A stretch of DNA of 64,000 nucleotides from Pontibacter oryzae (GTDB lineage Bacteria > Bacteroidota > Bacteroidia > Cytophagales > Hymenobacteraceae), in assembly GCF_003576375.1 (NCBI RefSeq), contig NZ_QWGE01000001.1:1-64000 (forward strand). The letters are read 5' to 3'. The notes beneath the pieces were generated by a model. The model made no database searches and had not been told where the DNA came from. It saw only the letters and a program-made list of their open reading frames with translations. A program made the position numbers and the translations under genes. This document shows, piece after piece, positions 1 through 64,000 of this stretch. Every line of letters starts with the position of its first letter. Position 1 is the stretch's first letter.

Positions 1-378
1 AACGACGCGCAGCTACCCTACCTGAAGCTGGGAATTTACAAGTGGGACTGGAATGGTAACGGTAAAACGAAAGTTAGCAAGCGTGTAATGTTCCTTGACA
101 ATGTTAAAGTAGGCGATCAGAATGCTTCTTTCAACTCTATGTCATCAAGCAACACCAGCACGGCTCCGACTCCAGCTCCAGCTCCGACTCCGACTCCCGA
201 GCCAACACCGGCGCCAACACCAACACCAGCGCCAGCTCCAACACCGGCTCCTGAGCCAACGCCAGCTCCAACTCCGGCACCAACCCCGGAGCCAGAGAAG
301 ACTGAGTCTTCTTCATCATGGAGCGGCAAATACTCTAACTGGTGGAGCAACTTCTTCTCTAGAGGATGGAGACGCTAG
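1..378 (+). CDS. Polysaccharide lyase (heparin lyase I-like), C-terminal part, with Pro/Thr/Ala-rich tail
   Basis: The frame is open from the window edge to TAG at 376-378, so only the last 125 residues are seen. Residues 6-17 ([12 protein letters not shown]) and 31-39 (FLDNVKVGD) resemble the closing beta-strands of the concanavalin-like jelly roll of heparin lyase I-type polysaccharide lyases (PF14099), which cleave uronic-acid polysaccharides by beta-elimination. A low-complexity Thr-Pro-Ala-Pro-Glu stretch follows (about residues 54-97), then a Ser/Trp/Arg-rich end ([19 protein letters not shown]). The tail is not a recognisable type IX secretion sorting domain. The gene lies just upstream of an exopolysaccharide locus, so it may trim or release that polymer (inference). 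The family call rests on a short segment; a related glucanase-like lectin fold is possible. Confidence 0.55.
163..300 (+). repeat. Degenerate CCAACxCCxGCxCC-type repeat coding for a Pro-Thr-Ala linker
   Basis: A run of near-identical 6-12 nt units (CCAACACCGGCG, CCAGCTCCGACT and variants) encodes alternating PTPAP/PEPTPAP residues. It is a flexible, probably surface-exposed linker in the lyase-like protein. The repeat keeps several other frames open; those frames are artefacts of composition. Confidence 0.85.
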
Positions 379-433
379 TATAAGCTTTGCCTTGCTAGTG
401 CCCTATGAGGTCTTAGCTAAGCAAATATAATAG

Positions 434-483
434 AACGCTCCCTGTAGGATGGTTTCATACTGTCTTACAGGGAGCGTTTTTTT
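434..483 (+). terminator. Rho-independent terminator of the lyase-like gene
   Basis: Perfect 13-bp stem: 434-446 (AACGCTCCCTGTA) pairs with 466-478 (TACAGGGAGCGTT) across a 19-nt loop, followed by T residues to 483. It ends the transcript of the preceding gene before the polysaccharide locus. Confidence 0.9.
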
Positions 484-709
484 GTATACCTCTACTTAAT
501 GCTGATAATGCTAGTGTTAATTTAAAGCGCTGCTTCGGGTATCAGTTATCAGTGTACTGCAACAAACCTAAATTAATACCACCGATTTATAACAACATCT
601 CACCGCATTCGTATTTTAACTATCTTATATTTTTTTTCACTTATTTTATTATATAAGACAAAACGCCCATATATTACACCGGTTATCTGAATTAATAGCG
701 TTCTCCCTT
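484..709. other. AT-rich leader of the exopolysaccharide locus; no gene seen
   Basis: No convincing open frame. The stretch from 615 to 660 is very AT-rich and probably holds the promoter of the flippase gene, but I find no clear TTTG/TAnnTTTG pair. Confidence 0.4.
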
Positions 710-2089
710 ATGAACTACTGGCTTGCTACCCCTTATTACCTGGTAAAGGATTTAGTGCAGAAAGGGCATGTGCGTAGCATTAAGGCAAAGAAAAACATAC
801 TTGCCTCTATCGTAATAAAAGGGTGCAGTGTAGCTATCAGCCTGGCGCTTGTGCCACTCACTATAAACTATATTAGCCCAAGCGGTTACGGCATTTGGCT
901 TACACTAAGCGCTATAGTTAGCTGGTTCAGCTTTTTTGATATAGGAATGACACAGGGTTTGCGCAACAAGTTTGCAGAAGCCAAAGCAAAGGATGATACA
1001 GAGAGTGCCCAAAGTTACGTTAGCACAGCCTTTGCAGTAATTGCAATCATATTTAGTGCCGCCTGGTTACTCTTTCTTGCTGTAAATCAGTTTCTTGATT
1101 GGTCCCAGATATTAGGTGTGGAGCAAAGCATGCGAGGCGAGATCAGCATGCTTGCTACAATTGTGTTCACCTACTTTTGCCTGCAGTTTGTGCTCCGTAT
1201 TATCACGACCGTTATTACAGCAGACCAACAGCCAGCGAAAGCATCTGTTATCGATATGCTAGGCCAGTTATTGGCCTTGATCATTATTTTCGTTTTAGTA
1301 TACACCACCTCCGGGTCTCTTATTAACCTGGGCTTAGCACTATGTATTGCCCCTTTGGTAGTGCTTGGGGTGGCAAACATATACTTCTTCCGGGGCCCGT
1401 ATAAGGTTTTCAGGCCATCCTTAGCCAAAGTTAACCTTTCTCATGCCAAAGGGCTGTTTGGCCTTGGTGCCGTGTTTTTTGTGATCCAACTTTCCGGAAT
1501 CATACAGTATGAAACCGCGAACCTTATTATTTCCAGAAACTTCGGTCCGTCAGAAGTTACTTCTTATAACATTGTGTTTCGGTACTTCGGAATTTTAAAC
1601 ATGGTATTTGCCATTTTCCTCACTCCTTTCTGGTCGGCTTCCACAGAGGCGTTTTTAAATAAGGATATGAAATGGATCAGGAGCAGCATACAAAAGTATA
1701 ACTGGCTAAACATGGCCTTAATGCTGGCTGGCACAGTTATGCTTTTATTTTCGGAACAGGTCTACACTCTTTGGCTGGGCAAAGGCACTGTGGAGATAGA
1801 TTTTATGCTTTCTTTCTGGGGCTTCATGTTTTTTGCTGTGTCCATGTTTGGTAGCAAGTATGTTAGTTTGCTAAATGGCATAAGCGCCTTGCGTTTACAG
1901 TTCTTGTCTTGCCTGATTAGCCCTTTCATTTATATTCTGACTGTACTCATACTTATTAAATACTATAATATGGGCGTATACTCGGTATTTATTGGCGCTA
2001 TCATCGCCAATTTTAATGCCTTTATTTTAGCTCCCATACAATACTATAAAATAATAGTACAGAACAAGAGAGGAATATGGATTCGATAA
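710..2089 (+). CDS. Wzx-type oligosaccharide flippase
   Basis: 459 residues with about 12-14 hydrophobic segments spread over the whole length, as in the MATE-like polysaccharide flippase (Wzx/RfbX) family. These move undecaprenyl-linked repeat units across the inner membrane. After a short hydrophilic N-terminus (MNYWLATPYYLVKDLV), the first membrane segments (IVIKGCSVAISLALVPLTINYI, GIWLTLSAIVSWFSFFDIG) carry the conserved GxxxLGxWxxLSA..FxxFDxGxxxGLRNKFAEA pattern of this family. It is the first gene of a + strand run with two glycosyltransferases and a Wzy-like polymerase, which fits Wzx/Wzy-dependent assembly. ATG at 710; no strong ribosome-binding site, as is usual in this phylum. Substrate cannot be told from sequence. 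Confidence 0.85.
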   Translation: MNYWLATPYYLVKDLVQKGHVRSIKAKKNILASIVIKGCSVAISLALVPLTINYISPSGYGIWLTLSAIVSWFSFFDIGMTQGLRNKFAEAKAKDDTESAQSYVSTAFAVIAIIFSAAWLLFLAVNQFLDWSQILGVEQSMRGEISMLATIVFTYFCLQFVLRIITTVITADQQPAKASVIDMLGQLLALIIIFVLVYTTSGSLINLGLALCIAPLVVLGVANIYFFRGPYKVFRPSLAKVNLSHAKGLFGLGAVFFVIQLSGIIQYETANLIISRNFGPSEVTSYNIVFRYFGILNMVFAIFLTPFWSASTEAFLNKDMKWIRSSIQKYNWLNMALMLAGTVMLLFSEQVYTLWLGKGTVEIDFMLSFWGFMFFAVSMFGSKYVSLLNGISALRLQFLSCLISPFIYILTVLILIKYYNMGVYSVFIGAIIANFNAFILAPIQYYKIIVQNKRGIWIR

Positions 2090-2100
2090 CAAACTAGCCT

Positions 2101-3330
2101 ATGGATGGTGCCTCATTAAAAAAGAAAATCCTGGATTCTATCTGGCTAAGGGTAAAAGATTACTTCTACGACCAGCGCGTCACTGATTCTCCGATCGTGC
2201 AGAATTTGAACGCACGTGCCTCTAATTCTCAGAAGAAAGCCATTATCTGTTACTTGCCATACAGCTTCTTTAACAATTGGGAAGAAACAACCTGTGGAAG
2301 AACGCAGCCCTTCGAAATACTTGCGATAGTGGATGCCTTATCAAAATTAGATTATCGGATAGACCTGATAGATTGCAATGACTTACGCGCCCTACAGCAT
2401 GTCGAAAGTAAGAGATACGATCTCATTTTTGGGTTTGGAGAGACCTTTTATCACTTAACCCAACAGCAACCCTGGGCCATGTCGGTTCTGTACATGACGG
2501 AGCAGCATCCAGAATTTTCGTACCGGGAAGAGCAGAAAAGAGTTGACTATTATAACCAAAGGCATCAAACGAAACTGCAAAGCAGCCGAAGCGGAAAATT
2601 TTATCAAAGGCATCATCTAGAGCCTAAGTATACTTGTGTTATAGTTATGGGAGAAGAGGATCAGTTTTCTGGAACATATGATGCTCCATATGCCATTTTC
2701 CCTACCGGGCTCTTGCACCCTAATTTTATACTTCAACCTAAAAACCAGGAAATTGCCAGAAAAAACTTTTTATGGCTTGGCTCTCCGGGAGCGGCTATAC
2801 ACAAAGGGCTAGATTTACTGACAGAGGTTATTGCCAACAGGAGAGATCTAACGCTGCATATTGGCGGCATTTCCGATGCGGAAAGGGAGATGCTTAAAAT
2901 AGGAAAGATCAAAAATGTAATTGACCATGAATATATAGATGTTCAGTCTCAACTGTTTAAAGACTTGGTAAGCACTTGCGCTTATATCATACTTCCCTCA
3001 TGCTCAGAAGCCTGCGCAACATCTGTTACAACAGGCATGCTACATGGCCTCATACCTGTAGTTATGAAAGATGCAGGTTTTAACCGGCTAGGCTCACTAC
3101 CTGTGTTTCTAGAGCATTATGCATTAGAATACCTCGATAAAGAATTATCTGAGCTAGCAGACAAAAGCCCAGAACAGCTAGAGCTTTACAGCCAGCGCGT
3201 GTATAGGTATGCGCACCAGCACTTTACCATTGATTCTTTTGCAAATCAGATAGAGACAATACTTCGCGATATAGTTAATAAGTATGACAAAAATACTACA
3301 CCTGCAAACACACCTGCCTTCGTCCGGTAA
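2101..3330 (+). CDS. Glycosyltransferase, GT-B fold
   Basis: 409 residues. The C-terminal half (about 220-390) looks like a GT4-type nucleotide-sugar domain: WLGSPGAAIHKGLD near 221, then LPSCSEACATSVTTGMLHG near 297, the position of the usual E-x7-E donor-binding motif. The N-terminal half is diverged and would bind the acceptor. Likely a cytoplasmic, membrane-associated enzyme adding one sugar to the lipid-linked repeat unit. It starts 11 nt after the flippase stop, and its last 47 nt overlap the start of the next glycosyltransferase, so the two are probably translationally coupled. Donor and linkage are unknown. Confidence 0.75.
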   Translation: MDGASLKKKILDSIWLRVKDYFYDQRVTDSPIVQNLNARASNSQKKAIICYLPYSFFNNWEETTCGRTQPFEILAIVDALSKLDYRIDLIDCNDLRALQHVESKRYDLIFGFGETFYHLTQQQPWAMSVLYMTEQHPEFSYREEQKRVDYYNQRHQTKLQSSRSGKFYQRHHLEPKYTCVIVMGEEDQFSGTYDAPYAIFPTGLLHPNFILQPKNQEIARKNFLWLGSPGAAIHKGLDLLTEVIANRRDLTLHIGGISDAEREMLKIGKIKNVIDHEYIDVQSQLFKDLVSTCAYIILPSCSEACATSVTTGMLHGLIPVVMKDAGFNRLGSLPVFLEHYALEYLDKELSELADKSPEQLELYSQRVYRYAHQHFTIDSFANQIETILRDIVNKYDKNTTPANTPAFVR

Positions 3331-4522
3331 CGCTGCCTTCAGATTACACCAGGCTTTTAGGCAAGCTGGCGTAGATTCCGGTATACTGACTTTAACCTCA
3401 GATATAACCCTGGAGCATACGCAGCATTTAGGCAGAAAAGCAAAAATCAAAGCGATGCTTGATAGCAGGCTGCAGTCGTACCTGACACGCAATGCTGTTT
3501 TGGAGTATGGATATTTTTCATACCCCATACTTGGCACAGATATATCTAACTTTGAAGAAGTTAAACAAGCCGACATTTTATACCTGCATTGGGCCATAGG
3601 CGGCTTTCTAAGTATAAAAAACATAGAGCAGCTGGCACGCACAAACAAGCCGATCATTGTTTTTATGCATGATATGTGGTCCATAACCGGCGGTTGCCAT
3701 TATAGCTTAAGCTGCGATAAGTTTAAGGTACTGTGCCGCGACTGCCAGATTTTTCCTGCAGGCAACTTCAAAGACTTAGCGCTTGCTGAGTTTAACAGTA
3801 AAAGTAAAATCTACAACAAGTATAAAAACCTGTATTTTGTATCGCCGAGCCGCTGGCTACATAATCTTGCAAAAGATGCCGCATTAACAACCGGTAAGCC
3901 CGTTTTTCATATTCCCAATATACTTAACAGGAGCGTTTTTAAAGCGGTTGATAAATCCGTGGCAAAACAGCTTCTAAATATCAATGCTCAGGAAAGGGTG
4001 ATAACGTTTGGAGCGACTTCTGTTGACAGCCCGTACAAAGGCTGGAGTTACCTACAGGAAGCCCTAACCATACTTCATCAACAAAAAGACCTGGAAAATA
4101 TAACTGTCATGGTTTTTGGCAGCGGCCATAACCAAGCTATGGCGGATGCGGTCCCGTTCAAAATAAAATTCCTGGGTCGCCTGCGCGATGACTACTCTAC
4201 GGCCTTGGCGTATAATGCCTCCGATGTATTTGTTGTTCCATCGTTGGCGGATAACCTCCCTACCACTGTCATGGAGAGCCTGGCGTGCGGCACACCGGCT
4301 GTTGGCTTCGAAACAGGCGGCATACCCGACATGATACAGCATAGGCAGAACGGCTACCTTGCTGCTTACCGCAGTGCAGCCGATTTAGCAGAAGGTATAA
4401 AATATTGCCTTCAGCATCATGTAAAAGGCTCGCTTCTACCAGCTTTTGATACTGAAACCCTGCTGCAGAAGCATTTCAGCTTATTCGACCAAGTACTTCA
4501 TGCAACGCCCGTAAGTTTATGA
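3284..4522 (+). CDS. Glycosyltransferase family 4
   Basis: 412 residues with both Rossmann-like halves of the GT-B fold. The N-terminus (ILHLQTHLPSSGNAAFRLHQAF) is the acceptor side with a Gly-rich loop. HDMWSITGGCHYS lies near 127, SPYKGW near 248, and SLADNLPTTVMESLACGTPAV near 318 is the donor-binding signature of GT4 enzymes related to WcaC/WcaL-type colanic acid transferases. The ATG at 3284 lies inside the previous gene in another frame, and its stop overlaps the next start (ATGA at 4519-4522). It is therefore part of a tightly coupled cluster. Role: extension of the exopolysaccharide repeat unit on the cytoplasmic face; the sugar is unknown. Confidence 0.85.
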   Translation: MTKILHLQTHLPSSGNAAFRLHQAFRQAGVDSGILTLTSDITLEHTQHLGRKAKIKAMLDSRLQSYLTRNAVLEYGYFSYPILGTDISNFEEVKQADILYLHWAIGGFLSIKNIEQLARTNKPIIVFMHDMWSITGGCHYSLSCDKFKVLCRDCQIFPAGNFKDLALAEFNSKSKIYNKYKNLYFVSPSRWLHNLAKDAALTTGKPVFHIPNILNRSVFKAVDKSVAKQLLNINAQERVITFGATSVDSPYKGWSYLQEALTILHQQKDLENITVMVFGSGHNQAMADAVPFKIKFLGRLRDDYSTALAYNASDVFVVPSLADNLPTTVMESLACGTPAVGFETGGIPDMIQHRQNGYLAAYRSAADLAEGIKYCLQHHVKGSLLPAFDTETLLQKHFSLFDQVLHATPVSL

Positions 4523-5796
4523 ATACAGCCACCTTACAAGATACCTACCCTATTAACCAAAGCCTGAGCGTATACCAGACAAGGTTATTAAACTTCTTTT
4601 GGGTAGGTTTCTTAGTGTACACTTTAAGCTTTACACTAGGCACTACTGGCAGAGTAAACATAGTGCTTACAGAGTATTGCCAGGTAATCGGTATCCTGAT
4701 ATTTATGCCGAGCGCTCTAGCTGTCATTCAATTTAAACTGGAGAGCAACTATTTAAAAGTATTATACACCTTTTACTGCTGCTGGTTATTGATCACCGTT
4801 GCCCGTGGCATACCCATGGATTATGGAATGATAAAAAAGAACCTGTTTGACCCTTATAACGGGTTTTACTTGTACATGACACCGTTGATTATACTACTCC
4901 CGATCAACCTGGGGCATATCCGTAAAGTATTTTTATCAGTTATTACCCTTAGCATTGCCTACCTCCTATACAACCTGCTTTTCATACAGAACTTAATTTA
5001 TATACAAGGCGAAAGCAGTAGAACAATTCTTGAGTATTTCGCCAAAACGCTTGGCCTATCCAGCGGTTTCTTGCTGTTAACTTACACCTACCACACAAAG
5101 TCAGTTAACATATTGGCATTTGCTACCATTGTTTCAACCCTTTTGCTAGCAATTATTGGTGCTCGGCGAGGGCTTATCCTAATATCCGTTATAATACTGG
5201 CATTTACATTTATTGTGTATGTGTATGCAAATAGAAAGCAACCGGGAAATCTTTTCGTTTATGCCACCGGCATGCTGATTGCCTTGGCCTCCGTTACTTT
5301 TCTGGTTCTGAGAAACGACTCCTCCCTCTTAAGCTTCACAAAAGAACGGATGGACGAAGACACGAGAACTGGCGTGGAGCTTTACTTTTATGATGACATG
5401 GAAGATCAGGACTGGTTAATTGGCCGGGGTATGAATGGCTTAGTTGCTGCACCTGTAAGTATAAACGATGACCACGTGCAGGGCATGCCCGGCTATAGGG
5501 ATGGCATCGAAACTGATTACCTTAAAATCATACTTAAAGGCGGCATTATCAGTTTAGGGCTACAGTTGTTGATAGCGGTTCCGGCCATTTTTCTTGGTTT
5601 TTTTTATTCAAGCAACACGCTCTCCAAAGCCGCTGCACTCTGGATCATACTTTGGATGCTTTCGCTGTACCCTACCAATGTAACAACCTTCACGATGAAT
5701 TATATTTTGGTCTGGGTTTCTATCGGCATTTGCTATTCCACATCTCTGCGCCAAATGCCAGAGAATAGTATCCAGGAATTTTTCAGATCCAAGTAA
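4519..5796 (+). CDS. Wzy-like O-antigen/exopolysaccharide polymerase (multi-pass)
   Basis: 425 residues, about 10-11 membrane segments and a large central extramembrane loop (about 260-330, containing DEDTRTGVELYFYDDMEDQDWLIGRGMNG split over two stretches). This is the topology of Wzy polymerases and WaaL ligases. Primary sequence in these families is poorly conserved, so the call rests on topology and on position directly behind two glycosyltransferases (4-nt ATGA overlap) in a locus with Wzx, Wza and Wzc. Expected role: periplasmic block polymerisation of repeat units. Confidence 0.7.
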   Translation: MNTATLQDTYPINQSLSVYQTRLLNFFWVGFLVYTLSFTLGTTGRVNIVLTEYCQVIGILIFMPSALAVIQFKLESNYLKVLYTFYCCWLLITVARGIPMDYGMIKKNLFDPYNGFYLYMTPLIILLPINLGHIRKVFLSVITLSIAYLLYNLLFIQNLIYIQGESSRTILEYFAKTLGLSSGFLLLTYTYHTKSVNILAFATIVSTLLLAIIGARRGLILISVIILAFTFIVYVYANRKQPGNLFVYATGMLIALASVTFLVLRNDSSLLSFTKERMDEDTRTGVELYFYDDMEDQDWLIGRGMNGLVAAPVSINDDHVQGMPGYRDGIETDYLKIILKGGIISLGLQLLIAVPAIFLGFFYSSNTLSKAAALWIILWMLSLYPTNVTTFTMNYILVWVSIGICYSTSLRQMPENSIQEFFRSK

Positions 5797-6041
5797 GCAA
5801 ACAGTCGCCATCTGCTTCGGCACACTGGCTCTTCCTAAAAATCACAGCACAATATTTAACATTAAGCAAACCTTGCCAGCTTCCTATGCATATAATTGCA
5901 ATGGTAATTTGGCTGCAATAAATTGAAATATACAACTCCTATATGCATCTTGCGTATTGTAATTATTCACCATTTATTTAAACAAAACCAATTGATTTAA
6001 TTCTTGCATCGTGCCAAATACCTAAACCATAGCCTTATACT
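5797..6041. other. Intergenic leader before wza; no gene seen
   Basis: 245 nt, AT-rich towards the 3' end, separating the repeat-unit genes from the export genes. It probably contains a promoter for the wza-wzc pair, but no element could be assigned with confidence. Confidence 0.35.
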
Positions 6042-6836
6042 ATGAGATTAAATTTACCCTTACCTTACGCTTTGGCTATTATACTTTGCCTCCTGTTTAC
6101 CTCCTGCGTTAATACAAGGGAAGCTGTTTATTTTGATGGTGTGGGCAAAGCGACTTTCCAAACGGAGGGTCAGGAGCATCCGGAGCCCCCTATCCGGCCC
6201 AACGACCTGCTAAGCATTTCGGTATCAAGCCCAAATCCGGAAGCCACACTGGCATTTAACACACCTAACTTGGCGGCAACACAGGTTTCGTCTGCGGCGG
6301 GGGCGATTGTACAGGCGGCAGGCTATCTGGTAGGCAGGGATGGCACCATACAGTTTCCATTTTTAGGCAACATTAAGGCAGCAGGCCTTACAAAGTCTCA
6401 ATTGCAAGATAACATAACCAGCCAACTGGCTACCAAAAAGCTCTTATTAAACCCTATTGTAAGTGTGCGTTACCTTAATTACAAGGTATCAGTGCTTGGT
6501 GAAGTAGCTAGGCCCTCTGTATTAACAATCCCTAATGAGCGTGTTACAATGCTGGAAGCCATCGGTTTGGCCGGTGACCTAACTGTATATGCCAAACGCG
6601 ACAACGTGCTGCTTATCAGGGAGCTTGAAAATGGCGACAGGGTAACTACCCGCATAGACCTGACATCCCAGGACCTCCTAACCTCGCCTGATTATTACCT
6701 GAAGCCCAACGACATATTATATGTAGAACCGAATAAAGCGAAAGTGGCAAGTGCAGGCCGGGCTAATCAATGGCTGCCTATTGCCCTGAGCGCCATGTCT
6801 TTAGCCGTGATTGCGATTGATAGATTAGTAAGATAA
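6042..6836 (+). CDS. Wza-family polysaccharide export outer-membrane lipoprotein
   Basis: 264 residues. Signal peptide with lipobox ending at Cys22 (LLFTSC). The polysaccharide export (Poly_export) domain follows: IRPNDLLSISVSSPNPEA near 51-70 and GYLVGRDGTIQFPFLGNIKAAGLT near 95-120 (given here in two motif halves). An SLBB domain (VSVLGEVARPSVLTIP near 148) and a C-terminal hydrophobic helix complete it. Wza forms the outer-membrane exit channel. This form is shorter than E. coli Wza, as is common in Bacteroidota. It ends 2 nt before the autokinase gene, its physical partner. Confidence 0.93.
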   Translation: MRLNLPLPYALAIILCLLFTSCVNTREAVYFDGVGKATFQTEGQEHPEPPIRPNDLLSISVSSPNPEATLAFNTPNLAATQVSSAAGAIVQAAGYLVGRDGTIQFPFLGNIKAAGLTKSQLQDNITSQLATKKLLLNPIVSVRYLNYKVSVLGEVARPSVLTIPNERVTMLEAIGLAGDLTVYAKRDNVLLIRELENGDRVTTRIDLTSQDLLTSPDYYLKPNDILYVEPNKAKVASAGRANQWLPIALSAMSLAVIAIDRLVR

Positions 6837-6838
6837 GT

Positions 6839-9157
6839 ATGAGTAGCTCAATCAATAACGCCCCGAATAACGAAGAAAACCTCCTGACTGTTCTTCTCAG
6901 GAAGTTTCTTCCATACTGGCCTGTATTTATAGGGCTGGCCATACTTTCTATGGCTTTAGCGTGGGTATATTTGCGTTATGCTACCCCGGTTTATGAAATA
7001 GCTGCCACGCTAATCATCAAAGACGAGAAAAAAGGCGTGGATGATGCCCGCATGACAGAGTCGATTAATGCCTTTGCCTCTAAAAAGATTGTTGAGAATG
7101 AGATTGAAGTAATCCAGTCTCGGGCGTTGATGAAGAAGGTAGCCTTAGGCCTGCATCTGTATGCCCCTGTGTATGAGGACACAAAGTTTAAAGAAGTAGC
7201 GGCTTATACTTCCTCTCCCGTAATTGTTACGCATTATAACCCAGATGCCATCCTTGCCACAGAGGACGAGCCGCAAAAAATATACTTTACATATAACCCC
7301 GACTTGGAAGAAGTTACTGTTGACGGAAAGTCTTACCCGCTTAACAAATCGATCAGGATGCCATACGGCGTTATCAAGTTTATCCCCAATGATCATCAAA
7401 GCAGCCAGGCTAAAGAGCAACTTTACTTTCAACTGCTACCGCTTAAGGCCGTAACGGCTAGCTTGCTAAATAATTTGCAAGTAAATGCAGCAAACAAATT
7501 GTCAACGGTTGTAAACCTGCAGTTAAAAGATGCGGTGCCAGAGCGCGGCGAAGCTATCCTAAACCTGCTGGTCCATAATTACAACCAGGCCTCAGTGGTA
7601 GAAAGAAATATACTTGCTGAGAATACGCTGGCCTTTATAGAAGACCGCATGCAAAAGGTTGAAAAGGAGCTTGACAAACTAGAGAGCCGCGTGCAGAAGT
7701 ATAAAACCTCTAAAGGAATTGTAGACCTGAGTGAGCAAGGCCGTACGTTTTTGCAAAACATGAGTGCGAACGACAGTAAGGTAGAGGACATCAATCTCCA
7801 GTTAGCCGTTCTGGCAAAAATTGAGAACTATATTATTGCCAAAGACAAATCCGCAGGCATTGTACCCTCCACACTTGGTATAAACGACCCGGTGCTTACG
7901 CAGCTTCTGCAAAAGCTGTACGACAATGAAATACAGTACCAACGCCTCCGAAAGACAACAGCCGTTAACAACCCTATCCTGCTCTCAATAGCAGATGAAA
8001 TAGAGAAGATAAGGCCGAGTATACTTGAGAATATACAAAACCAGCGCGACAACCTTCTGGCTAGCCGCAAAAACCTGACAAATACAAAAGGCAGCTATAC
8101 CACGGCATTGCAAACTATACCCAAGCAGGAGCGCGAGCTCTTGGAGATAAGCCGCCAACAGGCCATCAAGAACAACGTTTATACATTGCTTCTCCAGAAA
8201 AGAGAGGAAACCGCCCTTTCTTTTGCTCCCTCAGCCACTGACAGTAAAGTGGTTGACGTGGCAGAGTCCTCGTTCGCCCCTGTCAGCCCGAAGCGCAACA
8301 TTATCTATTTAGGTGCATTGGCTTTTGCGTTTATAGTAAGCATAGTCTTAGTTACTGCAAAAGACTTCTTTAGCAGTAAAATCCTGTATCGCACAGATAT
8401 TGAAGCTTATACCCATGCCCCTATAGTTGCTGAGTTAATGAAAGTGAAGCATGATGATAGCCAGTTATTCACTAAGCCAGACAACCCTGTTGTGATTGAG
8501 CAATTTAGGCAGTTGAGGACGTCCTTGGGCTTATACAGCCGTACGTTCAAGAAACGAAAGATTCTGGTTACATCCAGCATACCCGGTGAAGGCAAAAGCT
8601 TTGTAAGCACAAACTTAGCCTATAGCTTAGCGGCTTCTGGCAAGCGAGTTGTATTGGTAGACATGGATATGCGCAAGCCTAAAACATCCACCCAATTTGG
8701 CATGCTAAACCAAAAAGGCGTTACAGATTATATCAACGCGCAATATGCCGCAGAGGAGCTCCTGCAGCGAACTCCTTTTGATAACCTCTGGATACTACCG
8801 GCTGGCTCTAAGCCCGGCGACCATACAGAGGCTTTGCTTAATGGCCGAGTTGAGGATCTTTTTCATCACCTGGAGGCTGATTTTGACTTTATAGTTATCG
8901 ATACGCCTCCTGTAGACCTGGTTTCAGACGGCTATCTTATCTCTGAGTTCTGCGACATCACACTTTTGATCATTCGCCACGACCATACACCAAAGAACAT
9001 CATTAAATACCTAAACTACAGCAACAAACATAAATCGCTGCATAACCTGGCCATAGTGTTTAATGGTGTTAAACCACGCGGATTTGCCAACAGGGAATAC
9101 GGCTATGGGTATGGTTACAGGTATGATCATGTGTATCATAACAAGGCCTATTCATGA
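6839..9157 (+). CDS. Wzc-type polysaccharide co-polymerase / bacterial tyrosine kinase
   Basis: 772 residues. Membrane helices near 31-49 and 497-517 flank a periplasmic Wzz-like domain with long coiled-coil stretches (about 270-460). The cytoplasmic BY-kinase domain has Walker A SSIPGEGKS near 578, Walker A' VLVDMDMRKP near 605 and Walker B FIVIDTPP near 682. The last 20 residues form a tyrosine cluster (seven or more Tyr) that is the expected autophosphorylation tail. In Wzx/Wzy systems it controls chain length and export together with Wza, encoded 2 nt upstream. No cognate low-molecular-weight phosphatase is seen in the locus. Confidence 0.95.
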   Translation: MSSSINNAPNNEENLLTVLLRKFLPYWPVFIGLAILSMALAWVYLRYATPVYEIAATLIIKDEKKGVDDARMTESINAFASKKIVENEIEVIQSRALMKKVALGLHLYAPVYEDTKFKEVAAYTSSPVIVTHYNPDAILATEDEPQKIYFTYNPDLEEVTVDGKSYPLNKSIRMPYGVIKFIPNDHQSSQAKEQLYFQLLPLKAVTASLLNNLQVNAANKLSTVVNLQLKDAVPERGEAILNLLVHNYNQASVVERNILAENTLAFIEDRMQKVEKELDKLESRVQKYKTSKGIVDLSEQGRTFLQNMSANDSKVEDINLQLAVLAKIENYIIAKDKSAGIVPSTLGINDPVLTQLLQKLYDNEIQYQRLRKTTAVNNPILLSIADEIEKIRPSILENIQNQRDNLLASRKNLTNTKGSYTTALQTIPKQERELLEISRQQAIKNNVYTLLLQKREETALSFAPSATDSKVVDVAESSFAPVSPKRNIIYLGALAFAFIVSIVLVTAKDFFSSKILYRTDIEAYTHAPIVAELMKVKHDDSQLFTKPDNPVVIEQFRQLRTSLGLYSRTFKKRKILVTSSIPGEGKSFVSTNLAYSLAASGKRVVLVDMDMRKPKTSTQFGMLNQKGVTDYINAQYAAEELLQRTPFDNLWILPAGSKPGDHTEALLNGRVEDLFHHLEADFDFIVIDTPPVDLVSDGYLISEFCDITLLIIRHDHTPKNIIKYLNYSNKHKSLHNLAIVFNGVKPRGFANREYGYGYGYRYDHVYHNKAYS

Positions 9158-9267
9158 TGGCGCTGCCACTCCACAGGCACTGGCGAAAGTATAAGTAGCC
9201 TGGCACCGGAGTGTATTTAAACAAAGTAATGTCACTTTAAAACTTCAGCATTAGGTTGGAAGCCGTT

Positions 9268-10482
9268 ATGCACATAGTATACGTTGGATACCCAGGTTTT
9301 CCGGTGGGGCATGCCCAGGTCGAGAGGCAAAAGCTATTGGCCAGGGGCCTTGTTGCTTGTGGCTGCGAGGTAACTGTGCTTAGCAGGTATGGCGTGCTTA
9401 GCCAATCTAAAGGGGCAAACATAAATCCCTCAGGCCTTTATGAGGAGGTGCGCTATTGTTTTACCTCGGGCATAGCTTATCGCCCGGACAGCTTCCTGCT
9501 TAGAAATTATTATAAACTAAAAGGCCTGGTAAACGAGGCAAGACTGCTCTGGAAATTGCGATCTGAGAAGAAACTTGATGCGGTTATCATCACGACAAAC
9601 TCATTTTACAATGTCTTGTTTTACAGTTTGCTGGCTTACGTGTGCCAGGCGCAGTCAATCCTGGATAATGTAGAGTACTGGGGGCAACGGCAAGGCAGCG
9701 GTTTGCTGCAGCGCATAGACCATTATTTGTACGACAATCATGCTTTTAGATTCACTACCAAGGTTATCTGCATTAGTAACTACCTGCTGGATATTGTGCT
9801 TAAGCAGGCACCGCAAAAGCCTGTGCTAAAAGTTCCGGTAATTGTGGACCTGGCCAAGTTTTATACAAATGGCAACTTGCGCGAACCATACTTCCTTTTT
9901 TGCGGCAGCGCCTCCTATTTTGACACGATTCGCCTTATAATTGAAGCGTATGAGTTACTTGGTAACACAACTTACAAGCTTTACATTGTCTCAAGTGGGC
10001 CAAAGCACCTGCTCGACCGTGTTAAGCAGCGCATTGCCCAAAGCACTTACCAGGGCAGCATTCAGCTTTTTAGTGAGTTAAAGTATGATGATCTCATCCT
10101 GCTATACACCTCCAGTAAGGCCTTGCTTATCCCATTAATGAACAGTGAGCAGGACAAGGCCAGGTTCCCGCATAAGATTGGCGAGTACTGTGCATCCAGC
10201 AAAACAATAATCACCACTAAAGTAGGTGAGATAAAGTACTACTTTAAAGATAAATACAATGCGCTGATTGCTGAAAAGGCTACCCCCAAATGCTTCGCTG
10301 AGAAAATGAATTTCATCATAAACAACCCTGAGCTTGGTGAGGTGCTAGGCGAGCGATCGTTTGCTGTAGCTAAGCAACATTTTGACCACTTGAAGCTGGG
10401 CCGTAAAGTATATAAGTTTATTTCTCAGCAAGAAGAAGTTAAAACCCCCATCCCTTACCAAGTGCAAACTATTTATTATTAG
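9268..10482 (+). CDS. Glycosyltransferase, GT4-like
   Basis: 404 residues from the ATG at 9268. An in-frame TTG at 9256 would add four residues, but the ATG gives the typical start MHIVYVGYPGFPVGHAQVER. The N-terminal part has the GT4 acceptor-side pattern, and EYWGQRQGSG near 133 resembles the loop of fucosyl-/mannosyltransferase relatives. The C-terminal part has KYDDLILLYTSSKALLIPLMNS near 271 and FPHKIGEYCASSKTIITT near 300, which occupies the E-x7-E donor site in a diverged form. It lies 110 nt after wzc and 4 nt before the next glycosyltransferase, so those two form a transcription unit. Sugar specificity is unknown. Confidence 0.78.
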   Translation: MHIVYVGYPGFPVGHAQVERQKLLARGLVACGCEVTVLSRYGVLSQSKGANINPSGLYEEVRYCFTSGIAYRPDSFLLRNYYKLKGLVNEARLLWKLRSEKKLDAVIITTNSFYNVLFYSLLAYVCQAQSILDNVEYWGQRQGSGLLQRIDHYLYDNHAFRFTTKVICISNYLLDIVLKQAPQKPVLKVPVIVDLAKFYTNGNLREPYFLFCGSASYFDTIRLIIEAYELLGNTTYKLYIVSSGPKHLLDRVKQRIAQSTYQGSIQLFSELKYDDLILLYTSSKALLIPLMNSEQDKARFPHKIGEYCASSKTIITTKVGEIKYYFKDKYNALIAEKATPKCFAEKMNFIINNPELGEVLGERSFAVAKQHFDHLKLGRKVYKFISQQEEVKTPIPYQVQTIYY

Positions 10483-10486
10483 CCTT

Positions 10487-11662
10487 ATGAATGTCCTCAG
10501 CATACAGCACCAAGATACACCGGCTGCCAGCTTTAAAGAGAAAGATGCTGAAAAAATAATGTTTGTTATACAAGGGCTAACGCAGGGCGGGGCTGAGTTT
10601 TTCTTTATATCACTGGTAAATGGTTTAAAAAGAAAGGGCATTGAGCCAGTAGTGTTGCTCCTAAGCAGTGATAACCCGCTAAAAATCTCGCTGGACTCAA
10701 CTATAAAAGTGTATACCCTTACACGCTCTTTTCGCTACGATGTATTTATATCGAATAGAATAAAGAAGATAATGCGTGAGGAAGCGATTAAAAAAGTCTT
10801 CTGCATTGGTGCGTTCTCATTCTTTTTATCCAAGCTTGCTGTGCTTGGCTCCCCTGAGCTTACTTTTTTCTTATCGTTGCATACCACCGTACCGGTGTCG
10901 AAAAAAGAACATATACTTGATACGCTTTACCTGAGAATGCTTGGCAAACGCGATAAGGTGATATTTATATGCCAGAACCAAAGGGAGTTTTACAAATCTA
11001 AGTATAAATATAAGTCTGATAAATCTCTAGTGATCTATAACGGGATAGATGTAGCATATGCTGTAAATGGAGATGCGGAACAGCTCCTGACTAGTAAAGC
11101 CAGTATCAGGCAAGCCCATGGTATTCCAGATACTGCGCCAGTCATAATTAAGGTGGCTAATTTAAGACAGGAGAAAGGCCATTTTTATGCAGTGGATGCC
11201 CTGCAGCTCTTGCATGAAAAACATAACTGCAGCGCGCATATGTTTTTTGTTGGAGGTGGCCAAGCAAGTTACAGCCAGAAACTTACAGCCTATATCGCTG
11301 AAAAAGGTTTGGCTGGCCACATCCACCTGGTAGGCCCGAAAGATGATGTGCGGCCATACTTGAGCGCCTCTGATATTTTTACGCTTACCTCTTATAGTGT
11401 CGAAACCTTCTCGATTGCTGCCCTGGAAGCTATGAGTTTTGGCCTACCCTGCTGCTTGACAAAAATAGGCGGCGCCTCCGAGATGGTTGCCGAGGATAAA
11501 ACCGGCTTGCTTTGTAGAGCTAAAGACACAGAGCACATTGCTGCCAGTTGGCACAAACTCCTAACTGGCAACTATGATCGTACTTATATTCAAAATTATG
11601 TGCGTTCAAAATTCTCTTCCACCACAATGGTGCAGCAGTATCACGATGTACTGCAAACCTAA
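10487..11662 (+). CDS. Glycosyltransferase family 4
   Basis: 391 residues. FVIQGLTQGGAEFFFISLVNGL near 25-46 is the Gly-rich acceptor loop of GT4. IYNGIDV near 184 precedes the linker, KVANLRQEKGH near 222 opens the donor domain, and SVETFSIAALEAMSFGLPC near 304 is the E-x7-E signature. ATG 4 nt after the previous stop. It is the last + strand gene of the polysaccharide locus; the next gene is convergent, 15 nt away, with no obvious terminator between them. Confidence 0.88.
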   Translation: MNVLSIQHQDTPAASFKEKDAEKIMFVIQGLTQGGAEFFFISLVNGLKRKGIEPVVLLLSSDNPLKISLDSTIKVYTLTRSFRYDVFISNRIKKIMREEAIKKVFCIGAFSFFLSKLAVLGSPELTFFLSLHTTVPVSKKEHILDTLYLRMLGKRDKVIFICQNQREFYKSKYKYKSDKSLVIYNGIDVAYAVNGDAEQLLTSKASIRQAHGIPDTAPVIIKVANLRQEKGHFYAVDALQLLHEKHNCSAHMFFVGGGQASYSQKLTAYIAEKGLAGHIHLVGPKDDVRPYLSASDIFTLTSYSVETFSIAALEAMSFGLPCCLTKIGGASEMVAEDKTGLLCRAKDTEHIAASWHKLLTGNYDRTYIQNYVRSKFSSTTMVQQYHDVLQT

Positions 11663-11677
11663 TATTTAATGCCGCGC

Positions 11678-13375
11678 TCATACTTCCTCAACCGCCTTCC
11701 CCTCCAGCCGAAGCTCCTTCTTTAGCCTGGCAGAGAAATTCATGCCCTGCAGATACATACCCGTGCAGCTTTGCTCTTTACAGAGTTCATCAAAAACGCT
11801 GACCAGGAACAGCGGTAGCCTATTAATAGCTTTTGAGTGGCAATACAAATGCATGAGCAGAGGCTCAGCATGATGTTGCTTAGAGCCATTTACCTGCTTT
11901 GCGCTGGAGGCAATGTGCCATATCAAGAACTGCAGCACCCCGTTTTCAGCATAGGAATAGGCTACAGAATTGTGGTCGAAATTTGATTTGGCCTGCTGCA
12001 TAAACTCCCATTTGCAAATGCCGGTACCGTTAGGGGCGTAACTTAGTATATGGGCTATGTTGTTCTTATCTATTGGAATGGACTGGTTTTGATAGACAGA
12101 CCCAGGTGTAAATTTATAAACCAGGTTTTCGAACTTTGGCTTTTCAGAAACCTTTTTTTGGAACAATTTTAGGATGCCCAATGCATGGCCTGCTTTGGTA
12201 GCCGCATCAAGCAGTGATTTGTTAAAACGCTGGTGTAGCGTACGCGGATCGATGCTATGCTTTGCAAGCTTCTCCTTTACTACCTCTTTCAATACAAAGA
12301 AGTTATTGAGCAGAAAAGCTTTGTTTTTGGAGGTTATGCGCAGCTCAACTATGTCTTCGTGAGCGTTTGCATGCCGCTCTTTATACTTATGGCCTCCTGG
12401 GGTCAGGTCTAAATAATCATATCCTTCCGCTTTCAGTTTTAAAGACACCAGATTTAATGCTAGGAAGCTCGGCCCAAATCGGTAATAAACAGGAGAATGA
12501 GCGTTTATACCGGCCCCATGCATACATTTATTCTTACCAATAATGGTGGTTGCGCCTGCAACAAGCTCACCGTTTACCCTTAGTGCGTTTAGTTCGAGTA
12601 ATCCTTTCTTAAACAGGCCAAACAAATACCTCTTTAGTGCCGGGTTTTCCCGGAATGGCATGGTACGGAACATGTACCCCTTCCTAAAATCATGGAAGTT
12701 AGCCAGCGTATTCAGCACAGCAGTAAATTCATCAACATCAGTAATAGTTGAGAACTGCACTGCTCCCATGCGTTTAAACTTGTTGTAATTCGACTTGAAC
12801 TGCTTTTTGTTCAACAACTTATCAACGGATGGATGACTAAAGTTTAGGATTGGCCTTGTAAATAGCCTGATAACGCTACGTTTTGCCCATGCCTGGTTTT
12901 CCTGAAACCATTTAGTTGGCGTTTGGGGCGGAAGGTATTTGAAGAAAATATCCTGGTTCGGATAATTCTGACGTATCAAATCTAAGGCAGCGGCTATAAA
13001 AGTGTTTCCGTTTGTAGGCGTGGCCAACCAAGTATGGTAATACGCGCTCCAACCGCCGGCACCCGCTATACCTAATCCTTTAATATTCTCCGCTAGTGGT
13101 AACACACCCGTTAATGCACTCTCCTGGCGTGCCACTACAAGTATAGGGTTGTGCTTGTCTCCAAAGCATTGGTACCAGCACTTTACATAATCCGGTGACT
13201 GAAAAACTGTTCCCCAAGGGCACACCTCATACAGCTGCCCCCACTCCGCCAGAAACTTACTGCTCTCCATTATTTTGAGAACATCGCCTCCGGTAATTAA
13301 CTCTAAAGAACCTATTAAACTATTGTCAGAAGCTAAAGTCTTTAATTCAGGAAAAAGAATGTCGTTTTTACTCAT
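11678..13375 (-). CDS. CelD/BcsL-type GNAT acyltransferase
   Basis: 565 residues. The central part has the FemAB/GNAT-like fold of the CelD/BcsL family (Acetyltransf_6): FQSPDYVKCWYQCFGDKHNPILVV near 58-81, NPALKRYLFGLFKKGLLELNALRVNGELVAG before 272, and YDYLDLTPGGHKYKERHA near 323. Members acylate sugars or modify exported polysaccharides, which suits the position next to the locus. The C-terminal 150 residues (after about 415) look like a second, diverged GNAT-like domain (ILSYAPNGTGICKWEFMQQA). Transcribed against the glycosyltransferases and 62 nt downstream of the deacetylase gene, so probably co-transcribed with it. Substrate is inference. Confidence 0.75.
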   Translation of the reverse strand: MSKNDILFPELKTLASDNSLIGSLELITGGDVLKIMESSKFLAEWGQLYEVCPWGTVFQSPDYVKCWYQCFGDKHNPILVVARQESALTGVLPLAENIKGLGIAGAGGWSAYYHTWLATPTNGNTFIAAALDLIRQNYPNQDIFFKYLPPQTPTKWFQENQAWAKRSVIRLFTRPILNFSHPSVDKLLNKKQFKSNYNKFKRMGAVQFSTITDVDEFTAVLNTLANFHDFRKGYMFRTMPFRENPALKRYLFGLFKKGLLELNALRVNGELVAGATTIIGKNKCMHGAGINAHSPVYYRFGPSFLALNLVSLKLKAEGYDYLDLTPGGHKYKERHANAHEDIVELRITSKNKAFLLNNFFVLKEVVKEKLAKHSIDPRTLHQRFNKSLLDAATKAGHALGILKLFQKKVSEKPKFENLVYKFTPGSVYQNQSIPIDKNNIAHILSYAPNGTGICKWEFMQQAKSNFDHNSVAYSYAENGVLQFLIWHIASSAKQVNGSKQHHAEPLLMHLYCHSKAINRLPLFLVSVFDELCKEQSCTGMYLQGMNFSARLKKELRLEGKAVEEV

Positions 13376-13437
13376 AAGCTGTAAAAATCAAAAATTTCAA
13401 AACGGACATTAGATATTACATCAATTCCAACTCTCCA

Positions 13438-14547
13438 TTAGTTTTCTTCCACTAAAAGTATGGCATACAGGTTTCTGCATGTATCCGGTAGCTTGTAAAA
13501 TATATACATAATAGTAAGAAACAAGGCATCTGAAATTCCTGACTTAGTACTTGGCTTTAAATAACCCAGCTTGCTTTTACCATAAAGTTTACGGATATCT
13601 TGCTCCTGCAAATTTGGTCTCGGGTTAGCTCTATCGCTTGTCATTAAGCGCCTCACATTGTTCATGAAGGGCTCCCAGATACCTACCATCCTGCATATAG
13701 CTTCTGCAAATGGGGCCCCCTCAATTACTTCGAAGCGAGGCAGCTCATACGTATACTTTAATTTTTCAGGCTTCAGGAATTCAGGGTGTACGGTAAAGGC
13801 CAGCTTATAACTTTGCTGGTAAAGTATAAGGATCTCTCGCGCGGTGTAATCTCCGTTGGGGTAGGCAAAAAACTCAACATCCTTACCTATCCACTGCTCT
13901 AGCTTTCGCTTGGACTGGCTAAGCTCCTCAAATACTTGCTTGTCGGGGCAGTTGTTTAAGATAGGGTGCGTAACGGTATGGGCACCTATGGTGATGTAAG
14001 GAGATGTTGAGATCTTCTGCACTTGCTCTTTCGTCATCGCCTCTCTAGGCAGAGAAATTCTGCGCTTAAGCCTCTCGACCATGGCAAGGCGGTCGGAATT
14101 TGCCACATGCTTTAAATCATCAATGGAAAGTTTGGAAATTCTGCGTTTGTTGCCTTCTTCTATATAAGACCACCAGTAGTTGCCTTGCTCCACGGGGCCC
14201 GTAGATACGAATATAGTAACCGGAACCCCATACTTATCTGCTATATCTGCTATACAAGTTTCGTTTGAGATCCAGCCATCATCTACCGTAAGCACCACGC
14301 CCCCCTTTGGGAATGGCTCCTCCTGTTTGGCGATACCATAAATGTTAGCAGTGCTTAGGAAAACGAAGCCATTACCTTTTAACCATAGCAGGCAGTCTTC
14401 AAACTCTCTGGCAGTGGGTTTATGAAAGTATATGGATAGGATATGCTCACCTGATAGGGCTTTTCTCTTGGCACGCCGAACTAACCCAATCCCTATCATT
14501 AAGTTTGCCAATGCATACGCTAAAATATATCTAACAATACCTTTCAT
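13438..14547 (-). CDS. Polysaccharide deacetylase (NodB/CE4)
   Basis: 369 residues with one N-terminal membrane anchor (about 4-22). NodB motifs are present: VVLTVDDGW with the Asp pair at 89-90 (motif 1), IGAHTVTHP near 188 (H-x3-H, motif 2), and FFAYPNGDY near 216 (motif 3). These bind the divalent metal that drives N- or O-deacetylation of sugars. The C-terminal extension after 270 is not recognised. Next to an acyltransferase and the capsule locus, it probably edits acetylation of the exported polymer (inference). About 270 nt of AT-rich DNA upstream must hold its promoter. Confidence 0.88.
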   Translation of the reverse strand: MKGIVRYILAYALANLMIGIGLVRRAKRKALSGEHILSIYFHKPTAREFEDCLLWLKGNGFVFLSTANIYGIAKQEEPFPKGGVVLTVDDGWISNETCIADIADKYGVPVTIFVSTGPVEQGNYWWSYIEEGNKRRISKLSIDDLKHVANSDRLAMVERLKRRISLPREAMTKEQVQKISTSPYITIGAHTVTHPILNNCPDKQVFEELSQSKRKLEQWIGKDVEFFAYPNGDYTAREILILYQQSYKLAFTVHPEFLKPEKLKYTYELPRFEVIEGAPFAEAICRMVGIWEPFMNNVRRLMTSDRANPRPNLQEQDIRKLYGKSKLGYLKPSTKSGISDALFLTIMYIFYKLPDTCRNLYAILLVEEN

Positions 14548-14816
14548 CTACAAACCGATAGCAGCATTTACTTTATTCCTGAAGTAAATTACAAGGGCGC
14601 CATATGATCCTGGAGTGTATCATACTGGAATTTACAGTTCCGCCTTAAATAAAGAATGTCAGGAAAAATAGCAGAATTAAATTTGTTATAAGACAAGAAA
14701 AATTATACTTTTTTATACTTGTTTTTATAGATTTAGTTTAATTTTTTGACAATTATATACTAATAAAGAGCTGGTCTAAATTAGATAACTTCGATATGCA
14801 TCTTTGGCAGACACCA

Positions 14817-15410
14817 CTAATTTCTAGGCGGATTAATCATAATGTGCGCGCCATGCGTGCCTGGATACATAATCCAAGGCATGCCCGGAGATTCTGCTTT
14901 TAGCGGCAACCCTGTTTGTGCAGCCGTGGCAAAAGGAATATACACTACATAGCGTAGGTAGCCATTGCTTACTTTGCCTGTAGCGTAATCAACGTCATCG
15001 TCGGGGGCAGAATACACAAAGAGGGCAGCAGGTTGAGCGGGCATTTTAAGCTTGCCACTTTTTGCCTCTTGCTCGCGTATGGCAAATATCTCTTTGGTAT
15101 TTTTACCTGCCTCCCGAAGCGTTCTTCCGCGTGCCATAAATGGCCCCAGATCTTGGTGGTAACATGACACGGAGAAGCCTTCCTGCCTTGGATCATCGGC
15201 CAGGCAAATCATTTCATTGGTTCCTTTTCTGAGCTGCACAACTTTGCCCTGCTGGTTATAGCCCAGTACCGTAGCGCCTGCCTTCTTTTCAACGGGGGCA
15301 GCGTGTAGCGCTGCCTCGATCTGTGCGCTTTTTGGCGGCAGGTTAAATTGCGCAAGAGCCTGATAACAGAAACAAAGACTAAGTATCGGAGTGAGTTTAG
15401 CTATATACAT
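14817..15410 (-). CDS. Secreted protein of unknown function
   Basis: 197 residues with a signal peptide (cleavage after about residue 20, CYQALAQ). The mature part is mostly hydrophilic and contains CLADDPRQEGFSVSCYHQDLGPFMARGR, given here only as a landmark between residues 70 and 97, where two Cys could form a disulphide. The end, GMPWIMYPGTHGAHIMINPP, is distinctive. Similar small exported proteins occur in Bacteroidota, but I do not recognise a named domain. It is alone, with 142 nt upstream and 269 nt downstream. Confidence 0.65.
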   Translation of the reverse strand: MYIAKLTPILSLCFCYQALAQFNLPPKSAQIEAALHAAPVEKKAGATVLGYNQQGKVVQLRKGTNEMICLADDPRQEGFSVSCYHQDLGPFMARGRTLREAGKNTKEIFAIREQEAKSGKLKMPAQPAALFVYSAPDDDVDYATGKVSNGYLRYVVYIPFATAAQTGLPLKAESPGMPWIMYPGTHGAHIMINPPRN

Positions 15411-15552
15411 TGGCTTTATACTTTAGAGATTGTGTTAAGAGATTTTAGAATTCCGCAAATCAAACCGTCCTGCTTTAACCATGCAGCTTCAAGGCATTCG
15501 CCCTGCAGCATCAAAGAAACTCGGTGGATCATGAAAGTTTTCACGACTTGGT

Positions 15553-16548
15553 TTAAGTAGGGAGTAATTCGTTTTGAAGACGCTGGCCTTGCTCAAAGTC
15601 ATGTATATTTTGAAGCGTTGTCGTGGCTATGTTTTTCATTGCTTCTGCTGTAAAGAATGCCTGGTGGCCAGTAATTAACACATTGTTAAAAGACAGCAAG
15701 CGCATAAAGACATCATCCTGAATCACCTTATCGGAAAGATCCTCAAAAAAAAGTTCTGCCTCTTCTTCGTAAACATCAAGCCCAAGGTATTTTATCTTTC
15801 CAGTTTTTAGGGCCTTAATCACCGCCTTAGTTTCTAATGTAGCGCCGCGGCTTGTGTTTATCAGCATCACTCCCTTTTTCATTTTAGCGATGGACTCTGC
15901 GTTAATTATGTGGTGTGTTTCCGGTGTTAGCGGGCAGTGCAGCGAAATAATGTCAGACCCCTCATAAAGTGTATCTAAATCTATAAATGTGACACCTGCT
16001 ACTCCAGATTCCTGAGTTATGTAAGGGTCATACGCCTGTACCTTGCACCCCATTCCCACTAATATTTTGGCAGTAACCTTACCGATCTCACCTAACCCGA
16101 TAAGCCCAACGGTTTTACCATGTAGATCGAACCCCAGAAGGCCTTGTAAGGAGAAATTACCCTCTTTAACACGGTTGTAAGCACGGTGGGTCTTTCGGTT
16201 TAGTGTAAGTATAAGGGCTATAGTATGCTCAGCTACGGCATAAGGCGAATAAGCTGGCACTCGAACTATTTTTATGCCGCATGCTGCCGCTTTCTTTAGG
16301 TCCACGTTGTTGTAACCGGCGCAACGCAAAGCCACTAACTGCACCCCAATACCTTGAAGATGCTGCAACACATTAGCATTAACTTGGTCATTTACAAAAA
16401 CGCAGATAGCTTTCGCTCCCGTAGCCATGGCTGCAGTGTTTTCATTTAAAGCAACCTCTTGGAATACAATCTCATTATTGAAGGATGTATTAGCTTCTTC
16501 GAAAAACTGCTGATCATAGGGTTTCGAGCTAAACAGGGTTATTTTCAT
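15553..16548 (-). CDS. ldhA: D-isomer-specific 2-hydroxyacid dehydrogenase, LdhA-like
   Basis: 331 residues from the ATG at 16546-16548; the frame stays open 108 nt further, but MKITLFSSKPYD is the typical family start. It reduces a 2-oxoacid with NADH, probably pyruvate to D-lactate. Seen: LRCAGYNNVDL near 75 (substrate/Arg region typical of LdhA), GLIGLGEIGKVTAKIL near 150 (GxGxxG NAD site), LHCPLTPETHHIIN near 202, LINTSRGATLETKAV near 229, and ITGHQAFFTAEAM near 295 with the catalytic His. Cytoplasmic. Monocistronic by spacing. Confidence 0.88.
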   Translation of the reverse strand: MKITLFSSKPYDQQFFEEANTSFNNEIVFQEVALNENTAAMATGAKAICVFVNDQVNANVLQHLQGIGVQLVALRCAGYNNVDLKKAAACGIKIVRVPAYSPYAVAEHTIALILTLNRKTHRAYNRVKEGNFSLQGLLGFDLHGKTVGLIGLGEIGKVTAKILVGMGCKVQAYDPYITQESGVAGVTFIDLDTLYEGSDIISLHCPLTPETHHIINAESIAKMKKGVMLINTSRGATLETKAVIKALKTGKIKYLGLDVYEEEAELFFEDLSDKVIQDDVFMRLLSFNNVLITGHQAFFTAEAMKNIATTTLQNIHDFEQGQRLQNELLPT

Positions 16549-16810
16549 GCGAGCTAATGTAAAAGTCACATTATTATATAACCCATTTAATAAATAATTG
16601 TTACATCCAAAGCCAGCAAGGTTAGCAATTAAAGCCTCTAACATTTTTCGCGTCACTATTAACCTGAATCTACATATGTGCGAGGCGTAAACTTATTATG
16701 CAGGCCGAAAACTGCGCTAAAAGAAAGTAAACCCATTCAAACCACCCCTTATCGCTTTCTAAATTTTGGGTATATTCTAAACCTCAAGGCGCTAATTAGA
16801 GTGATCGTGT

Positions 16811-16857
16811 AAAAAATAAAAAGCCGCACAACCCAACAAAACAGGTGTGCGGCTTTT
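16811..16857 (-). terminator. Rho-independent terminator of glgX
   Basis: On the - strand, AAAAGCCGCACA (16846-16857) pairs with TGTGCGGCTTTT (16819-16830) over a 15-nt loop, followed by a T-rich run (complement of 16811-16822). It lies 19 nt after the glgX stop. Confidence 0.85.
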
Positions 16858-16875
16858 ACATTAAATCTAATTATT

Positions 16876-19005
16876 CTATTCTAGCGGTTGGTGCAACACA
16901 ACCACGGAACGGGCAGCAACTTCTAGCGTTGCCTTAGCTTCAAACACTTCGCCTTCCTCATCCATTAAGTTTGCTGCAGTATCTAACACTTTTATCCAGG
17001 TTTTACCATATTTCACGGGTGGCAGCCTGTAATTCAGCGACTCATAGTGTGCATTAAAAATCACGTAAAAACTATCGTCCAGGATTTGCTCTCCCTTCGC
17101 GCCTTTGGCATGCAGGCCATGTCCACTCATAAACACAGCCAGAGATTTCGCAAAATCATGGTTCCAGTTCTCATCGTTCATTTCAGTGCCTTCCGGCAAG
17201 AACCAGGCAATGTCTTTCACTTTAGCCCCTTTAATAGGCTCACCCTGGAACCAGCGGCGGCGGTTGAACACAGGGTGCTTTCTGCAAAAGTTTATGAGCT
17301 TGCGCGTAAAGTCCAGCAATTCGGTATCAGCTTGGTTCCAATTCAGCCATGAGATTTCGTTGTCTTGGCAATAAGCATTGTTGTTGCCTCGCTGGGTACG
17401 TCCAAACTCATCACCGGCTACCAGCATGGGCACCCCCTGGCTTAGCATCAGCGTTGTCAGGAAATTACGTTGCTGGCGGGCTCTTAGTGTATTCACTTCT
17501 GCATTCTCTGTCGGACCTTCTTCGCCGCAGTTCCATGATCGGTTATGGCTCTCGCCATCGCGGTTATCTTCTGCATTGGCATCGTTGTGCTTGTTATTGT
17601 AGCTCACCAAGTCACGGAGTGTGAAGCCGTCATGCGCCGTCACGAAATTTATACTAGCCGTTGGGCTTCGGTAATCATCCCGATAAAGGTCCGAACTGCC
17701 TGTAAAGCGCTCTGCAAACTCAGCCAGCATGCTATCCGCTCCGCGCCAGTAGTCCCTGATACAGTCACGGTATTTGCCATTCCACTCGGCCCAGCCTGGC
17801 GGGAAATTACCTACATGGTAGCCACCTTCCCCTACGTCCCAAGGCTCGGCGATAAGCTTAACCTGCGAGATGACCGGGTCCTGGTGAATGATGTCGAAAA
17901 ATGCGCTCAGCCGGTCAACTTCGTGAAGCTCACGCGCCAAAGTAGCGGCCAGGTCAAACCGGAAGCCATCCACGTGCATCTCTAGTATCCAGTAGCGCAA
18001 ACTGTCCATGATAAGCCGCAGCACGTTAGGCAGGTTGGCATTAAGCGTATTGCCTGTGCCCGTATAATCCATGTAAAAGCGCTTATCATCGGTCAGGCGA
18101 TAATAGGCGGCATTATCTACCCCCCGAAACGATAAGGTCGGCCCCATGTGGTTCCCTTCTGCCGTATGGTTATAAACTACGTCAAGTATAACCTCGATAC
18201 CAGCCTGGTGCAGCGCCTTCACCATTTTTTTAAACTCTACCACCTGTTCGCCGCGTGTACCGCTGCTGGAGTAGCGCACGTCTGGCGCAAAGAAACCGAT
18301 GGTATTGTAGCCCCAATAATTGGTTAGGTTACGGTCTGCAAGGTGGCGGTCAGTTATGAAATGGTGGATCGGCATAAGTTCAATAGCCGTTATCCCCAAA
18401 TCCTGCAAATATTTGATAGTGACAGGATGTGCCAGCGCTGCGTATGTCCCCCGAATTCCCTCAGGTATTTCCGGGTGCATTTTGGTGAAACCCTTTACAT
18501 GCGTCTCATAGATGATGGTTTTATGATAAGGCACATTCGGCGACCGATCCCCCTCCCAGTCAAAGCTAGGGTCTATTACCACTGACTTTGGAATGTAAGG
18601 AGCGCTGTCTTGTTTGCTAAAGCTTAAGTCTTCGTCAGGGTGCCCCATTTTGTAGCCAAATAGTGCATCGTGCCACTCTATAGTTCCGGAGATAGCTTTG
18701 GCATAAGGGTCGAGGAGTAATTTATATGGGTTAAAGCGGTGCCCGCAAGAGGGCTCATAGGGGCCATGCACCCGGTAACCATACAACTGACCAGGCTTAA
18801 TGCCCGGCACGTATGCATGCCAAACCTGATGCGTGCGCTCAGTCATACTTATTCTATGAGTCTCCTGCTTATCATCCTCGGCATCAAACAGACAAAGCTC
18901 CACGCCAGTGGCATTCTCAGAGAAAAGGGCAAAGTTTACTCCCTCTCCATCCCAGGTCGAGCCCAATGGGTACGGGTTCCCTGGGTAATTCTCTATTTTC
19001 TTCAT
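16876..19005 (-). CDS. glgX: Glycogen debranching enzyme GlgX (GH13_11)
   Basis: 709 residues, the usual size. N-terminal CBM48 ([19 protein letters not shown] near 11), then the GH13 barrel with all four conserved regions: [11 protein letters not shown] near 276 (I), [10 protein letters not shown] near 347 with the nucleophile Asp (II), [16 protein letters not shown] near 388 with the acid/base Glu (III), and [21 protein letters not shown] near 460 (IV). The [13 protein letters not shown] stretch is a GlgX/isoamylase hallmark. It hydrolyses alpha-1,6 branches of phosphorylase-limit glycogen. No other glycogen gene lies next to it. Confidence 0.96.
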
Positions 19006-19281
19006 GTAGGTGGTTAAATTAAAACTGACTCGGTTTGCATGAGATGTGTAGAACCCTGATTTCCGAGATACTACAGCCTCACATACGCCTACCTTTCTGT
19101 AGTAGAACAGTTATACTTTTAACCTAAGAAATAGTTGGCCTGGCAACCGTAATATGTTTTGTTACCAGATTATACGTCAGAACTACACTGTAAAAAATAT
19201 GGAAGCCTACATACTTAACATAACAAACCAAACACAGCCTTCTGTTTGACAAGACTCTTGGCAGCGTTAGTAATTTGCATC

Positions 19282-20064
19282 TTAGTACTTTGGATGGGCG
19301 AACCTCGGGAAACTATCCAGTTCCTTAATTTCGGATTTATAGGCTGGAGGAAGTATGAGCTCTTTAAGCAGCCACTCGGCTTTAAACTTACGGAAGAACT
19401 TATACAGCGCCAGCACAGGTCTTAGAAGCTGCAGCCGCTGTAGTTTTAAAAGCAAATGCACACGCCGAGGAACAACAAGCACCTGCGCCTGAAGCAAAAG
19501 CCAGTATCGTACCCATCCCAGGTGCTTGCGGTATTGCCTGTACAAGTCAGAAGTATAAGGAGATTGCTCCAGGTTCTGTAGCAAGTGCTGCGCCCGGTCT
19601 GCTTCCCACGTGGCCAGCGAATCCGGTAAGCCCGCTATGCCCATGCGGGTACCAACGCGGTTAAAAATTTGGAAAACCTCTGCACGCTCTTCCAACGTAA
19701 GTCGGCGCTCCAGCAGCTCATACGATCGTATAGAGTAATCGATCAGCATAAAAAGCACATCACGGTAGGCCCAGTCAGGGATGGAGGTGCCGCGCTTTGC
19801 CTCTACGCCTGCATGGATGGCCGCCATACTGTCAATTGCCCGATAAGCATCCGCCTCCTCGGAGAAAACAATCCGGCGCGCATAAGCCACTGTAGAAAAA
19901 AGCCTGCCCAAGGGGTCTGCCGGCAACCGGCCTGTAAAGTATAGCCAATCCACTGCTTTGTTGAGCGCGAACTCTGCCGAGGCTCCCGCAAAAATAAACA
20001 GGATGGTGTCGCTCTTACCCCAAATCTCCCGAACAATTGAACCTGGCTTTACAAAATACTTCAT
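19282..20064 (-). CDS. MpaB/DUF2236-family oxygenase-like protein
   Basis: 260 residues. The start FVKPGSIVREIWGKSD and IFAGASAEFALNKAVDW match the DUF2236 (MpaB) family, relatives of the rubber oxygenase Lcp. DWAYRDVLFMLIDYSIRSYELLE near 100-122 contains part of the helix bundle. In Lcp a haem is bound by a His. Here I see few His in the core, so oxygenase activity is not assured. No partner gene is nearby; 79 nt separate it from the upstream antiporter gene on the same strand, so the two may be co-transcribed. Confidence 0.72.
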   Translation of the reverse strand: MKYFVKPGSIVREIWGKSDTILFIFAGASAEFALNKAVDWLYFTGRLPADPLGRLFSTVAYARRIVFSEEADAYRAIDSMAAIHAGVEAKRGTSIPDWAYRDVLFMLIDYSIRSYELLERRLTLEERAEVFQIFNRVGTRMGIAGLPDSLATWEADRAQHLLQNLEQSPYTSDLYRQYRKHLGWVRYWLLLQAQVLVVPRRVHLLLKLQRLQLLRPVLALYKFFRKFKAEWLLKELILPPAYKSEIKELDSFPRFAHPKY

Positions 20065-20143
20065 ACTTGGTCAACGCTAATCGGCCTTAAATCGTGCTTC
20101 AGGAAATGCGATTAAAATGTGGCTACGCATGAAAAAGGCTTTG

Positions 20144-21601
20144 CTAGAGTAGCACCTTGCGTACGGCAGCTATTTCTGCTTCCTGCTCCACCATCACCAT
20201 CAATTTATCATTTTCCGCCAGCATGGTTGAACCTGTAGGAGTTACAAACTTACCTCCACGGTCTATCAGCACGATTAAGGACGATTTTGGCAGCTGTAGG
20301 TCAACCAAAGGTCTTCCAATTGCAGCACTGCCTTTCGGGAGCTTCAGCTCCACAAGTTCGTTTTGGGTATTGTAACCCAGGTCTTCACCAAGTTGGATGC
20401 GTTTTGGGGTGTCGTCATTCTCGCTCAGGCCTAGCCAGCGCGCCACAAGCTGCAGCGTGGTACCTTGCAGCAAGGCCGAGGTAAGCACAATAAAGAAAAC
20501 GATATTAAAGATCATCCCTGATTTCTCGATGCCAGCCAACAGCGGAAACGTTGCAAACACAATAGGCACTGCCCCGCGCAAGCCCACCCAGGAAACAAAA
20601 ATCTTATCCCGTAACTCTGTTTTAAAGAAGTATAAGCAAAGAAATACACTTATCGGCCGGGCAACGAAGATCAGGAACAAAGACACGAGCAGCCCGGCTC
20701 CCAACACCGGTATTGTTTGAGAAGGAAAAACCAGCAGCCCCAGCGTTAGGAACAAAAGTATTTGCGCCAACCAAGCCACGCCATCGTAAAACCGTGTAAG
20801 GCTGCGCTTATGTATAAAATTCCGGTTGCCAAGTATAACCGCTGCTATATAGACGGCCAGAAAGCCATTGCCACCCACCAGGCTGGTGAAGGCATAGCTA
20901 AACAAGACCATAGCGATTGTAAGCGCAGGGTATAGCCCTTCCTGCGACAGCTTGATACGGTTAATTATTGCTGCTATTGTATAGCCCATGCCCAGGCCAA
21001 CGGCTGCACCCAAACTCATCTGCAGTAAAAACATAGGCACGAGTTGCCAGATACTGCCTTCAGGGTTAGTGAGCAGAAACGTAAAACTGACGGTAAGGAA
21101 ATAAGCCATTGGGTCGTTGCTACCCGACTCTAGCTCCAGTGTTGGGCGCAGCCTGTTTTTCAGGCCAATATTACCCATCCGAAGTATAGAAAAAACTGCC
21201 GCTGCATCCGTAGACGAAACAATGGCGCCAAGCAGTATACCCTCCAACAGCGAAAAGCCCAGTATCCAATGCGCAAAGTACCCGACAAGCACTGCGGTAA
21301 TCAGAACACCCGCAGTAGATAGGCTTAAGCTTCGCCAGAGCACCGGCCGGGCGGTAGTCCAGTTCGTATCTAGCCCCCCCGAGAAAAGTATCAGCATCAG
21401 GCAGACTGTCCCCAACGACTGTGCCGTGGCAGCATCATCAAAGTAAATCCCTCCCAGCCCATCGGAGCCCGCAAGCATACCCACGCCCAGAAACAGCACC
21501 AGTGCAGGAATACCTAGCCTGCCAAAGCCTTTGCTCACTAAAATACTAAGAAACAAAAGTATGGCGATGCCTAAAAGAATATTTTCTACACTATAGCCCA
21601 T
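20144..21601 (-). CDS. Potassium/proton antiporter, CPA1 family with RCK-C domain (CvrA/NhaP2-like)
   Basis: 485 residues. About 12 membrane helices (1-390) include LGVGMLAGSDGLGGI near 38, AIVSSTDAAAVFSILR near 145 and ELESGSNDPMAYFLTV near 174, the conserved Na+/H+-exchanger core with the transport Asp. A cytosolic RCK/TrkA-C domain follows at about 405-485 (ELKLPKGSAAIGRPLVDLQLP), which usually senses nucleotides or K+. Expected role: K+ (or Na+) efflux coupled to proton uptake at the inner membrane. ATG at 21601. Confidence 0.88.
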   Translation of the reverse strand: MGYSVENILLGIAILLFLSILVSKGFGRLGIPALVLFLGVGMLAGSDGLGGIYFDDAATAQSLGTVCLMLILFSGGLDTNWTTARPVLWRSLSLSTAGVLITAVLVGYFAHWILGFSLLEGILLGAIVSSTDAAAVFSILRMGNIGLKNRLRPTLELESGSNDPMAYFLTVSFTFLLTNPEGSIWQLVPMFLLQMSLGAAVGLGMGYTIAAIINRIKLSQEGLYPALTIAMVLFSYAFTSLVGGNGFLAVYIAAVILGNRNFIHKRSLTRFYDGVAWLAQILLFLTLGLLVFPSQTIPVLGAGLLVSLFLIFVARPISVFLCLYFFKTELRDKIFVSWVGLRGAVPIVFATFPLLAGIEKSGMIFNIVFFIVLTSALLQGTTLQLVARWLGLSENDDTPKRIQLGEDLGYNTQNELVELKLPKGSAAIGRPLVDLQLPKSSLIVLIDRGGKFVTPTGSTMLAENDKLMVMVEQEAEIAAVRKVLL

Positions 21602-21626
21602 GTATTAAATTTAAGGTGATGCAACA

Positions 21627-21803
21627 CTACTTTAATACTGCATATACTACGAAGGAAAGTATTAGGGCCATTAAATAAATGCGTAGCACGGTAAAGCGGG
21701 TACATTTACCCGGCAACCACCAAAGCGCCCTTTTCGGGGATATCACCCCTGTTACCAAACCTACTATTGAAAGTACTGATATTATTAATGAAATATTAAC
21801 CAT
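21627..21803 (-). CDS. Small membrane protein (58 aa), unknown function
   Basis: An open frame from ATG (complement of 21801-21803) to TAG (complement of 21627-21629) encodes 58 residues with two hydrophobic helices (ISLIISVLSIVGLVTGVI and LRIYLMALILSFVVYAVL). They are joined by a basic loop, SPKRALWWLPGKCTRFTV. This layout resembles small Bacteroidota proteins in which a Pro-rich turn plus a TRxxVLxIY motif joins two helices. It fills an otherwise empty 326-nt gap and ends 25 nt before the antiporter start, so it may be the first gene of that transcript. Short length limits certainty. Confidence 0.55.
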   Translation of the reverse strand: MVNISLIISVLSIVGLVTGVISPKRALWWLPGKCTRFTVLRIYLMALILSFVVYAVLK

Positions 21804-21927
21804 GATGTATATAAATACAAAGGCAGCCCTTTTATAGAGAGTAGCCGGAGAAAATTAATGGAATTGCTGAGGATTCAGCGAAAGAAAAGCGCCGACAATA
21901 GTGGCTAAGTTGAGAATATAAAGGCGA

Positions 21928-22314
21928 TTACGGTGCATTAGGAAGCACCGAGAATGGAAGGGTTTTACATAGTAATCCAGGTGCCCAATCGGTGGATACG
22001 TAAATTGGGGCAGCCTTGGCAGCCAGTAAGATCAAGGCAGGAAGTACTACCAGTTTGGTGATGAAAACTAGCTGCTTAATAGTTAAAACCGGAGCGTTTT
22101 CAGCAAAGTCATATGCCTCCACCGACTCGGGCTTTACAGTTTCTTCCTCGCCCTGCGTGGCAGTTAAGCGTAGCAAGGTATTGTTTACGGAGCCCTTTAC
22201 GAAATAATCGTATACCATTACCTCATGGCCAGGCATCGTAAGCGACCATAGGAGCATCACCCACATAAATGGGTATCTTAGCCAATTCCGGAATATGATC
22301 TTGCTGCCTGACAT
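21928..22314 (-). CDS. Putative membrane protein, unknown function
   Basis: 128 residues with two predicted membrane stretches (about 12-27, LRYPFMWVMLLWSLTMPG; about 80-102, LVFITKLVVLPALILLAAKAA). Between them lies a polar segment rich in Glu (GEEETVKPESVEAYDFAENAP). I recognise no family. It is divergent from the PBP1A gene and shares the 166-nt intergenic region 22315-22480 with it. It could be a genuine orphan or a poorly conserved inner-membrane protein. Confidence 0.5.
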   Translation of the reverse strand: MSGSKIIFRNWLRYPFMWVMLLWSLTMPGHEVMVYDYFVKGSVNNTLLRLTATQGEEETVKPESVEAYDFAENAPVLTIKQLVFITKLVVLPALILLAAKAAPIYVSTDWAPGLLCKTLPFSVLPNAP

Positions 22315-22400
22315 GCATGCAAAGGTATGGTATTTTATTCAATTTTGCAGAAGCCATGCTTTGTGTTTGGCTTGGCGCAATGTTTGCTAACATTCTTCGG

Positions 22401-22430
22401 TTGCACCAAAATTGCGCTAACATACGTTTG
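22401..22430 (+). promoter_or_regulatory. Bacteroidota-type promoter of the PBP1A gene
   Basis: TTG at 22401-22403 and TACGTTTG at 22423-22430 are separated by 19 nt, matching the -33 TTG/TTTG and -7 TAnnTTTG consensus of this phylum. Transcription would start near 22437, giving a leader of about 44 nt to the ATG at 22481. Confidence 0.65.
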
Positions 22431-22480
22431 CATTTTCGCAGCCTTATGAGTTGCCATAGCACACCCGTACCGGTTAAAAC

Positions 22481-24946
22481 ATGAAGCACACGCTTACTAA
22501 GATCCTTAAATTTATACTTACCAAGATTATGGCGCCCTTCGTGCGGCTAGTGCACGGAGAGTTTTCTGCCTTCTGGCAGAGTGTAAAACCGAAGTTTACT
22601 CGCCTGTACTGGAGGCAAAAAAGGGCGGAATGGCAGGAGAGCCGCAGGCAGTCAGACTACCGGTTCCTGTTTCGCATTTTTCTGAAGCTCTCCCTTTTTG
22701 GCCTGCTCCTGCTGGTGCTCTTTTACTTTGCCGTTTATGCTGGTTTCCTGGGAGGCATGCCTTCTACACGCGAGCTAAAATCGGTGCATAACAACACGGC
22801 CTCGGAGGTTTACTCAGCCGACGGCGTCCTTTTAGGCCGTTACTACATACAGGACCGCACCAACGTGAAGTATGAGAACATCTCCCCTGCCGCGATTCAC
22901 GCCTTGATTGCCACCGAGGATGCACGTTTTTACGAGCATAGCGGCGTGGATGCACGCAGCCTTGGGCGCGTCTTTGTAAAGTCTTTGTTGTTGCAAAACG
23001 AAAGCTCCGGCGGCGGAAGCACGCTGAGCCAGCAGTTGGTAAAAAACCTATACCCGCGCAAGGATTACTGGATCTGGGACATGCCTGTGAACAAGTTGCG
23101 CGAGATGATTATTGCCCGAAAGCTAGAGGCTATCTACACCAAAGAAGAGATTCTGGAGCTGTATCTGAACACCGTGCCGATGGGTGGCAACCTGTATGGC
23201 ATTGAGCGCGCCGCACAACGCTTTTTCAATACCCCGGCAGGCTCACTTAAAACCGAAGAAGCTGCTGTGCTTATCGGCATGCTTAAAGCTACCACAACCT
23301 ATAACCCACGCCTGGATTTGGAACGCTCCAAGCGCCGCCGCAACGTGGTGCTGGCCCAGATGGCAAAGTATAACTATCTTACCACAGCACAGGCTGACTC
23401 CTTGCAAAAGCTCCCGTTAACGCTGAAGTACAACTACACCACGCACAACGATGGCATGGCGCCTTACTTTAGGGAGCACCTGCGGCAGGAGCTCGTGGAA
23501 TGGGCAGCAAGCAAACGTAAGAAAAACGGGGAGCCTTATAACCTGTACACCGACGGGCTGAAGATTTATACTACCCTCGATGCCGGCATGCAGCGCCACG
23601 CCGAAGCCGCTGTAAAGAAGCAAATGGCACAGCTGCAGAAGCAGTTCGATACGCATTGGCGCGGCCGCTCTCCCTGGGGGAAAAACGCCGAGGTGCTGCA
23701 AGTGGCCATGCAACGCTCCGACCGTTACCGCAAGATGAAAGACGCCGGCAAATCTGAGGCTGACATTTCTGCAGCTTTCCGGGAGCCGGTCCCGATGCTG
23801 ATTTATGGCTATAACGGCCAGGATAAGAAAACAATGAGCCCGCTGGACTCTGTAGCCTATTACCAACGGTTTCTGAACACCGGTCTGTTCTCTGTTGAGC
23901 CCCAAACAGGATACGTGCGTGCCTGGGTAGGCGGCATCAACCACCACGTGTTTAAGTATGACCATGTGCGGGCAAAGCGGCAGGTGGGCTCTACGTTTAA
24001 ACCTATTGTGTACGCTGCCGCCCTGGAGCAAGGCCTGAAGCCCTGCGATTACTTTGCCAACGAGCGCGTCACTTACCCGGAGTATGACAACTGGTCGCCG
24101 CGCAACGCCGATGAGAAGTATGGCGGGGAATATACCATGCGTGGTGCGCTGGCCCATTCGGTAAACACCGTTTCGGCGCAGCTTATTATGAAGGCCGGGG
24201 TCAACAAAACGGTTGCCATGGCACATCGGCTGGGAATACAATCCCGCTTACCGGAAGTGCCTTCTTTGGCGCTGGGTACCGCTGACCTCTCACTGCAGGA
24301 AATGGTTACGGCCTATACTACTTTCGCAAACGGAGGCTACCAGGTAGAGCCCGTTTACATCCTGAAAATAACTGACCGTGAAGGCAGGGCATTGCGGGAG
24401 CACCGCCCCGGCGACGGCGAGAAGAAAGTAATCTCGGAAGAAACCGCCACCATTATGCTGCACTTAATGCAGGGCGTGGTGGAAGAAGGCAGCGCGGCAA
24501 AGCTGCGCTCTCAGTTCGGGCTTAAAATGGATATTGCCGGAAAAACAGGCACCACGCAGAAGCACGCCGATGGCTGGTTCATAGGCATAACCCCACAGTT
24601 GGTTACCGGCGTCTGGGTAGGTGGCGAAAGTCCGCAGGTGCGGTTCCGGACCTTGGCGCTTGGCCAGGGCGCGCATACTGCCTTACCCATTTGGGGAGAT
24701 TATATACGCCGCATTGCGATAGACCCGGCTTACAAAGGATATTACAACAGTCAATTCGACCCGCTGCCTGCCAGGTTGCAGCAAGCCCTTAACTGCGAAT
24801 CGTATCGGGCTGAGCCACCTCAGGAAAACTTCTTGGAGCGCGTACTGGACCACGTCACCAACAAGGCCGTACAGACCTATGAGCAATGGAAGGAGAACCT
24901 GAAAAAGCGCCGGAAGGAACGTAAGAAGCGAAAAAATAAAGATTAA
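22481..24946 (+). CDS. Bifunctional penicillin-binding protein 1A (transglycosylase/transpeptidase)
   Basis: 821 residues. Cytoplasmic N-terminus, one membrane helix (about 65-85), then the GT51 domain with ATEDARFYEHSG near 144 (catalytic Glu), GGGSTLSQQLVKNLYPRK near 178 and REMIIARKLEA near 208. The transpeptidase domain has SxxK in QVGSTFKPIVYAAAL near 502, SxN in HSVNTVSAQL near 560 and KTG in IAGKTGTTQKHADGW near 686. It polymerises and cross-links peptidoglycan in the periplasm. The very basic end (KKRRKERKKRKNKD) is unusual but seen in Cytophagales PBP1A. It has its own promoter and a hairpin after the stop. Confidence 0.96.
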   Translation: MKHTLTKILKFILTKIMAPFVRLVHGEFSAFWQSVKPKFTRLYWRQKRAEWQESRRQSDYRFLFRIFLKLSLFGLLLLVLFYFAVYAGFLGGMPSTRELKSVHNNTASEVYSADGVLLGRYYIQDRTNVKYENISPAAIHALIATEDARFYEHSGVDARSLGRVFVKSLLLQNESSGGGSTLSQQLVKNLYPRKDYWIWDMPVNKLREMIIARKLEAIYTKEEILELYLNTVPMGGNLYGIERAAQRFFNTPAGSLKTEEAAVLIGMLKATTTYNPRLDLERSKRRRNVVLAQMAKYNYLTTAQADSLQKLPLTLKYNYTTHNDGMAPYFREHLRQELVEWAASKRKKNGEPYNLYTDGLKIYTTLDAGMQRHAEAAVKKQMAQLQKQFDTHWRGRSPWGKNAEVLQVAMQRSDRYRKMKDAGKSEADISAAFREPVPMLIYGYNGQDKKTMSPLDSVAYYQRFLNTGLFSVEPQTGYVRAWVGGINHHVFKYDHVRAKRQVGSTFKPIVYAAALEQGLKPCDYFANERVTYPEYDNWSPRNADEKYGGEYTMRGALAHSVNTVSAQLIMKAGVNKTVAMAHRLGIQSRLPEVPSLALGTADLSLQEMVTAYTTFANGGYQVEPVYILKITDREGRALREHRPGDGEKKVISEETATIMLHLMQGVVEEGSAAKLRSQFGLKMDIAGKTGTTQKHADGWFIGITPQLVTGVWVGGESPQVRFRTLALGQGAHTALPIWGDYIRRIAIDPAYKGYYNSQFDPLPARLQQALNCESYRAEPPQENFLERVLDHVTNKAVQTYEQWKENLKKRRKERKKRKNKD

Positions 24947-24991
24947 AGATGAGCGTGTGAAGCGAATGTACCAAGCCTCACACGCTCATCT
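24947..24991. terminator. Hairpin between convergent genes (probable bidirectional terminator)
   Basis: AGATGAGCGTGTGA (24947-24960) pairs perfectly with 24978-24991 over a 17-nt loop, in the gap between the PBP1A stop and the convergent thioesterase gene. The T-run is short on either strand, so termination strength is uncertain. Confidence 0.6.
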
Positions 24992-25009
24992 TAATTAAGC
25001 TCTAATAAC

Positions 25010-25441
25010 TTAAATCTCCTCGTAATCCTCGCTTCTGTTAAGCCTGTTAAACTGTTCTACCAGCTCATCGGTAAGGCCTGTGAGTTTGCGTTTGCCCAGG
25101 TCCAGCCAGGCGCCATCTACGTTTATAACTGCCGCTTTTACGCCGTCTTCCCGGAAAACCTCATGCCGTATAGACCAGCGTGAGCCATCGGGCCTGCTCT
25201 TAGTTAACTCAACGGTAACTTTAAGATGTTCATTAATACCTACTTCGCGCAGGTAAACTAGCTCCTCTCTGAAAAGTATAGGCCCAATTCTCAGGTGCTG
25301 AAAGGCTTTTAAATCAAGTCCTAACCTGTCCAACACTACAATTCTGGCCTGCGCTGCAAAATCAGCGTAAGCGGAGTGGCGCATGTGCATGTTCGCATCC
25401 AGGTGAGACCACATCACCTTTCCTTCATATACATTATTCAT
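25010..25441 (-). CDS. Hotdog-fold acyl-CoA thioesterase
   Basis: 143 residues, the size of a single 4HBT/YbgC-like hotdog domain. VMWSHLDANMHMRHSAYADF near 9-28 matches the conserved substrate-binding start (usually W/xxD.xGHxN), with Asp15 as the likely catalytic residue. REVGINEHLKVTVELTKSRPDGSR lies at about 65-88, and the last strands include AAVINVDGAWLDLGKRK near 105. It would release acyl groups from CoA in the cytoplasm; chain length cannot be inferred. Convergent with PBP1A and without operon partners. Confidence 0.8.
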   Translation of the reverse strand: MNNVYEGKVMWSHLDANMHMRHSAYADFAAQARIVVLDRLGLDLKAFQHLRIGPILFREELVYLREVGINEHLKVTVELTKSRPDGSRWSIRHEVFREDGVKAAVINVDGAWLDLGKRKLTGLTDELVEQFNRLNRSEDYEEI

Positions 25442-25625
25442 GTTGTCGATTCTTTTTTGCTAAAATAGGAAATCCAACTGTTAAAATAAACTCAAATAGC
25501 TGTCTGGGTTTCCGCTGAAGAGCTCATTTTGCGTAACACAGGATTAAAAACAGATTTAACCTACTACAGTTAAGTATAAATTTTGTTGTTTTGTGTTTGT
25601 AATAATCAACCCCTCGAGTAAAACC

Positions 25626-26393
25626 ATGAAACGAATAGCAAGTATTTTCTTTCTGAGCCTGTTACTGGTTAGCCATGCATTTGCATGGGGCCAAAACGGG
25701 CACCGCGCTGTAGGACTTGTAGCTGAGCAGCACCTGAGCAAAAAGGCAAAAAAGAAAATTATGAAACTGTTAGAGGATAACACCTTAGCAGAGGTTTCTG
25801 TATGGATGGACGATATTAAAAGCGACCACGCCTATGACCATACGCACGATTGGCATTGGGTTACTGTGCCTGATGGCCAAACGTATGAGCAAGCCGAAAA
25901 GAACGAGAACGGAGACATCATCGCCAAAATAGAGGAAATTACAGCTGCGCTTAAATCTGGCAAGTTGGACAAGGCCCAGGAGACAGAGGGCCTGAAGTAC
26001 CTGATCCACCTAGTTGGCGACATTCATCAGCCACTGCATGTGGGCGGAGGCGAAGACCTGGGCGGAAACGCCGTGAAAGTGCAGTGGTTTTACCAGCCAT
26101 CTAACCTGCACCGTGTTTGGGACAGCGACATGATAGACAGCAAAAGCCTAAGCTTTACAGAAATTGTGCGCTTCCTGGGCGAGCCTAGCAAAGAACAGTT
26201 AAAGGAGTGGCAGGCAGCCGGCGTGCGCGACTGGGCAAAGGAATCTATCAGTTATCGCCAACAAGTTTACGATATGCCAGAGGATAAGAAACTCAGCTAC
26301 CGTTACGCGTACGACAACTACGACCTGGTAGAGCAACGCTTGCTACAAGCTGGTATCCGTTTGGCAGGCCTCCTGAACGAGATTTACGGATAA
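25626..26393 (+). CDS. S1/P1-type secreted nuclease
   Basis: 255 residues from ATG 25626 (an upstream in-frame start at 25593 would only lengthen the signal peptide). The signal peptide ends at HAFA, so the mature protein starts WGQNGHRAVG. The N-terminal Trp and the following His are zinc ligands in S1/P1 nucleases. YDHTHDWHWVTVP near 72-84 and YLIHLVGDIHQPLHVGGGED near 126-145 supply the remaining trinuclear-zinc His/Asp ligands. It degrades single-stranded nucleic acids outside the cytoplasm. Monocistronic, with its own terminator. Confidence 0.92.
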   Translation: MKRIASIFFLSLLLVSHAFAWGQNGHRAVGLVAEQHLSKKAKKKIMKLLEDNTLAEVSVWMDDIKSDHAYDHTHDWHWVTVPDGQTYEQAEKNENGDIIAKIEEITAALKSGKLDKAQETEGLKYLIHLVGDIHQPLHVGGGEDLGGNAVKVQWFYQPSNLHRVWDSDMIDSKSLSFTEIVRFLGEPSKEQLKEWQAAGVRDWAKESISYRQQVYDMPEDKKLSYRYAYDNYDLVEQRLLQAGIRLAGLLNEIYG

Positions 26394-26416
26394 GCCGAAA
26401 AGCAAACATATTTTTG

Positions 26417-26461
26417 AAACAGCCGCAGTAGTTCCGCACCCGGAGTAGCTGCGGCTGTTTT
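26417..26461 (+). terminator. Rho-independent terminator of the nuclease gene
   Basis: AAACAGCCGCAG (26417-26428) pairs with CTGCGGCTGTTT (26449-26460) and is followed by T residues. Confidence 0.85.
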
Positions 26462-26580
26462 ACTTTTACAGTGCCCAATAAGCAGCTTTTCTACCCAAAT
26501 TAACAGCCTGATTTACCCTCCGAAGAAGGCAATCTTTTGCCAAAGTATGATTTCGGAGATTTCAACTCAGAGGAATTTGT

Positions 26581-26588
26581 TAATTTTG
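26581..26588 (+). promoter_or_regulatory. Candidate -7 element of the purine permease gene
   Basis: TAATTTTG fits TAnnTTTG. The -33 position has only TTT rather than TTTG. A start near 26595 would leave a leader of about 50 nt before ATG 26646, which supports the internal ATG rather than the longer frame from 26547. Confidence 0.4.
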
Positions 26589-26645
26589 GGGCTTCTCTTC
26601 GGATGCCTCTGCAACCGGAAAAACAAAAACATCAATCAACTATTT

Positions 26646-27950
26646 ATGGAGTCATACTTCCACCTGAAGCGGCACAACACCAATTTTAAAACGGAGGTGC
26701 TGGCGGGTGTCTCGTCGTTTTTGGCAACGGCATACATCATTGTTGTAAACCCAACCATACTAAGCCAGGCGGGCATGCCATTTTCTGGTGTGCTGACAGC
26801 AACGGTGCTCGTTTCTTTTTTTAGTAGCTTAATGATGGGCTTTTATGCCCGCAACCCGATTTTGGTGGCACCAGGTATGGGTCTGAATGCCTTCTTCACC
26901 TATTCGGCGGTACTGGGCATGCAGGTGCCGTGGCAGGTAGCCTTAGGGGCCGTATTCTGGTCGGGTATTGTGTTCCTGGTTTTGTCGGTGTTTAATGTGC
27001 GTACCCTTATTGTTAAAGCTATCCCTAAACCGCTTCGGTATGCCATCGCCGCAGGCATCGGGCTTTTTATCACGCTCATAGGGTTTGCCAACGCCAAGTT
27101 TATTGTAGCCAACCCAGCCACGATAATCGGTATCAGCCCTATGAATCCGGCACTGCTCACGTTTTTGGCTGGCTTGCTGCTAACCGCGGTTATGGTGGTG
27201 CGTAATGTAAAGGGCGGTATCTTGATCGGGATTATATTTACTACATTGGCCAGTTACCCTATCGGCCGTTGGTGGGCCACCGACATGGAACCACTCATAA
27301 GCTGGCAAGGGATGGTGGCTGCCCCGGATTTCAGTCTGATCCTGCAACTGGACCTGGTAAACTCGCTCAAGCTCTCCATTGTGCCCGTGATCTTTGCCTT
27401 TGTTTTTACAGATATGTTTGATAGCCTTTCCACGTTTGTGGGCTTAGCAGAGGCTGCAAACCTGCTGGATGAGCATGGCGAGCCGCATAACGTAAAGCGC
27501 TCCCTTACAACCGATGCCGTAGCCACCACCCTTGCCGGCCTGGCTGGCTCCAGCCCCGGCACAGCATACATCGAATCGGCGGTAGGTATTGAGGCTGGTG
27601 GCAGAACCGGGCTCACTGCCGTGGTGGGTGGCTTGCTTTTCCTGCCATTTCTTTTTCTGGCGCCGCTGCTATCTATGGTTCCGGCCATTGCCACTGCTCC
27701 CGCGCTGGTACTTGTTGGCGCTTTTATGGTGCGGCCTGTCACCAAAATCGATTGGTTTAAAATGGATGATGCCATTCCGGCTTTCCTGGCAATGGTACTG
27801 ATTCCTTTCACCTACTCTATTACGCAGGGCATTATCTGGGGATTTTTAAGTTGGACGGCCCTGAAGCTGGTTACAGGCAAGAAGCACGAAATTAGCATTG
27901 CCCTGTGGGTGATTGACATTTTTGCCATTGCGGCTCTGGTGCTGCATTAA
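26646..27950 (+). CDS. NCS2-family purine permease (AzgA/GhxP-like)
   Basis: 434 residues from ATG 26646, where the family start MESYFHLKRHNTNFKTEVLAG-type sequence begins; the frame is open from 26547, but the extra 33 residues are not family-like. Conserved segments: TEVLAGVSSFLATAYIIVVNP, NPILVAPGMGLNAFFTYS near 77, AAGIGLFITLIGFANA near 140, DMFDSLSTFVGLAEAANL near 257 and GSSPGTAYIESAVGIEAGGRTG near 298, the AzgA-type signature. About 13-14 helices. Proton-coupled uptake of hypoxanthine, guanine or adenine is expected. I looked for a purine riboswitch upstream and did not find one. Confidence 0.92.
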   Translation: MESYFHLKRHNTNFKTEVLAGVSSFLATAYIIVVNPTILSQAGMPFSGVLTATVLVSFFSSLMMGFYARNPILVAPGMGLNAFFTYSAVLGMQVPWQVALGAVFWSGIVFLVLSVFNVRTLIVKAIPKPLRYAIAAGIGLFITLIGFANAKFIVANPATIIGISPMNPALLTFLAGLLLTAVMVVRNVKGGILIGIIFTTLASYPIGRWWATDMEPLISWQGMVAAPDFSLILQLDLVNSLKLSIVPVIFAFVFTDMFDSLSTFVGLAEAANLLDEHGEPHNVKRSLTTDAVATTLAGLAGSSPGTAYIESAVGIEAGGRTGLTAVVGGLLFLPFLFLAPLLSMVPAIATAPALVLVGAFMVRPVTKIDWFKMDDAIPAFLAMVLIPFTYSITQGIIWGFLSWTALKLVTGKKHEISIALWVIDIFAIAALVLH

Positions 27951-28199
27951 TAAGTATAGCTTAGCGATACAGGCTGGTTCAGTGTGGAACTTTTCCCCAC
28001 TATGAACTAGCTTTTGCCATACTTCTGTTTGGTCTAAAGTTGCGGTTCTTAAATTTTATTCAGGCTTTTACAATAATATATCTTTTAACAGGTTAACCCT
28101 TTAGGGTTTCTACACTAAAAAAGGTATAAATGTGTATCTTCACCTATAGAAAGTCCGGCATCATCAAACTAAATTAAGTACAAACAAAAAAATTACATT

Positions 28200-28865
28200 A
28201 TGAAGGCACTCTTTTTCTCCCTGGCCCTGATGTGTACTGTTACCGCCGTACAGGCTCAAGGCACTGCCGCAGAAAAAGCCCCTGCAACCAATAAACTGGA
28301 AAAGCAATTCGAGAACCTAAAGAGCAACTCAAATACCTGGCAGGGCTATAAAGTTGTAAAAATCACAACGCTGGAGTCTTTCTGGAAAAGCGTGCAGGAA
28401 ACCGTTGCTACAAAAGATAAGAAGCTGGAGAACTTTGAGGCTGAAGCAGACAAAAAGCTGCAGGAAGCCCGCAAGGATGTTGCCGCCCAGGAGCAGCAGC
28501 TGGCCGGCATGAAAAAGGACATGGAGCTGAAAGAGGCCGAAATCCAGCAAAGCATGCACGACATCACGCATATTTCGGTGTTGGGGATAGATGTGCCCAA
28601 GCAACTTTATGTGCTGCTTAACAGCGGAATCATACTTGCCCTGCTTGTAGCCCTTGGCGTGATGCTGGTGCAGCACCGCAGCAGCAAGCAACTGGCCAAC
28701 GAGAAGCGCAGAGCCTCCGACGAGATGGAGCTGGAGCTAAACGAGTATAAGAAAAGTGCCCGCGAGCGCGAGCTTAAAATAAAGCGCGAGCTGCAAACCG
28801 AGCTTAACCGCGTGGAGGAACTAAAGCAACAATTGACCTCTGCCAGAAAGCAACCGCAGCTATAA
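28200..28865 (+). CDS. Exported coiled-coil membrane protein, unknown function
   Basis: 221 residues. Signal peptide to about 19 (TAVQAQ), a long heptad-rich helix (about 75-122, with KLQEARKDVAAQEQQLAGMK), one membrane segment (about 138-158, LYVLLNSGIILALLVALGVML), then a highly charged coiled coil to the end. The topology suggests a periplasmic N-domain and a cytoplasmic C-domain. Widespread in Cytophagales as an unnamed protein; no catalytic motif is visible. It stands alone between an unassigned 249-nt leader and a strong terminator. Confidence 0.7.
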   Translation: MKALFFSLALMCTVTAVQAQGTAAEKAPATNKLEKQFENLKSNSNTWQGYKVVKITTLESFWKSVQETVATKDKKLENFEAEADKKLQEARKDVAAQEQQLAGMKKDMELKEAEIQQSMHDITHISVLGIDVPKQLYVLLNSGIILALLVALGVMLVQHRSSKQLANEKRRASDEMELELNEYKKSARERELKIKRELQTELNRVEELKQQLTSARKQPQL

Positions 28866-28890
28866 AAGCTGCCACACACGATCAACAATA

Positions 28891-28923
28891 AAAAAAGGGA
28901 GACAAAGCTTGTCTCCCTTTTTT
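28891..28923. terminator. Bidirectional terminator between convergent genes
   Basis: 15-bp perfect stem: 28891-28905 pairs with 28909-28923 (AAAAAAGGGAGACAA / TTGTCTCCCTTTTTT) over a 3-nt loop, with T-runs on both strands. It serves the coiled-coil gene (+) and the NhaC-family gene (-). Confidence 0.92.
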
Positions 28924-28982
28924 GGTTAAGGTTAGTAAAGTAAGATTAGTGGCGGGTATGTTTAAGGTGAGAATAAAGCATG

Positions 28983-30323
28983 TTAGGCGGCTACGGCTGG
29001 TGCTGCCTCAGGCTGTTTGGCTAAGAAACGATCCACGGAAGGCGTATAAACAGCCAAGAGGCTGAACAGTAGCAACAGGTACAGGTACCAGGCATTGGCC
29101 CAAAGATCAAGGAAGTTGAGCTGGCCCTTGGTAAAGCTTAGTAGTATGAGCACCTGGGCGCCATAGGGCAGCAAGCCCTGCACAATGCACGAGGAGATAT
29201 CAAGCAGCGCAGCGGATTTGCGTTTGTCGATGCTATACTTGCCGCTAATCTCCTTCACAACCTGCCCCGTAACCACAATTGAAACGGTGTTATTAGCAAT
29301 GGCTGTGTTGGTGCCTCCCACCAGCGCGAGTATACTTGCCTGCGCCGACTTGAAACCGCGTGTAGTCCTGCTTACTTTCTGCAGCAGAAACTGGATGCCT
29401 CCGGCCTCGCTCACCATCTGGGCAAGCCCGCCTGTAAGCATGGAAAGCAGGAAGATCTCCGTCATGCCCGTGAATCCTTCGTACACGCTGCGCCCGAGGC
29501 TAAGTAGCTCCAGTTGCCCTTGCCACAATCCTACCAGGCCCGAAGCAAGCGTGCCCACCGTGAGCACCACAAACACGTTTACACCGCTAATCGCCAACCC
29601 AATCACGAGTAGGTAGGGTATGATCTGCCAGATGGCCGATGCATCGAGCGCAGGCAAATCCAAGGCTGCGGTTTCGGGCGTGCTCCAGCCTGTAACAAGC
29701 AGCAAGCCTATAGTGGCCAGCGCCGCCGGGCCAGCAATCAAAATATTCACCCGAAATTTATCGCGCATACTGCATTCTTGTGTTTGCGTGGCGGCAATGG
29801 TAGTGTCTGATATAAAAGAAAGGTTATCGCCAAACATCGCTCCGCCTAAAAGTGCGCCCAAAAGCAGGGGCAGGTTTGTTTGGCCCTGCTCGGCAAGCCC
29901 CACAGCAATCGGACCCAGGGCTACAATGGCACCCACCGACGTACCTGTTGCCGTAGATAAGAACGCTGCCAGCAGAAAAACGCCCAAGGCCAGATATTTT
30001 ACCGGCAGCACGCTCAGACCAAGGGTAACGGTGGCATCCACGCCGCCCACAGCCTTAGTTACGGTGGCAAAGGCTCCGGCCAACAGGTAGATCAGGCACA
30101 TGGTGATAATCTTGGAATCGCCGCAGCCCCGGATAAGCGCATCAACCTTTGCAGCAGTGGCACCACGAAGTATAAAAAATGCCGAAATAATACCCAGCAG
30201 TACTGCAACCGGAGCCGGCAAGGCATAAAAGTCGTTTAAAAGTATACCTGCGCTCAAGAAAGTAAGCACAAACACCAGGAAGGGCATCATCGCCCAACCA
30301 CCAGATTTTTGAATATGTTGCAT
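28983..30323 (-). CDS. NhaC-superfamily transporter; probably MetT-like methionine carrier
   Basis: 446 residues from ATG (complement of 30321-30323); a TTG at 30332 is possible but weaker. About 11-12 helices. FLSTATGTSVGAIVALGPIAVGLAEQ near 123-148 and GALLGGAMFGDNLSFISDTTIAATQTQ near 155-181 are NhaC-superfamily motifs. Plain homology would say Na+/H+ antiporter. The long leader, however, carries a SAM-I riboswitch, and one NhaC-superfamily branch (MetT) is known from comparative genomics as an S-box-controlled methionine transporter. I therefore infer methionine or a related sulfur compound as substrate. Repression by S-adenosylmethionine is expected. Confidence 0.8.
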   Translation of the reverse strand: MQHIQKSGGWAMMPFLVFVLTFLSAGILLNDFYALPAPVAVLLGIISAFFILRGATAAKVDALIRGCGDSKIITMCLIYLLAGAFATVTKAVGGVDATVTLGLSVLPVKYLALGVFLLAAFLSTATGTSVGAIVALGPIAVGLAEQGQTNLPLLLGALLGGAMFGDNLSFISDTTIAATQTQECSMRDKFRVNILIAGPAALATIGLLLVTGWSTPETAALDLPALDASAIWQIIPYLLVIGLAISGVNVFVVLTVGTLASGLVGLWQGQLELLSLGRSVYEGFTGMTEIFLLSMLTGGLAQMVSEAGGIQFLLQKVSRTTRGFKSAQASILALVGGTNTAIANNTVSIVVTGQVVKEISGKYSIDKRKSAALLDISSCIVQGLLPYGAQVLILLSFTKGQLNFLDLWANAWYLYLLLLFSLLAVYTPSVDRFLAKQPEAAPAVAA

Positions 30324-30549
30324 ATAGTGCAAAAGTCCATAGATAGCTGGCAGAAACGCGCAGCCACCAATGAATGCTCTGTTTAATGAAAGAAAGTAAA
30401 ATTTTGATTGGCCAGGCAGACATAATAGCTGGCGGAGATGATTAGCTCAGTTCAACAACAGCAACACAAAGCTAGCCAGGAATTGCCCGGACGAGCTGCG
30501 GAAAGCAAAGAAAAAACTGAAAAGGGTTGTACTGTCAGCATGAGGTTAA

Positions 30550-30650
30550 ATTTATAGGTCCCAAATTGGGCAGGTGTTAGCACCTTTACGGCTTGGGCCG
30601 TGGTTGCTAGAGGTTCTCCGAGCCTGCTCTCTCCCCTCTTCTTTATAAAT
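30550..30650 (-). promoter_or_regulatory. SAM-I (S-box) riboswitch
   Basis: Reading the - strand: P1 5' arm ATTTATA (complement of 30644-30650) pairs with TATAAAT (complement of 30550-30556). P2 starts AGAGG and closes with CCTCT, directly followed by the core GCAACC (complement of 30602-30607). P3 is ACGG/CCGT, then the hallmark AAGGTGCTAA (complement of 30577-30586) and CACC closing P4. The order GCAACC - hairpin - AAGGTGCTAA is diagnostic of S-box aptamers that bind S-adenosylmethionine. About 230 nt separate it from the NhaC-family start. The expression platform is unclear; a weak CTGA/TCAG hairpin with a T-run lies just after P1. Confidence 0.85.
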
Positions 30651-30667
30651 CTTGCATAAAGATGCTG

Positions 30668-30700
30668 CAAAGGTAATTGCCAAACCCCGACAAAATCAAA
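30668..30700 (-). promoter_or_regulatory. Promoter for the SAM-riboswitch transcript
   Basis: On the - strand, TACCTTTG (complement of 30668-30675) matches the -7 TAnnTTTG element, and TTTG (complement of 30697-30700) lies 21 nt upstream. The start site would fall near 30661, about 11 nt before the aptamer, as expected for a leader riboswitch. Confidence 0.55.
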
Positions 30701-30825
30701 CCTCTCGGAAAAGTTCTCTGAAAATTTATATGTCAGTATGCCTTTTGTTCTGTGTTGAAACTTGCATCTATCAGCTTTTTCAAACAAGTTTATATGATAA
30801 ACCAAACACTCTTCTTCCTCAGACT

Positions 30826-31746
30826 ATGAAGTATACTTCTACCGCTTTTTTTGCGCTGATGCTAGCGAGCGCCAGCTTCTTTGGATGTACAAAAAACCCC
30901 TATGCAAGCACCAACAAATCGCACAAAAAACAGCTAAAAGCCTATGCCAAGCAGCTGCGTACAACCCCCGCCACCAATCCTGGCGAGGAGCAGCTGCAGC
31001 AAGGTGATTACTGGGTAGGAACGACCAACTTCAGCCTGCGTCGCCCCAATTATGTAGTCATTCACCATACGGCCCAGCACTCCACCGACCAAACACTGAA
31101 AACCTTTACCATGCCTAAAACGCAGGTGAGCGCGCATTACGTGATCGGGCGCGACGGCAAAGTATACCACATGCTAAACGACAACCTGCGGGCCTGGCAT
31201 GGCGGCAACAGCCGTTGGGGTAGTAATACGGACCTTAACTCCTCCTCCATCGGGATTGAGCTCGATAACGATGGGTATGAGGCATTTGCCGACGAGCAAA
31301 TAAATAGCCTGCTGCAGGTGCTGGCCACGTTGAAGAAAACGCACGGCATACCGGCAGCGAATTTTATCGGGCACTCCGATATTGCCCCCACCCGCAAAAA
31401 CGATCCCAACCGAACCTTTCCCTGGAAAAAACTGGCGGAGCAAGGCTATGGCCTGTGGTACGATGAAGGCTTAATTGAGAAATACTACCAACCGGCTGCG
31501 CCCATTACCGTGCTGGACAGCACCGGCACAAAGCCTGCAGTCATTTTGCAACCCCTGGATTCCATTTCTACCATCCCAGTGCAGTTTAACCCAAAGGAAG
31601 CGCTACGTATCATCGGCTACGACACCCGCGATGTGCCAGCAGCCATCAAAGCGTTTAAACTTCACTTTATCCAAACCGAGGTGGATACCATACTTACCGA
31701 CAAAGACAAAATCATACTTTACAACCTCTACCAAAAGTATCTGTAA
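30826..31746 (+). CDS. N-acetylmuramoyl-L-alanine amidase (Amidase_2), lipoprotein
   Basis: 306 residues from ATG 30826; the frame runs 174 nt further upstream, but the lipoprotein signal peptide ending at Cys21 (SASFFGC) fixes the start. Amidase_2/AmpD-type motifs: NYVVIHHTAQHS near 78 with the first zinc His, SAHYVIGRDGKVYHMLNDNLRAWHGG near 102-127, and FIGHSDIAPTRKNDPNRTFPW near 181-201, with the second His and the Asp ligand. It cleaves the MurNAc-L-Ala bond of muropeptides at the periplasmic face. The C-terminal 80 residues resemble the small helical tail of other periplasmic amidases. Confidence 0.9.
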   Translation: MKYTSTAFFALMLASASFFGCTKNPYASTNKSHKKQLKAYAKQLRTTPATNPGEEQLQQGDYWVGTTNFSLRRPNYVVIHHTAQHSTDQTLKTFTMPKTQVSAHYVIGRDGKVYHMLNDNLRAWHGGNSRWGSNTDLNSSSIGIELDNDGYEAFADEQINSLLQVLATLKKTHGIPAANFIGHSDIAPTRKNDPNRTFPWKKLAEQGYGLWYDEGLIEKYYQPAAPITVLDSTGTKPAVILQPLDSISTIPVQFNPKEALRIIGYDTRDVPAAIKAFKLHFIQTEVDTILTDKDKIILYNLYQKYL

Positions 31747-31771
31747 TACAAACCTCCAGATACACAAAACC

Positions 31772-31821
31772 AAACCGGCCCCGGCAGGAGAAACATCTCT
31801 CCCACCGGGGCCGGTTTTTTT
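31772..31821 (+). terminator. Rho-independent terminator of the amidase gene
   Basis: AAACCGGCCCCGG (31772-31784) pairs with CCGGGGCCGGTTT (31805-31817), followed by T residues to 31821. Very GC-rich 13-bp stem. Confidence 0.92.
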
Positions 31822-31855
31822 CAATTTTATTCTTATCGGTTTAGAAGCCACACAT

Positions 31856-31921
31856 CCTAACTTTCCAACTTCCTAACCTCTCAACTTTCTAACTCTTTAA
31901 CTTTCTAACTCCTAAACTTCC
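31856..31921. repeat. CTAACTTT-like pyrimidine-rich tandem repeat
   Basis: About six imperfect copies of a 9-12 nt unit (CTAACTTTC, CAACTTCCTAAC, CTCAACTTT, CTAACTCTTTAAC, CTAACTCC, CTAAACTTCC). It sits exactly between the amidase terminator and the stop of the DUF819 gene. One strand is almost free of G. Function unknown. Confidence 0.75.
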
Positions 31922-31924
31922 AGC

Positions 31925-33187
31925 CTATCCTGCCAGCATGTTCCAGACGGCTTGCAGCATAAGGCCGCATAGGTAGGCTCCATAGGTACCCACGGCATAG
32001 CCCAAAACAGCCAGCAGCACGCCCACGGGAGCCAGGTACTTGTTAAACGCCACTGCCACAATAGGAGCAGAGGCCGCCCCACCGATGTTGGCCTGGCTGC
32101 CCACAGCCACATAAAAGAACGGCGCCCGGATGATACGCGCTACCACTAACATGATCAGGATGTGGAACATAATCCAGAAGGCGCCCACCAAGAATAGTTT
32201 TGGGTTATCCAGCACAGCTGCCAGGTCCATGCTCATACCGATAGTGGCCACCAGGAAGTATAAAAACACGGTTCCGAAACGCGATGCTCCGTAGCTTTCC
32301 AGCTCGCGGGCTTTGGTGAAGGAAAGTGCGAGCCCTGCTGTGGTAGCAATAATTACAAGCCAGAAAAAGCCGCTGGTAATAGAGTATGCGTCTAAGGCCG
32401 GGTAGTTCTCGGCAAAGTATGGCGCAATGATATCTGCGAAAAAATGGGAGAATCCTGTAAAGCCAAAGGCCACGCCCAGCACAATCATGGTGCTGGTTGC
32501 TGTCGGGATCATGCGTTTGCCAGCCTGCAAGCCTTCCAGTCTTTCCTCCAGCTCGCGTATCGGGCGGCTGTCGGCTCCAAGCAGCTTGTCAATTTTCTCA
32601 GGCTTCTGCGACCAATACAGCAAAAAACCCATCCACACGTTGGCTACAAGCACATCCACGGCAATCATTTGCCCGAAGGCTTCCTTGCTTGCGCCAAACA
32701 CTTCGAGCATGGCCGCCTGGTTTGCGCCGCCGCCAATCCAGCTGCCTGAGATGGTGGATAGCCCTTTCCATACTTCGTCGGTGCCCGTGTACAGCACATC
32801 CGGGAACACTGAGCCTACCAGGAAGAGCGCCAGCGGCCCACCCAGCATCACGCCCACCGTACCGGCAAAGAACATGATCACGGCTTTGCTGCCTAGCATC
32901 CGCAGCGATTTAAAATCAATGCTCAAAGTTAAAAGTATAAGCGAAGCCGGCAGGAAAAAGCGCGAAGCCACAAAGTATAGCTGCGAGGTTTCGCCGGAGA
33001 TAATGTTAAACGTATTCAGCAAAGCTGGCAAAAAGTAACACAGCAGCACCGACGGCACTACTTTGTAAAAGCGGAGCCAGTAACGGTTGGTGCTGGCAGA
33101 TGTCTGGAATACGATGGCCAGGATGACGAGCAGGATGCCCAGCACCACAGCCTCATTCGTGATCAGCGGTGCGCTAGATTCGTTCAT
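31925..33187 (-). CDS. DUF819-family membrane protein (YjcL-like transporter)
   Basis: 420 residues with about 12 helices. Family landmarks are DUF819-like: LPALLNTFNII near 54, VGVMLGGPLALFLVG near 111, ISGSWIGGGANQAAMLEVFG near 144-163 and GSQANIGGAASAPIVAVAFN near 363-382. The repeated Gly/Ala-rich half-helix motifs suggest a two-fold transporter fold related to citrate/glutamate or keratan-type permeases, but no substrate is established. ATG at 33187; convergent with the amidase gene. Confidence 0.88.
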   Translation of the reverse strand: MNESSAPLITNEAVVLGILLVILAIVFQTSASTNRYWLRFYKVVPSVLLCYFLPALLNTFNIISGETSQLYFVASRFFLPASLILLTLSIDFKSLRMLGSKAVIMFFAGTVGVMLGGPLALFLVGSVFPDVLYTGTDEVWKGLSTISGSWIGGGANQAAMLEVFGASKEAFGQMIAVDVLVANVWMGFLLYWSQKPEKIDKLLGADSRPIRELEERLEGLQAGKRMIPTATSTMIVLGVAFGFTGFSHFFADIIAPYFAENYPALDAYSITSGFFWLVIIATTAGLALSFTKARELESYGASRFGTVFLYFLVATIGMSMDLAAVLDNPKLFLVGAFWIMFHILIMLVVARIIRAPFFYVAVGSQANIGGAASAPIVAVAFNKYLAPVGVLLAVLGYAVGTYGAYLCGLMLQAVWNMLAG

Positions 33188-33454
33188 GGGTTAATTTCGT
33201 GTTTGATCGTTTGGGTAATATATGGCTTTCGGACAAACCGATGTGTACCAGGTATAGAAACGCAGGGACACAAAGCTGCCTAAGCCCGGAAACTTTAAAG
33301 TTAGAACTACGGCGGCCCAAAGCCAACACCCTGTTGCCAAAACATATCGTTTTTTTCAGATTTTTGTGCTAAGGGGTATTGTTGCTCTGGTCTTTCAGGC
33401 TTAATTTATACTTTTAAGCACAAATCCACACTTTTACCCAAACACGTATACTCC

Positions 33455-34504
33455 ATGCCAACGCTGGAAAACGCCTTGCACCACCTGCTGCACAAGCACT
33501 ATAATGCTCAAACCCCAGGCGCTATGGTATGCATTGCCCGGTATGGTGCCATACTTTTTGAGGGAGGCGCAGGTGCGGCAAACCTGGAAACAGGGGCGCC
33601 CATCACATCGGAAACCACTTTCAGGCTGGCCTCTGTATCGAAGCAGTTCACGGCTATGTGTGTGCATCTGCTGGCGCAGCATGGGCAACTACAGCTGCAC
33701 GACCAACTCAGCGCTTACTTCCCTGAGCTGGCGCATTTCGGCGACATCAGGCTATCTAACTTGCTAAACCATACTTCGGGCCTGCCAGATTTTGAGGAAG
33801 TTATACCTTCCAGCCAAACCGAGCAACTCACCGACGAAGATGTACTTCACCTTACATCAAAGCAAACCCATGTGTTCTTCCCTGCCGGGGCACGGTATCG
33901 TTACAGCAACACAGCCTACGTGCTGCTTGGCCTTTTGGTAGAGCGTGTTTCGGGAAGTGATTACGCTGATTTTCTACAGGATAATATCTTTCGCCCGCTG
34001 CAAATGCATAGCACCCGCTTCTATTCTAAAGATGCCAGCATTCAAAATCGGGCAACGGGTTATACCTGGGATGCACATCAAGGCATTATACTTACAGACC
34101 AAAATATCGGGACGGCCACGCGTGGCGACGGCTGTATTTATACTTCTGCCCAGGATTATCTTAAATGGCATATAGCCCTATCAAACCTGAATCTATTTAA
34201 CATAAATAAAGCAATAAAAGATAATTGTGCTTTGGTTGAGCAGCATAAACCCTGGGGCTATAGTATGGGGTGGTTTATTTCTGATTGCAACAGCTATAAT
34301 CCTGAGCTTTACCACAGCGGCGACACCTCAGGTTTTACTAACCTGATTATCCGGCTGCCTTACAAAGATACTCTGGTGGCATGCTTCTCTAACATTGCTA
34401 ATAATCAGCATTTTTTGAATGAGCTGCTGGATACCTTACAGCAATTCCCGGAGTTCTTCCCTAGCTCTGAGCTGGTAAGTGCGCTACCGCGCCTGACGCG
34501 GTAA
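33455..34504 (+). CDS. Serine hydrolase, class C beta-lactamase-like
   Basis: 349 residues, no clear signal peptide. S-x-x-K in ASVSKQFTAM near 60, Y-x-N in RYSNTAYVLLG near 149 and H-x-G in HSGDTSGF near 286. This is the triad arrangement of the AmpC/D-aminopeptidase/esterase superfamily (PF00144). The lack of an obvious export signal points to a cytoplasmic peptidase or esterase rather than a secreted beta-lactamase. Located beside wall-recycling genes, a D-amino-acid peptide substrate is plausible (inference). Confidence 0.85.
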   Translation: MPTLENALHHLLHKHYNAQTPGAMVCIARYGAILFEGGAGAANLETGAPITSETTFRLASVSKQFTAMCVHLLAQHGQLQLHDQLSAYFPELAHFGDIRLSNLLNHTSGLPDFEEVIPSSQTEQLTDEDVLHLTSKQTHVFFPAGARYRYSNTAYVLLGLLVERVSGSDYADFLQDNIFRPLQMHSTRFYSKDASIQNRATGYTWDAHQGIILTDQNIGTATRGDGCIYTSAQDYLKWHIALSNLNLFNINKAIKDNCALVEQHKPWGYSMGWFISDCNSYNPELYHSGDTSGFTNLIIRLPYKDTLVACFSNIANNQHFLNELLDTLQQFPEFFPSSELVSALPRLTR

Positions 34505-34644
34505 ACTTGGCAGTTTATCATCAGGCAGCAAAACTCAGACACGACTTTAAGCTATCTAGTAATCTAAGAGTAATGGTTACGCTTTCAGAAAGAGCTTTAA
34601 ACAATGGCCTAATTCGGCAAAGTATATATAATAGGGCCTAAAAC

Positions 34645-34675
34645 AAACGAGGCGCCCTGCTGAGCGCCTCGTTTT
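34645..34675. terminator. Terminator between convergent genes
   Basis: AAACGAGGCGC (34645-34655) pairs with GCGCCTCGTTT (34664-34674), flanked by T-runs on both strands. It serves the serine hydrolase (+) and the C40 peptidase (-). Confidence 0.85.
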
Positions 34676-34697
34676 ATACTTCTTGTCTTTATTATAC

Positions 34698-35876
34698 TTA
34701 CTGATACAAAGCCGTTTTTCGGAGATCAACCACAGCATCATCCGGGGTTATTCGCTTGGCTCTCAGGAAACGGTTCAGCTCTGACTCGTCAAAGTTTTCA
34801 GCCTTCGGGTTCATGCTGCTGATGCGCACACGTCCGGCCGAATGGATGAACTCCTGGTTTCCGCCAATCCACATGCCTACGTGCACCACACGCTCCGATT
34901 TACCGTCCTTGGCTGGCACACCAAAGAAAAGCAGATCACCGGGCTGCATGTTATCCCATCCGTTAGCGGTATTAACCAGTTCGCCAATGTTAACCTGCTG
35001 CGAGGCATCACGAGGAAGCACCAAACCATTCATGAAGTATACGGTTTTGGTAAACCCACTGCAATCCACGCCTTTAAACGAAGTGCCACCCCATAAGTAT
35101 GGCAGGCCTAACAGCTGCTTGCTGGTGGCCACCAGGTTGTTTCCATCAGGCTTGCGGCTGGACAGCCAGGCAGCATACGGCACAGCATCAGCGGCAGGTA
35201 CAAAACCCGTTCTTCCATCCGGAAATCCTACTTCAAAATAATTTGCAGATGTGTTTTTGAGCGCAAGCACATCGCCATACACTAAATCCGATACGGTGCC
35301 TGCAGTTGCAGCTGCCTTGTCATGCGCAAAACCATAGGGTTTGGTGTAAAGCAATTTTGGGCTCTGCTGCCACTCATCGAAAGCAGCCTTGTCCATAAGC
35401 GTCACGCCGCTGGCATCTACCCAAGCCAGGTACTTATCCGGTGTTTGCACCAGGTACCAGCCGCCTTTCTTTTTGTAAACCTGCACAGGCGTACCCATGG
35501 TGGCTTGCGTGGCGAGCTCTGCGGGATGTTTGGGCTCGGAGCGCAGGTTGGCCACCGATATCGTAATTACGCCATAATTCCTGCCTTCCAGCGTTGCCTC
35601 GGGCAAAACCTGAATGCTATCCACATAGTTGATATTTGCCGCTTTAAGCTTTTGAAGCAACTCTTGCTTGGCTGCTGGTATGTTTGTTTCGCCGGTTAGC
35701 ACTGCCCCATTTTGGCTTACATTGAACAAAGCCACGCGTTTATCGGGGGCATACTGCTGGCGAACTGTTTCGATGTGCGGCTCCATGGTTGAGGCCGTTG
35801 TGCTGGCAGACTCCTTCCCGGTGGAGCAGGCCATCAGGAAGCCCAGGGCAAGTATAAGTAAGTTCTTTTTCATCAT
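34698..35876 (-). CDS. SH3-domain C40 (NlpC/P60) peptidase, YkfC-like, lipoprotein
   Basis: 392 residues from ATG (complement of 35874-35876; a second ATG follows directly). The frame upstream of this is not protein-like. Lipobox ends at Cys17 (ALGFLMAC). Two bacterial SH3 domains (about 125-180 with VANLRSEPKHPAELATQA, and about 200-250 with GDVLALKNTSANYFEVGFPDGR, shown here as landmarks) precede the NlpC/P60 domain. Its catalytic Cys lies in FKGVDCSGFTKTVYFMNGL near 270 and its His in VVHVGMWIGG near 330. The architecture matches gamma-D-glutamyl-L-diamino acid endopeptidases that process muropeptides. Directly followed on the same strand by genes of dipeptide use. Confidence 0.9.
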   Translation of the reverse strand: MMKKNLLILALGFLMACSTGKESASTTASTMEPHIETVRQQYAPDKRVALFNVSQNGAVLTGETNIPAAKQELLQKLKAANINYVDSIQVLPEATLEGRNYGVITISVANLRSEPKHPAELATQATMGTPVQVYKKKGGWYLVQTPDKYLAWVDASGVTLMDKAAFDEWQQSPKLLYTKPYGFAHDKAAATAGTVSDLVYGDVLALKNTSANYFEVGFPDGRTGFVPAADAVPYAAWLSSRKPDGNNLVATSKQLLGLPYLWGGTSFKGVDCSGFTKTVYFMNGLVLPRDASQQVNIGELVNTANGWDNMQPGDLLFFGVPAKDGKSERVVHVGMWIGGNQEFIHSAGRVRISSMNPKAENFDESELNRFLRAKRITPDDAVVDLRKTALYQ

Positions 35877-35962
35877 GTGTTTATCCGGCGGCAACCCGCT
35901 TTCATAGTTTATCAGGTTAGAAAATATTTTAAAGTATAAACAGCGGCACAAATACCAACTGC

Positions 35963-37051
35963 CTATTTTACGACAATTTCAAGTTCAAATTGGTTTATAG
36001 CAGCGGCTACCCTTTTCAAGTCTTCGGGCAGGTGCAGGCTGTTAATTATTACACGGGTTATCGGCTCACTGGCTGCCGTTGGATACCGGAAGCTTGAAAT
36101 AAGTATGCCGCGTTGATGCAGAAAATCTGCCAGCTGCTGGTACCTAGTGCTGAAAACCGGGTAACCTGGAATAAAGTCGAACATACTGGCTGCCGGCCCT
36201 AGCTCACTTAGAAACAATCTAATGTTTGCAACGAGTTGCTGCCGGGCTGCCTGCACTAATTCATCGGCCTTTAAGTATGCTTGCAAGTACGCCGGAATGG
36301 CCGGTGAGGCCCCTCCAAAGTATGAGCTGGCCTTCACCTGTTCTGCTCGTTGCCGTGAGCAAAGTATAAACCCAGCCGGAATGCCAAGCGCCTTCCCGAA
36401 AGAACTCACTACCAATAACTCCACATTTTTATACTTGCTGAGCTCTTTATAAATCCCTGCGCCTCCTGAACCGCACACGCCAAAGCCATGCGAATCGTCT
36501 AGGATAAGTATAACATGCTTACTGGCAGGCAAATGCGCCACCCAGTCAAACGAATACGCTTGGGCATGTAGCGGGTCCAGGGCATTGCATACAAGTATAA
36601 ACCGCTCAGCAGTAGCCGTAAACACTCGTTCCAGCGTTTGCGCAACCCAGGTTTCGAAACTGATTGGGGCATTTGCCTGCGCAGCAGCCTCATCGGTTAG
36701 CCACAGTGCCGGGTGTGCGCAGGGCGCGTACAAAAAACGCCCTTCCGTACGCAAAGCATGCACCAGCGTTTGCCCAGCCAGAAACCCCGACGACATGGTT
36801 AAGGCCGCCTCTGCCCCTGTTTGCGCCGCCAGCTTTTCCTCTGCTGCGTCGTAGACGCGCAGTTGCAAGTTAGACCTCCGCGAGCTGGAATAGTTAGTGC
36901 CATAGCGCCGCATCCCTTGCTGCACCAACTCCTGAAAAGCAGGATTGCAGGCCATCCCGAGGTACGATGTGCCCGAACAGTAAAGGAATTCCTTACCATC
37001 CAGCAGCACGGTGCGCCCCGGCAGGTGATCGGTATAGGCGGCTTTGCTCAT
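35963..37051 (-). CDS. PLP-dependent alpha-oxoamine synthase / class I-II aminotransferase
   Basis: 362 residues from ATG (complement of 37049-37051); the frame is open far upstream, but that part overlaps the epimerase gene and is not family-like. FLYCSGTSYLGMACNP near 25, NYSSSRRSNLQLRVYDAAEEKLA near 57-79, ILDDSHGFGVCGSGGAG near 180 (Asp and His of the PLP pocket) and VVSSFGKALGIPAGF near 209 with the PLP lysine. These match 8-amino-7-oxononanoate/KBL-type synthases. It starts 2 nt after the epimerase stop, so it is co-transcribed with it. The true substrate is unknown; no biotin gene is nearby. Confidence 0.8.
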   Translation of the reverse strand: MSKAAYTDHLPGRTVLLDGKEFLYCSGTSYLGMACNPAFQELVQQGMRRYGTNYSSSRRSNLQLRVYDAAEEKLAAQTGAEAALTMSSGFLAGQTLVHALRTEGRFLYAPCAHPALWLTDEAAAQANAPISFETWVAQTLERVFTATAERFILVCNALDPLHAQAYSFDWVAHLPASKHVILILDDSHGFGVCGSGGAGIYKELSKYKNVELLVVSSFGKALGIPAGFILCSRQRAEQVKASSYFGGASPAIPAYLQAYLKADELVQAARQQLVANIRLFLSELGPAASMFDFIPGYPVFSTRYQQLADFLHQRGILISSFRYPTAASEPITRVIINSLHLPEDLKRVAAAINQFELEIVVK

Positions 37052-37053
37052 GC

Positions 37054-38067
37054 TTATGCCAGAAGCTCTGCGCCTGTTCCGTTTACTTTGCTGTAATGCA
37101 CTTTTCCGAAATCGATGGTTACGCCGGAAGCAATGTCCTTGTTCAGCAGCAGGGCACCATCCATATCCACGTAATCCAGCATTGGGAGCAGCTGCGCAAT
37201 GGCTGAGATCCCAACCGTAGATTCCGTCATGCAGCCTACCATTACTTTCATCCCCAGCTGCTGCGCCTCTTTTATCATTCTTCGTGCCGGCGTTAGTCCG
37301 CCGCATTTCACCAGCTTCACGTTAACGCCGTGGAAGTGGCCGTGGCATTTGGCTACGTCGCTTTCGGTAATGCAGCTTTCATCGGCAATAAGTGGCAGCA
37401 CCGAGTGCCGGTAAACCTGCTTCATGCCTTCCATATCATCAGCGCGCATCGGTTGCTCAATAAACTCCACATTCAGTGGCTTGAGTTGCTTTGAGTTTTC
37501 GATGGTTTCCTCCACGCCCCAGGCGCAGTTGGCATCTACCCTGAATACGGCATCGGTATGTTTGCGCAGCTCTTTGATTATCGCCACATCTTCTTTGGTG
37601 CCCAGTTTAATTTTGTAAAGCGGCCATGGCATTTCCTTCAGCTTTTTAACCATGTTCTCAATGGTGTCGATGCCGATGGTATAATCCGTTAGCGGGGTAT
37701 GGTCGGTGTTAAGGCCCCACATTTTGTAAAGCGGCTGCCCGTTAAGTTTGCCAAACAGGTCATTGGCAGCCATATCGAGTGCGCACAATGCAAAGGGATT
37801 ATCCTGCAGATGCGGCTGCACCTGCGCCCAAAACGCTTCCGGTGAGGTCAGTTCTGCTGTTTCGATTAGCTGCCTGATGTTCTCCAGTGCGGCCGTCATG
37901 CTTTCAATCGTGAAGCCATAGTATGGGTTGCTGGTAGCCTCCCCGTAGCCTTTGTGCCCGTCCTGCTCCAACTCTACTATTAAGGTTGGCTGCACATCGC
38001 GAGAGTCGTAGGAGATGGTGAAAGTATGCTTAAGCGGTAAATCAAAAGAGCGTATGGTCAGTTTCAT
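37054..38067 (-). CDS. L-Ala-D/L-Glu epimerase (dipeptide epimerase), enolase superfamily
   Basis: 337 residues, usual length. Capping domain at the N-terminus, then the barrel with YKIKLGTKED near 154 (K-x-K catalytic pair), FRVDANCAW near 186 (Asp ligand), VEFIEQPMRADD near 213 (Glu ligand), LIADESC near 240 (Asp ligand) and NVKLVKCGGLTPA near 260 (second catalytic Lys). It inverts the Glu of L-Ala-D-Glu released from peptidoglycan so that peptidases can use it. It sits upstream of the YkfC-like endopeptidase, which would supply its substrate, with the aminotransferase-like gene between them. Confidence 0.93.
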   Translation of the reverse strand: MKLTIRSFDLPLKHTFTISYDSRDVQPTLIVELEQDGHKGYGEATSNPYYGFTIESMTAALENIRQLIETAELTSPEAFWAQVQPHLQDNPFALCALDMAANDLFGKLNGQPLYKMWGLNTDHTPLTDYTIGIDTIENMVKKLKEMPWPLYKIKLGTKEDVAIIKELRKHTDAVFRVDANCAWGVEETIENSKQLKPLNVEFIEQPMRADDMEGMKQVYRHSVLPLIADESCITESDVAKCHGHFHGVNVKLVKCGGLTPARRMIKEAQQLGMKVMVGCMTESTVGISAIAQLLPMLDYVDMDGALLLNKDIASGVTIDFGKVHYSKVNGTGAELLA

Positions 38068-38132
38068 TTAGATAGTTTTATTTGTGAAAGTATGGCTTGT
38101 TGCTTTTATATTTAAAGTATGGCAACACGGTT

Positions 38133-39491
38133 TTAATACCGGTTATGTATCTCAGTGATGACGCGCACCATTTCGTTTCGGATATCCGACGTAGATGATG
38201 CGTAATTGTTGTTCATAAAGCTAAAGAGCAGCAGCTTTCCGCTCTTGGTAATTAGGTAGCCGCTCTGGTTGTGCACATGCGACAAGGTGCCGGACTTTCC
38301 GAACACGAAAGGCACATCGGCTTTATAGATATTCCGGAAAGTGCCTGGCCTGCCTCCTACGGCCAGCATCGGTAGCAATTGCTCCTTTGGCCGCTCCTCC
38401 AACAATTTTTGCAAGAGGGCAATAATGGTTCTTGGCGTAAACATGTTGGAGCTGGATAAACCAGAACCATCAATCCAAACAGGCTCATCCGGCAAATCCG
38501 TAAGATAATTTTTTTTCACATGATCAATGGCCCGTTCAATAGAAAGCGTGTCGGACAGTGTACCGGAGCAAAGTGCCATCAGCTGCTCGGCCATCAGGTT
38601 ATCGCTTACCTGCAGCATACGTTTGTACACCGAGTCGGCAGGCAAGCCATAAAACACCTTTCCATTTTCAGGCAGAGGCCTTTTCAGCCACTCTACTGGT
38701 CGCTTTAGGGTATCAGCCAGTAACTTTACCACCGTTTCGGGGGAGGTGATGAACGGTACTTCGGTCGAGAATTTTGAAGAAGCCTCTTTTGGGTGAAATG
38801 CAATGTCGTTGTTTCGCCAGGCCCGCACAAAGGCATCGCCATTGCGCTGGCTTGCCGTATCCTGGCTTACCCTGGCCTTAAAGTATGAAGGTGTGGTGCT
38901 GTATGGGCCTTGCTCGGTACTGCGCAGGAACTTTACAATGTTGCCATGGATTGGGAACACGTTGCGCTCCGGCTGGTAATAGTAACTATAGTCATCCCAG
39001 CCCCAGTTGGTGGCAAAGGGCGTGCTGGCGAAAGGAGCATCTATGTAGTATAGTTTTTTTTCGGGGCGGTTCTTCAGGAAATTATAGGCGAGGCTGTTTT
39101 TCAGGTCCATGTGCGTAAACGTAGGGTCGCCGGTACCCCAAAAAATCAGGGAGTCGCCGTGGCTCACATACTTTAGCGCCGGTATAGAATCTCCGAGCAT
39201 TTTAAGGCACGCATAAAACGTAAAGAGCTTGGTGTTAGACGCCGGCACAAAATACTTATCGGCATTATACTCCACCAGCATCTCTCCTGCCTCGGGGTCG
39301 TAGAGGGCAAACCCAATAAAGCGGTTGATATTTTGCTCAGAGGTTTTAACCTCCTGCATAATCTGAGAGGGCCCGAAAAGCTCAGGGGCTGTTGTGGCTG
39401 TGCCGGGCATTTTACTGGAGCTGCTACAAGCTAATGTGAAAAGCAGACAGGATAGCATAACCCATCTGAGCTGTGGCGCAATTAGGTGCAT
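38133..39491 (-). CDS. dacB: D-alanyl-D-alanine carboxypeptidase/endopeptidase (PBP4, S13), lipoprotein
   Basis: 452 residues. Signal peptide with lipobox Cys22 (LLFTLAC). S-x-x-K in VPASNTKLFTFYACLKM near 82, S-x-N in LQVSDNLMAEQL near 298 and K-S/T-G in FGKSGTLSHVHNQSG near 407 are the three penicillin-binding motifs of the S13 family. A large insertion lies between motifs 1 and 2, as usual. It trims or cuts pentapeptide cross-links in the periplasm. It is the 5'-most gene of the - strand wall-recycling set 34.7-39.5 kb; 65 nt separate it from the epimerase gene. Confidence 0.92.
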   Translation of the reverse strand: MHLIAPQLRWVMLSCLLFTLACSSSSKMPGTATTAPELFGPSQIMQEVKTSEQNINRFIGFALYDPEAGEMLVEYNADKYFVPASNTKLFTFYACLKMLGDSIPALKYVSHGDSLIFWGTGDPTFTHMDLKNSLAYNFLKNRPEKKLYYIDAPFASTPFATNWGWDDYSYYYQPERNVFPIHGNIVKFLRSTEQGPYSTTPSYFKARVSQDTASQRNGDAFVRAWRNNDIAFHPKEASSKFSTEVPFITSPETVVKLLADTLKRPVEWLKRPLPENGKVFYGLPADSVYKRMLQVSDNLMAEQLMALCSGTLSDTLSIERAIDHVKKNYLTDLPDEPVWIDGSGLSSSNMFTPRTIIALLQKLLEERPKEQLLPMLAVGGRPGTFRNIYKADVPFVFGKSGTLSHVHNQSGYLITKSGKLLLFSFMNNNYASSTSDIRNEMVRVITEIHNRY

Positions 39492-39857
39492 AGGTTTCGA
39501 GACATTAGATTGAAGACATTAAGTACGTGAAAAGCAATATATATTCAAAGTCTTTGTTGCAACCTCTTTCATGCTTGGTCAGAAATAAGCCTGATATTTT
39601 ATTCTATTAGCTAATTAAATACTGCAAAAGTTAGCCATGACAATAGCTCGACTTTAAACGCTAAATTTAATTATTTGTACATTAATTTGTATATTTACTT
39701 ACACTTTTTAGAAGTATACGTAAGCACGTTTATCTATACCTAATTGATGTAATCACATTGGTGTTTTGCGTTTATTTCACTTAATGCTTTCATAAGTATT
39801 TGATTTACCATATATTACCCTAACTAATCACATTCTTTAACCAAACCTAACGCAATT
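39492..39857. other. 366-nt divergent intergenic region before susC; no gene seen
   Basis: Very AT-rich from about 39590 on. It must hold promoters for dacB (-) and the SusCD pair (+). TTTG words occur at several places, but none has a TAnnTTTG at proper spacing. TATATTTA (39692-39699) is the closest -7-like word. Confidence 0.4.
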
Positions 39858-42800
39858 ATGAGAAAAAACTACTTATCTCTCCTTTTGCTGCTGGTGGCTT
39901 GTTGCTGCGGAACCGCGTTTGCTCAGCAGCTAACCATTAGTGGTAAGGTAACAGGAGCCGAAGACAACTTTGCGCTACCCGGTGTTAGCGTAATTGTAAA
40001 GGGAACCACAACCGGCGTAACAACGGGCGCCGATGGTATGTACCAGATCAACGTGCCCAATGCAGAGGCAACGCTATTATTCAGATTTTTGGGTTATGCG
40101 CCTAAGGAAGTACAGGTCGGAAACCAGAACGTTATTAACGTGCAGCTAAATGCCGATAATAAACAGCTGCAGGAAGTGGTTGTAACAGCACTTGGCATTG
40201 AGCGCAGCGAGCGCTCGCTGGGTTATGCCACGCAACAGGTCGAGGGCGAAAACCTAACCCTTACTAAAGAGCAAAATGTAATCGGCTCGCTGGCCGGTAA
40301 GGTGGCCGGCGTGCAGATCACGGGATCGTCTGGAGCCAGCATGGGCGGCACTCAGAAAATTAAGATCCGCGGCGTAAACTCACTCAACGGCGAGGACGAG
40401 CCGCTGATTGTTGTAGACGGCACGCCAATATCTAACGCAAATTTTGCTGAAAGCGCTGGCGTAGACTACGGAAACCTTGCCCAGGACATCAACCCGGAAG
40501 ACGTTGAGTCTATTAACGTGCTGAAAGGCCCGGCTGCCTCGGCCCTGTATGGTATCCGTGGCCAGTACGGCGTTATCATGATCACTACCAAAAAAGGCTC
40601 AAGGGGCCAGAAAAACATCACGGTGCAGCTCAATTCTGCCGTATCGGTAGAGCGTGTGGGCAACCTTATGCCTTACCAAAACATGTATGGCGGCGGCTCA
40701 AGCCAAACCTGGCGCACACTCGCTAACGGCGAAAAATATGTGGATATGCAGGTAGACGAAAGCTGGGGGCCAAAGATGGACGGCACCATGGTGCGCCAGA
40801 TTTTCAGCTTTTACCCCCAAGACCCTGAGTATGGCAAGCTAACCCCTTTTGTTCCGCACCCGGATAATATCAAAGATTATTACGAAACCGGCTACAATAT
40901 CAATAACGGGGTTACGATTAGCGGCGGCAACGAGGGCACCAACTTCCGCCTGAGCCTGAACGACACCCGCATAGAGGGTGTGGAACCCAACACATGGCTC
41001 GATAGAAACAACCTGGGCTTGAGCCTGGGCACCGACATTGCAAAGAACCTGACTGCCACCGCCAATCTTACCTATGCCTATACCAATGCACAACGCCCGG
41101 GCCAGGGGTCCGAAGACGGCTCCCGCTACCTGGGCCAGTGGTTTCAGCGCAGCCTGGACCTGAAGCGCCTGGAAAACTACCAGTACCCCGACGGAACCTA
41201 CCTGCACTGGAACCTCAGGAGATCTTACGCCAGTTCCGGAACGCTTTCAAACTTCACCCCGCTTTACTGGAACAACCCATACTTCGAAGCGTACGAGAAC
41301 ACCTCGAACGACCGCCGCGACAGGCTGTTTGGCAACGTTGGTTTAAGTTACACAGTGCTTGAGGGCTTAAAAGTAAGCGGTTTTATCCGCTCCGATATGT
41401 ATACCCAGAGTATCGAATCCAGAACAGCATTTGGAGGCAAAGATCTTCCACGCTATTATGTTGGCAAGTTCCAGAACCGCGAATTTAACTACGAGTTTTT
41501 AGGCCAGTATAACAAAACCTTTGGTGATTTCTCGCTTAATGCCAACGTAGGTGCTAACCTCTTCGACAGAAGATATACTTACCTTTCCCAAAACACCGAA
41601 GGCGGTTTAACTGCGGAAGGTTTTTATAACATCGATGCGTCTATAGACAGGCCAACTACTAACTCTTACTTATTACGCAAGGAGTTGCGCAGCATGTATG
41701 CCATGGCCTCTGTGGGTTATAAGGACACTTATTTTATAGATGCTTCCATCCGAAACGATAGATCCTCGGCCCTGCCAAAAAACAACAACTCTTATTGGTA
41801 CCCTTCTGTATCAGCCAGCATGGTCTTCAGTGAGTTGATAGGCTGGACACCGCTGTCGTTTGGTAAAGTAAGGGTGAGCTATGCCCAGGCCGGATCTGAC
41901 CTGGATGTTTACAGCACCTCGGCCACCTACCAGGTAGGCACCGTGTATTCCGGCCCTCAAACCGTAAATACACTCTATGTGCCGGATGTACTCAATAACC
42001 CGGACATCAAGCCTTCCTTCGCGCACTCGTACGAGGCCGGCCTGGACCTAAGGTTCCTGAACGGCAGGTTAGGGTTAGATCTAACGTATTATAAGCAACG
42101 CAACAAGAACCAGATCATCGAACTGGATGTGTCGGGCACCAGCGGCTATAGTTCTGCGATCATCAACGCGGGTCTTATCGAGAATAAGGGTATTGAGGCC
42201 GTGCTTTCGGCCACACCTGTGCAGACAGAAAACTTCTCCTGGAACAGCGTATTTAACCTGAGCCGTAACCGGAACAAAATTGTAGAGCTTTACCCGGGTG
42301 TAGACGTGCTTACGCATGGTACAGCATACTACTCTAGTACGTACAGTTACCTCAACTCCTATAGTGGCAAGGCTTACGGCAGCCTGATTGGCCAGGCATA
42401 CCAGCGCGATGAGGCAACCGGCAAGATACTGCTAGACAGCAACAACCTGCCATTGTACACCAGCGCCACGCACGATTTCGGCACTGTGCTGCCAGACATG
42501 ACAGGCGGTATGCAGAACACCTTTAACTACAAGAACTTCAGCCTTTCTGCCATGATCGATTACCAGGTGGGCGGGCAGTTCTTCAGTCGCTCTAAGATGC
42601 TTGCTGTGCGCACCGGCCTCGACCCGCTTACCGTTGAGATGAACGACAATGGCAAAAACGTACGCGACCCTTTGAGTGAGGGCGGCGGCGTGAAAGTAGA
42701 GGGAATCTCTGCAGAGACAGGCGCGGAAGTTACCGCCTACGTGGACCCGCAGCGTTACTACGGTGTGGCTGCGCGCAGAATTTACGAGGACTGGCTCTAT

Positions 42801-43052
42801 GATGCAAGCTATGTTAAGTTGCGCGAGGCAAGACTGGGCTATACCTTTAGCAAATCTGAGATGAGCTGGTTGCCTGTTAAAAGCGCCAACCTGGCTATCA
42901 TTGCCCGCAACCCGCTCATGATCTGGCAAGATGCCCCGAAAGGACTGGACCCATCAGAACTATCCACCGGTAGCCAGGCAATAGGCTGGTACGAGTCTGG
43001 CCAGTTGCCAACGGTACGTTCTTACGGCATCAACCTAAATGTTACGTTTTAA
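39858..43052 (+). CDS. SusC/RagA-type TonB-linked outer-membrane transporter
   Basis: 1064 residues. Signal peptide to about 22 (GTAFAQ). Carboxypeptidase-D regulatory-like domain about 25-105 (LTISGKVTGAED, LPGVSVIVKGTTTG). TonB-box-like ELQEVVVTALG region near 105. Plug with GKVAGVQITGSSG near 148 and RGVNSLNGEDEPLIVVDG near 172, then LYGIRGQYGVIMITTKKG near 229, followed by the beta-barrel ending in an aromatic residue (NLNVTF). Works with the downstream SusD to import oligosaccharides or peptides. No sigma/anti-sigma pair or SusE/F is next to it, so the ligand remains open. Confidence 0.95.
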   Translation: MRKNYLSLLLLLVACCCGTAFAQQLTISGKVTGAEDNFALPGVSVIVKGTTTGVTTGADGMYQINVPNAEATLLFRFLGYAPKEVQVGNQNVINVQLNADNKQLQEVVVTALGIERSERSLGYATQQVEGENLTLTKEQNVIGSLAGKVAGVQITGSSGASMGGTQKIKIRGVNSLNGEDEPLIVVDGTPISNANFAESAGVDYGNLAQDINPEDVESINVLKGPAASALYGIRGQYGVIMITTKKGSRGQKNITVQLNSAVSVERVGNLMPYQNMYGGGSSQTWRTLANGEKYVDMQVDESWGPKMDGTMVRQIFSFYPQDPEYGKLTPFVPHPDNIKDYYETGYNINNGVTISGGNEGTNFRLSLNDTRIEGVEPNTWLDRNNLGLSLGTDIAKNLTATANLTYAYTNAQRPGQGSEDGSRYLGQWFQRSLDLKRLENYQYPDGTYLHWNLRRSYASSGTLSNFTPLYWNNPYFEAYENTSNDRRDRLFGNVGLSYTVLEGLKVSGFIRSDMYTQSIESRTAFGGKDLPRYYVGKFQNREFNYEFLGQYNKTFGDFSLNANVGANLFDRRYTYLSQNTEGGLTAEGFYNIDASIDRPTTNSYLLRKELRSMYAMASVGYKDTYFIDASIRNDRSSALPKNNNSYWYPSVSASMVFSELIGWTPLSFGKVRVSYAQAGSDLDVYSTSATYQVGTVYSGPQTVNTLYVPDVLNNPDIKPSFAHSYEAGLDLRFLNGRLGLDLTYYKQRNKNQIIELDVSGTSGYSSAIINAGLIENKGIEAVLSATPVQTENFSWNSVFNLSRNRNKIVELYPGVDVLTHGTAYYSSTYSYLNSYSGKAYGSLIGQAYQRDEATGKILLDSNNLPLYTSATHDFGTVLPDMTGGMQNTFNYKNFSLSAMIDYQVGGQFFSRSKMLAVRTGLDPLTVEMNDNGKNVRDPLSEGGGVKVEGISAETGAEVTAYVDPQRYYGVAARRIYEDWLYDASYVKLREARLGYTFSKSEMSWLPVKSANLAIIARNPLMIWQDAPKGLDPSELSTGSQAIGWYESGQLPTVRSYGINLNVTF

Positions 43053-43064
43053 GCTGAAGTGCAT

Positions 43065-44468
43065 ATGAAAAAGCTATTTTATATACTTATCGCCTGTTTC
43101 TTCCTCGCCAGCTGCGATGATTTTGATGAGGACATCAATGTTAACCCTAATAGGCCAAGCGATGCTACGGCCATGCAACTGATAGGTAATTCGCAGCTTT
43201 CGCTGCCTGGCCTGAGCTCATCGCCAAATGGTGAGTTTTTGGCGCAATACCTCTCTGAAACACAATATGTAAACGCTTCGCTGTACCCGGTAACAAGCAC
43301 AAGTTTTTACTCGCTGTACCAAGGCCCACTCATGAACCTGGAGTATGTGCTGACGCGCCCTGAACTAGTGAAGGAGAAAGATGGGCCGGCGGCAAACCAG
43401 TTGGCTGTGGCCAAGATCATGAAGGCATACTATTTCTGGCATATTACCGACCGTTGGGGCGATGTTCCTTTTGCAGAAGCGCTGCAGGGCACCGAAAACC
43501 TGACGCCGAAATATGATACCCAGGAAGCGATTTACAATGCCATGTTTGCCCTGCTGAAGGAGGCTAACAGCCAAATTGTGGCTGGGAGCATCAGCGGCGA
43601 CATTATGTATAACGGCGACATGGAGAAATGGCGCAAACTGGCGAACACGCTGCGCATGCTCATGGCCTTGCGCCTGTCGGAGGTTAACGCCGCCAAGGCG
43701 CAGGAAGAGTTTAACCAGGCGCTTTCTGCCGGCATAATGGCTTCTAACGCTGATAACTTCATCTTTAAGCACCAGGCCAACGCCGATAACCAGAACTATT
43801 GGTATGGCCAAATCGATCCTAACGGGCTAGGTAGAGAGTGGTGGGCGCTCAGTCAGACATTGGTTGAAAACATGAAGCCATATAATGATCCGCGCCTGCC
43901 AGTGTACGGCAACCCGACCCGTGCCACCGGCGAATATGTAGGTCTGCCTTCCGGTGAAACCAAAGACATGGATACAGAAAAGTATTCTTTGCTTGGTAAC
44001 GCCATCTGGAAGCAGGATGCGCCGGTATACCTGGTAACCTATGCCGAGGCGCTTTTTGCAAAAGCAGAAGCGGCTAAACGTGGCTGGATAAGCGGCGGAG
44101 AGACTGAGGCCGAGGCAAACTACACCATGGCTATCCGCCAATCAATGGCGCAGTGGGTAGGCAATGCCGCTGCCGCAGATGCTTTTCTGATGGAGCCCGG
44201 TATTGCCTACACTCCGGCCAATGGCCTGGAGCAGATTGCCACGCAGCGTTGGGTGCACCTGTTTATGCACGGTTACGAAGCCTGGGCTGAGTGGCGCAGA
44301 ACCGGCTACCCGGATAACCTGATCGCTCCAAACGGTGTGAATGTGCCTACACGCCAGATTTACGTGGAAACCGAGAAGTTTAACAACACCGAGAACTACA
44401 ATGAGGCTGTACAACGCCAGTTCGGTGGCGATGACGGACTTTACGGTAAGCTTTGGTGGGATAAATAA
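43065..44468 (+). CDS. SusD/RagB-family lipoprotein
   Basis: 467 residues from ATG 43065 (a GTG at 43059 is less likely). Lipobox Cys17 (CFFLASC), then DDFDEDINVNPNRPSDA, typical of the SusD-like_2 subfamily. YFWHITDRWGDVPFAEAL near 125 is a conserved SusD helix. TPANGLEQIATQRWVHLFMHG and YEAWAEWRRTGYPDNL near 385-425 are the C-terminal SusD motif. It caps the SusC barrel and binds the ligand at the surface. It begins 12 nt after the susC stop, so the two are co-translated. Confidence 0.93.
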   Translation: MKKLFYILIACFFLASCDDFDEDINVNPNRPSDATAMQLIGNSQLSLPGLSSSPNGEFLAQYLSETQYVNASLYPVTSTSFYSLYQGPLMNLEYVLTRPELVKEKDGPAANQLAVAKIMKAYYFWHITDRWGDVPFAEALQGTENLTPKYDTQEAIYNAMFALLKEANSQIVAGSISGDIMYNGDMEKWRKLANTLRMLMALRLSEVNAAKAQEEFNQALSAGIMASNADNFIFKHQANADNQNYWYGQIDPNGLGREWWALSQTLVENMKPYNDPRLPVYGNPTRATGEYVGLPSGETKDMDTEKYSLLGNAIWKQDAPVYLVTYAEALFAKAEAAKRGWISGGETEAEANYTMAIRQSMAQWVGNAAAADAFLMEPGIAYTPANGLEQIATQRWVHLFMHGYEAWAEWRRTGYPDNLIAPNGVNVPTRQIYVETEKFNNTENYNEAVQRQFGGDDGLYGKLWWDK

Positions 44469-44493
44469 TTAACCCGAAACAGTATAATACAAG

Positions 44494-44525
44494 AGCCGCT
44501 CCTGATTCTATTGGGAGCGGCTTTT
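44494..44525 (+). terminator. Terminator of the susCD operon
   Basis: AGCCGCTCC (44494-44502) pairs with GGAGCGGCT (44514-44522) across an 11-nt loop, followed by TTT. It shows that the operon ends after SusD with no hydrolase attached on the + strand. Confidence 0.85.
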
Positions 44526-44599
44526 ATGTTTAAGGCTGCGCAAGTGGTTATAAATGGCAAGTATACTTTGAGTTTCGCAACAGGAGTCTGGTTTTGATG

Positions 44600-45624
44600 C
44601 TAAGGATTTTGAGACTGCTTCTTGCCTTCTTGCTGCAACGCGGATAGTATGTAGGTCAGGCTGGCGGTGCCGTCCATGGTTGGCTCGTTGGTAGAGTAAT
44701 CGCCGAAGTCATCGTGGTGTACAACCAGCTCTGATTGAAATTCTTTATACTCATCCGGCTTATACAGCTTAATTCCTTTGAGGTTATTGTAGATACTGCC
44801 GTACACGGGCCCCTCCACCAATCCGCCATCCAGACGGTAACCATTTAGCAGGGTAAGCGAGGAGTGCGGAAACTCAGGGTAATGGCCGTTTTTCAGGTAG
44901 CCTCACAATCATACTTGTGCCACAGGGGTTAGCACCTAACAGCCACTCGCGGAGGCTGGCTTCTATAACGGCATAGGTCTCATCGCCGGTGAGTTGGCTG
45001 TATAAATGGCTTTGCGTAAGTATGGCAGCAACCAGGTTGTTGGAACAGCAGATAAAGGGCACGCCCATCTGAAAGGCATTATTTTTACCGCGTTGGTATA
45101 CGCCCTCCAGGCCCTATTTCAGGTAAGCCACATATTTCTCCCGGTCTGTTGCACTGCTTTTTTGCAAGGTAGTAGTGGCCCAGGTTCAGGAAAGGGTACC
45201 ACTGGTAATGCCTTGCCGTGTCGGCACCCATCCAGGGGGTAACAGGCTCCTTGTTAGCGAAAGCGGCTGCCTGCTCTAAGTATAAATCCTTGCCCTTAAA
45301 CCTGGCAAGCTGTGTGGCCGCCAGTTCCATATCGTCTGTCCAATTATCCTCCTCGTAAAAGTATGGCGCGCCGTTTGGGTAAACGCAGCATAGGTGCCAT
45401 ACTCAGTTTTATCAACCTTTGCCTTATAAACAACCTTGCCGGTGGAGGCATTGCGTAACTTAAACGTTCGTGTCGGTTTTTTTACTTTGGTTCGATGCCC
45501 ATACGCCAGCTTTTATACATTGGGGCAGGTAGCCTAGTTGGTTAATCCTTATCCAAGAGTTTTAGGCAAGCACGGCATGCATACTTAGCGCAAATAGCAA
45601 GAAGGCAATACTGAGTTTTCGCAT
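44600..45624 (-). pseudogene. GH9 endoglucanase pseudogene (nonsense, several frameshifts, internal deletion)
   Basis: Read on the - strand. ATG (complement of 45622-45624) opens a signal peptide (MRKLSIAFLLFALSMHAVLA), then in-frame TAA (45562-45564). The same frame goes on as SWIRINQLGYLPQ, the CelD_N Ig-like start of GH9 cellulases. After a frame change come STGKVVYKAKVDKTEYG and TYAAFTQTA. Another change leads into PYFYEEDNWTDDMELAATQL and PVTPWMGADTARHYQWYP. Two more changes lead into LLGANPCGTSMIV, then GPVYGSIYNNLKGI and HHDDFGDYSTNEPTMDGTAS, the catalytic end of GH9 with the DDFGDYSTNE active-site segment. The first half of the catalytic domain is missing. About 340 codons remain of a normal 550-850. 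Convergent with susCD. Confidence 0.9.
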
Positions 45625-45728
45625 GGCTTTCGTTATGTTTATAAGGCGTAATGGATAATAGTATAAAGATGGATAATCTTAGGCAAGCAACCGAACCTTT
45701 TTCCTCTTTTTAAAGTTATCACGCTTAA

Positions 45729-45778
45729 CTTTATTAAAATATTTTAGTAAAGTATTTTGGTTAACTAAATTATTTTGG
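45729..45778. promoter_or_regulatory. Candidate ROK-type operator: palindrome plus direct repeat
   Basis: 45729-45752 (CTTTATTAAAATATTTTAGTAAAG) is, apart from one mismatched base pair, a perfect 24-bp palindrome, here given in two halves: CTTTATTAAAAT and ATTTTAGTAAAG. It is followed by a direct repeat TATTTTGG at 45753-45760 and 45771-45778 around GTTAAC. AT-rich palindromes of this type are the usual binding sites of ROK repressors; the site lies 33-82 nt before the ROK gene start, so autoregulation is plausible. Confidence 0.5.
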
Positions 45779-45810
45779 CATAATTGCCATCACAGAATTA
45801 CACTTAGTGC

Positions 45811-47061
45811 ATGAGCACCTTAACTACACATACAGACCATCTGGAAACGCTCAACAATGTTGAGAAAAAGAAATTTTTACAAAAAGTAAAGATTGTCAGA
45901 CACTTATATGTAAAAGGTGCCCGCACCAACGCCGATATTTGCTCTCGCTTCAACATCAGCTCCCCCACTTCTATGGGATTATTAGGTGAGCTTATCTCTG
46001 AGGGACTGGTGGAGAAGCAGGGGCTCGGCATATCGGTGGGCGGCCGCAAGCCAGACCTGTACGGCCTTCGCAACAACTCGCTGTTTGTGCTAAGCGTTGA
46101 GATGGACCGGTTTAGCACGCGCATGGTGATCATGGATAACAACAACAACCAGATCACGCCTATACAGACATATACTTATACATTACCGGAAGACCTGAGC
46201 GGCCTGAACGAGCTTTGCTCCAAAGCGCAGGAGCACATAGACGCTTCCGGGATAGATCAAAAGAAACTAGTGGGTATTGGCGTAAGTATGCCGGGCCTGG
46301 TAGCCAACAAAGAAGGTAATAACCATACCTACCTCCGCACCGATTTGCTGGAGGAATCGCTGGAGCAGCTGATGGAGCAAAAACTGGGCAAGCCGGTTTT
46401 TATCCAGAACGACGTAAAAAGCGCCGCCCTGGCCGAGCTCAGATTTGGCCAGGCGAAAGGCAAGCAGGATGTACTGGTTCTCTCCATGGACTGGGGTATT
46501 GGTACGGGCGTGATTATGGATGGCCGCTTGCGCGGAGGCGCACTTGGCTTTGCCGGTGAGTTTGGCCACATTCCCCTGATCGAGGACGGTGTCCTTTGCC
46601 ACTGCGGCAAACGCGGCTGCCTGGAAACGGTAGCCTCCGGGGTATCGCTTACAAACATTGCCCGCGAAAGTATAAAAGCCGGCCAGAAATCATTGCTCAG
46701 CAAACTTACCGAAGAGGAGCTGGAAAAACTTGAGCCGCAACTGCTGATAGATGCAGCACATAGCGGCGACCAGTTTGCCATAAACATGCTATCCGAAACC
46801 GGAAAGCACCTGGGCAAAGGCATTGCCATACTTATCCAGTTGTTTAACCCTGAGCTGATCATACTTGGCGGCAAGATTGCCGAAGCCAAACAATTTATCA
46901 CCACGCCCATACAGCAGGCCATAAACACCTATTGCATGGCGCAGCTCCGGGAGTCGACCAGCATTGCGCTGTCTACGCTGGGGCCAAACGCAAGTATGCT
47001 TGGCGCCGCAGCAACCGTGCTCGAGAACATACTGGAACAGCAGTTGGAGCAGGCCAGGTAA
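45811..47061 (+). CDS. ROK-family transcriptional regulator (NagC/Mlc-like)
   Basis: 416 residues. N-terminal winged helix (about 20-85: KKKFLQKVKIVRHLYVKGA, TNADICSRFNISSPTSMGLL), then the sugar-kinase-like ROK domain. GIGVSMPGLV near 153, MDWGIGTGVIMDG near 229, GFAGEFGHIPL near 247 and the zinc motif CHCGKRGCLE near 264 are ROK signatures. Members bind a sugar or sugar phosphate and release DNA. The gene is 37 nt upstream of the NagB-type gene, so amino-sugar control is likely: GlcNAc-6-P or GlcN-6-P could be the inducer. Confidence 0.92.
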   Translation: MSTLTTHTDHLETLNNVEKKKFLQKVKIVRHLYVKGARTNADICSRFNISSPTSMGLLGELISEGLVEKQGLGISVGGRKPDLYGLRNNSLFVLSVEMDRFSTRMVIMDNNNNQITPIQTYTYTLPEDLSGLNELCSKAQEHIDASGIDQKKLVGIGVSMPGLVANKEGNNHTYLRTDLLEESLEQLMEQKLGKPVFIQNDVKSAALAELRFGQAKGKQDVLVLSMDWGIGTGVIMDGRLRGGALGFAGEFGHIPLIEDGVLCHCGKRGCLETVASGVSLTNIARESIKAGQKSLLSKLTEEELEKLEPQLLIDAAHSGDQFAINMLSETGKHLGKGIAILIQLFNPELIILGGKIAEAKQFITTPIQQAINTYCMAQLRESTSIALSTLGPNASMLGAAATVLENILEQQLEQAR

Positions 47062-47098
47062 ACAGAAAACACGCAGATTAAGAAAGTATATACGCAGC

Positions 47099-49063
47099 AT
47101 GCAACTACTTAACAATAACGTGGCTTATAACCCACAAAGCACTATGCCCAGATTAAATCTCCTGGAGGAGACCCGTTTTGAGAAACTTCCGGTTAGCGTT
47201 TACCCTGACCAGCACATCGCTTCTGTGTCGGTGGCAAAGCGTATTGCAGACTTAATCCGTGATAAGCAAAGCAAGGGGCAGCCTGCCGTTCTTGGCTTGG
47301 CAACCGGTGCCTCACCGGTTGGCGTGTACGCCGAGCTGGTACGCATGCACCGCGAAGAAGGCCTTAGCTTCCGCAACGTAATCACCTTTAACCTGGACGA
47401 GTACTACCCGATGCAACCCGATGCGGTGCAGAGCTACGTAACGTTCATGAACGAGAACCTCTTCGATCACATCGATATCGAAAAGGCGAACGTGCACATC
47501 CCGGATGGCACGCTGCCGAAAGAGGAAATACACGCTTTCTGCCTGAACTATGAGCGCCAGATTGAAGAGCTTGGCGGCCTTGACCTGCAGATTCTGGGTA
47601 TTGGCCGTACGGGACACATCGGTTTTAACGAGCCGGGTTCCGCGCCAAACTCCGGTACGCGCCTGGTTACCCTCGATGACCTGACACGCCGCGATGCTGC
47701 CCGCGATTTTGGTGGCAAGGAGAACGTTCCGACCAAGGCCATCACCATGGGCATCGGCACGATCTTTAAAGCGCGTGAAATTATCCTGATGGCCTGGAGC
47801 CAGAAGAAAGCACCGATCATTAAGAAGGCCGTAGAAGGCGAAATGTCGAGCGAGGTGCCTGCCACGTACCTGCAGCTCTCTAACAGCGTGGAGTTTGTGC
47901 TGGACGAGGATGCCGCTTCGGAGTTGACTCGCTTTAACACGCCATGGCTGGTAAAGGATTGCATCTGGGATAGCCAACTGACAAAGAAAGCCGTTATCTG
48001 GCTCTCGCAGAAACTGGGCAAGCCTATACTTAAGCTGACCGAGGAAGACTATAACAACCACGGCATGGCGCAGCTGGCTACAGAGTTTGGCCCTGCTTAC
48101 AACATCAACATCGATATCTTTAACAAGATACAGCATACAATTACCGGCTGGCCTGGTGGCAAGCCAAACGCCGACGACACGCAACGCCCTGAGCGCGCCG
48201 AGCCGGCTCAAAAACGCGTGGTTATCTTCTCCCCTCACCCGGACGATGACGTGATCTCGATGGGTGGTACGTTTATCCGGTTGGTAGACCAAGGGCACGA
48301 TGTGCACGTGGCTTACCAGACCTCCGGTAACACTGCCGTTTGGGACGATGATGTGCTGCGCTATGTGGAGTTCGCCATCGACTTTAACAAGAGCATTGGG
48401 GCGGATACCAGCAAACTTCAGCAGATCTACGACGACATGCGCGGCTTTATAGAAGAGAAGCAGCCAAACCAGGTAGACACACAGGAGATCCTGAACGTGA
48501 AAGGCTTTATCCGGAAGAGTGAGGCTTACGCCGGAGCGCGTTACGCCGGCCTTGAGGATGATAACATACATTTTATGGCGCTGCCGTTCTACGAAACCGG
48601 CAAGCGCAAGAAAAACTCGGTAACCGACAAGGATGTTGAGCTGACCATGGAGCTGCTGCAGAAGGTTAAGCCGCAGCAGGTTTTTGCAGCCGGCGACTTT
48701 GCTGACCCGCATGGTACGCACATTGTTTGCTTCCGCATTATTGTAGAGGCACTGCAGCGCCTGCAGCAAACCGAGGACTGGGTAAAAGACTGCTGGCTGT
48801 GGATGTACCGCGGCGCGTGGCACGAGTTTGAGACCCACGAAATCGAAATGGCCGTTCCGCTTTCGCCGCAGGAGGTTATCCGTAAGCGCGATGCCATTTT
48901 CAAGCACCAATCACAGAAAGACAGACCGGTTTTCCCGGGCGACGATGCACGCGAGTTTTGGGTACGTGCAGAGGAGCGCAACCGCGAAACCGCTGAAAAT
49001 TATCATAACCTGGGCCTCGCAGACTATGAGGCCATGGAGGCATTCGTGCGTTACAATTTCTAA
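47099..49063 (+). CDS. nagB: Glucosamine-6-phosphate deaminase fused to a PIG-L/LmbE deacetylase-like domain
   Basis: 654 residues from ATG 47099; ATG 47144 (MPRLNLLEETRFEKLP) is an equally good start, closer to the family N-terminus. Residues about 25-280 are NagB: LGLATGASPVGVYAELVR, TFNLDEYYPM (catalytic Asp) and GIGRTGHIGFNEPGS. Residues about 375-654 form a PIG-L domain with FSPHPDDDVISMGGTF near 380 (HPDD zinc motif) and DPHGTHIVCFR near 538. The fusion is standard in Bacteroidota. It converts GlcN-6-P to Fru-6-P and ammonia; the PIG-L part could deacetylate GlcNAc-6-P or another amino sugar, but this is unproven. Confidence 0.93.
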   Translation: MQLLNNNVAYNPQSTMPRLNLLEETRFEKLPVSVYPDQHIASVSVAKRIADLIRDKQSKGQPAVLGLATGASPVGVYAELVRMHREEGLSFRNVITFNLDEYYPMQPDAVQSYVTFMNENLFDHIDIEKANVHIPDGTLPKEEIHAFCLNYERQIEELGGLDLQILGIGRTGHIGFNEPGSAPNSGTRLVTLDDLTRRDAARDFGGKENVPTKAITMGIGTIFKAREIILMAWSQKKAPIIKKAVEGEMSSEVPATYLQLSNSVEFVLDEDAASELTRFNTPWLVKDCIWDSQLTKKAVIWLSQKLGKPILKLTEEDYNNHGMAQLATEFGPAYNINIDIFNKIQHTITGWPGGKPNADDTQRPERAEPAQKRVVIFSPHPDDDVISMGGTFIRLVDQGHDVHVAYQTSGNTAVWDDDVLRYVEFAIDFNKSIGADTSKLQQIYDDMRGFIEEKQPNQVDTQEILNVKGFIRKSEAYAGARYAGLEDDNIHFMALPFYETGKRKKNSVTDKDVELTMELLQKVKPQQVFAAGDFADPHGTHIVCFRIIVEALQRLQQTEDWVKDCWLWMYRGAWHEFETHEIEMAVPLSPQEVIRKRDAIFKHQSQKDRPVFPGDDAREFWVRAEERNRETAENYHNLGLADYEAMEAFVRYNF

Positions 49064-49119
49064 ACCATCCTTTCTCTAGGACACACACATAGGATTATCA
49101 ACGAGTTTAGAACCACGAA

Positions 49120-49150
49120 AAAAGCCCGCTCAGTTTCTGAGCGGGCTTTT
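49120..49150 (+). terminator. Rho-independent terminator of the ROK-nagB unit
   Basis: AAAAGCCCGCTCAG (49120-49133) pairs with CTGAGCGGGCTTTT (49137-49150) over TTT. It marks the end of the native gene block, 51 nt before the cassette array. Confidence 0.92.
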
Positions 49151-49200
49151 CTGTTATAGCACTTTTAAGTATAAATACGGGCTTTAAGTATGGCAGATTA

Positions 49201-49282
49201 TGGTAACTTGGAGTGTGCAGTTCCGGTTATCGGCTGTATTTGACTAATAACCGGAATAACTCCTTATATACCATAGTTGTGG
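49201..49282 (+). repeat. attC-like site 0 (left edge of array)
   Basis: R'' TGGTAAC 49201-49207; R' GTTGTGG 49276-49282. Inner stem TTCCGGTTAT (49221-49230) pairs with ATAACCGGAA (49247-49256), with further pairing GGAG/CTCC outside. 82 nt. No gene lies between the nagB terminator and this site, so its own cassette seems lost. Confidence 0.75.
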
Positions 49283-49296
49283 TGCATTTGAAAAAA

Positions 49297-49806
49297 ATGA
49301 CGTTTAAGAAGTATATATCGACAGTGTTAAATGGAATTTTCATTCTGACAACTCTACTTTTTGCCCTTGACGGACTAACTTCATTTGAAATCAAAAGCCA
49401 GGCGATAAAGTCATTTACATATTTTGGAATTATTGTATTGACTCCTCTGACTTTGATTTGGAATCTATGGACTTTTAAAACAGGAAAATGGAAAATAATA
49501 GGCTCGACAATTCCGACATTGACCATAATTGGAATTTTAATAATCGGACATTTAAAAATTGCGTTTTCATCATCCGCTTGGAGAACTCAAAAGGTAATTT
49601 ATCAAAACGGACATTTGGACTTTAAGAAAGTTGAATTTCAAATGCAAGATGTTGGAGCCTTAGGATACAACAAGAGAATTGTAGAAGTAATTTATTTGAC
49701 TGACCTGTTTATGATAGTTAGTCCCGTAGAAAAGGACATTGATGACAGAGTTGAATGGGTAAAAGTTGATAAAGAAGTAAATGAACTCGGACTGAAGTTT
49801 CTATAA
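49297..49806 (+). CDS. Cassette 1: membrane protein of unknown function
   Basis: 169 residues from ATG 49297, 20 nt behind the R' box; longer starts at 49213 would lie inside the attC-like site. Three hydrophobic segments (VLNGIFILTTLLFALDGL, SFTYFGIIVLTPLTLIWNLW and IGSTIPTLTIIGILIIGHL) are followed by a soluble C-terminal part of about 80 residues with RTQKVIYQNGHLDFKKVEFQ. No named family recognised; similar three-helix proteins with a C-terminal beta domain occur in Bacteroidota. Strikingly AT-rich compared with the preceding nagB gene, which supports horizontal origin. Confidence 0.7.
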   Translation: MTFKKYISTVLNGIFILTTLLFALDGLTSFEIKSQAIKSFTYFGIIVLTPLTLIWNLWTFKTGKWKIIGSTIPTLTIIGILIIGHLKIAFSSSAWRTQKVIYQNGHLDFKKVEFQMQDVGALGYNKRIVEVIYLTDLFMIVSPVEKDIDDRVEWVKVDKEVNELGLKFL

Positions 49807-49816
49807 AATTAATAGT

Positions 49817-49996
49817 ATGTCAAGAAGCCATCACGTAACACGGAAAGACTTAAAGGGATTTTCAAAAAAAGAAATTGATGAAATGGTTAATGACCCTGAT
49901 TCATTACTTAATCAATTGGCAGATAAGCGAAAAACAAAAAAGGAAGTTAAAGAAGAAAGAAAAAATAATAAAAACGCACCACAACAAAGCATATAG
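49817..49996 (+). CDS. Cassette 1: small charged protein (59 aa)
   Basis: ATG 49817 lies 10 nt after the preceding stop; TAG at 49994-49996. 59 residues, Lys/Glu/Asp-rich, predicted helical: MSRSHHVTRKDLKGFSKKE, then IDEMVNDPDSLLNQLADKRK and a Lys/Asn tail. No membrane segment. The last codons and the stop fall inside the following attC-like site, as is common for cassette genes. Function unknown; it could be a partner of the upstream membrane protein. Confidence 0.6.
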   Translation: MSRSHHVTRKDLKGFSKKEIDEMVNDPDSLLNQLADKRKTKKEVKEERKNNKNAPQQSI

Positions 49997-50108
49997 CTTA
50001 TGGCGGGTGAACGGCTGCCAGCAAGGTTCGCGCTCCGTAGCCAGCTTTGGTTTCGGTGGACAGAAAAGTGCTTCGAAACCGCCACAAGCCATATGCAAAC
50101 CGTTAGCA
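49979..50108 (+). repeat. attC-like site A (end of cassette 1)
   Basis: R'' CCACAAC 49979-49985; R' GTTAGCA 50102-50108. GCATATAGCTTATGGCGG (from 49989) pairs well with CCGCCACAAGCCATATGC (to 50097). GCACCACAAC (49976-49985) is the exact reverse complement of the cassette opening 49276-49285. At 130 nt it is the longest site, within the range of known attC sites. Confidence 0.85.
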
Positions 50109-50135
50109 GGAATAACTAAAATTAATTAACTATAC

Positions 50136-51203
50136 ATGAAAACACTCTTTACCCTTATTCTCTTACTCACATGTGGCCATTTCATACAAGCACAAACCAT
50201 AGATGCAACAGCCGCAGTCCGCTACTTTGAACTAACCGACAGCCTTCGCCAGGGAAAGCCATTTAGCGATGATTTATGGAAAAGCTTTCTAAGCCTAGAA
50301 GGTAACGCTCAATACATCCAGAACCAAGCATATAATGAGAAGTACCTGAACCGTTTCCGGAAAGACCTTGAAGTGGTGTATATGCCGCAGCACGACAGCA
50401 TCCTACTCGAACGCCTGAAAGACCCTCGGCAGCACTATAATACTTATCTAATACACTTTTACAAAGCCAACGAACCACAGTTGCGTGAGTACCTGCAAAA
50501 CATACTGGCCGATAAGGATGCATACTTGGCTTCGCTATATGCCGAAACATATACCATGTTGCCTAAGCGGATGCACCGTACCAAACCAGAAGCTACTTTA
50601 TACTTTAATGCCTTAGGCAACGACGCGCTGGCAAACAAAGGTAATGTGGTGCTCACGCTGTGGGCGACTTATATGTATGACAAAGTGAAGTATGGCATAT
50701 TAGGTGGCCACGAACTTCACCACCTTGTATGGCAAATGAAAAAATATGATGTGAAAGAGAAAGATAAAAGCCTTCTCCTGATGTTGGGACTGCTGCTAAA
50801 CGAAGGTGCTCCTGACCTAATTGACAAACACTATACTATGGCGGAAAGCATGCCCGAAGATATGAAGTTTGGCAGTTACATGCTGCAACTTGGCGAAGCG
50901 CAGATGCCAAAAGTGGACGAAGCCATAAGGTACATAGCATCAGGCACCAAAACTTATACAAGCCAGGAAATTAAGCAGCAGGTAATTGGAATGAGCGGGC
51001 ATATACCAGGTTTTTATATGGCTGATGTGATTGAGCGTAACGGCCTAAAGAAAAAGCTAATCACCAACATTGACAATCCTTTTGAGTTCGTTTACCTCTA
51101 TAACAAGGCCGCAAAAAAAGACAAGGCAAAACCTTTCCTTTTCTCAAATGAAGCCATTACTTACCTTAAGAAAGTAGAGTCAAGCGCAAGTGTAAAGAAC
51201 TAA
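50136..51203 (+). CDS. Cassette 2: secreted DUF5700-like Zn-dependent metallopeptidase
   Basis: 355 residues with a signal peptide (cleavage after FIQAQ, about residue 20). GILGGHELHHLVWQM near 187 contains the H-E-x-x-H zinc motif, and NEGAPDLIDKHY near 227 supplies a likely third ligand Glu, as in the DUF5700 putative peptidase group. The rest is helical. Expected location is periplasm or outside. It fills cassette 2 alone, 27 nt after the R' box and 4 nt before the R'' box. GC content and codon use are closer to the flanking chromosome than in cassette 1, so its donor may be a related Cytophagales species. Confidence 0.8.
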   Translation: MKTLFTLILLLTCGHFIQAQTIDATAAVRYFELTDSLRQGKPFSDDLWKSFLSLEGNAQYIQNQAYNEKYLNRFRKDLEVVYMPQHDSILLERLKDPRQHYNTYLIHFYKANEPQLREYLQNILADKDAYLASLYAETYTMLPKRMHRTKPEATLYFNALGNDALANKGNVVLTLWATYMYDKVKYGILGGHELHHLVWQMKKYDVKEKDKSLLLMLGLLLNEGAPDLIDKHYTMAESMPEDMKFGSYMLQLGEAQMPKVDEAIRYIASGTKTYTSQEIKQQVIGMSGHIPGFYMADVIERNGLKKKLITNIDNPFEFVYLYNKAAKKDKAKPFLFSNEAITYLKKVESSASVKN

Positions 51204-51206
51204 TCC

Positions 51207-51271
51207 TGCTAACACGGCACAGGCTCCATTCTCGGCTACGCCTCGTTCGCAGCCTGTACAATCCGTTAGCG
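51207..51271 (+). repeat. attC-like site B (end of cassette 2)
   Basis: R'' TGCTAAC 51207-51213; R' GTTAGCG 51265-51271. CAGGCT (51220-51225) pairs with AGCCTG (51251-51256). Central GGCTACGCC at 51234-51242. TCCTGCTAAC (51204-51213) is the exact reverse complement of the cassette opening 50102-50111. 65 nt, the classic size. Confidence 0.88.
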
Positions 51272-51283
51272 TGCATTGGAATC

Positions 51284-51793
51284 ATGAATGAACAACAAGA
51301 GATAGAAGAACTGTTTTCGATGTTTCACGACTTTGAGATAAAGAGCGTGAGCAAATACAGGGAAACTTTGGCCTTAGAAATTGTGATTCCTTGGGGGCAG
51401 GTATGGACTCCTCCCGTGTTGGAATACCAAATAAAAGTTGAGCTGTTGGGGTGTAGAAATTTACTGTGTGAGTACTTTGTGTTCAAAGACGATGAAGCCA
51501 ACAAGTCGAAGCCTATTGCACTTCGGGAAACAGAGAAAAGGACAACAAGCGACCCACAGACAATGGAGAAGTTGGGGCTTGATGTTCAAAGCTATACCTA
51601 TACTCAACCAGAGACTTATGTGCTTCATTGCAACAGTTCGAAAGAAATTGCTGGTGGAGAGTTGACTTTAACAGCAACAGATTACCGAATTTCTAATAGT
51701 AATGGTGAACCTCTAACACTTGACCATCTGAAGCAATGGGCTACTGAATGGTGGGGCAGGATTAAGGAAATGTGGGATGAGCAGAAAAAATAA
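51284..51793 (+). CDS. Cassette 3: cytoplasmic protein of unknown function
   Basis: 169 residues, no signal peptide or membrane helix. ATG lies 12 nt behind the R' box. The sequence alternates acidic and hydrophobic stretches (EIEELFSMFHDFEIKSVSKY, KSKPIALRETEKRTTSDPQT, ISNSNGEPLTLDHLKQWATE) and ends with a Trp-rich helix EWWGRIKEMWDEQKK. It resembles immunity- or SMI1-like small proteins in layout, but I cannot assign a family. The stop lies 6 nt before the next R'' box. Confidence 0.68.
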   Translation: MNEQQEIEELFSMFHDFEIKSVSKYRETLALEIVIPWGQVWTPPVLEYQIKVELLGCRNLLCEYFVFKDDEANKSKPIALRETEKRTTSDPQTMEKLGLDVQSYTYTQPETYVLHCNSSKEIAGGELTLTATDYRISNSNGEPLTLDHLKQWATEWWGRIKEMWDEQKK

Positions 51794-51799
51794 AGAACA

Positions 51800-51878
51800 A
51801 CGTAACGCCGATAAAGCACATGTGTAAAGCTGCGGCTACGTCTTGCTCACCTCATGTACCAACACGTTGTTGTTACCT
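51800..51878 (+). repeat. attC-like site C (end of cassette 3)
   Basis: R'' ACGTAAC 51800-51806; R' GTTACCT 51872-51878. ACATG (51819-51823, left arm) pairs with CATGT (51853-51857, right arm). Central GGCTACGTC at 51834-51842. R'' matches the cassette opening GTTAGCGTGC (51265) only with one gap, the poorest reciprocity of the array. 79 nt. Confidence 0.75.
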
Positions 51879-51904
51879 ATCATAGTAATCTATAGAACTT
51901 TGTC

Positions 51905-51944
51905 TTGTAAACAACCGTTAATGTAATAACTTTGTAATTACATT
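51905..51944 (+). promoter_or_regulatory. Promoter and inverted-repeat operator of the mazEF cassette
   Basis: TTG 51905-51907 and TAACTTTG 51927-51934 are 19 nt apart, the Bacteroidota promoter consensus. An inverted repeat AATGTAAT (51920-51927) / ATTACATT (51937-51944) brackets the -7 element, where an antitoxin-toxin complex could bind to shut off the promoter. Leader to ATG 51959 is about 18 nt. Confidence 0.7.
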
Positions 51945-51958
51945 TAATAAAAAGTGCT

Positions 51959-52204
51959 ATGGAAGTATCAATCATTCAAATAGGCAATTCCAAAGGACTA
52001 CGGTTGACTAAGTCCATTCTAGACAGGTATAACATCAAGGATAAAGTTGAGCTAATACTGGAAAAGGGGCAGATTATTTTAAAGCCAGTTGAGCATCCAA
52101 GGAAAGGCTGGGACAAAGCCTTCAGGAAAATGCACGAGAACGGTGATGACCAGCTTTTACTGGATGATGTGTTTGGTGATGAAAGCTTTGATGAATGGAA
52201 ATAA
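51959..52204 (+). CDS. mazE: Cassette 4: MazE-like antitoxin (AbrB/SpoVT fold)
   Basis: 81 residues. The N-terminal 45 residues have the swapped-hairpin AbrB pattern: VSIIQIGNSKGLRLTKSILD, then VELILEKGQIILKPV. The C-terminal acidic tail (GDDQLLLDDVFGDESFDEWK) is the part that would wrap around the toxin and be degraded first. The stop overlaps the mazF start by 10 nt, giving coupled translation. It is preceded by its own promoter and inverted repeat, which is expected for a toxin-antitoxin cassette that must be expressed wherever it inserts. Confidence 0.92.
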   Translation: MEVSIIQIGNSKGLRLTKSILDRYNIKDKVELILEKGQIILKPVEHPRKGWDKAFRKMHENGDDQLLLDDVFGDESFDEWK

Positions 52205-52518
52205 GCCAGTATGAGATAGTCCTGGTCAATCTGGACCCTACTGTTGGAAGTGAGATACAGAAAACAAGGCCATGTATCGTGATATCCCCCGATGAGATTA
52301 ATCACAACCTAAGAACAGTAGTTATCGCGCCGATGACCACCAAGAGCCGTAGCTATCCTACTCGTGTGAAAGTGAAGCACAACAATCAAGTGGGGTGGGT
52401 CGTGATCGACCAGATAAGGACTATTGACAAAGTCCGCATTGTTAAAGTGCTAGGAATTCTGAACCCTTCAGAAATAGCTTCCTGCAAAAGTGTGATAAAA
52501 GAAACATTCGTGGACTAA
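52195..52518 (+). CDS. mazF: Cassette 4: MazF/PemK-type endoribonuclease toxin
   Basis: 107 residues, the usual length. QYEIVLVNLDPTVGSEIQKT near 5-24 and RPCIVISPDEIN near 25 form the conserved MazF start (here with LDPTVGSE and K-T-R-P). TVVIAPMTTKSRSYPTRV near 43-60 is the second strand pair with the conserved Thr. IRTIDKVRIVKVLGILN near 83 closes the fold. It would cleave mRNA at short sequence motifs when MazE is lost. Starts inside mazE. Confidence 0.94.
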   Translation: MEISQYEIVLVNLDPTVGSEIQKTRPCIVISPDEINHNLRTVVIAPMTTKSRSYPTRVKVKHNNQVGWVVIDQIRTIDKVRIVKVLGILNPSEIASCKSVIKETFVD

Positions 52519-52532
52519 CAAAGAACGACGAT

Positions 52533-52598
52533 AGGTAACCCGGTGCAGCCGTAACCCCTCGCTAAGCTGCGGGCTGCGGCTGCACTAATCCGTTAAGA
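52533..52598 (+). repeat. attC-like site D (end of cassette 4)
   Basis: R'' AGGTAAC 52533-52539; R' GTTAAGA 52592-52598. TGCAGCCG (52544-52551) pairs with CGGCTGCA (52577-52584). GATAGGTAAC (52530-52539) is the exact reverse complement of the cassette opening 51872-51881. 66 nt. Confidence 0.88.
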
Positions 52599-52609
52599 GA
52601 CATATTATT

Positions 52610-52804
52610 ATGAGAGCAAGCTTTATAACTTTTACGGTAATATTAACAGGAGCATTTGTTCGCTGGACCATTAAGGGATTTAAGGGCAAATTTGATGATG
52701 TAATGAGTAGACCATATGAATCATCAAGAAGGTATGATATGAACTTCTTCGTGGGTTCGTTGATAATCCTATCAATTCTCTTCCTTTTTTCAAAGCTCTA
52801 TTAA
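52610..52804 (+). CDS. Cassette 5: small membrane protein (64 aa)
   Basis: ATG 52610, 11 nt behind the R' box. Two hydrophobic segments, about 3-18 (ASFITFTVILTGAFVRW) and 46-63 (FFVGSLIILSILFLFSKL), flank a basic loop KGFKGKFDDVMSRPYESSRR. Overall net positive. No family recognised. Its stop is 4 nt before the next gene, so the two are probably translated together. Confidence 0.6.
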   Translation: MRASFITFTVILTGAFVRWTIKGFKGKFDDVMSRPYESSRRYDMNFFVGSLIILSILFLFSKLY

Positions 52805-52808
52805 GCCT

Positions 52809-53183
52809 ATGCCCGCTATTTTTCTGCTTTCTGCTTCGAATCGGGATGTTATCCAACTCTTTTTCTTTATTGTTTTCATTGTGTTAATTTATTTATTCTA
52901 TGCAGCAATTAGAGTCGCTGGAGTAAGTGTATTGAAATACCTTTCAGCAGATGTAAGTGATCCTGTAAAGTATTTGACGTTGGTCGTTCACTTGCTCAGT
53001 TCTTTAATAAGTTCATTACTGTTGCCTAATAATGTTTTAGTAACTTTCTCACTCTTTAACAACCTGTATCGCAATGGAATATGGGTACCGATTTCAATTC
53101 TTGTGCTTCTTTTCCTTCACTTGATAATTGTTGGATGGGCTTTTAGTGCTTTTTTTCTGTTGGTTGATAAATTGAAGGCATAG
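52809..53183 (+). CDS. Cassette 5: polytopic membrane protein (124 aa)
   Basis: Three or four hydrophobic helices (VIQLFFFIVFIVLIYLFYAA, LTLVVHLLSSLISSLLLP, ISILVLLFLHLIIVGWAF and the following stretch). Polar loops are short; DPVKYLT precedes helix 2. No recognisable domain. Follows the 64-aa protein by 4 nt, which suggests a two-component membrane pair. Codon use is AT-rich, like cassette 1. Confidence 0.62.
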   Translation: MPAIFLLSASNRDVIQLFFFIVFIVLIYLFYAAIRVAGVSVLKYLSADVSDPVKYLTLVVHLLSSLISSLLLPNNVLVTFSLFNNLYRNGIWVPISILVLLFLHLIIVGWAFSAFFLLVDKLKA

Positions 53184-53203
53184 CTTTTAAGAGAAGAAAG
53201 TGT

Positions 53204-53335
53204 ATGTGTACAGGTAAGCAAAATGAGTCTGGAGTGTCTGAGCCACAAATACAAAATATAGAAGTAGAATTACAGCCTCCTAACCACGTATATGCTTCAG
53301 CTACGCCTAGCACATCGTCTACACCAATCCGTTAG
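53204..53335 (+). CDS. Cassette 5: possible 43-aa peptide ending inside attC
   Basis: ATG 53204 follows a purine-rich AAGAGAAGAAAG; TAG 53333-53335 lies in the R' box itself. The peptide starts MCTGKQNESGVSEPQIQNIE and ends in Ser/Thr/Pro residues dictated by the attC arms. It may be real, or chance; the first half is not repeat-derived. Confidence 0.3.
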   Translation: MCTGKQNESGVSEPQIQNIEVELQPPNHVYASATPSTSSTPIR

Positions 53336-53337
53336 GC
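53278..53337 (+). repeat. attC-like site E (end of cassette 5)
   Basis: R'' TCCTAAC 53278-53284; R' GTTAGGC 53331-53337, a perfect GTTRRRY match. Central AGCTACGCC at 53299-53307. GCCTCCTAAC (53275-53284) matches the reverse complement of the cassette opening GTTAAGAGAC (52592) at 8 of 10. 60 nt. Confidence 0.82.
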
Positions 53338-53352
53338 GATATTTATCTTAAA

Positions 53353-53940
53353 ATGAAAGCAATACTGTTTCTACTTATACTCCTTTTGACCATCAGCTAT
53401 GCGCAGTCACAAGGGGTTGATGAAGACTTGGAGAAAATTGCAAGGTCTATGCGTATGGTATACCTTGACTTGGATAGTTTATCTGAAGCTCATGCTGATT
53501 CACTTATAGCTGACAAAGGCGTGGAGCATGTTATAATATTTAAGTCAGGTAATGTTGGTATTGATTTCCCTTATTAGGATAAAAAGAATTGTAGTTGCGA
53601 GGATAACGGTACAGACACACGCCTCATCTGATAGCAAGGTCAGAAATATTATCTGAAAAGAATCAGATGTTGTTCTAATAAAGTAGATGAGTTTAGGAAT
53701 ACTGGTTTATATGAAGAGTTGATAGACAACAGAAGTAAAATATTCTCTTCCACTCGCAAATTCAATATCAAGGCAAAATATTATTCCTACAAAACACTAA
53801 TCCTTATAACATCAGAAGGAAAGCAGGAAGTGAGCAAGGTAGACTACACCGATGAGGACAACAAGTACAGACAAAATAACTTGAAGCAAGCAACTAAAAT
53901 CTATATAGGTTTACTTTCAGCAGAGATATATAAACATTGA
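53353..53940 (+). pseudogene. Cassette 6: exported protein gene broken by three in-frame stops
   Basis: One frame runs from ATG 53353 to TGA 53938-53940 (196 codons) but holds TAG 53575-53577, TGA 53629-53631 and TAG 53632-53634. Segment 1 (74 aa) has a signal peptide (ISYAQSQ) and GVDEDLEKIARSMRMVYLDL. After the first stop the frame still looks coding (DKKNCSCEDNGTDTRLI), and after the stop pair it reads QGQKYYLKRIRCCSNKVDEF and KVDYTDEDNKYRQNNLKQ to the end. All three stops can be reached by single C-to-T or G-to-A changes. I read this as one decayed gene. Two separate short genes are possible but less likely, since the second part has no ATG start. Confidence 0.75.
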
Positions 53941-53945
53941 AAACC

Positions 53946-54006
53946 GCCTATCAATCTGCAGCACCAAGGCTACGCCAGCCCATCGACTGCATTAATAAAG
54001 TTGGCG
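53946..54006 (+). repeat. attC-like site F (end of cassette 6)
   Basis: R'' GCCTATC 53946-53952 (degenerate, expected GCCTAAC); R' GTTGGCG 54000-54006. CTGCAG region (53956-53961) pairs with CTGCAT/TGCAG-like sequence near 53987-53992. Central GGCTACGCC at 53968-53976. ACCGCCTATC matches the reverse complement of cassette opening 53331-53340 at 8 of 10. The degenerate box fits with decay of this cassette. 61 nt. Confidence 0.78.
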
Positions 54007-54026
54007 GTAAAACAGAATTATACTAA

Positions 54027-54584
54027 ATGAAGAAACTCTTACTCTTTGTAAGCTTGCTTTATACTTTTCAGTCCAATGCACAGAACATCAAAAAGATTCT
54101 GACAGCTTCTGAACTAGACTCGGTACAGCAGGGCATCGTTCTCTACAAGGGCGTTGAAAAGAAAACTGCTATGGATTTCGGAGGGTTTGAAGGTGAAATT
54201 GCTGTCAGAAAAATCAACAGCAAAATTTCATATCACTTCATCGGAACAGCTAACAAGTATAACAGTAAGCGGGAACTGATAGAATCAATGGAGATGGATA
54301 GCTTGGGGTATTTGCAGGCATACTACCAAATACTACCAGAAGACGGAGCCATCTTTGATTGTGTTTATGAATACAAAAGAATTAACGGAACACTTTATAG
54401 ACTTGAATCGCAGAAGCTATACTATGAACCAGACAGGTTATGGCAGGAAGGCTTTAGGTATAGAAAAATGACAGATGGCTTTGCTGATAAATTCACATCG
54501 CCAAACAAAAGATGTGGCAATTGGACATTCTATACTAGGAACGGTGAAGTTGAGAAAACAGAAGATTATGGAGACCCAAAGTAA
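54027..54584 (+). CDS. Cassette 7: secreted protein of unknown function
   Basis: 185 residues with a signal peptide (cleavage after QSNAQ, about residue 19). The mature part is hydrophilic with regular beta-like stretches (GGFEGEIAVRKINSKISYHF, AIFDCVYEYKRINGTLYRLE, GNWTFYTRNGEVEKTEDYGD). The last resembles MORN-like/antitoxin repeat motifs (GxWxFYxxNGxxxxxxxY) found in Bacteroidota secreted proteins, a weak hint only. ATG is 20 nt behind the R' box, stop 7 nt before the R'' box, so the gene fills its cassette as expected. Confidence 0.68.
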   Translation: MKKLLLFVSLLYTFQSNAQNIKKILTASELDSVQQGIVLYKGVEKKTAMDFGGFEGEIAVRKINSKISYHFIGTANKYNSKRELIESMEMDSLGYLQAYYQILPEDGAIFDCVYEYKRINGTLYRLESQKLYYEPDRLWQEGFRYRKMTDGFADKFTSPNKRCGNWTFYTRNGEVEKTEDYGDPK

Positions 54585-54591
54585 GTTCTGC

Positions 54592-54658
54592 CGCCAACAA
54601 TGCTCAGCCTTTACGCTCGGTTTCGCCTTCCCCATCGAATGCACGAGTAACGTTAAGC
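54592..54658 (+). repeat. attC-like site G (right edge of array)
   Basis: R'' CGCCAAC 54592-54598; R' GTTAAGC 54652-54658, a perfect GTTRRRY match. TGCCGCCAAC (54589-54598) matches the reverse complement of the cassette opening GTTGGCGGTA (54000) at 9 of 10. R'' does not pair with its own neighbouring R' (GTTAAGC), as expected when R' belongs to the next, lost, cassette. 67 nt. Confidence 0.85.
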
Positions 54659-54730
54659 AGGACACTAACTCTTAACAGCCCACTCGCCTATGTTCAATAA
54701 TAGAATGCTTTAAGGGACATAGATTACCCC

Positions 54731-54788
54731 TACAAGTATAAACTAAAAGAGGCTCCGCATGCGGAGCCTCTTTTAGTTTATACTTGTA
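54731..54788. terminator. 58-bp perfect palindrome, terminator of the GH3 gene
   Basis: Every base from 54731 to 54788 pairs around the centre 54759/54760: 29-bp arms (TACAAGTATAAACTAAAAGAG then GCTCCGCA), with no loop. The inner GAGGCTCCGC/GCGGAGCCTC plus TTTTAGTTTA gives a good intrinsic terminator on both strands. It lies 8 nt after the GH3 stop and 72 nt after the cassette array. Confidence 0.88.
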
Positions 54789-54796
54789 ACTAACTG

Positions 54797-57700
54797 TTAC
54801 TGCTGTACTTTTTTGCCTTTTTCCATGGCATCATAAACAACCTGCAGGGCCTCGGTGCGGGTATTAAGCTGGTACAGTTTGCGGTTCTCGCGGGTTGGGT
54901 GCACGCGGTTAGACAGGAACACGTAAACCAACTTGTTTACCGGGTCGATCCAGGTATAGGTGCCGGTAAAGCCCGAGTGGCCAAAGCTTTCTACAGGGGC
55001 GCTTGGGGCGGCGTTGCTATCCGGTGCGCCAGGCTTGGCTGGCCTGTCAAAGCCCAGGGCGCGGTAGTTGCCCTGGTCGCAGAACTGGCATTTGCTGAAC
55101 TCGCTCACCGTGTTGCCGCTGATGTATGTTTCGCCGGCAAAGGTGCCATCGTTCAGGTATAGCTGCATCAGTTTGGCCAGGTCGTTGGCCGTACCGAACA
55201 AGCCTGCGTGGCCGCTAACGCCACCCAGCATGGCTGCGCCTTCGTCGTGCACGGTTGTGTGCAGCAGCTGCTTCCGGAACAGCGAGTCATGCTCTGTAGG
55301 CACTATACGGTCTGCGCTGAAGTGCTTGTAAGGATTAAACGTGAGCGTGGTAGCGCCAATAGGTTCGTAGATGTTCTTCTTCAGGTAGGTTTCAAAATCC
55401 TGGCCGGTGATGTTCTGCACTACCAGCGGCGCAAGTATAAACGACAGGTCGCTATACACGTAGCCTGGCTTCTCGTTCAGCGGAGAATCTTTGATCTCCT
55501 TGTAGATCTTCTGGGCATACTTGCGGTGCATGTATAAGTTATCGGCTACCTTAATCGGGAAGCGTCGGGAAGAATCAGCTTTAAACGTGCTCCACTTAAA
55601 CTTGCCGTTTTTCTTCACGGTCTCTTTCCAGAAAGGAATCCAGGCTTTCAGGCGAGCCTGGTGCGTCAGGATGTCGCGGTATTTCAGGTCGGCTTTGTTA
55701 GAGCCTTCCATCATGGGCAGGTACTCGCCCAGCGTACGGTCCACATCAAAGCGGCCCTCCCCTTTCAGCTTCATAAATGCCGCCAACGAGGTACTGATCT
55801 TCGTGATTGAGGCCAGGTCATAGAGGTTATCCAACTGCACTGGCTTTTCCTTTTCGTAGGTATGATAGCCAAAGGCTTTCTGGTAGATTACTTTACCATC
55901 TTTTGCAACCAGTACCTCGGCGCCAGGCGCGGCCTTCTCTCGAATGGCTTGCGCCACCAAAGAGTCTATGCCTGCGAAGTCGGCAGTTTTAAGCCCTACG
56001 GCTTCCGGCATGGTATAGGCAAAGCGCAGCCCGCCTTTGGTTTTCAGGCCATCGTTGATGCGGAAATTGTTAGAGATTGTCACCGGCAACTTGCCCTTCG
56101 CGCCTATGCCGCCAAATATCATCTGGGCTGTCAGGTCCTGCGTGGTGGCGGTTTCCTGATAGGCCGCAATCACGGCATCTGCTTTCTCGAGGCTCTCGAG
56201 GTAGGCCAGGCTATACACGTTGCCGAACACGCCTACGATGGTGCGCTGCGAGCGGATCAGGTCTTTCAGGAACAGGTTCATTTCGGCAGTGATGCCAAAG
56301 TTACTTCCACCGGCTTTCAGGTTTAGCTTGTGCACGCCGGCAACAACCAGGTTATACTTTTGCAGCTTTTCCTTCAGGGCAAACAGCTCGGCAATAGAGG
56401 TAGTCGGGGTCAGGAAGAAGGTATCCACCTTGGTGTAACGGGCCAGACCGCGCTGGAAATCGGTTTCCTTATCGGTGCCAATAGCCAGGGCTGCCACTTT
56501 TAGCGTATCCAGGCGCTGCACCGGAAGTATGTTTTGCTTGTTGCGCAGCAGCGTAAGCGAGGCCTCAACCAGTTTCTCGTTCAGGTATTTGGCGTACGGG
56601 CTGTTCAGGTCCTCGATAAGGTTCTTCATCTCAACCGGTTTCCACTTATCCAGGCCCAGCCACTGCTTGGCGGCAAGCACTTTGCGGCAACGCGCGTCTA
56701 CTTCAGCCTGCGTAATCTCGCCACGGGCAATAGCCTTTTTCACCTCCTGTATGGTTGTTTTCACATCCATGGTGTTCAGCAGCATGTCGTTTCCGGCTAA
56801 AAGCGCCTTCACATCCACAATGCCCGGAGCGTAAAACTTGGCCACGCCCTGCATGTTCAGGGCATCTGTAAACACCAGTCCCTTAAAGCCTAAATCTCTC
56901 TTCAACAGATCAGAAACGATTGGCTTAGAAAGCGTTGAGGCTAAGTTTTTAGTATTGTCGAGCACCGGGATGTTCATGTGCGCCACCATCAGGCTTCCGA
57001 GTCCGTTTTTCATGAGCTGGCGGAACGGGTAGAGCTCCACAGAATCGAGGCGGATTTTGGAGAAGTTGATGATCGGAAGGCCCACGTGCGAGTCTACATC
57101 GGTATCGCCGTGGCCGGGGAAGTGCTTGGCGTTTGCCAGTACTTTCTGGTCCTGCATGCCGCGCATGTAGGCCATGGCTTTTCGGGTAACGTTATACTTG
57201 TCCTCGCCGAAAGAACGGAAACCGATCACCGGGTTATTGGCATTGTTGTTTACGTCTACCACCGGGGCAAAATTCACGTGGATGCCCAAGCGGCGGCAAT
57301 GGCGCGCAATCTCGGCACCCATCTCATAAATGAGCTTTTCGTCTTCGATGCCGCCAAGCGCCATTTGGTACGGGAAGCGCGAGGTGCTGTCGAGGCGCAT
57401 GGGCAGGCCCCACTCGGCATCTATACTTACCATTAACGGAATTTTGCTTTCGCGCTGGTAGCGGTTGGTCATGCGTGCCTGGCGCACCGGGCCGCCCTGA
57501 AAGAATATCAGGCCGCCAACTTTATACTTGTTTATCAGCGTGCTGATAGAGTCGATGTGCGCTTGGTCTTTGTTGGAGTACACCGGGATCATGATGAGCT
57601 GCGCGATGCGCTCCTCTGGTGTCATGGTTTTGAACACAGAGTCTACCCAGGCTTGGTTGGCGTTCAGGAACGGCGGGTCTGTGGCTGGGTTAAAGACTGT

Positions 57701-57823
57701 TTTGGCAGCTTTCTGCGTGCTGCTGCGGCCGGTTTTTGACGTGCGCTTCTGCGCCTGCGCCGGCAAGGAGCCTGTCAGGAACAGGGCCAGCAGCGCGAGC
57801 AAAAGTAATGGTCTTTTTTTCAA
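54797..57823 (-). CDS. GH3 beta-N-acetylglucosaminidase fused to a beta-lactamase-like serine hydrolase
   Basis: 1008 residues. Signal peptide to about 24. GH3 barrel about 50-390 with NVNFAPVVDVNNNANNPVIG near 178-200, KHFPGHGDTDVDSH near 237 (NagZ-type Asp-His acid/base loop) and GLVFTDALNMQGV near 318 with the nucleophile Asp. A GH3 C-domain follows (about 400-590). The C-terminal class C beta-lactamase-like domain (about 610-1000) has S-x-x-K in ASITKISTSL near 679, YSDLSF near 800 and H-x-G in GHSGFTGT near 946. Such fusions are typical of Bacteroidota. GH3 would cut GlcNAc from muropeptides, and the second domain could act on the peptide or an ester. Periplasmic. Confidence 0.93.
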   Translation of the reverse strand: MKKRPLLLLALLALFLTGSLPAQAQKRTSKTGRSSTQKAAKTVFNPATDPPFLNANQAWVDSVFKTMTPEERIAQLIMIPVYSNKDQAHIDSISTLINKYKVGGLIFFQGGPVRQARMTNRYQRESKIPLMVSIDAEWGLPMRLDSTSRFPYQMALGGIEDEKLIYEMGAEIARHCRRLGIHVNFAPVVDVNNNANNPVIGFRSFGEDKYNVTRKAMAYMRGMQDQKVLANAKHFPGHGDTDVDSHVGLPIINFSKIRLDSVELYPFRQLMKNGLGSLMVAHMNIPVLDNTKNLASTLSKPIVSDLLKRDLGFKGLVFTDALNMQGVAKFYAPGIVDVKALLAGNDMLLNTMDVKTTIQEVKKAIARGEITQAEVDARCRKVLAAKQWLGLDKWKPVEMKNLIEDLNSPYAKYLNEKLVEASLTLLRNKQNILPVQRLDTLKVAALAIGTDKETDFQRGLARYTKVDTFFLTPTTSIAELFALKEKLQKYNLVVAGVHKLNLKAGGSNFGITAEMNLFLKDLIRSQRTIVGVFGNVYSLAYLESLEKADAVIAAYQETATTQDLTAQMIFGGIGAKGKLPVTISNNFRINDGLKTKGGLRFAYTMPEAVGLKTADFAGIDSLVAQAIREKAAPGAEVLVAKDGKVIYQKAFGYHTYEKEKPVQLDNLYDLASITKISTSLAAFMKLKGEGRFDVDRTLGEYLPMMEGSNKADLKYRDILTHQARLKAWIPFWKETVKKNGKFKWSTFKADSSRRFPIKVADNLYMHRKYAQKIYKEIKDSPLNEKPGYVYSDLSFILAPLVVQNITGQDFETYLKKNIYEPIGATTLTFNPYKHFSADRIVPTEHDSLFRKQLLHTTVHDEGAAMLGGVSGHAGLFGTANDLAKLMQLYLNDGTFAGETYISGNTVSEFSKCQFCDQGNYRALGFDRPAKPGAPDSNAAPSAPVESFGHSGFTGTYTWIDPVNKLVYVFLSNRVHPTRENRKLYQLNTRTEALQVVYDAMEKGKKVQQ

Positions 57824-58091
57824 AGCGATGAGTGGTTAGTGAATAGCGTGTTTACTGGTAAATTTAAGCTTTTTATGCCAAAAGAAAGCCATCAACTAGC
57901 GGTTAATTGAGCCTCTGTTACATACATCAACGTTGAAACATATTTTTTACCAGAACATCCCTCCGTTCCTTTTTCTTACCTACTGATTTTGGTATATTTA
58001 TCCTCCGCCCCGCCCTAGAGACTTAAGCTGCAACACAAGCTGTTCCAGCATCTTCTTGTGATTCGTTAACCCTCACACGCATACTTTACAC

Positions 58092-59627
58092 ATGAAAAAA
58101 AAACGATGCTTTTACCTCCTGTTACTACTCTGCCTGCCCTATACTTTATGGGCGCAGCAAGCACCTCCCAAACGCGAGTTCCGCGCCGTCTGGATTGCCA
58201 CGGTAGCCAACATAGATTGGCCAAGCCAGAAAGGTTTATCCTCGGTGGTGCAGCAGCAGGAGTTCAGGTATATTCTGGATGAGCAGCAAAAAAATGGCAT
58301 GAACGCCGTGGTCGTGCAGGTGCGCCCCACCACGGATGCCTTTTTCCCGAACGGGCAGGAGCTTTGGTCGCATTGGCTGACGGGCAAGCAAGGGCAGGCA
58401 CCCAACCCACCCTACGATCCGCTTGCCTTCCAGATTGAGGAGGCGCACAAGCGCGGCATGGAGTTTCATGCCTGGTTTAACCCTTACCGCGCCACCTTCG
58501 ATACCATCCCTGAAAACATCAACCCAAAGCACATTACCCGCACCAAGCCCGAGTGGTTTGTGCAGTATGGCGGCAAGCTATACTTTAAGCCCGGCCTGCC
58601 CGAAGTGCGCCAGTACATTGTTGACGTGATCACCGATATTGTGCGACGGTATGACATAGATGCCGTGCATTTTGATGACTACTTTTACCCGTACCCCACC
58701 CAGGATCCGTTTCCGGATGATGAGGATTTTGCAAAGTATAACAACAACATCAGCAACAAGGATGACTGGCGCCGCTACAACGTGGATGAGGTTATAAAGT
58801 CGCTTTCGGATAGTATAAAAGCCGTGAAGCCCTATGTAAAGTTCGGCATCAGCCCATTTGCCGTTTGGCGTAACAAAACGCCAGAAGACCCGCGCGGTTC
58901 CGACACCAAAGGCGGGCTAACTAACTACGACCACCTGTACGCCGACGTGCGCGGCTGGCTGGAGAAGGGCTGGATAGATTACAGTGTGCCGCAGCTATAC
59001 TTCCATATCGGTTTCGACATAGCCGACTACGCCAAGCTGCTGGACTGGTGGAGCAAGAACAGCTTTGGAAAGCATTTATACATTGGCCAGGGCACGTACC
59101 GCATCAACGCCAGCGACAAGTATAAAGAATGGAACGACCCGCTGGAAACCGGCCGCCAGCTGCGCCTTAACCGCCAAACCGATAACGTGCAGGGCAGCGT
59201 ATACTTCAGCTCCAAATCAGTAATGGCAAACCCAAATGGTGTGCAGGACACGTTGCGCCAGAATTTTTACCAGCACCCGGCATTAATCCCCGAAATGAGC
59301 TGGCTGGACAGCACGGCACCTGCTGCACCTACAAACCTGAAAGCAATGCAAGGTTTTGATGGCGTGCATCTGCGCTGGCAAGCCTCCGCCCCTGCCGCGG
59401 ATGGCGAAGGCGCACGCTATTATGTGATCTATCGCTTTAAAAAGGATGAGGAAATCAACCTCAACTCTCCAGCTCATATCATCGGCAAGGTATTCCAGAA
59501 TCAAACGTCATACTTCGATAACACTATTCTCGCCAAAGGCAAGTATGTATACATCGTAACAGCCCTTGACAGGATACAGAATGAAAGTGCCCCTAGCGTT
59601 GAAGTTAAGCTGAAGTGGAAAGATTAA
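58092..59627 (+). CDS. Family 10-like glycosyl hydrolase (GHL10/DUF187)
   Basis: 511 residues. Signal peptide to about 21 (TLWAQ). GHL10 domain about 27-330: REFRAVWIATVANIDWPS near 28, GMNAVVVQVRPTTDAFFPN near 63, HKRGMEFHAWFNPYRATFD near 117 and DAVHFDDYFYPYPTQDPF near 193. The C-terminal 100 residues (after about 405, DSTAPAAPTNLKAMQGF) look like a fibronectin type III-like domain. Members are exported hydrolases, several linked to peptidoglycan or polysaccharide cleavage; the bond cut here is unknown. Divergent from the GH3 gene over a 268-nt region, so the two could be co-controlled. Confidence 0.9.
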   Translation: MKKKRCFYLLLLLCLPYTLWAQQAPPKREFRAVWIATVANIDWPSQKGLSSVVQQQEFRYILDEQQKNGMNAVVVQVRPTTDAFFPNGQELWSHWLTGKQGQAPNPPYDPLAFQIEEAHKRGMEFHAWFNPYRATFDTIPENINPKHITRTKPEWFVQYGGKLYFKPGLPEVRQYIVDVITDIVRRYDIDAVHFDDYFYPYPTQDPFPDDEDFAKYNNNISNKDDWRRYNVDEVIKSLSDSIKAVKPYVKFGISPFAVWRNKTPEDPRGSDTKGGLTNYDHLYADVRGWLEKGWIDYSVPQLYFHIGFDIADYAKLLDWWSKNSFGKHLYIGQGTYRINASDKYKEWNDPLETGRQLRLNRQTDNVQGSVYFSSKSVMANPNGVQDTLRQNFYQHPALIPEMSWLDSTAPAAPTNLKAMQGFDGVHLRWQASAPAADGEGARYYVIYRFKKDEEINLNSPAHIIGKVFQNQTSYFDNTILAKGKYVYIVTALDRIQNESAPSVEVKLKWKD

Positions 59628-59632
59628 ATTGA

Positions 59633-59689
59633 ATCAATCATAAACAAGAACGGCCACCCAATGGGTGGCCGTTCTTGTTTATGATTGAT
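59633..59689. terminator. Long bidirectional hairpin terminator
   Basis: 28-bp perfect arms (59633-59660 and 59662-59689) around a single A at 59661; the core is AACGGCCACCC/GGGTGGCCGTT. It lies between the convergent GHL10 and DUF4397 genes. Confidence 0.88.
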
Positions 59690-59701
59690 CAGTCAAAATA
59701 C

Positions 59702-60466
59702 TTATCTGTCCCGGTAGATTACTATGGTTTTCGTGCCAGAGTAGTTCCCATGCATCACCAGAGTGTATACCCGGCCTCCTACTGGCGAAAAGCTGGAAGA
59801 CTTTATCACTGTTCCTGCAAGACCATTTTCTTTTAGCTCAACAACATAAGAACCCGTTGGCTCAACAGCAACATAAGCCGTATTGCCTTTAAAGTTCAGC
59901 GCTTCGCCTACTGCAGTTCGCGTTTCGGGGCTCTCCGAAGTCGCAGTTTTTACCGCTGTGGCAGAATAGCTGTTCGGAGCTGCCTGAACAAGGTTAACAA
60001 ACCGGATATAGCTCTTGCCATACGTAGCCGCTGGCAACTTATCCTCAACTAATAATGACTCGTAGGCACCTGCGCTACCGATCAAAAATGCTGAATAAAA
60101 GTTACCATTTGCAAGCGTAACGCTATTAGTTGCTGTAACAGCGTTACCCTGCGGTGCAGGTGTAATGGCCTGCAAGGTACGCGTGCCTGCCTCAACATTT
60201 GCATAGCCATAGTTTGAGGGGAATAAAGGGCTTTTGGCATAAGCCATCCCTTGCTCTTCCCCTGCACTGTTAGCTGCAATCGTAGAAACCTTGGTGTTAT
60301 CCAAGTAATAATTAACAGCTGGGGCATCTGGCGCTGCATGAAGAAACTTGATGTATGCACCGCTGTTAACCGGGTCATTAAAGTCTTCAATTGCATTCTT
60401 TTCACAGGAGCCCAGCATCAGACCTGCAGCAACTATTGCGATTGATTTAAAAAGTATATTTTTCAT
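59702..60466 (-). CDS. DUF4397-domain lipoprotein
   Basis: 254 residues. Lipobox Cys21 (LMLGSC). YIKFLHAAPDAPAVNYYLDN near 38-57 is the opening of the DUF4397 repeat. A second, looser copy follows at about 150 (YIRFVNLVQAAPNSYSATA). Beta-rich, surface or outer-membrane leaflet. Its start is 14 nt downstream of the SusD stop on the same strand, so it is the third gene of a SusC-SusD-DUF4397 operon and probably sits on the cell surface with them. Function unknown. Confidence 0.88.
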   Translation of the reverse strand: MKNILFKSIAIVAAGLMLGSCEKNAIEDFNDPVNSGAYIKFLHAAPDAPAVNYYLDNTKVSTIAANSAGEEQGMAYAKSPLFPSNYGYANVEAGTRTLQAITPAPQGNAVTATNSVTLANGNFYSAFLIGSAGAYESLLVEDKLPAATYGKSYIRFVNLVQAAPNSYSATAVKTATSESPETRTAVGEALNFKGNTAYVAVEPTGSYVVELKENGLAGTVIKSSSFSPVGGRVYTLVMHGNYSGTKTIVIYRDR

Positions 60467-60480
60467 GTGAGAACCTCCAA

Positions 60481-62151
60481 TTATTTTTTGCTAAACCATA
60501 TTTCCACGGTATGATAGTTTGGCGCTAAACCACCAATCTTATCTAGGGATGCCACGTTCCACATATACTCAGAGTTAAAGCGAGGGCGGAAGCGGTAAGC
60601 CGGTTCACCCTGGTTAACTCCAAAGAATTGGCTCGGGAATGTAAACCCGGCAAATACGTTATTTGATGGATCTTGGTCAATTGTTCCATCTGGATTTTCG
60701 ATATAATGGTATCTCCTCAAGTCAGACCATGTTTCAATAAAGCCCCATCCCCATTGTGCAATATATTTCTGCAGCATGATGTGGCGAATGGTAAGCTCAT
60801 TGGCAGACTTAGGCATAAGCTTTTCGCTTGCTAAGTACTCTGCGCGCCGTTGCTCAAATACAGCCACTTCATCTTCAGGAGTGGTAGCGTCGTTGGTTAC
60901 AAAGGTTTTTGCAAAGTTCATGTGTGCGTTCACGCCCTTGGTATAGGCATCGAGGGCAACATCCTTAGCACCTTTAATCAAGGCTGCCTCTGCTTTAATA
61001 AACTGCAGCTGCGCATAAGTCATCAGCGGGAAACGAGCGTTGTTTCCGAACAGGTATTTGTTAGGTGTTGTGGAAGCAACGTTATCAGAAGCCGTGTTCC
61101 ACAGGTTCCTAGGCCGCTCGTTGGCAACAGTATACTCTGAAACACCAACCGAAGGAGTTACGCCACGGTACTGGCCATCATTAGCCGGTGAGAGCATTAC
61201 TGGCAGACGAGGGTCCTTTAAATGCTGTCCTGCAAAAATAGGATCATCACCGATCAAGGATGGATCTGACAGTACAGGATTCGTACCATCTAGCAAACTA
61301 ACAATAAACTTAGACTGGCGATATGAATTCAGGTTTCCACGGCGTGGGCCAAAGAAGTTAGTATCAGAGCTCACTGCCCCCTCGAAACGCACTGACGCAT
61401 CATCAGCGTTGCTCTGCAGTGCCTGATCTACATATTCAATTACCTTATCGGGGTTAAAGGTAGACTTGTTTGTTAACCGGCTTTCGTTTACAGCAAGCAA
61501 ACCGTAGGCAAAACGAAGCCATTTAGAACGATCACCGCCATAGATCAAGTCACCCTGAGCAAGTGTTGATGCTGTCCCAACCTTACCATCTGTACGTTTT
61601 AAGTTCTCGATGGCAAGCATGGTTAAACGGCGCACCTCTTCGTATACATATTCCTGCGAGTCGTAATCGAACGTGGTACGGCCTGGCTCAAATGCTTGCT
61701 TTACAACTATCTCTCCGTGATAATCTGTTAACAGCTGCCACCCGAAGGCACGCATCACATAGCCTACACCCACAAAATCCCAACGCTCCTCTTCAGCGGC
61801 TTTGTCAATCATATCGGTTAGGTTCTGGCCCATTGGCCAATACACCGAACGCCATAGTTGCCCTGCGGCGTCGCTACCTGAAACATACCCATGGCGATCC
61901 CAGGTAAGGTCTGTATCACGCGCATTCCAGTTTTGGATGTAGCGGCCCAAGTATCTCGAATCGAACTGGATTCCTAGGGCAAGCTCAGACTGCATGGCCG
62001 GCAAGTATAAATGCGGAGCAACAACCTGGTCCGGGCCGTTAGGGTTTGTGTTTACATCCAGATAGTTATCGCAACTTGTAGTTGCTAGAGCGCCTGCTGT
62101 AAATAAAGAAGCACAGACAATCTTTTTAAAAAAATTATATCTAGTTTTCAT
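60481..62151 (-). CDS. SusD/RagB-family lipoprotein (SusD-like_2)
   Basis: 556 residues. Lipobox Cys27 (ATTSC), then DNYLDVNTNPNGPDQV, a SusD-like_2 landmark. YVMRAFGWQLLTDYHGEIVV near 130-150 and LMTYAQLQFIKAEAALIKGA near 376-396 are conserved helices. The C-terminal segment IMLQKYIAQWGWGFIETWSDLRRYHY near 458-483 is the typical end. It lies 12 nt after the SusC stop. No signalling or hydrolase gene is within the window on this side, so the substrate is open. Confidence 0.93.
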   Translation of the reverse strand: MKTRYNFFKKIVCASLFTAGALATTSCDNYLDVNTNPNGPDQVVAPHLYLPAMQSELALGIQFDSRYLGRYIQNWNARDTDLTWDRHGYVSGSDAAGQLWRSVYWPMGQNLTDMIDKAAEEERWDFVGVGYVMRAFGWQLLTDYHGEIVVKQAFEPGRTTFDYDSQEYVYEEVRRLTMLAIENLKRTDGKVGTASTLAQGDLIYGGDRSKWLRFAYGLLAVNESRLTNKSTFNPDKVIEYVDQALQSNADDASVRFEGAVSSDTNFFGPRRGNLNSYRQSKFIVSLLDGTNPVLSDPSLIGDDPIFAGQHLKDPRLPVMLSPANDGQYRGVTPSVGVSEYTVANERPRNLWNTASDNVASTTPNKYLFGNNARFPLMTYAQLQFIKAEAALIKGAKDVALDAYTKGVNAHMNFAKTFVTNDATTPEDEVAVFEQRRAEYLASEKLMPKSANELTIRHIMLQKYIAQWGWGFIETWSDLRRYHYIENPDGTIDQDPSNNVFAGFTFPSQFFGVNQGEPAYRFRPRFNSEYMWNVASLDKIGGLAPNYHTVEIWFSKK

Positions 62152-62163
62152 ATTAAATCTTGT

Positions 62164-64000
62164 TTAGAAACCTACTTTCAAACCAAAGTTGACACCGATC
62201 GGCATCGGGAAATTACCGTAATCGAAGCCAACGCCACCACTACCGCCTACTGCTGCAGAGTTTCCGTTTACAACTGGGTCAAGGCCTGAGTAATTTGTAA
62301 TAATGAACAAGTCTGTTGCCGTTACAAACACACTACCCGACTTGATGAAGTTAACTTTACTCAGTAAGCTTGAATTTAAGTTGTAGTTAAGCGTTACATC
62401 GCGCAGGCGTACCCAGTTAATATCTTTCTCGATGTAATTGATATCAGGAAGGCCATATGCTGTTGACCAGTAATTCATGTCTCTTGATGGGTCGATTACT
62501 TTGGTGTTGATAGTCGGGTTAGCAGTGTTCTCTAATCCGTCCTTCACCACACCTTTAAATACCACTGGTGCTTCACGATCCAAAGTACGCATGCTTAAGC
62601 CCTTTTCAGTCAGGAAGTGCTCGGTACCATTGTAAATGTCTCCACCTTTTCTGAAGTCGAGCAGGAAGCTTAAAGACAGGTTCTTATAAGCAAACGAGTT
62701 TGTTAAACCAACTGTGAAGTCAGGTTGTCTGTCGCCTACTACTGTAAAATTATTCAGGTCGCGCAGTGGGTAGCCTGTGCTTGGGTCGATTAAGATTTCG
62801 CCGGCATCGTTACGGAAATAATCATGGCCAGTAAATGTTGTGAGCGGGCCTCCAACAACTGAACCTGCGCGTACATCCCTGTAAAGCCATGTGTCAGACA
62901 CGTAGAACTCATTTACACCTGTAGGCAATGAAATCAGCTCGCTCCATAAATGCGTGAAGTTTGCTAAAACGTCCCAGGTGAAGTTAGAGTTTACTACTGG
63001 CGAAGCGTTAAGCTGTAGTTCAACACCTTCGGTTTTCATCTTACCTGCGTTGAAGGCCTGAAGTATAAACCCTGTTGCATAGCTCAAGCGCATATTCTGA
63101 ACGATCTGATCTTCAGAAAGCTTGTTAAAGTAAGTCGCGTCAATGCCCAGGCGGTTGTTGAAGAACTTTAACTCAGTACCAAACTCGTATGAGGTAGTCA
63201 TCTCTGGTCTTAGGTCTGGGCTTGGGCCAGTAAAGGCATAGCCAAAACCACCGCCTGTAGTAGACTTAGGCTCCAGGAAAGCACGTATGCTGTATGGGTT
63301 TGCATCTTTACCAACTTGCGCCCACGAACCTCTCAGTTTACCATAGCTAAGGATGTGGTTGATACCACGCAATGGCTCTAACTCTGTGAAGATAAAGCTT
63401 GCACCAACAGATGGGTAGAAGAAGGATCTGTTCTCGATTGGAAGCGTAGAGCTCCAGTCATTTCTTCCGGTCAGTGTCAGGAAGAGAATGTTATCATAAT
63501 CCATCGTGAGGTTCCCGAACACACCGATGAGTCTGCGCTGAGATAGTCTGTTTCTGCCGCGGTGTGTTGTATTTTCAGTGTTTTCTATCGAGTATAAACC
63601 AGGAGCCAGGAATCGCTCGCCGGTAACAGCCTGAATGAAAGACTCCTGAGAGTTTACAGCACTACCCACTTTCAGGTTAGTATTAAACTTATCGTTCAAG
63701 AACGAGCGATTTAACTCGGCATAATACTGCAAGTTAAAGTTGCGCGTGTTGTCAAGAGACTGATCAAAAATACCTCCGCTTGAGTAACCGTAGGCTGACT
63801 CTGGGTGGCGAACCATGGTAATGTTTCCAGATGAGAAATCGAAACCAGCATTACCAACGAAGCGCAACCACTCCAGCGGCTCAATCATTAAGCGCGCATT
63901 AGTGATATAGCGGTTGTTTACATTGTTGATCTTGTTTTTATTGACGTTAAAGTATGGGTTTTCGATCTCGCTATCGCCGGTAGAGTAGAATCTACGCGTT
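62164..64000 (-). CDS. SusC/RagA-type outer-membrane transporter, 5' end beyond the window
   Basis: The frame is open to the window edge (about 612 codons seen), so the internal ATG at 63888 is not the start. Visible is the beta-barrel part: ENPYFNVNKNKINNVNNR near the edge, GRNDWSSTLPIENRSFFYPS, SWAQVGKDANPYSIRAF and LRPEMTTSYEFGTELKFFNN, then the barrel end PIGVNFGLKVGF with terminal Phe. These are typical for SusC. The plug, TonB box and signal peptide must lie upstream. Forms an operon with SusD (12 nt gap) and the DUF4397 lipoprotein. Confidence 0.93.
   Translation of the reverse strand, partial: TRRFYSTGDSEIENPYFNVNKNKINNVNNRYITNARLMIEPLEWLRFVGNAGFDFSSGNITMVRHPESAYGYSSGGIFDQSLDNTRNFNLQYYAELNRSFLNDKFNTNLKVGSAVNSQESFIQAVTGERFLAPGLYSIENTENTTHRGRNRLSQRRLIGVFGNLTMDYDNILFLTLTGRNDWSSTLPIENRSFFYPSVGASFIFTELEPLRGINHILSYGKLRGSWAQVGKDANPYSIRAFLEPKSTTGGGFGYAFTGPSPDLRPEMTTSYEFGTELKFFNNRLGIDATYFNKLSEDQIVQNMRLSYATGFILQAFNAGKMKTEGVELQLNASPVVNSNFTWDVLANFTHLWSELISLPTGVNEFYVSDTWLYRDVRAGSVVGGPLTTFTGHDYFRNDAGEILIDPSTGYPLRDLNNFTVVGDRQPDFTVGLTNSFAYKNLSLSFLLDFRKGGDIYNGTEHFLTEKGLSMRTLDREAPVVFKGVVKDGLENTANPTINTKVIDPSRDMNYWSTAYGLPDINYIEKDINWVRLRDVTLNYNLNSSLLSKVNFIKSGSVFVTATDLFIITNYSGLDPVVNGNSAAVGGSGGVGFDYGNFPMPIGVNFGLKVGF

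Follow-up and report, generated by a model that had tools for sequence, protein, structure and literature searches.

In canonical integrons, the additional domain of IntI is termed a defining characteristic of integron integrases and necessary for recombination, and the standard integron finder demands a profile of this domain (PMC9668308); therefore, integrons whose integrase is free of this patch should not show up as complete integrons. Apart from the complete integrons of Chlorobi and Ignavibacteriae, IntegronFinder 2.0 reported a single one in Bacteroidetes, that of Salinibacter ruber (PMC9024848). Smyshlyaev et al. (2021; PMC8138268) described an “Integron-like” subgroup of tyrosine recombinases, which the text cited here does not connect with attI, attC, or arrays of cassettes. 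The system of Pontibacter oryzae described here resembles a canonical sedentary IntI integron in having a tyrosine recombinase gene, an adjacent attI-like site, and co-directional cassettes with attC-like sites; in the GTT boundary, the pairing of each cassette's own R'' and R' boxes, and the unequal spacers; and in a cargo of toxin–antitoxin and unknown genes. We consider, with a probability of roughly 87%, that the window (the whole stretch analyzed, 64,000 nt of contig C1, NZ_QWGE01000001.1) holds a seven-cassette array behind a copy of an attI-like site, likely served in trans by a distant, patch-free recombinase of 492 amino acids.

In the window, the earlier note had described eight sites with AAC and GTT boxes. 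Their coordinates, inverted repeats, and co-directional small ORFs were confirmed, and the flank genes are in the ORF list where the note had placed them, but the leftmost of the eight is the array's attI-like head, and the left boxes of sites D (GAT) and G (ATC) have decayed from the expected AAC. Because the exact core of the leftmost site also lies beside the recombinase gene, we count seven attC, not eight; because of the two decayed boxes, part of the array may be frozen. The sites were matched with R1, a covariance model built from 26 attC sites, among which are C, E, F, G, and H of the window. The parts of the array are as follows.

49213..49275, + strand: site A, attI-like head of the array; inverted repeat TTCCGGTTAT...ATAACCGGAA, then the attI core at 49247-49268
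49276..50101, + strand: cassette 1, opening at GTT 49276; ORF ~49297-49806 (no Pfam match over cut-off) and ORF 49817-49996 (59 aa); start box GTTGTGGTGC is the reverse complement of end box GCACCACAAC at 10/10 positions
49979..50108, + strand: attC B, 130 nt with a large inner structure; 10-bp stem and spacers 3/5 (stem search); A.C in the L stem at positions 6 and 11
50102..51264, + strand: cassette 2; ORF 50136-51203, 355 aa, DUF5700 putative zinc peptidase (PF18958, E=9.6e-74); own boxes agree 7/7 beyond GTT
51207..51271, + strand: attC C; 61.7 bits with R1 (training-set member)
51265..51871, + strand: cassette 3; ORF 51284-51793, 169 aa, no match in Pfam; own boxes 3/7 or 4/7, depending on the placement of the decayed end box
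51800..51878, + strand: attC D; left box decayed, right box preceded by GTTGTTGTT; R1 E=1.8e-6 at 51806-51872 (outside the training set)
51872..52591, + strand: cassette 4; MazE-like antitoxin 51959-52204 (PF04014, E=0.0068, below cut-off) and MazF/PemK-like toxin 52195-52518 (PF02452, E=2.7e-29); own boxes 7/7
52533..52598, + strand: attC E; 53.8 bits with R1 (training-set member); A.C at L-stem position 11
52592..53330, + strand: cassette 5; ORFs 52610-52804 and 52809-53183, no match in Pfam; own boxes 5/7
53278..53337, + strand: attC F; 53.7 bits with R1 (training-set member)
53331..53999, + strand: cassette 6; ORFs 53353-53577 (no Pfam match over cut-off) and 53719-53940; own boxes 6/7
53946..54006, + strand: attC G; left box ATC, not AAC; 40.4 bits with R1 (training-set member)
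54000..54651, + strand: cassette 7; ORF 54027-54584, 185 aa, no match in Pfam; own boxes 6/7
54592..54658, + strand: attC H, the last site of the array; 55.2 bits with R1 (training-set member)

R1 matched seven of the eight sites, all on the + strand, and nothing else in the 64 kb up to E = 5; site B was weak (E = 2.9), yet it was recovered by the stem search. The attC sites of the system have the R'', L'', L', and R' arms of canonical attC, AAC and GTT boxes, and an unpaired central spacer, with spacers of 3 and 5–7 nt. Beyond GTT/AAC, the start box of a cassette and its own end box agreed as reverse complements at 41 of 49 positions, and the two boxes of one site agreed at 16 of 42 (sites B–G). 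The observed start–end pairing ranked best among 5040 permutations; with shorter boxes (24/28), 4 of the 5040 were at least as good, and with longer boxes (46/63), 1 of 5040. Over the eight arrays of the genome, counted as places with at least two neighboring attC matches and excluding single matches, own-cassette pairing reached 107/154 against 66/210. The same held in loci of relatives (35/35 against 19/42 in locus L031; 48/56 against 29/63 in L016), and an exact 8-nt partner box lay upstream in 30 of 36 Flavobacteriaceae-type sites. Own-box pairing and the R1 matches thus support the presence of seven integron-type cassettes, as the earlier note had proposed.

The description of the array as lacking an integrase is true of the window and not of the chromosome. 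A gene for a 492-aa tyrosine recombinase, with an attI-like site and an attC array, lies at C1:240.9-242.4 kb, on the same contig ~190 kb from the window array, beside the attI core that also heads that array and beside cassettes of its own. The core of the window head (49247-49268) is present in exact form at five places in the genome and with three mismatches at a sixth (control, 0), and one copy is directly downstream of the recombinase gene. A putative attI, in which the first box of the cassettes comes after a conserved core, adjoins the integrase gene, as in canonical integrons. Cores resembling attI beside the recombinase gene were also read by eye in Hymenobacteraceae, and another form, with TATAAC before the first box, occurred in 8 Flavobacteriaceae-type loci.

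In the whole genome, 32 attC matches were found at E ≤ 1, and further attC arrays were present. The cassette opening GTTGGCCGTGATTGGG occurred at four places (C1:240k, C4:548k, C7:184k, and C5:369.6k), in copies 89–100% identical over 81–464 nt, two of which run into contig ends. Their left partners differ, three being attC and one attI, and in the C5:369.6k copy an attI core comes immediately before the cassette. In each of the three comparisons that involve this copy, homology begins exactly at GTT; in the other three, it begins 2, 2, and ~18 nt earlier. These observations bear on the explanation that there is no recombination system at all, i.e., that terminators or dispersed palindromes make up the repeats and the gene order is that of a fixed operon. 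The sites are indeed imperfect palindromes between co-directional genes, but box pairing follows the cassette and not the site, the same cassette, cut at GTT, turns up in four contexts, and the array was not found at this place in 11 relatives, so we regard this explanation as extremely improbable. In the latter comparison (12 genus relatives, with the GH3 gene in reach in 11), the head was absent from the GH3 interval in 11/11, and there was no attC match in 10/11, the remaining one being marginal (L215, E = 0.018); the order and spacers of the array, whose fixation in relatives the earlier note had named as a refutation, are not fixed there.

The recombinase keeps the residues expected for catalysis. 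R332, K357, H421, R424, H447, and Y456 are invariant columns in alignment A5 (62 rows), and we take them to be the catalytic RKHRH and Y positions. The integron-integrase model TIGR02249 gave 200 bits against a cut-off of 265 and skipped model positions 178–241, and the alignment to chain 2a3v skips residues 207–247. The patch region measures 60–62 residues in 68 of 68 family rows vs. 103 in 12 of 12 canonical IntI. The tree unites the 12 IntI rows in one clade, with 100/100 support and no family member inside; support at the family–IntI relation was 80/79 and 80/88, and a sister placement to IntI was left undecided. Judged by these comparisons, the recombinase is a member of a Bacteroidota family that falls outside the IntI clade and lacks the IntI patch (I2 domain), in both respects unlike canonical integrases. 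A further difference is the presence of one or two N-terminal HARP-like domains, whose resemblance to HARP is weak: Pfam matches to HARP (PF07443) were obtained for 5 of 24 family members (best E = 0.0011), tied in number with DUF5710, the best PDB profile match was 4o66 (E = 0.2), the Foldseek probability of HARP was 0.66, and HARP was not among the matches listed in further searches.

With archaeal XerA and bacterial XerC/XerD, the recombinase shares the fold, the catalytic core, and the absence of a patch; unlike them, it has an N-terminal extension and stands beside an attI-like site and cassette arrays. It also falls below the curated cut-offs (XerA_Arch 207/220, XerC 182/335, and XerD 181/330 bits), which are strict here because the genome's own XerC-like protein falls below as well (316/335).

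The surroundings of the recombinase gene were compared with R1 in the best 80 of 579 relatives: all 46 matches were downstream of the gene on the + strand, which makes up 14.7% of strand-bases, as were 16/16 in loci outside training. With R2 (E ≤ 0.01), 90 of 94 matches around the same 80 relatives were downstream on + and four upstream on -; outside training, the counts were 33/37 and 4/37. A downstream flank of 1.5 kb or more was available for 45 relatives, 13 of which had neither an R1 nor an R2 match at the thresholds used; the 13 include seven loci from Bradyrhizobium, Burkholderiales, or archaea, as well as L031, whose array is of a different attC type. In a sample spread evenly over the class, R2 matched at only 10 of the 30 best loci, with E ≤ 5.4e-5 at nine of them and 0.019 at the tenth (flanks ≤ 1.5 kb). 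Of 60 Hymenobacteraceae genomes, 31 had both the integrase family and attC, none the integrase alone, seven attC alone, and 22 neither (Fisher p = 1.1e-10), a co-occurrence that tracks genera. The 492-aa recombinase likely captures and shuffles cassettes.

It is very improbable, in our view, that the chromosome-dimer recombinases XerC and XerD move the cassettes and the 492-aa protein is an accessory or a bystander. This would fit the four Hymenobacteraceae genomes (G336, G348, G303, and G322) that have attC matches but only Xer-level recombinases, and stems without extra bases resemble double-stranded sites, as described for CTXphi, which is moved by Xer (PMC4792948). However, XerC and XerD are both on other contigs of the genome, arrays adjoin and co-occur with the 492-aa family, and 22 of the 60 genomes have neither the family nor attC; Xer-level matches are present in all six of the 22 that were examined.

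The attC stems of the family are built differently from those of canonical arrays. Covariation of the L stem was supported by a covariation score and paired cells that 0 of 500 shuffles reached in both alignments, although two other measures in alignment A2 were not clearly above shuffles (24/500 and 296/500). A left-arm extra base was found in 6 of 87 family attC but, within the same phylum, in 25 of 36 sites of canonical arrays (p = 2.6e-12); the counts were 4/70 vs. 2/5 at a stricter threshold, and 0 of 11 for the attC of the own genome (one site counted twice). Where the extra base is so seldom present, the stems carry a polar mismatch, A.C in the top-strand hairpin and T.G in the bottom-strand one; of 66 unbulged sites from 23 loci, 56 had A.C at position 11 of the L stem. 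The bottom strand folded more stably for 7/7 window attC and for 75 vs. 12 sites of relatives, and the - strand background leans likewise (19 vs. 7).

With regard to the window itself, no integrase ORF lies between the flank genes, and the seven attC form a CALIN as defined (at least two attC, no integrase in the cluster). It could be an ordinary CALIN left by a lost canonical IntI integron, to which the 492-aa recombinase is unrelated. CALINs are described as common (PMC9024848), the window has no recombinase, and the left boxes are decayed at two sites. We nevertheless consider this origin very improbable: the window array is headed by the attI core of the 492-aa recombinase, one cassette stands behind that core elsewhere in the genome, attC beside the family seldom have the extra base found in the phylum's canonical arrays, and canonical IntI was over the cut-off nowhere in this genome and in 1 of 295 class genomes, vs. 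up to 145 of 295 with the 492-aa family. Its attI-like head and a likely integrase in another part of the genome set the window array apart from a CALIN. The window array is probably a satellite, either an attI copy filled by the integrase in trans or an integron stripped of its integrase gene.

We read the system as an integron without the patch and mostly without extrahelical bases, with predicted catalysis. Legible in the sequences themselves are the cassette boundaries, the cassette at four places, the recombinase beside attC arrays in relatives, the kept catalytic positions, and the absent patch. By analogy with canonical integrons, the recombinase would cut within GTT and join double-stranded attI to the bottom strand of attC, folded as a single strand. 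With the patch and extrahelical bases absent, strand choice may rest on the polar mismatch, A.C in the top hairpin and a T.G wobble in the bottom one, and the N-terminal HARP-like domain or domains may help to bind the folded substrate. In contrast to canonical integrons, the family integrase is mostly co-oriented with its cassettes, and within one genome several arrays that lack an integrase gene have an attI copy at their head. We somewhat favor the broader view that a large Bacteroidota lineage combines a patch-free HARP-domain integrase with hairpins whose usable strand carries a polar T.G wobble code, one integrase serving many scattered attI-headed arrays. Such integrons could represent the ancestral state, which would solve the chicken-and-egg problem of extrahelical bases and the domain that reads them.

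Integrons of many of these bacteria would probably be missed by standard searches. If the 492-aa family works as proposed, cassette exchange would be common in the class, in which up to 145 of the 295 sampled genomes carry a member. There would then be a second means of attC strand choice, and the question of the coevolution of extrahelical bases and reading domain posed in the cited text of Escudero et al. (2016; PMC4792948) would become directly testable.

The earlier note had described an array of seven cassettes whose small genes point the same way, and this reading of the window was borne out. Its claim of eight like sites held for seven, which share one attC order: AAC box, 3-nt spacer, L'' arm, variable loop, L' arm, 5–7 nt spacer and GTT box. 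The leftmost site differs in anatomy, and its 22-nt core recurs at a site next to a recombinase gene; this leftmost site is an attI-like head.

49213–54658, all genes on +: attI-like head and seven cassettes (sequence and ORF reading)
flanks of the array: genes reading as nagB-LmbE and as a GH3 glycosidase (named by eye)
51800–51878: attC D, GTTGTTGTT at the right box, left box decayed
53946–54006: attC G, ATC in place of AAC

The cassettes at attC D and attC G may be locked in place. A Pfam search of the cargo returned unknown small proteins, a DUF5700 putative peptidase and a MazE/MazF-like pair, and some of the small proteins appear membrane-like by eye. If a cassette was once a circle, the GTT box that opens it should pair with the AAC box that closes it, and this expectation was used as a chance test. 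In the window, boxes of the same cassette paired at 41 of 49 positions beyond GTT, compared with 16 of 42 for boxes across one site, and the observed assignment was the best of 5040. Over eight arrays of this genome, including the window, the corresponding counts were 107/154 and 66/210, some low values being due to off-by-one placements.

Four tyrosine recombinases of the genome pass the Pfam cut-off, and two of these are XerD- and XerC-like. The other two are as follows.

C1:240883–242358, −: 492 aa, best match of the integron-integrase model, below its cut-off
fourth recombinase: 411 aa

On the 3' side of the 492-aa gene, on the same strand, an attI core leads into a first cassette, and more attC sites come after it. 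The earlier statement that an integrase is absent holds for the window but needs revision for the genome. In total, 32 attC matches (E ≤ 1) were spread over seven of the nine contigs; seven of the matches belong to the training set, of which five lie in the window and two next to the recombinase gene. The attI core was found at six places, five of them exact, and the heads come in two forms. One comprises the recombinase-side head and C7:184 kb, which are homologous over 174 nt (73.6%); the homology covers the very end of the recombinase gene (its last ∼19 nt) and 150 nt beyond the gene, with no further gene sequence. The other comprises four "satellite" heads, which have ∼65 nt in common, including a left inverted-repeat arm that is absent from the recombinase-side head.

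window 49213–49275: satellite head
C1:1006743 (L174): satellite head
C5:369608 (L171): satellite head
C6:80684 (L172): satellite head

At L173 (C7:184137), only the last ∼19 nt of the recombinase gene remain before the attI core, and at the loci L022, L024 and L265 (G327) the recombinase genes are interrupted or fragmentary. Such broken genes and the remnant at L173 represent a possible route to integrase-less arrays.

A cassette starting with GTTGGCCGTGATTGGG occurred at four places in the genome, a pattern read as a trace of cassette movement: three times it follows different attC sites, and on C5 it follows an attI core without a gap. The copies, two of which are cut by contig ends, were 89–100% identical in pairwise comparisons over 81–464 nt. 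When the attI-borne copy was one of the pair (three comparisons), homology began exactly at GTT; between attC-borne copies (three comparisons) it began 2, 2 and ∼18 nt before GTT. The start of contig C6 carries an attC resembling the one that closes this cassette. For the nagB-GH3 interval, 12 relatives were fetched and GH3 was in reach in 11; no head was found in any of the 11 and no attC match in 10. A comparison of this interval in sister strains had been proposed in the earlier note. In the closest relative (L205, 363–6811; nagB protein 94%), the interval holds three genes that read by eye as an RND efflux operon. The interval seems to be a variable spot.

Among the matches listed, relatives of the 492-aa protein that lack the IntI patch (the I2 additional domain) are widespread in Bacteroidota. 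Around the best 80 of 579 relatives, all 46 matches of the attC covariance model R1 lay downstream on the gene strand, including 16 of 16 outside the training loci, as did 90 of 94 matches of the second model, R2 (E ≤ 0.01). The other four R2 matches, from two Balneolaceae loci and one Paludibacteraceae MAG (L050–L052), were on the opposite strand and upstream of the gene. The recombinase and the array are divergent in many canonical integrons, and the layout of these three loci is like theirs. An attC match was present at 36 of the 80 loci; among the 45 whose downstream flank measured 1.5 kb or more, 32 had one. A contig end lay within 3 kb of the recombinase match downstream in 49 of the 80 loci, as opposed to upstream in 5, an excess such as repeats would cause. 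In another Bacteroidetes MAG (L031, 10001–19597), a family recombinase stands beside a different attC type of 122–127 nt, which both models missed; own-cassette box pairing there was 35/35 positions.

In 60 Hymenobacteraceae genomes, with recombinases counted at E ≤ 1e-100, 31 had recombinase and attC, none had the recombinase alone, seven had attC alone and 22 had neither. Two of the seven contain a diverged full-length recombinase (39–41%) and one contains fragments; the other four are listed here.

G336, G348, G303, G322: attC matches, recombinases only Xer-level

These four may have lost the integrase or may use another enzyme.

The attC stems were compared by applying one finder to canonical and patch-free sites alike. 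An extra base in the left arm was frequent in canonical arrays of the phylum (25/36) but seldom seen beside patch-free recombinases (6/87; Fisher p = 2.6e-12, sites of one locus not being independent) and occurred in 0 of 11 sites of this genome, one counted twice. Patch-free L stems covary and instead carry polar mismatches: in 66 unbulged sites, the top strand had 118 A.C or C.A mismatches, which in the bottom strand become T.G or G.T pairs; the reverse polarity was seen 7 times, and 49 mismatches were of other types. At position 11 of the L stem, 56 of the 66 sites (23 loci) had A.C. The seven unbulged canonical sites had one A.C/C.A mismatch and none of the reverse polarity. The position 11 mismatch was also observed in one L050 site and three L052 sites. 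According to excerpts of PMC2727003, the choice of strand in canonical attC is guided by extrahelical bases; when these are removed, specificity suffers but the reaction can still take place. In patch-free attC, wobble polarity could steer this choice.

The region of the patch, measured between two fixed points on either side, spans 60–62 residues in the family (68/68 rows), 65–69 in Xer and 103 in canonical IntI (12/12). In a 102-row tree, IntI formed a 100/100 clade with family members outside it, and a position of the family next to IntI received ambiguous support. Canonical IntI exceeded the cut-off in 84 of 296 genomes of a phylum sample, one of the 84 in the class, and in one of 295 class genomes (L217, G037:C40), where the best family match was merely Xer-like (E = 1.4e-53). 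A family member at E ≤ 1e-85 was present in 145 of the 295, so that at most this many carry such an integrase. R2 matched in 10 of 30 loci of the class sample, one of the 30 being from this genome, always downstream and co-oriented, and gave no match within the flanks of 13 canonical IntI loci.

By titles and abstract beginnings, no description of patch-free integrons of Bacteroidia was found in an open-access collection without preprints. According to excerpts of these papers, integrases were selected by the additional domain (PMC9668308; PMC2426708), an integron-like subgroup shows incomplete conservation of the insertion (PMC8138268), and I2 was not identified elsewhere, a chicken-and-egg problem also being described (PMC4792948). 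In each sequence test of this analysis that involved neither the patch nor extrahelical bases, the system in the window behaved like an integron. It failed the canonical IntI tests of patch, extrahelical bases and clade, and for this reason we do not class it as a canonical IntI integron; judged from sequence, it is a separate, patch-free integron type.
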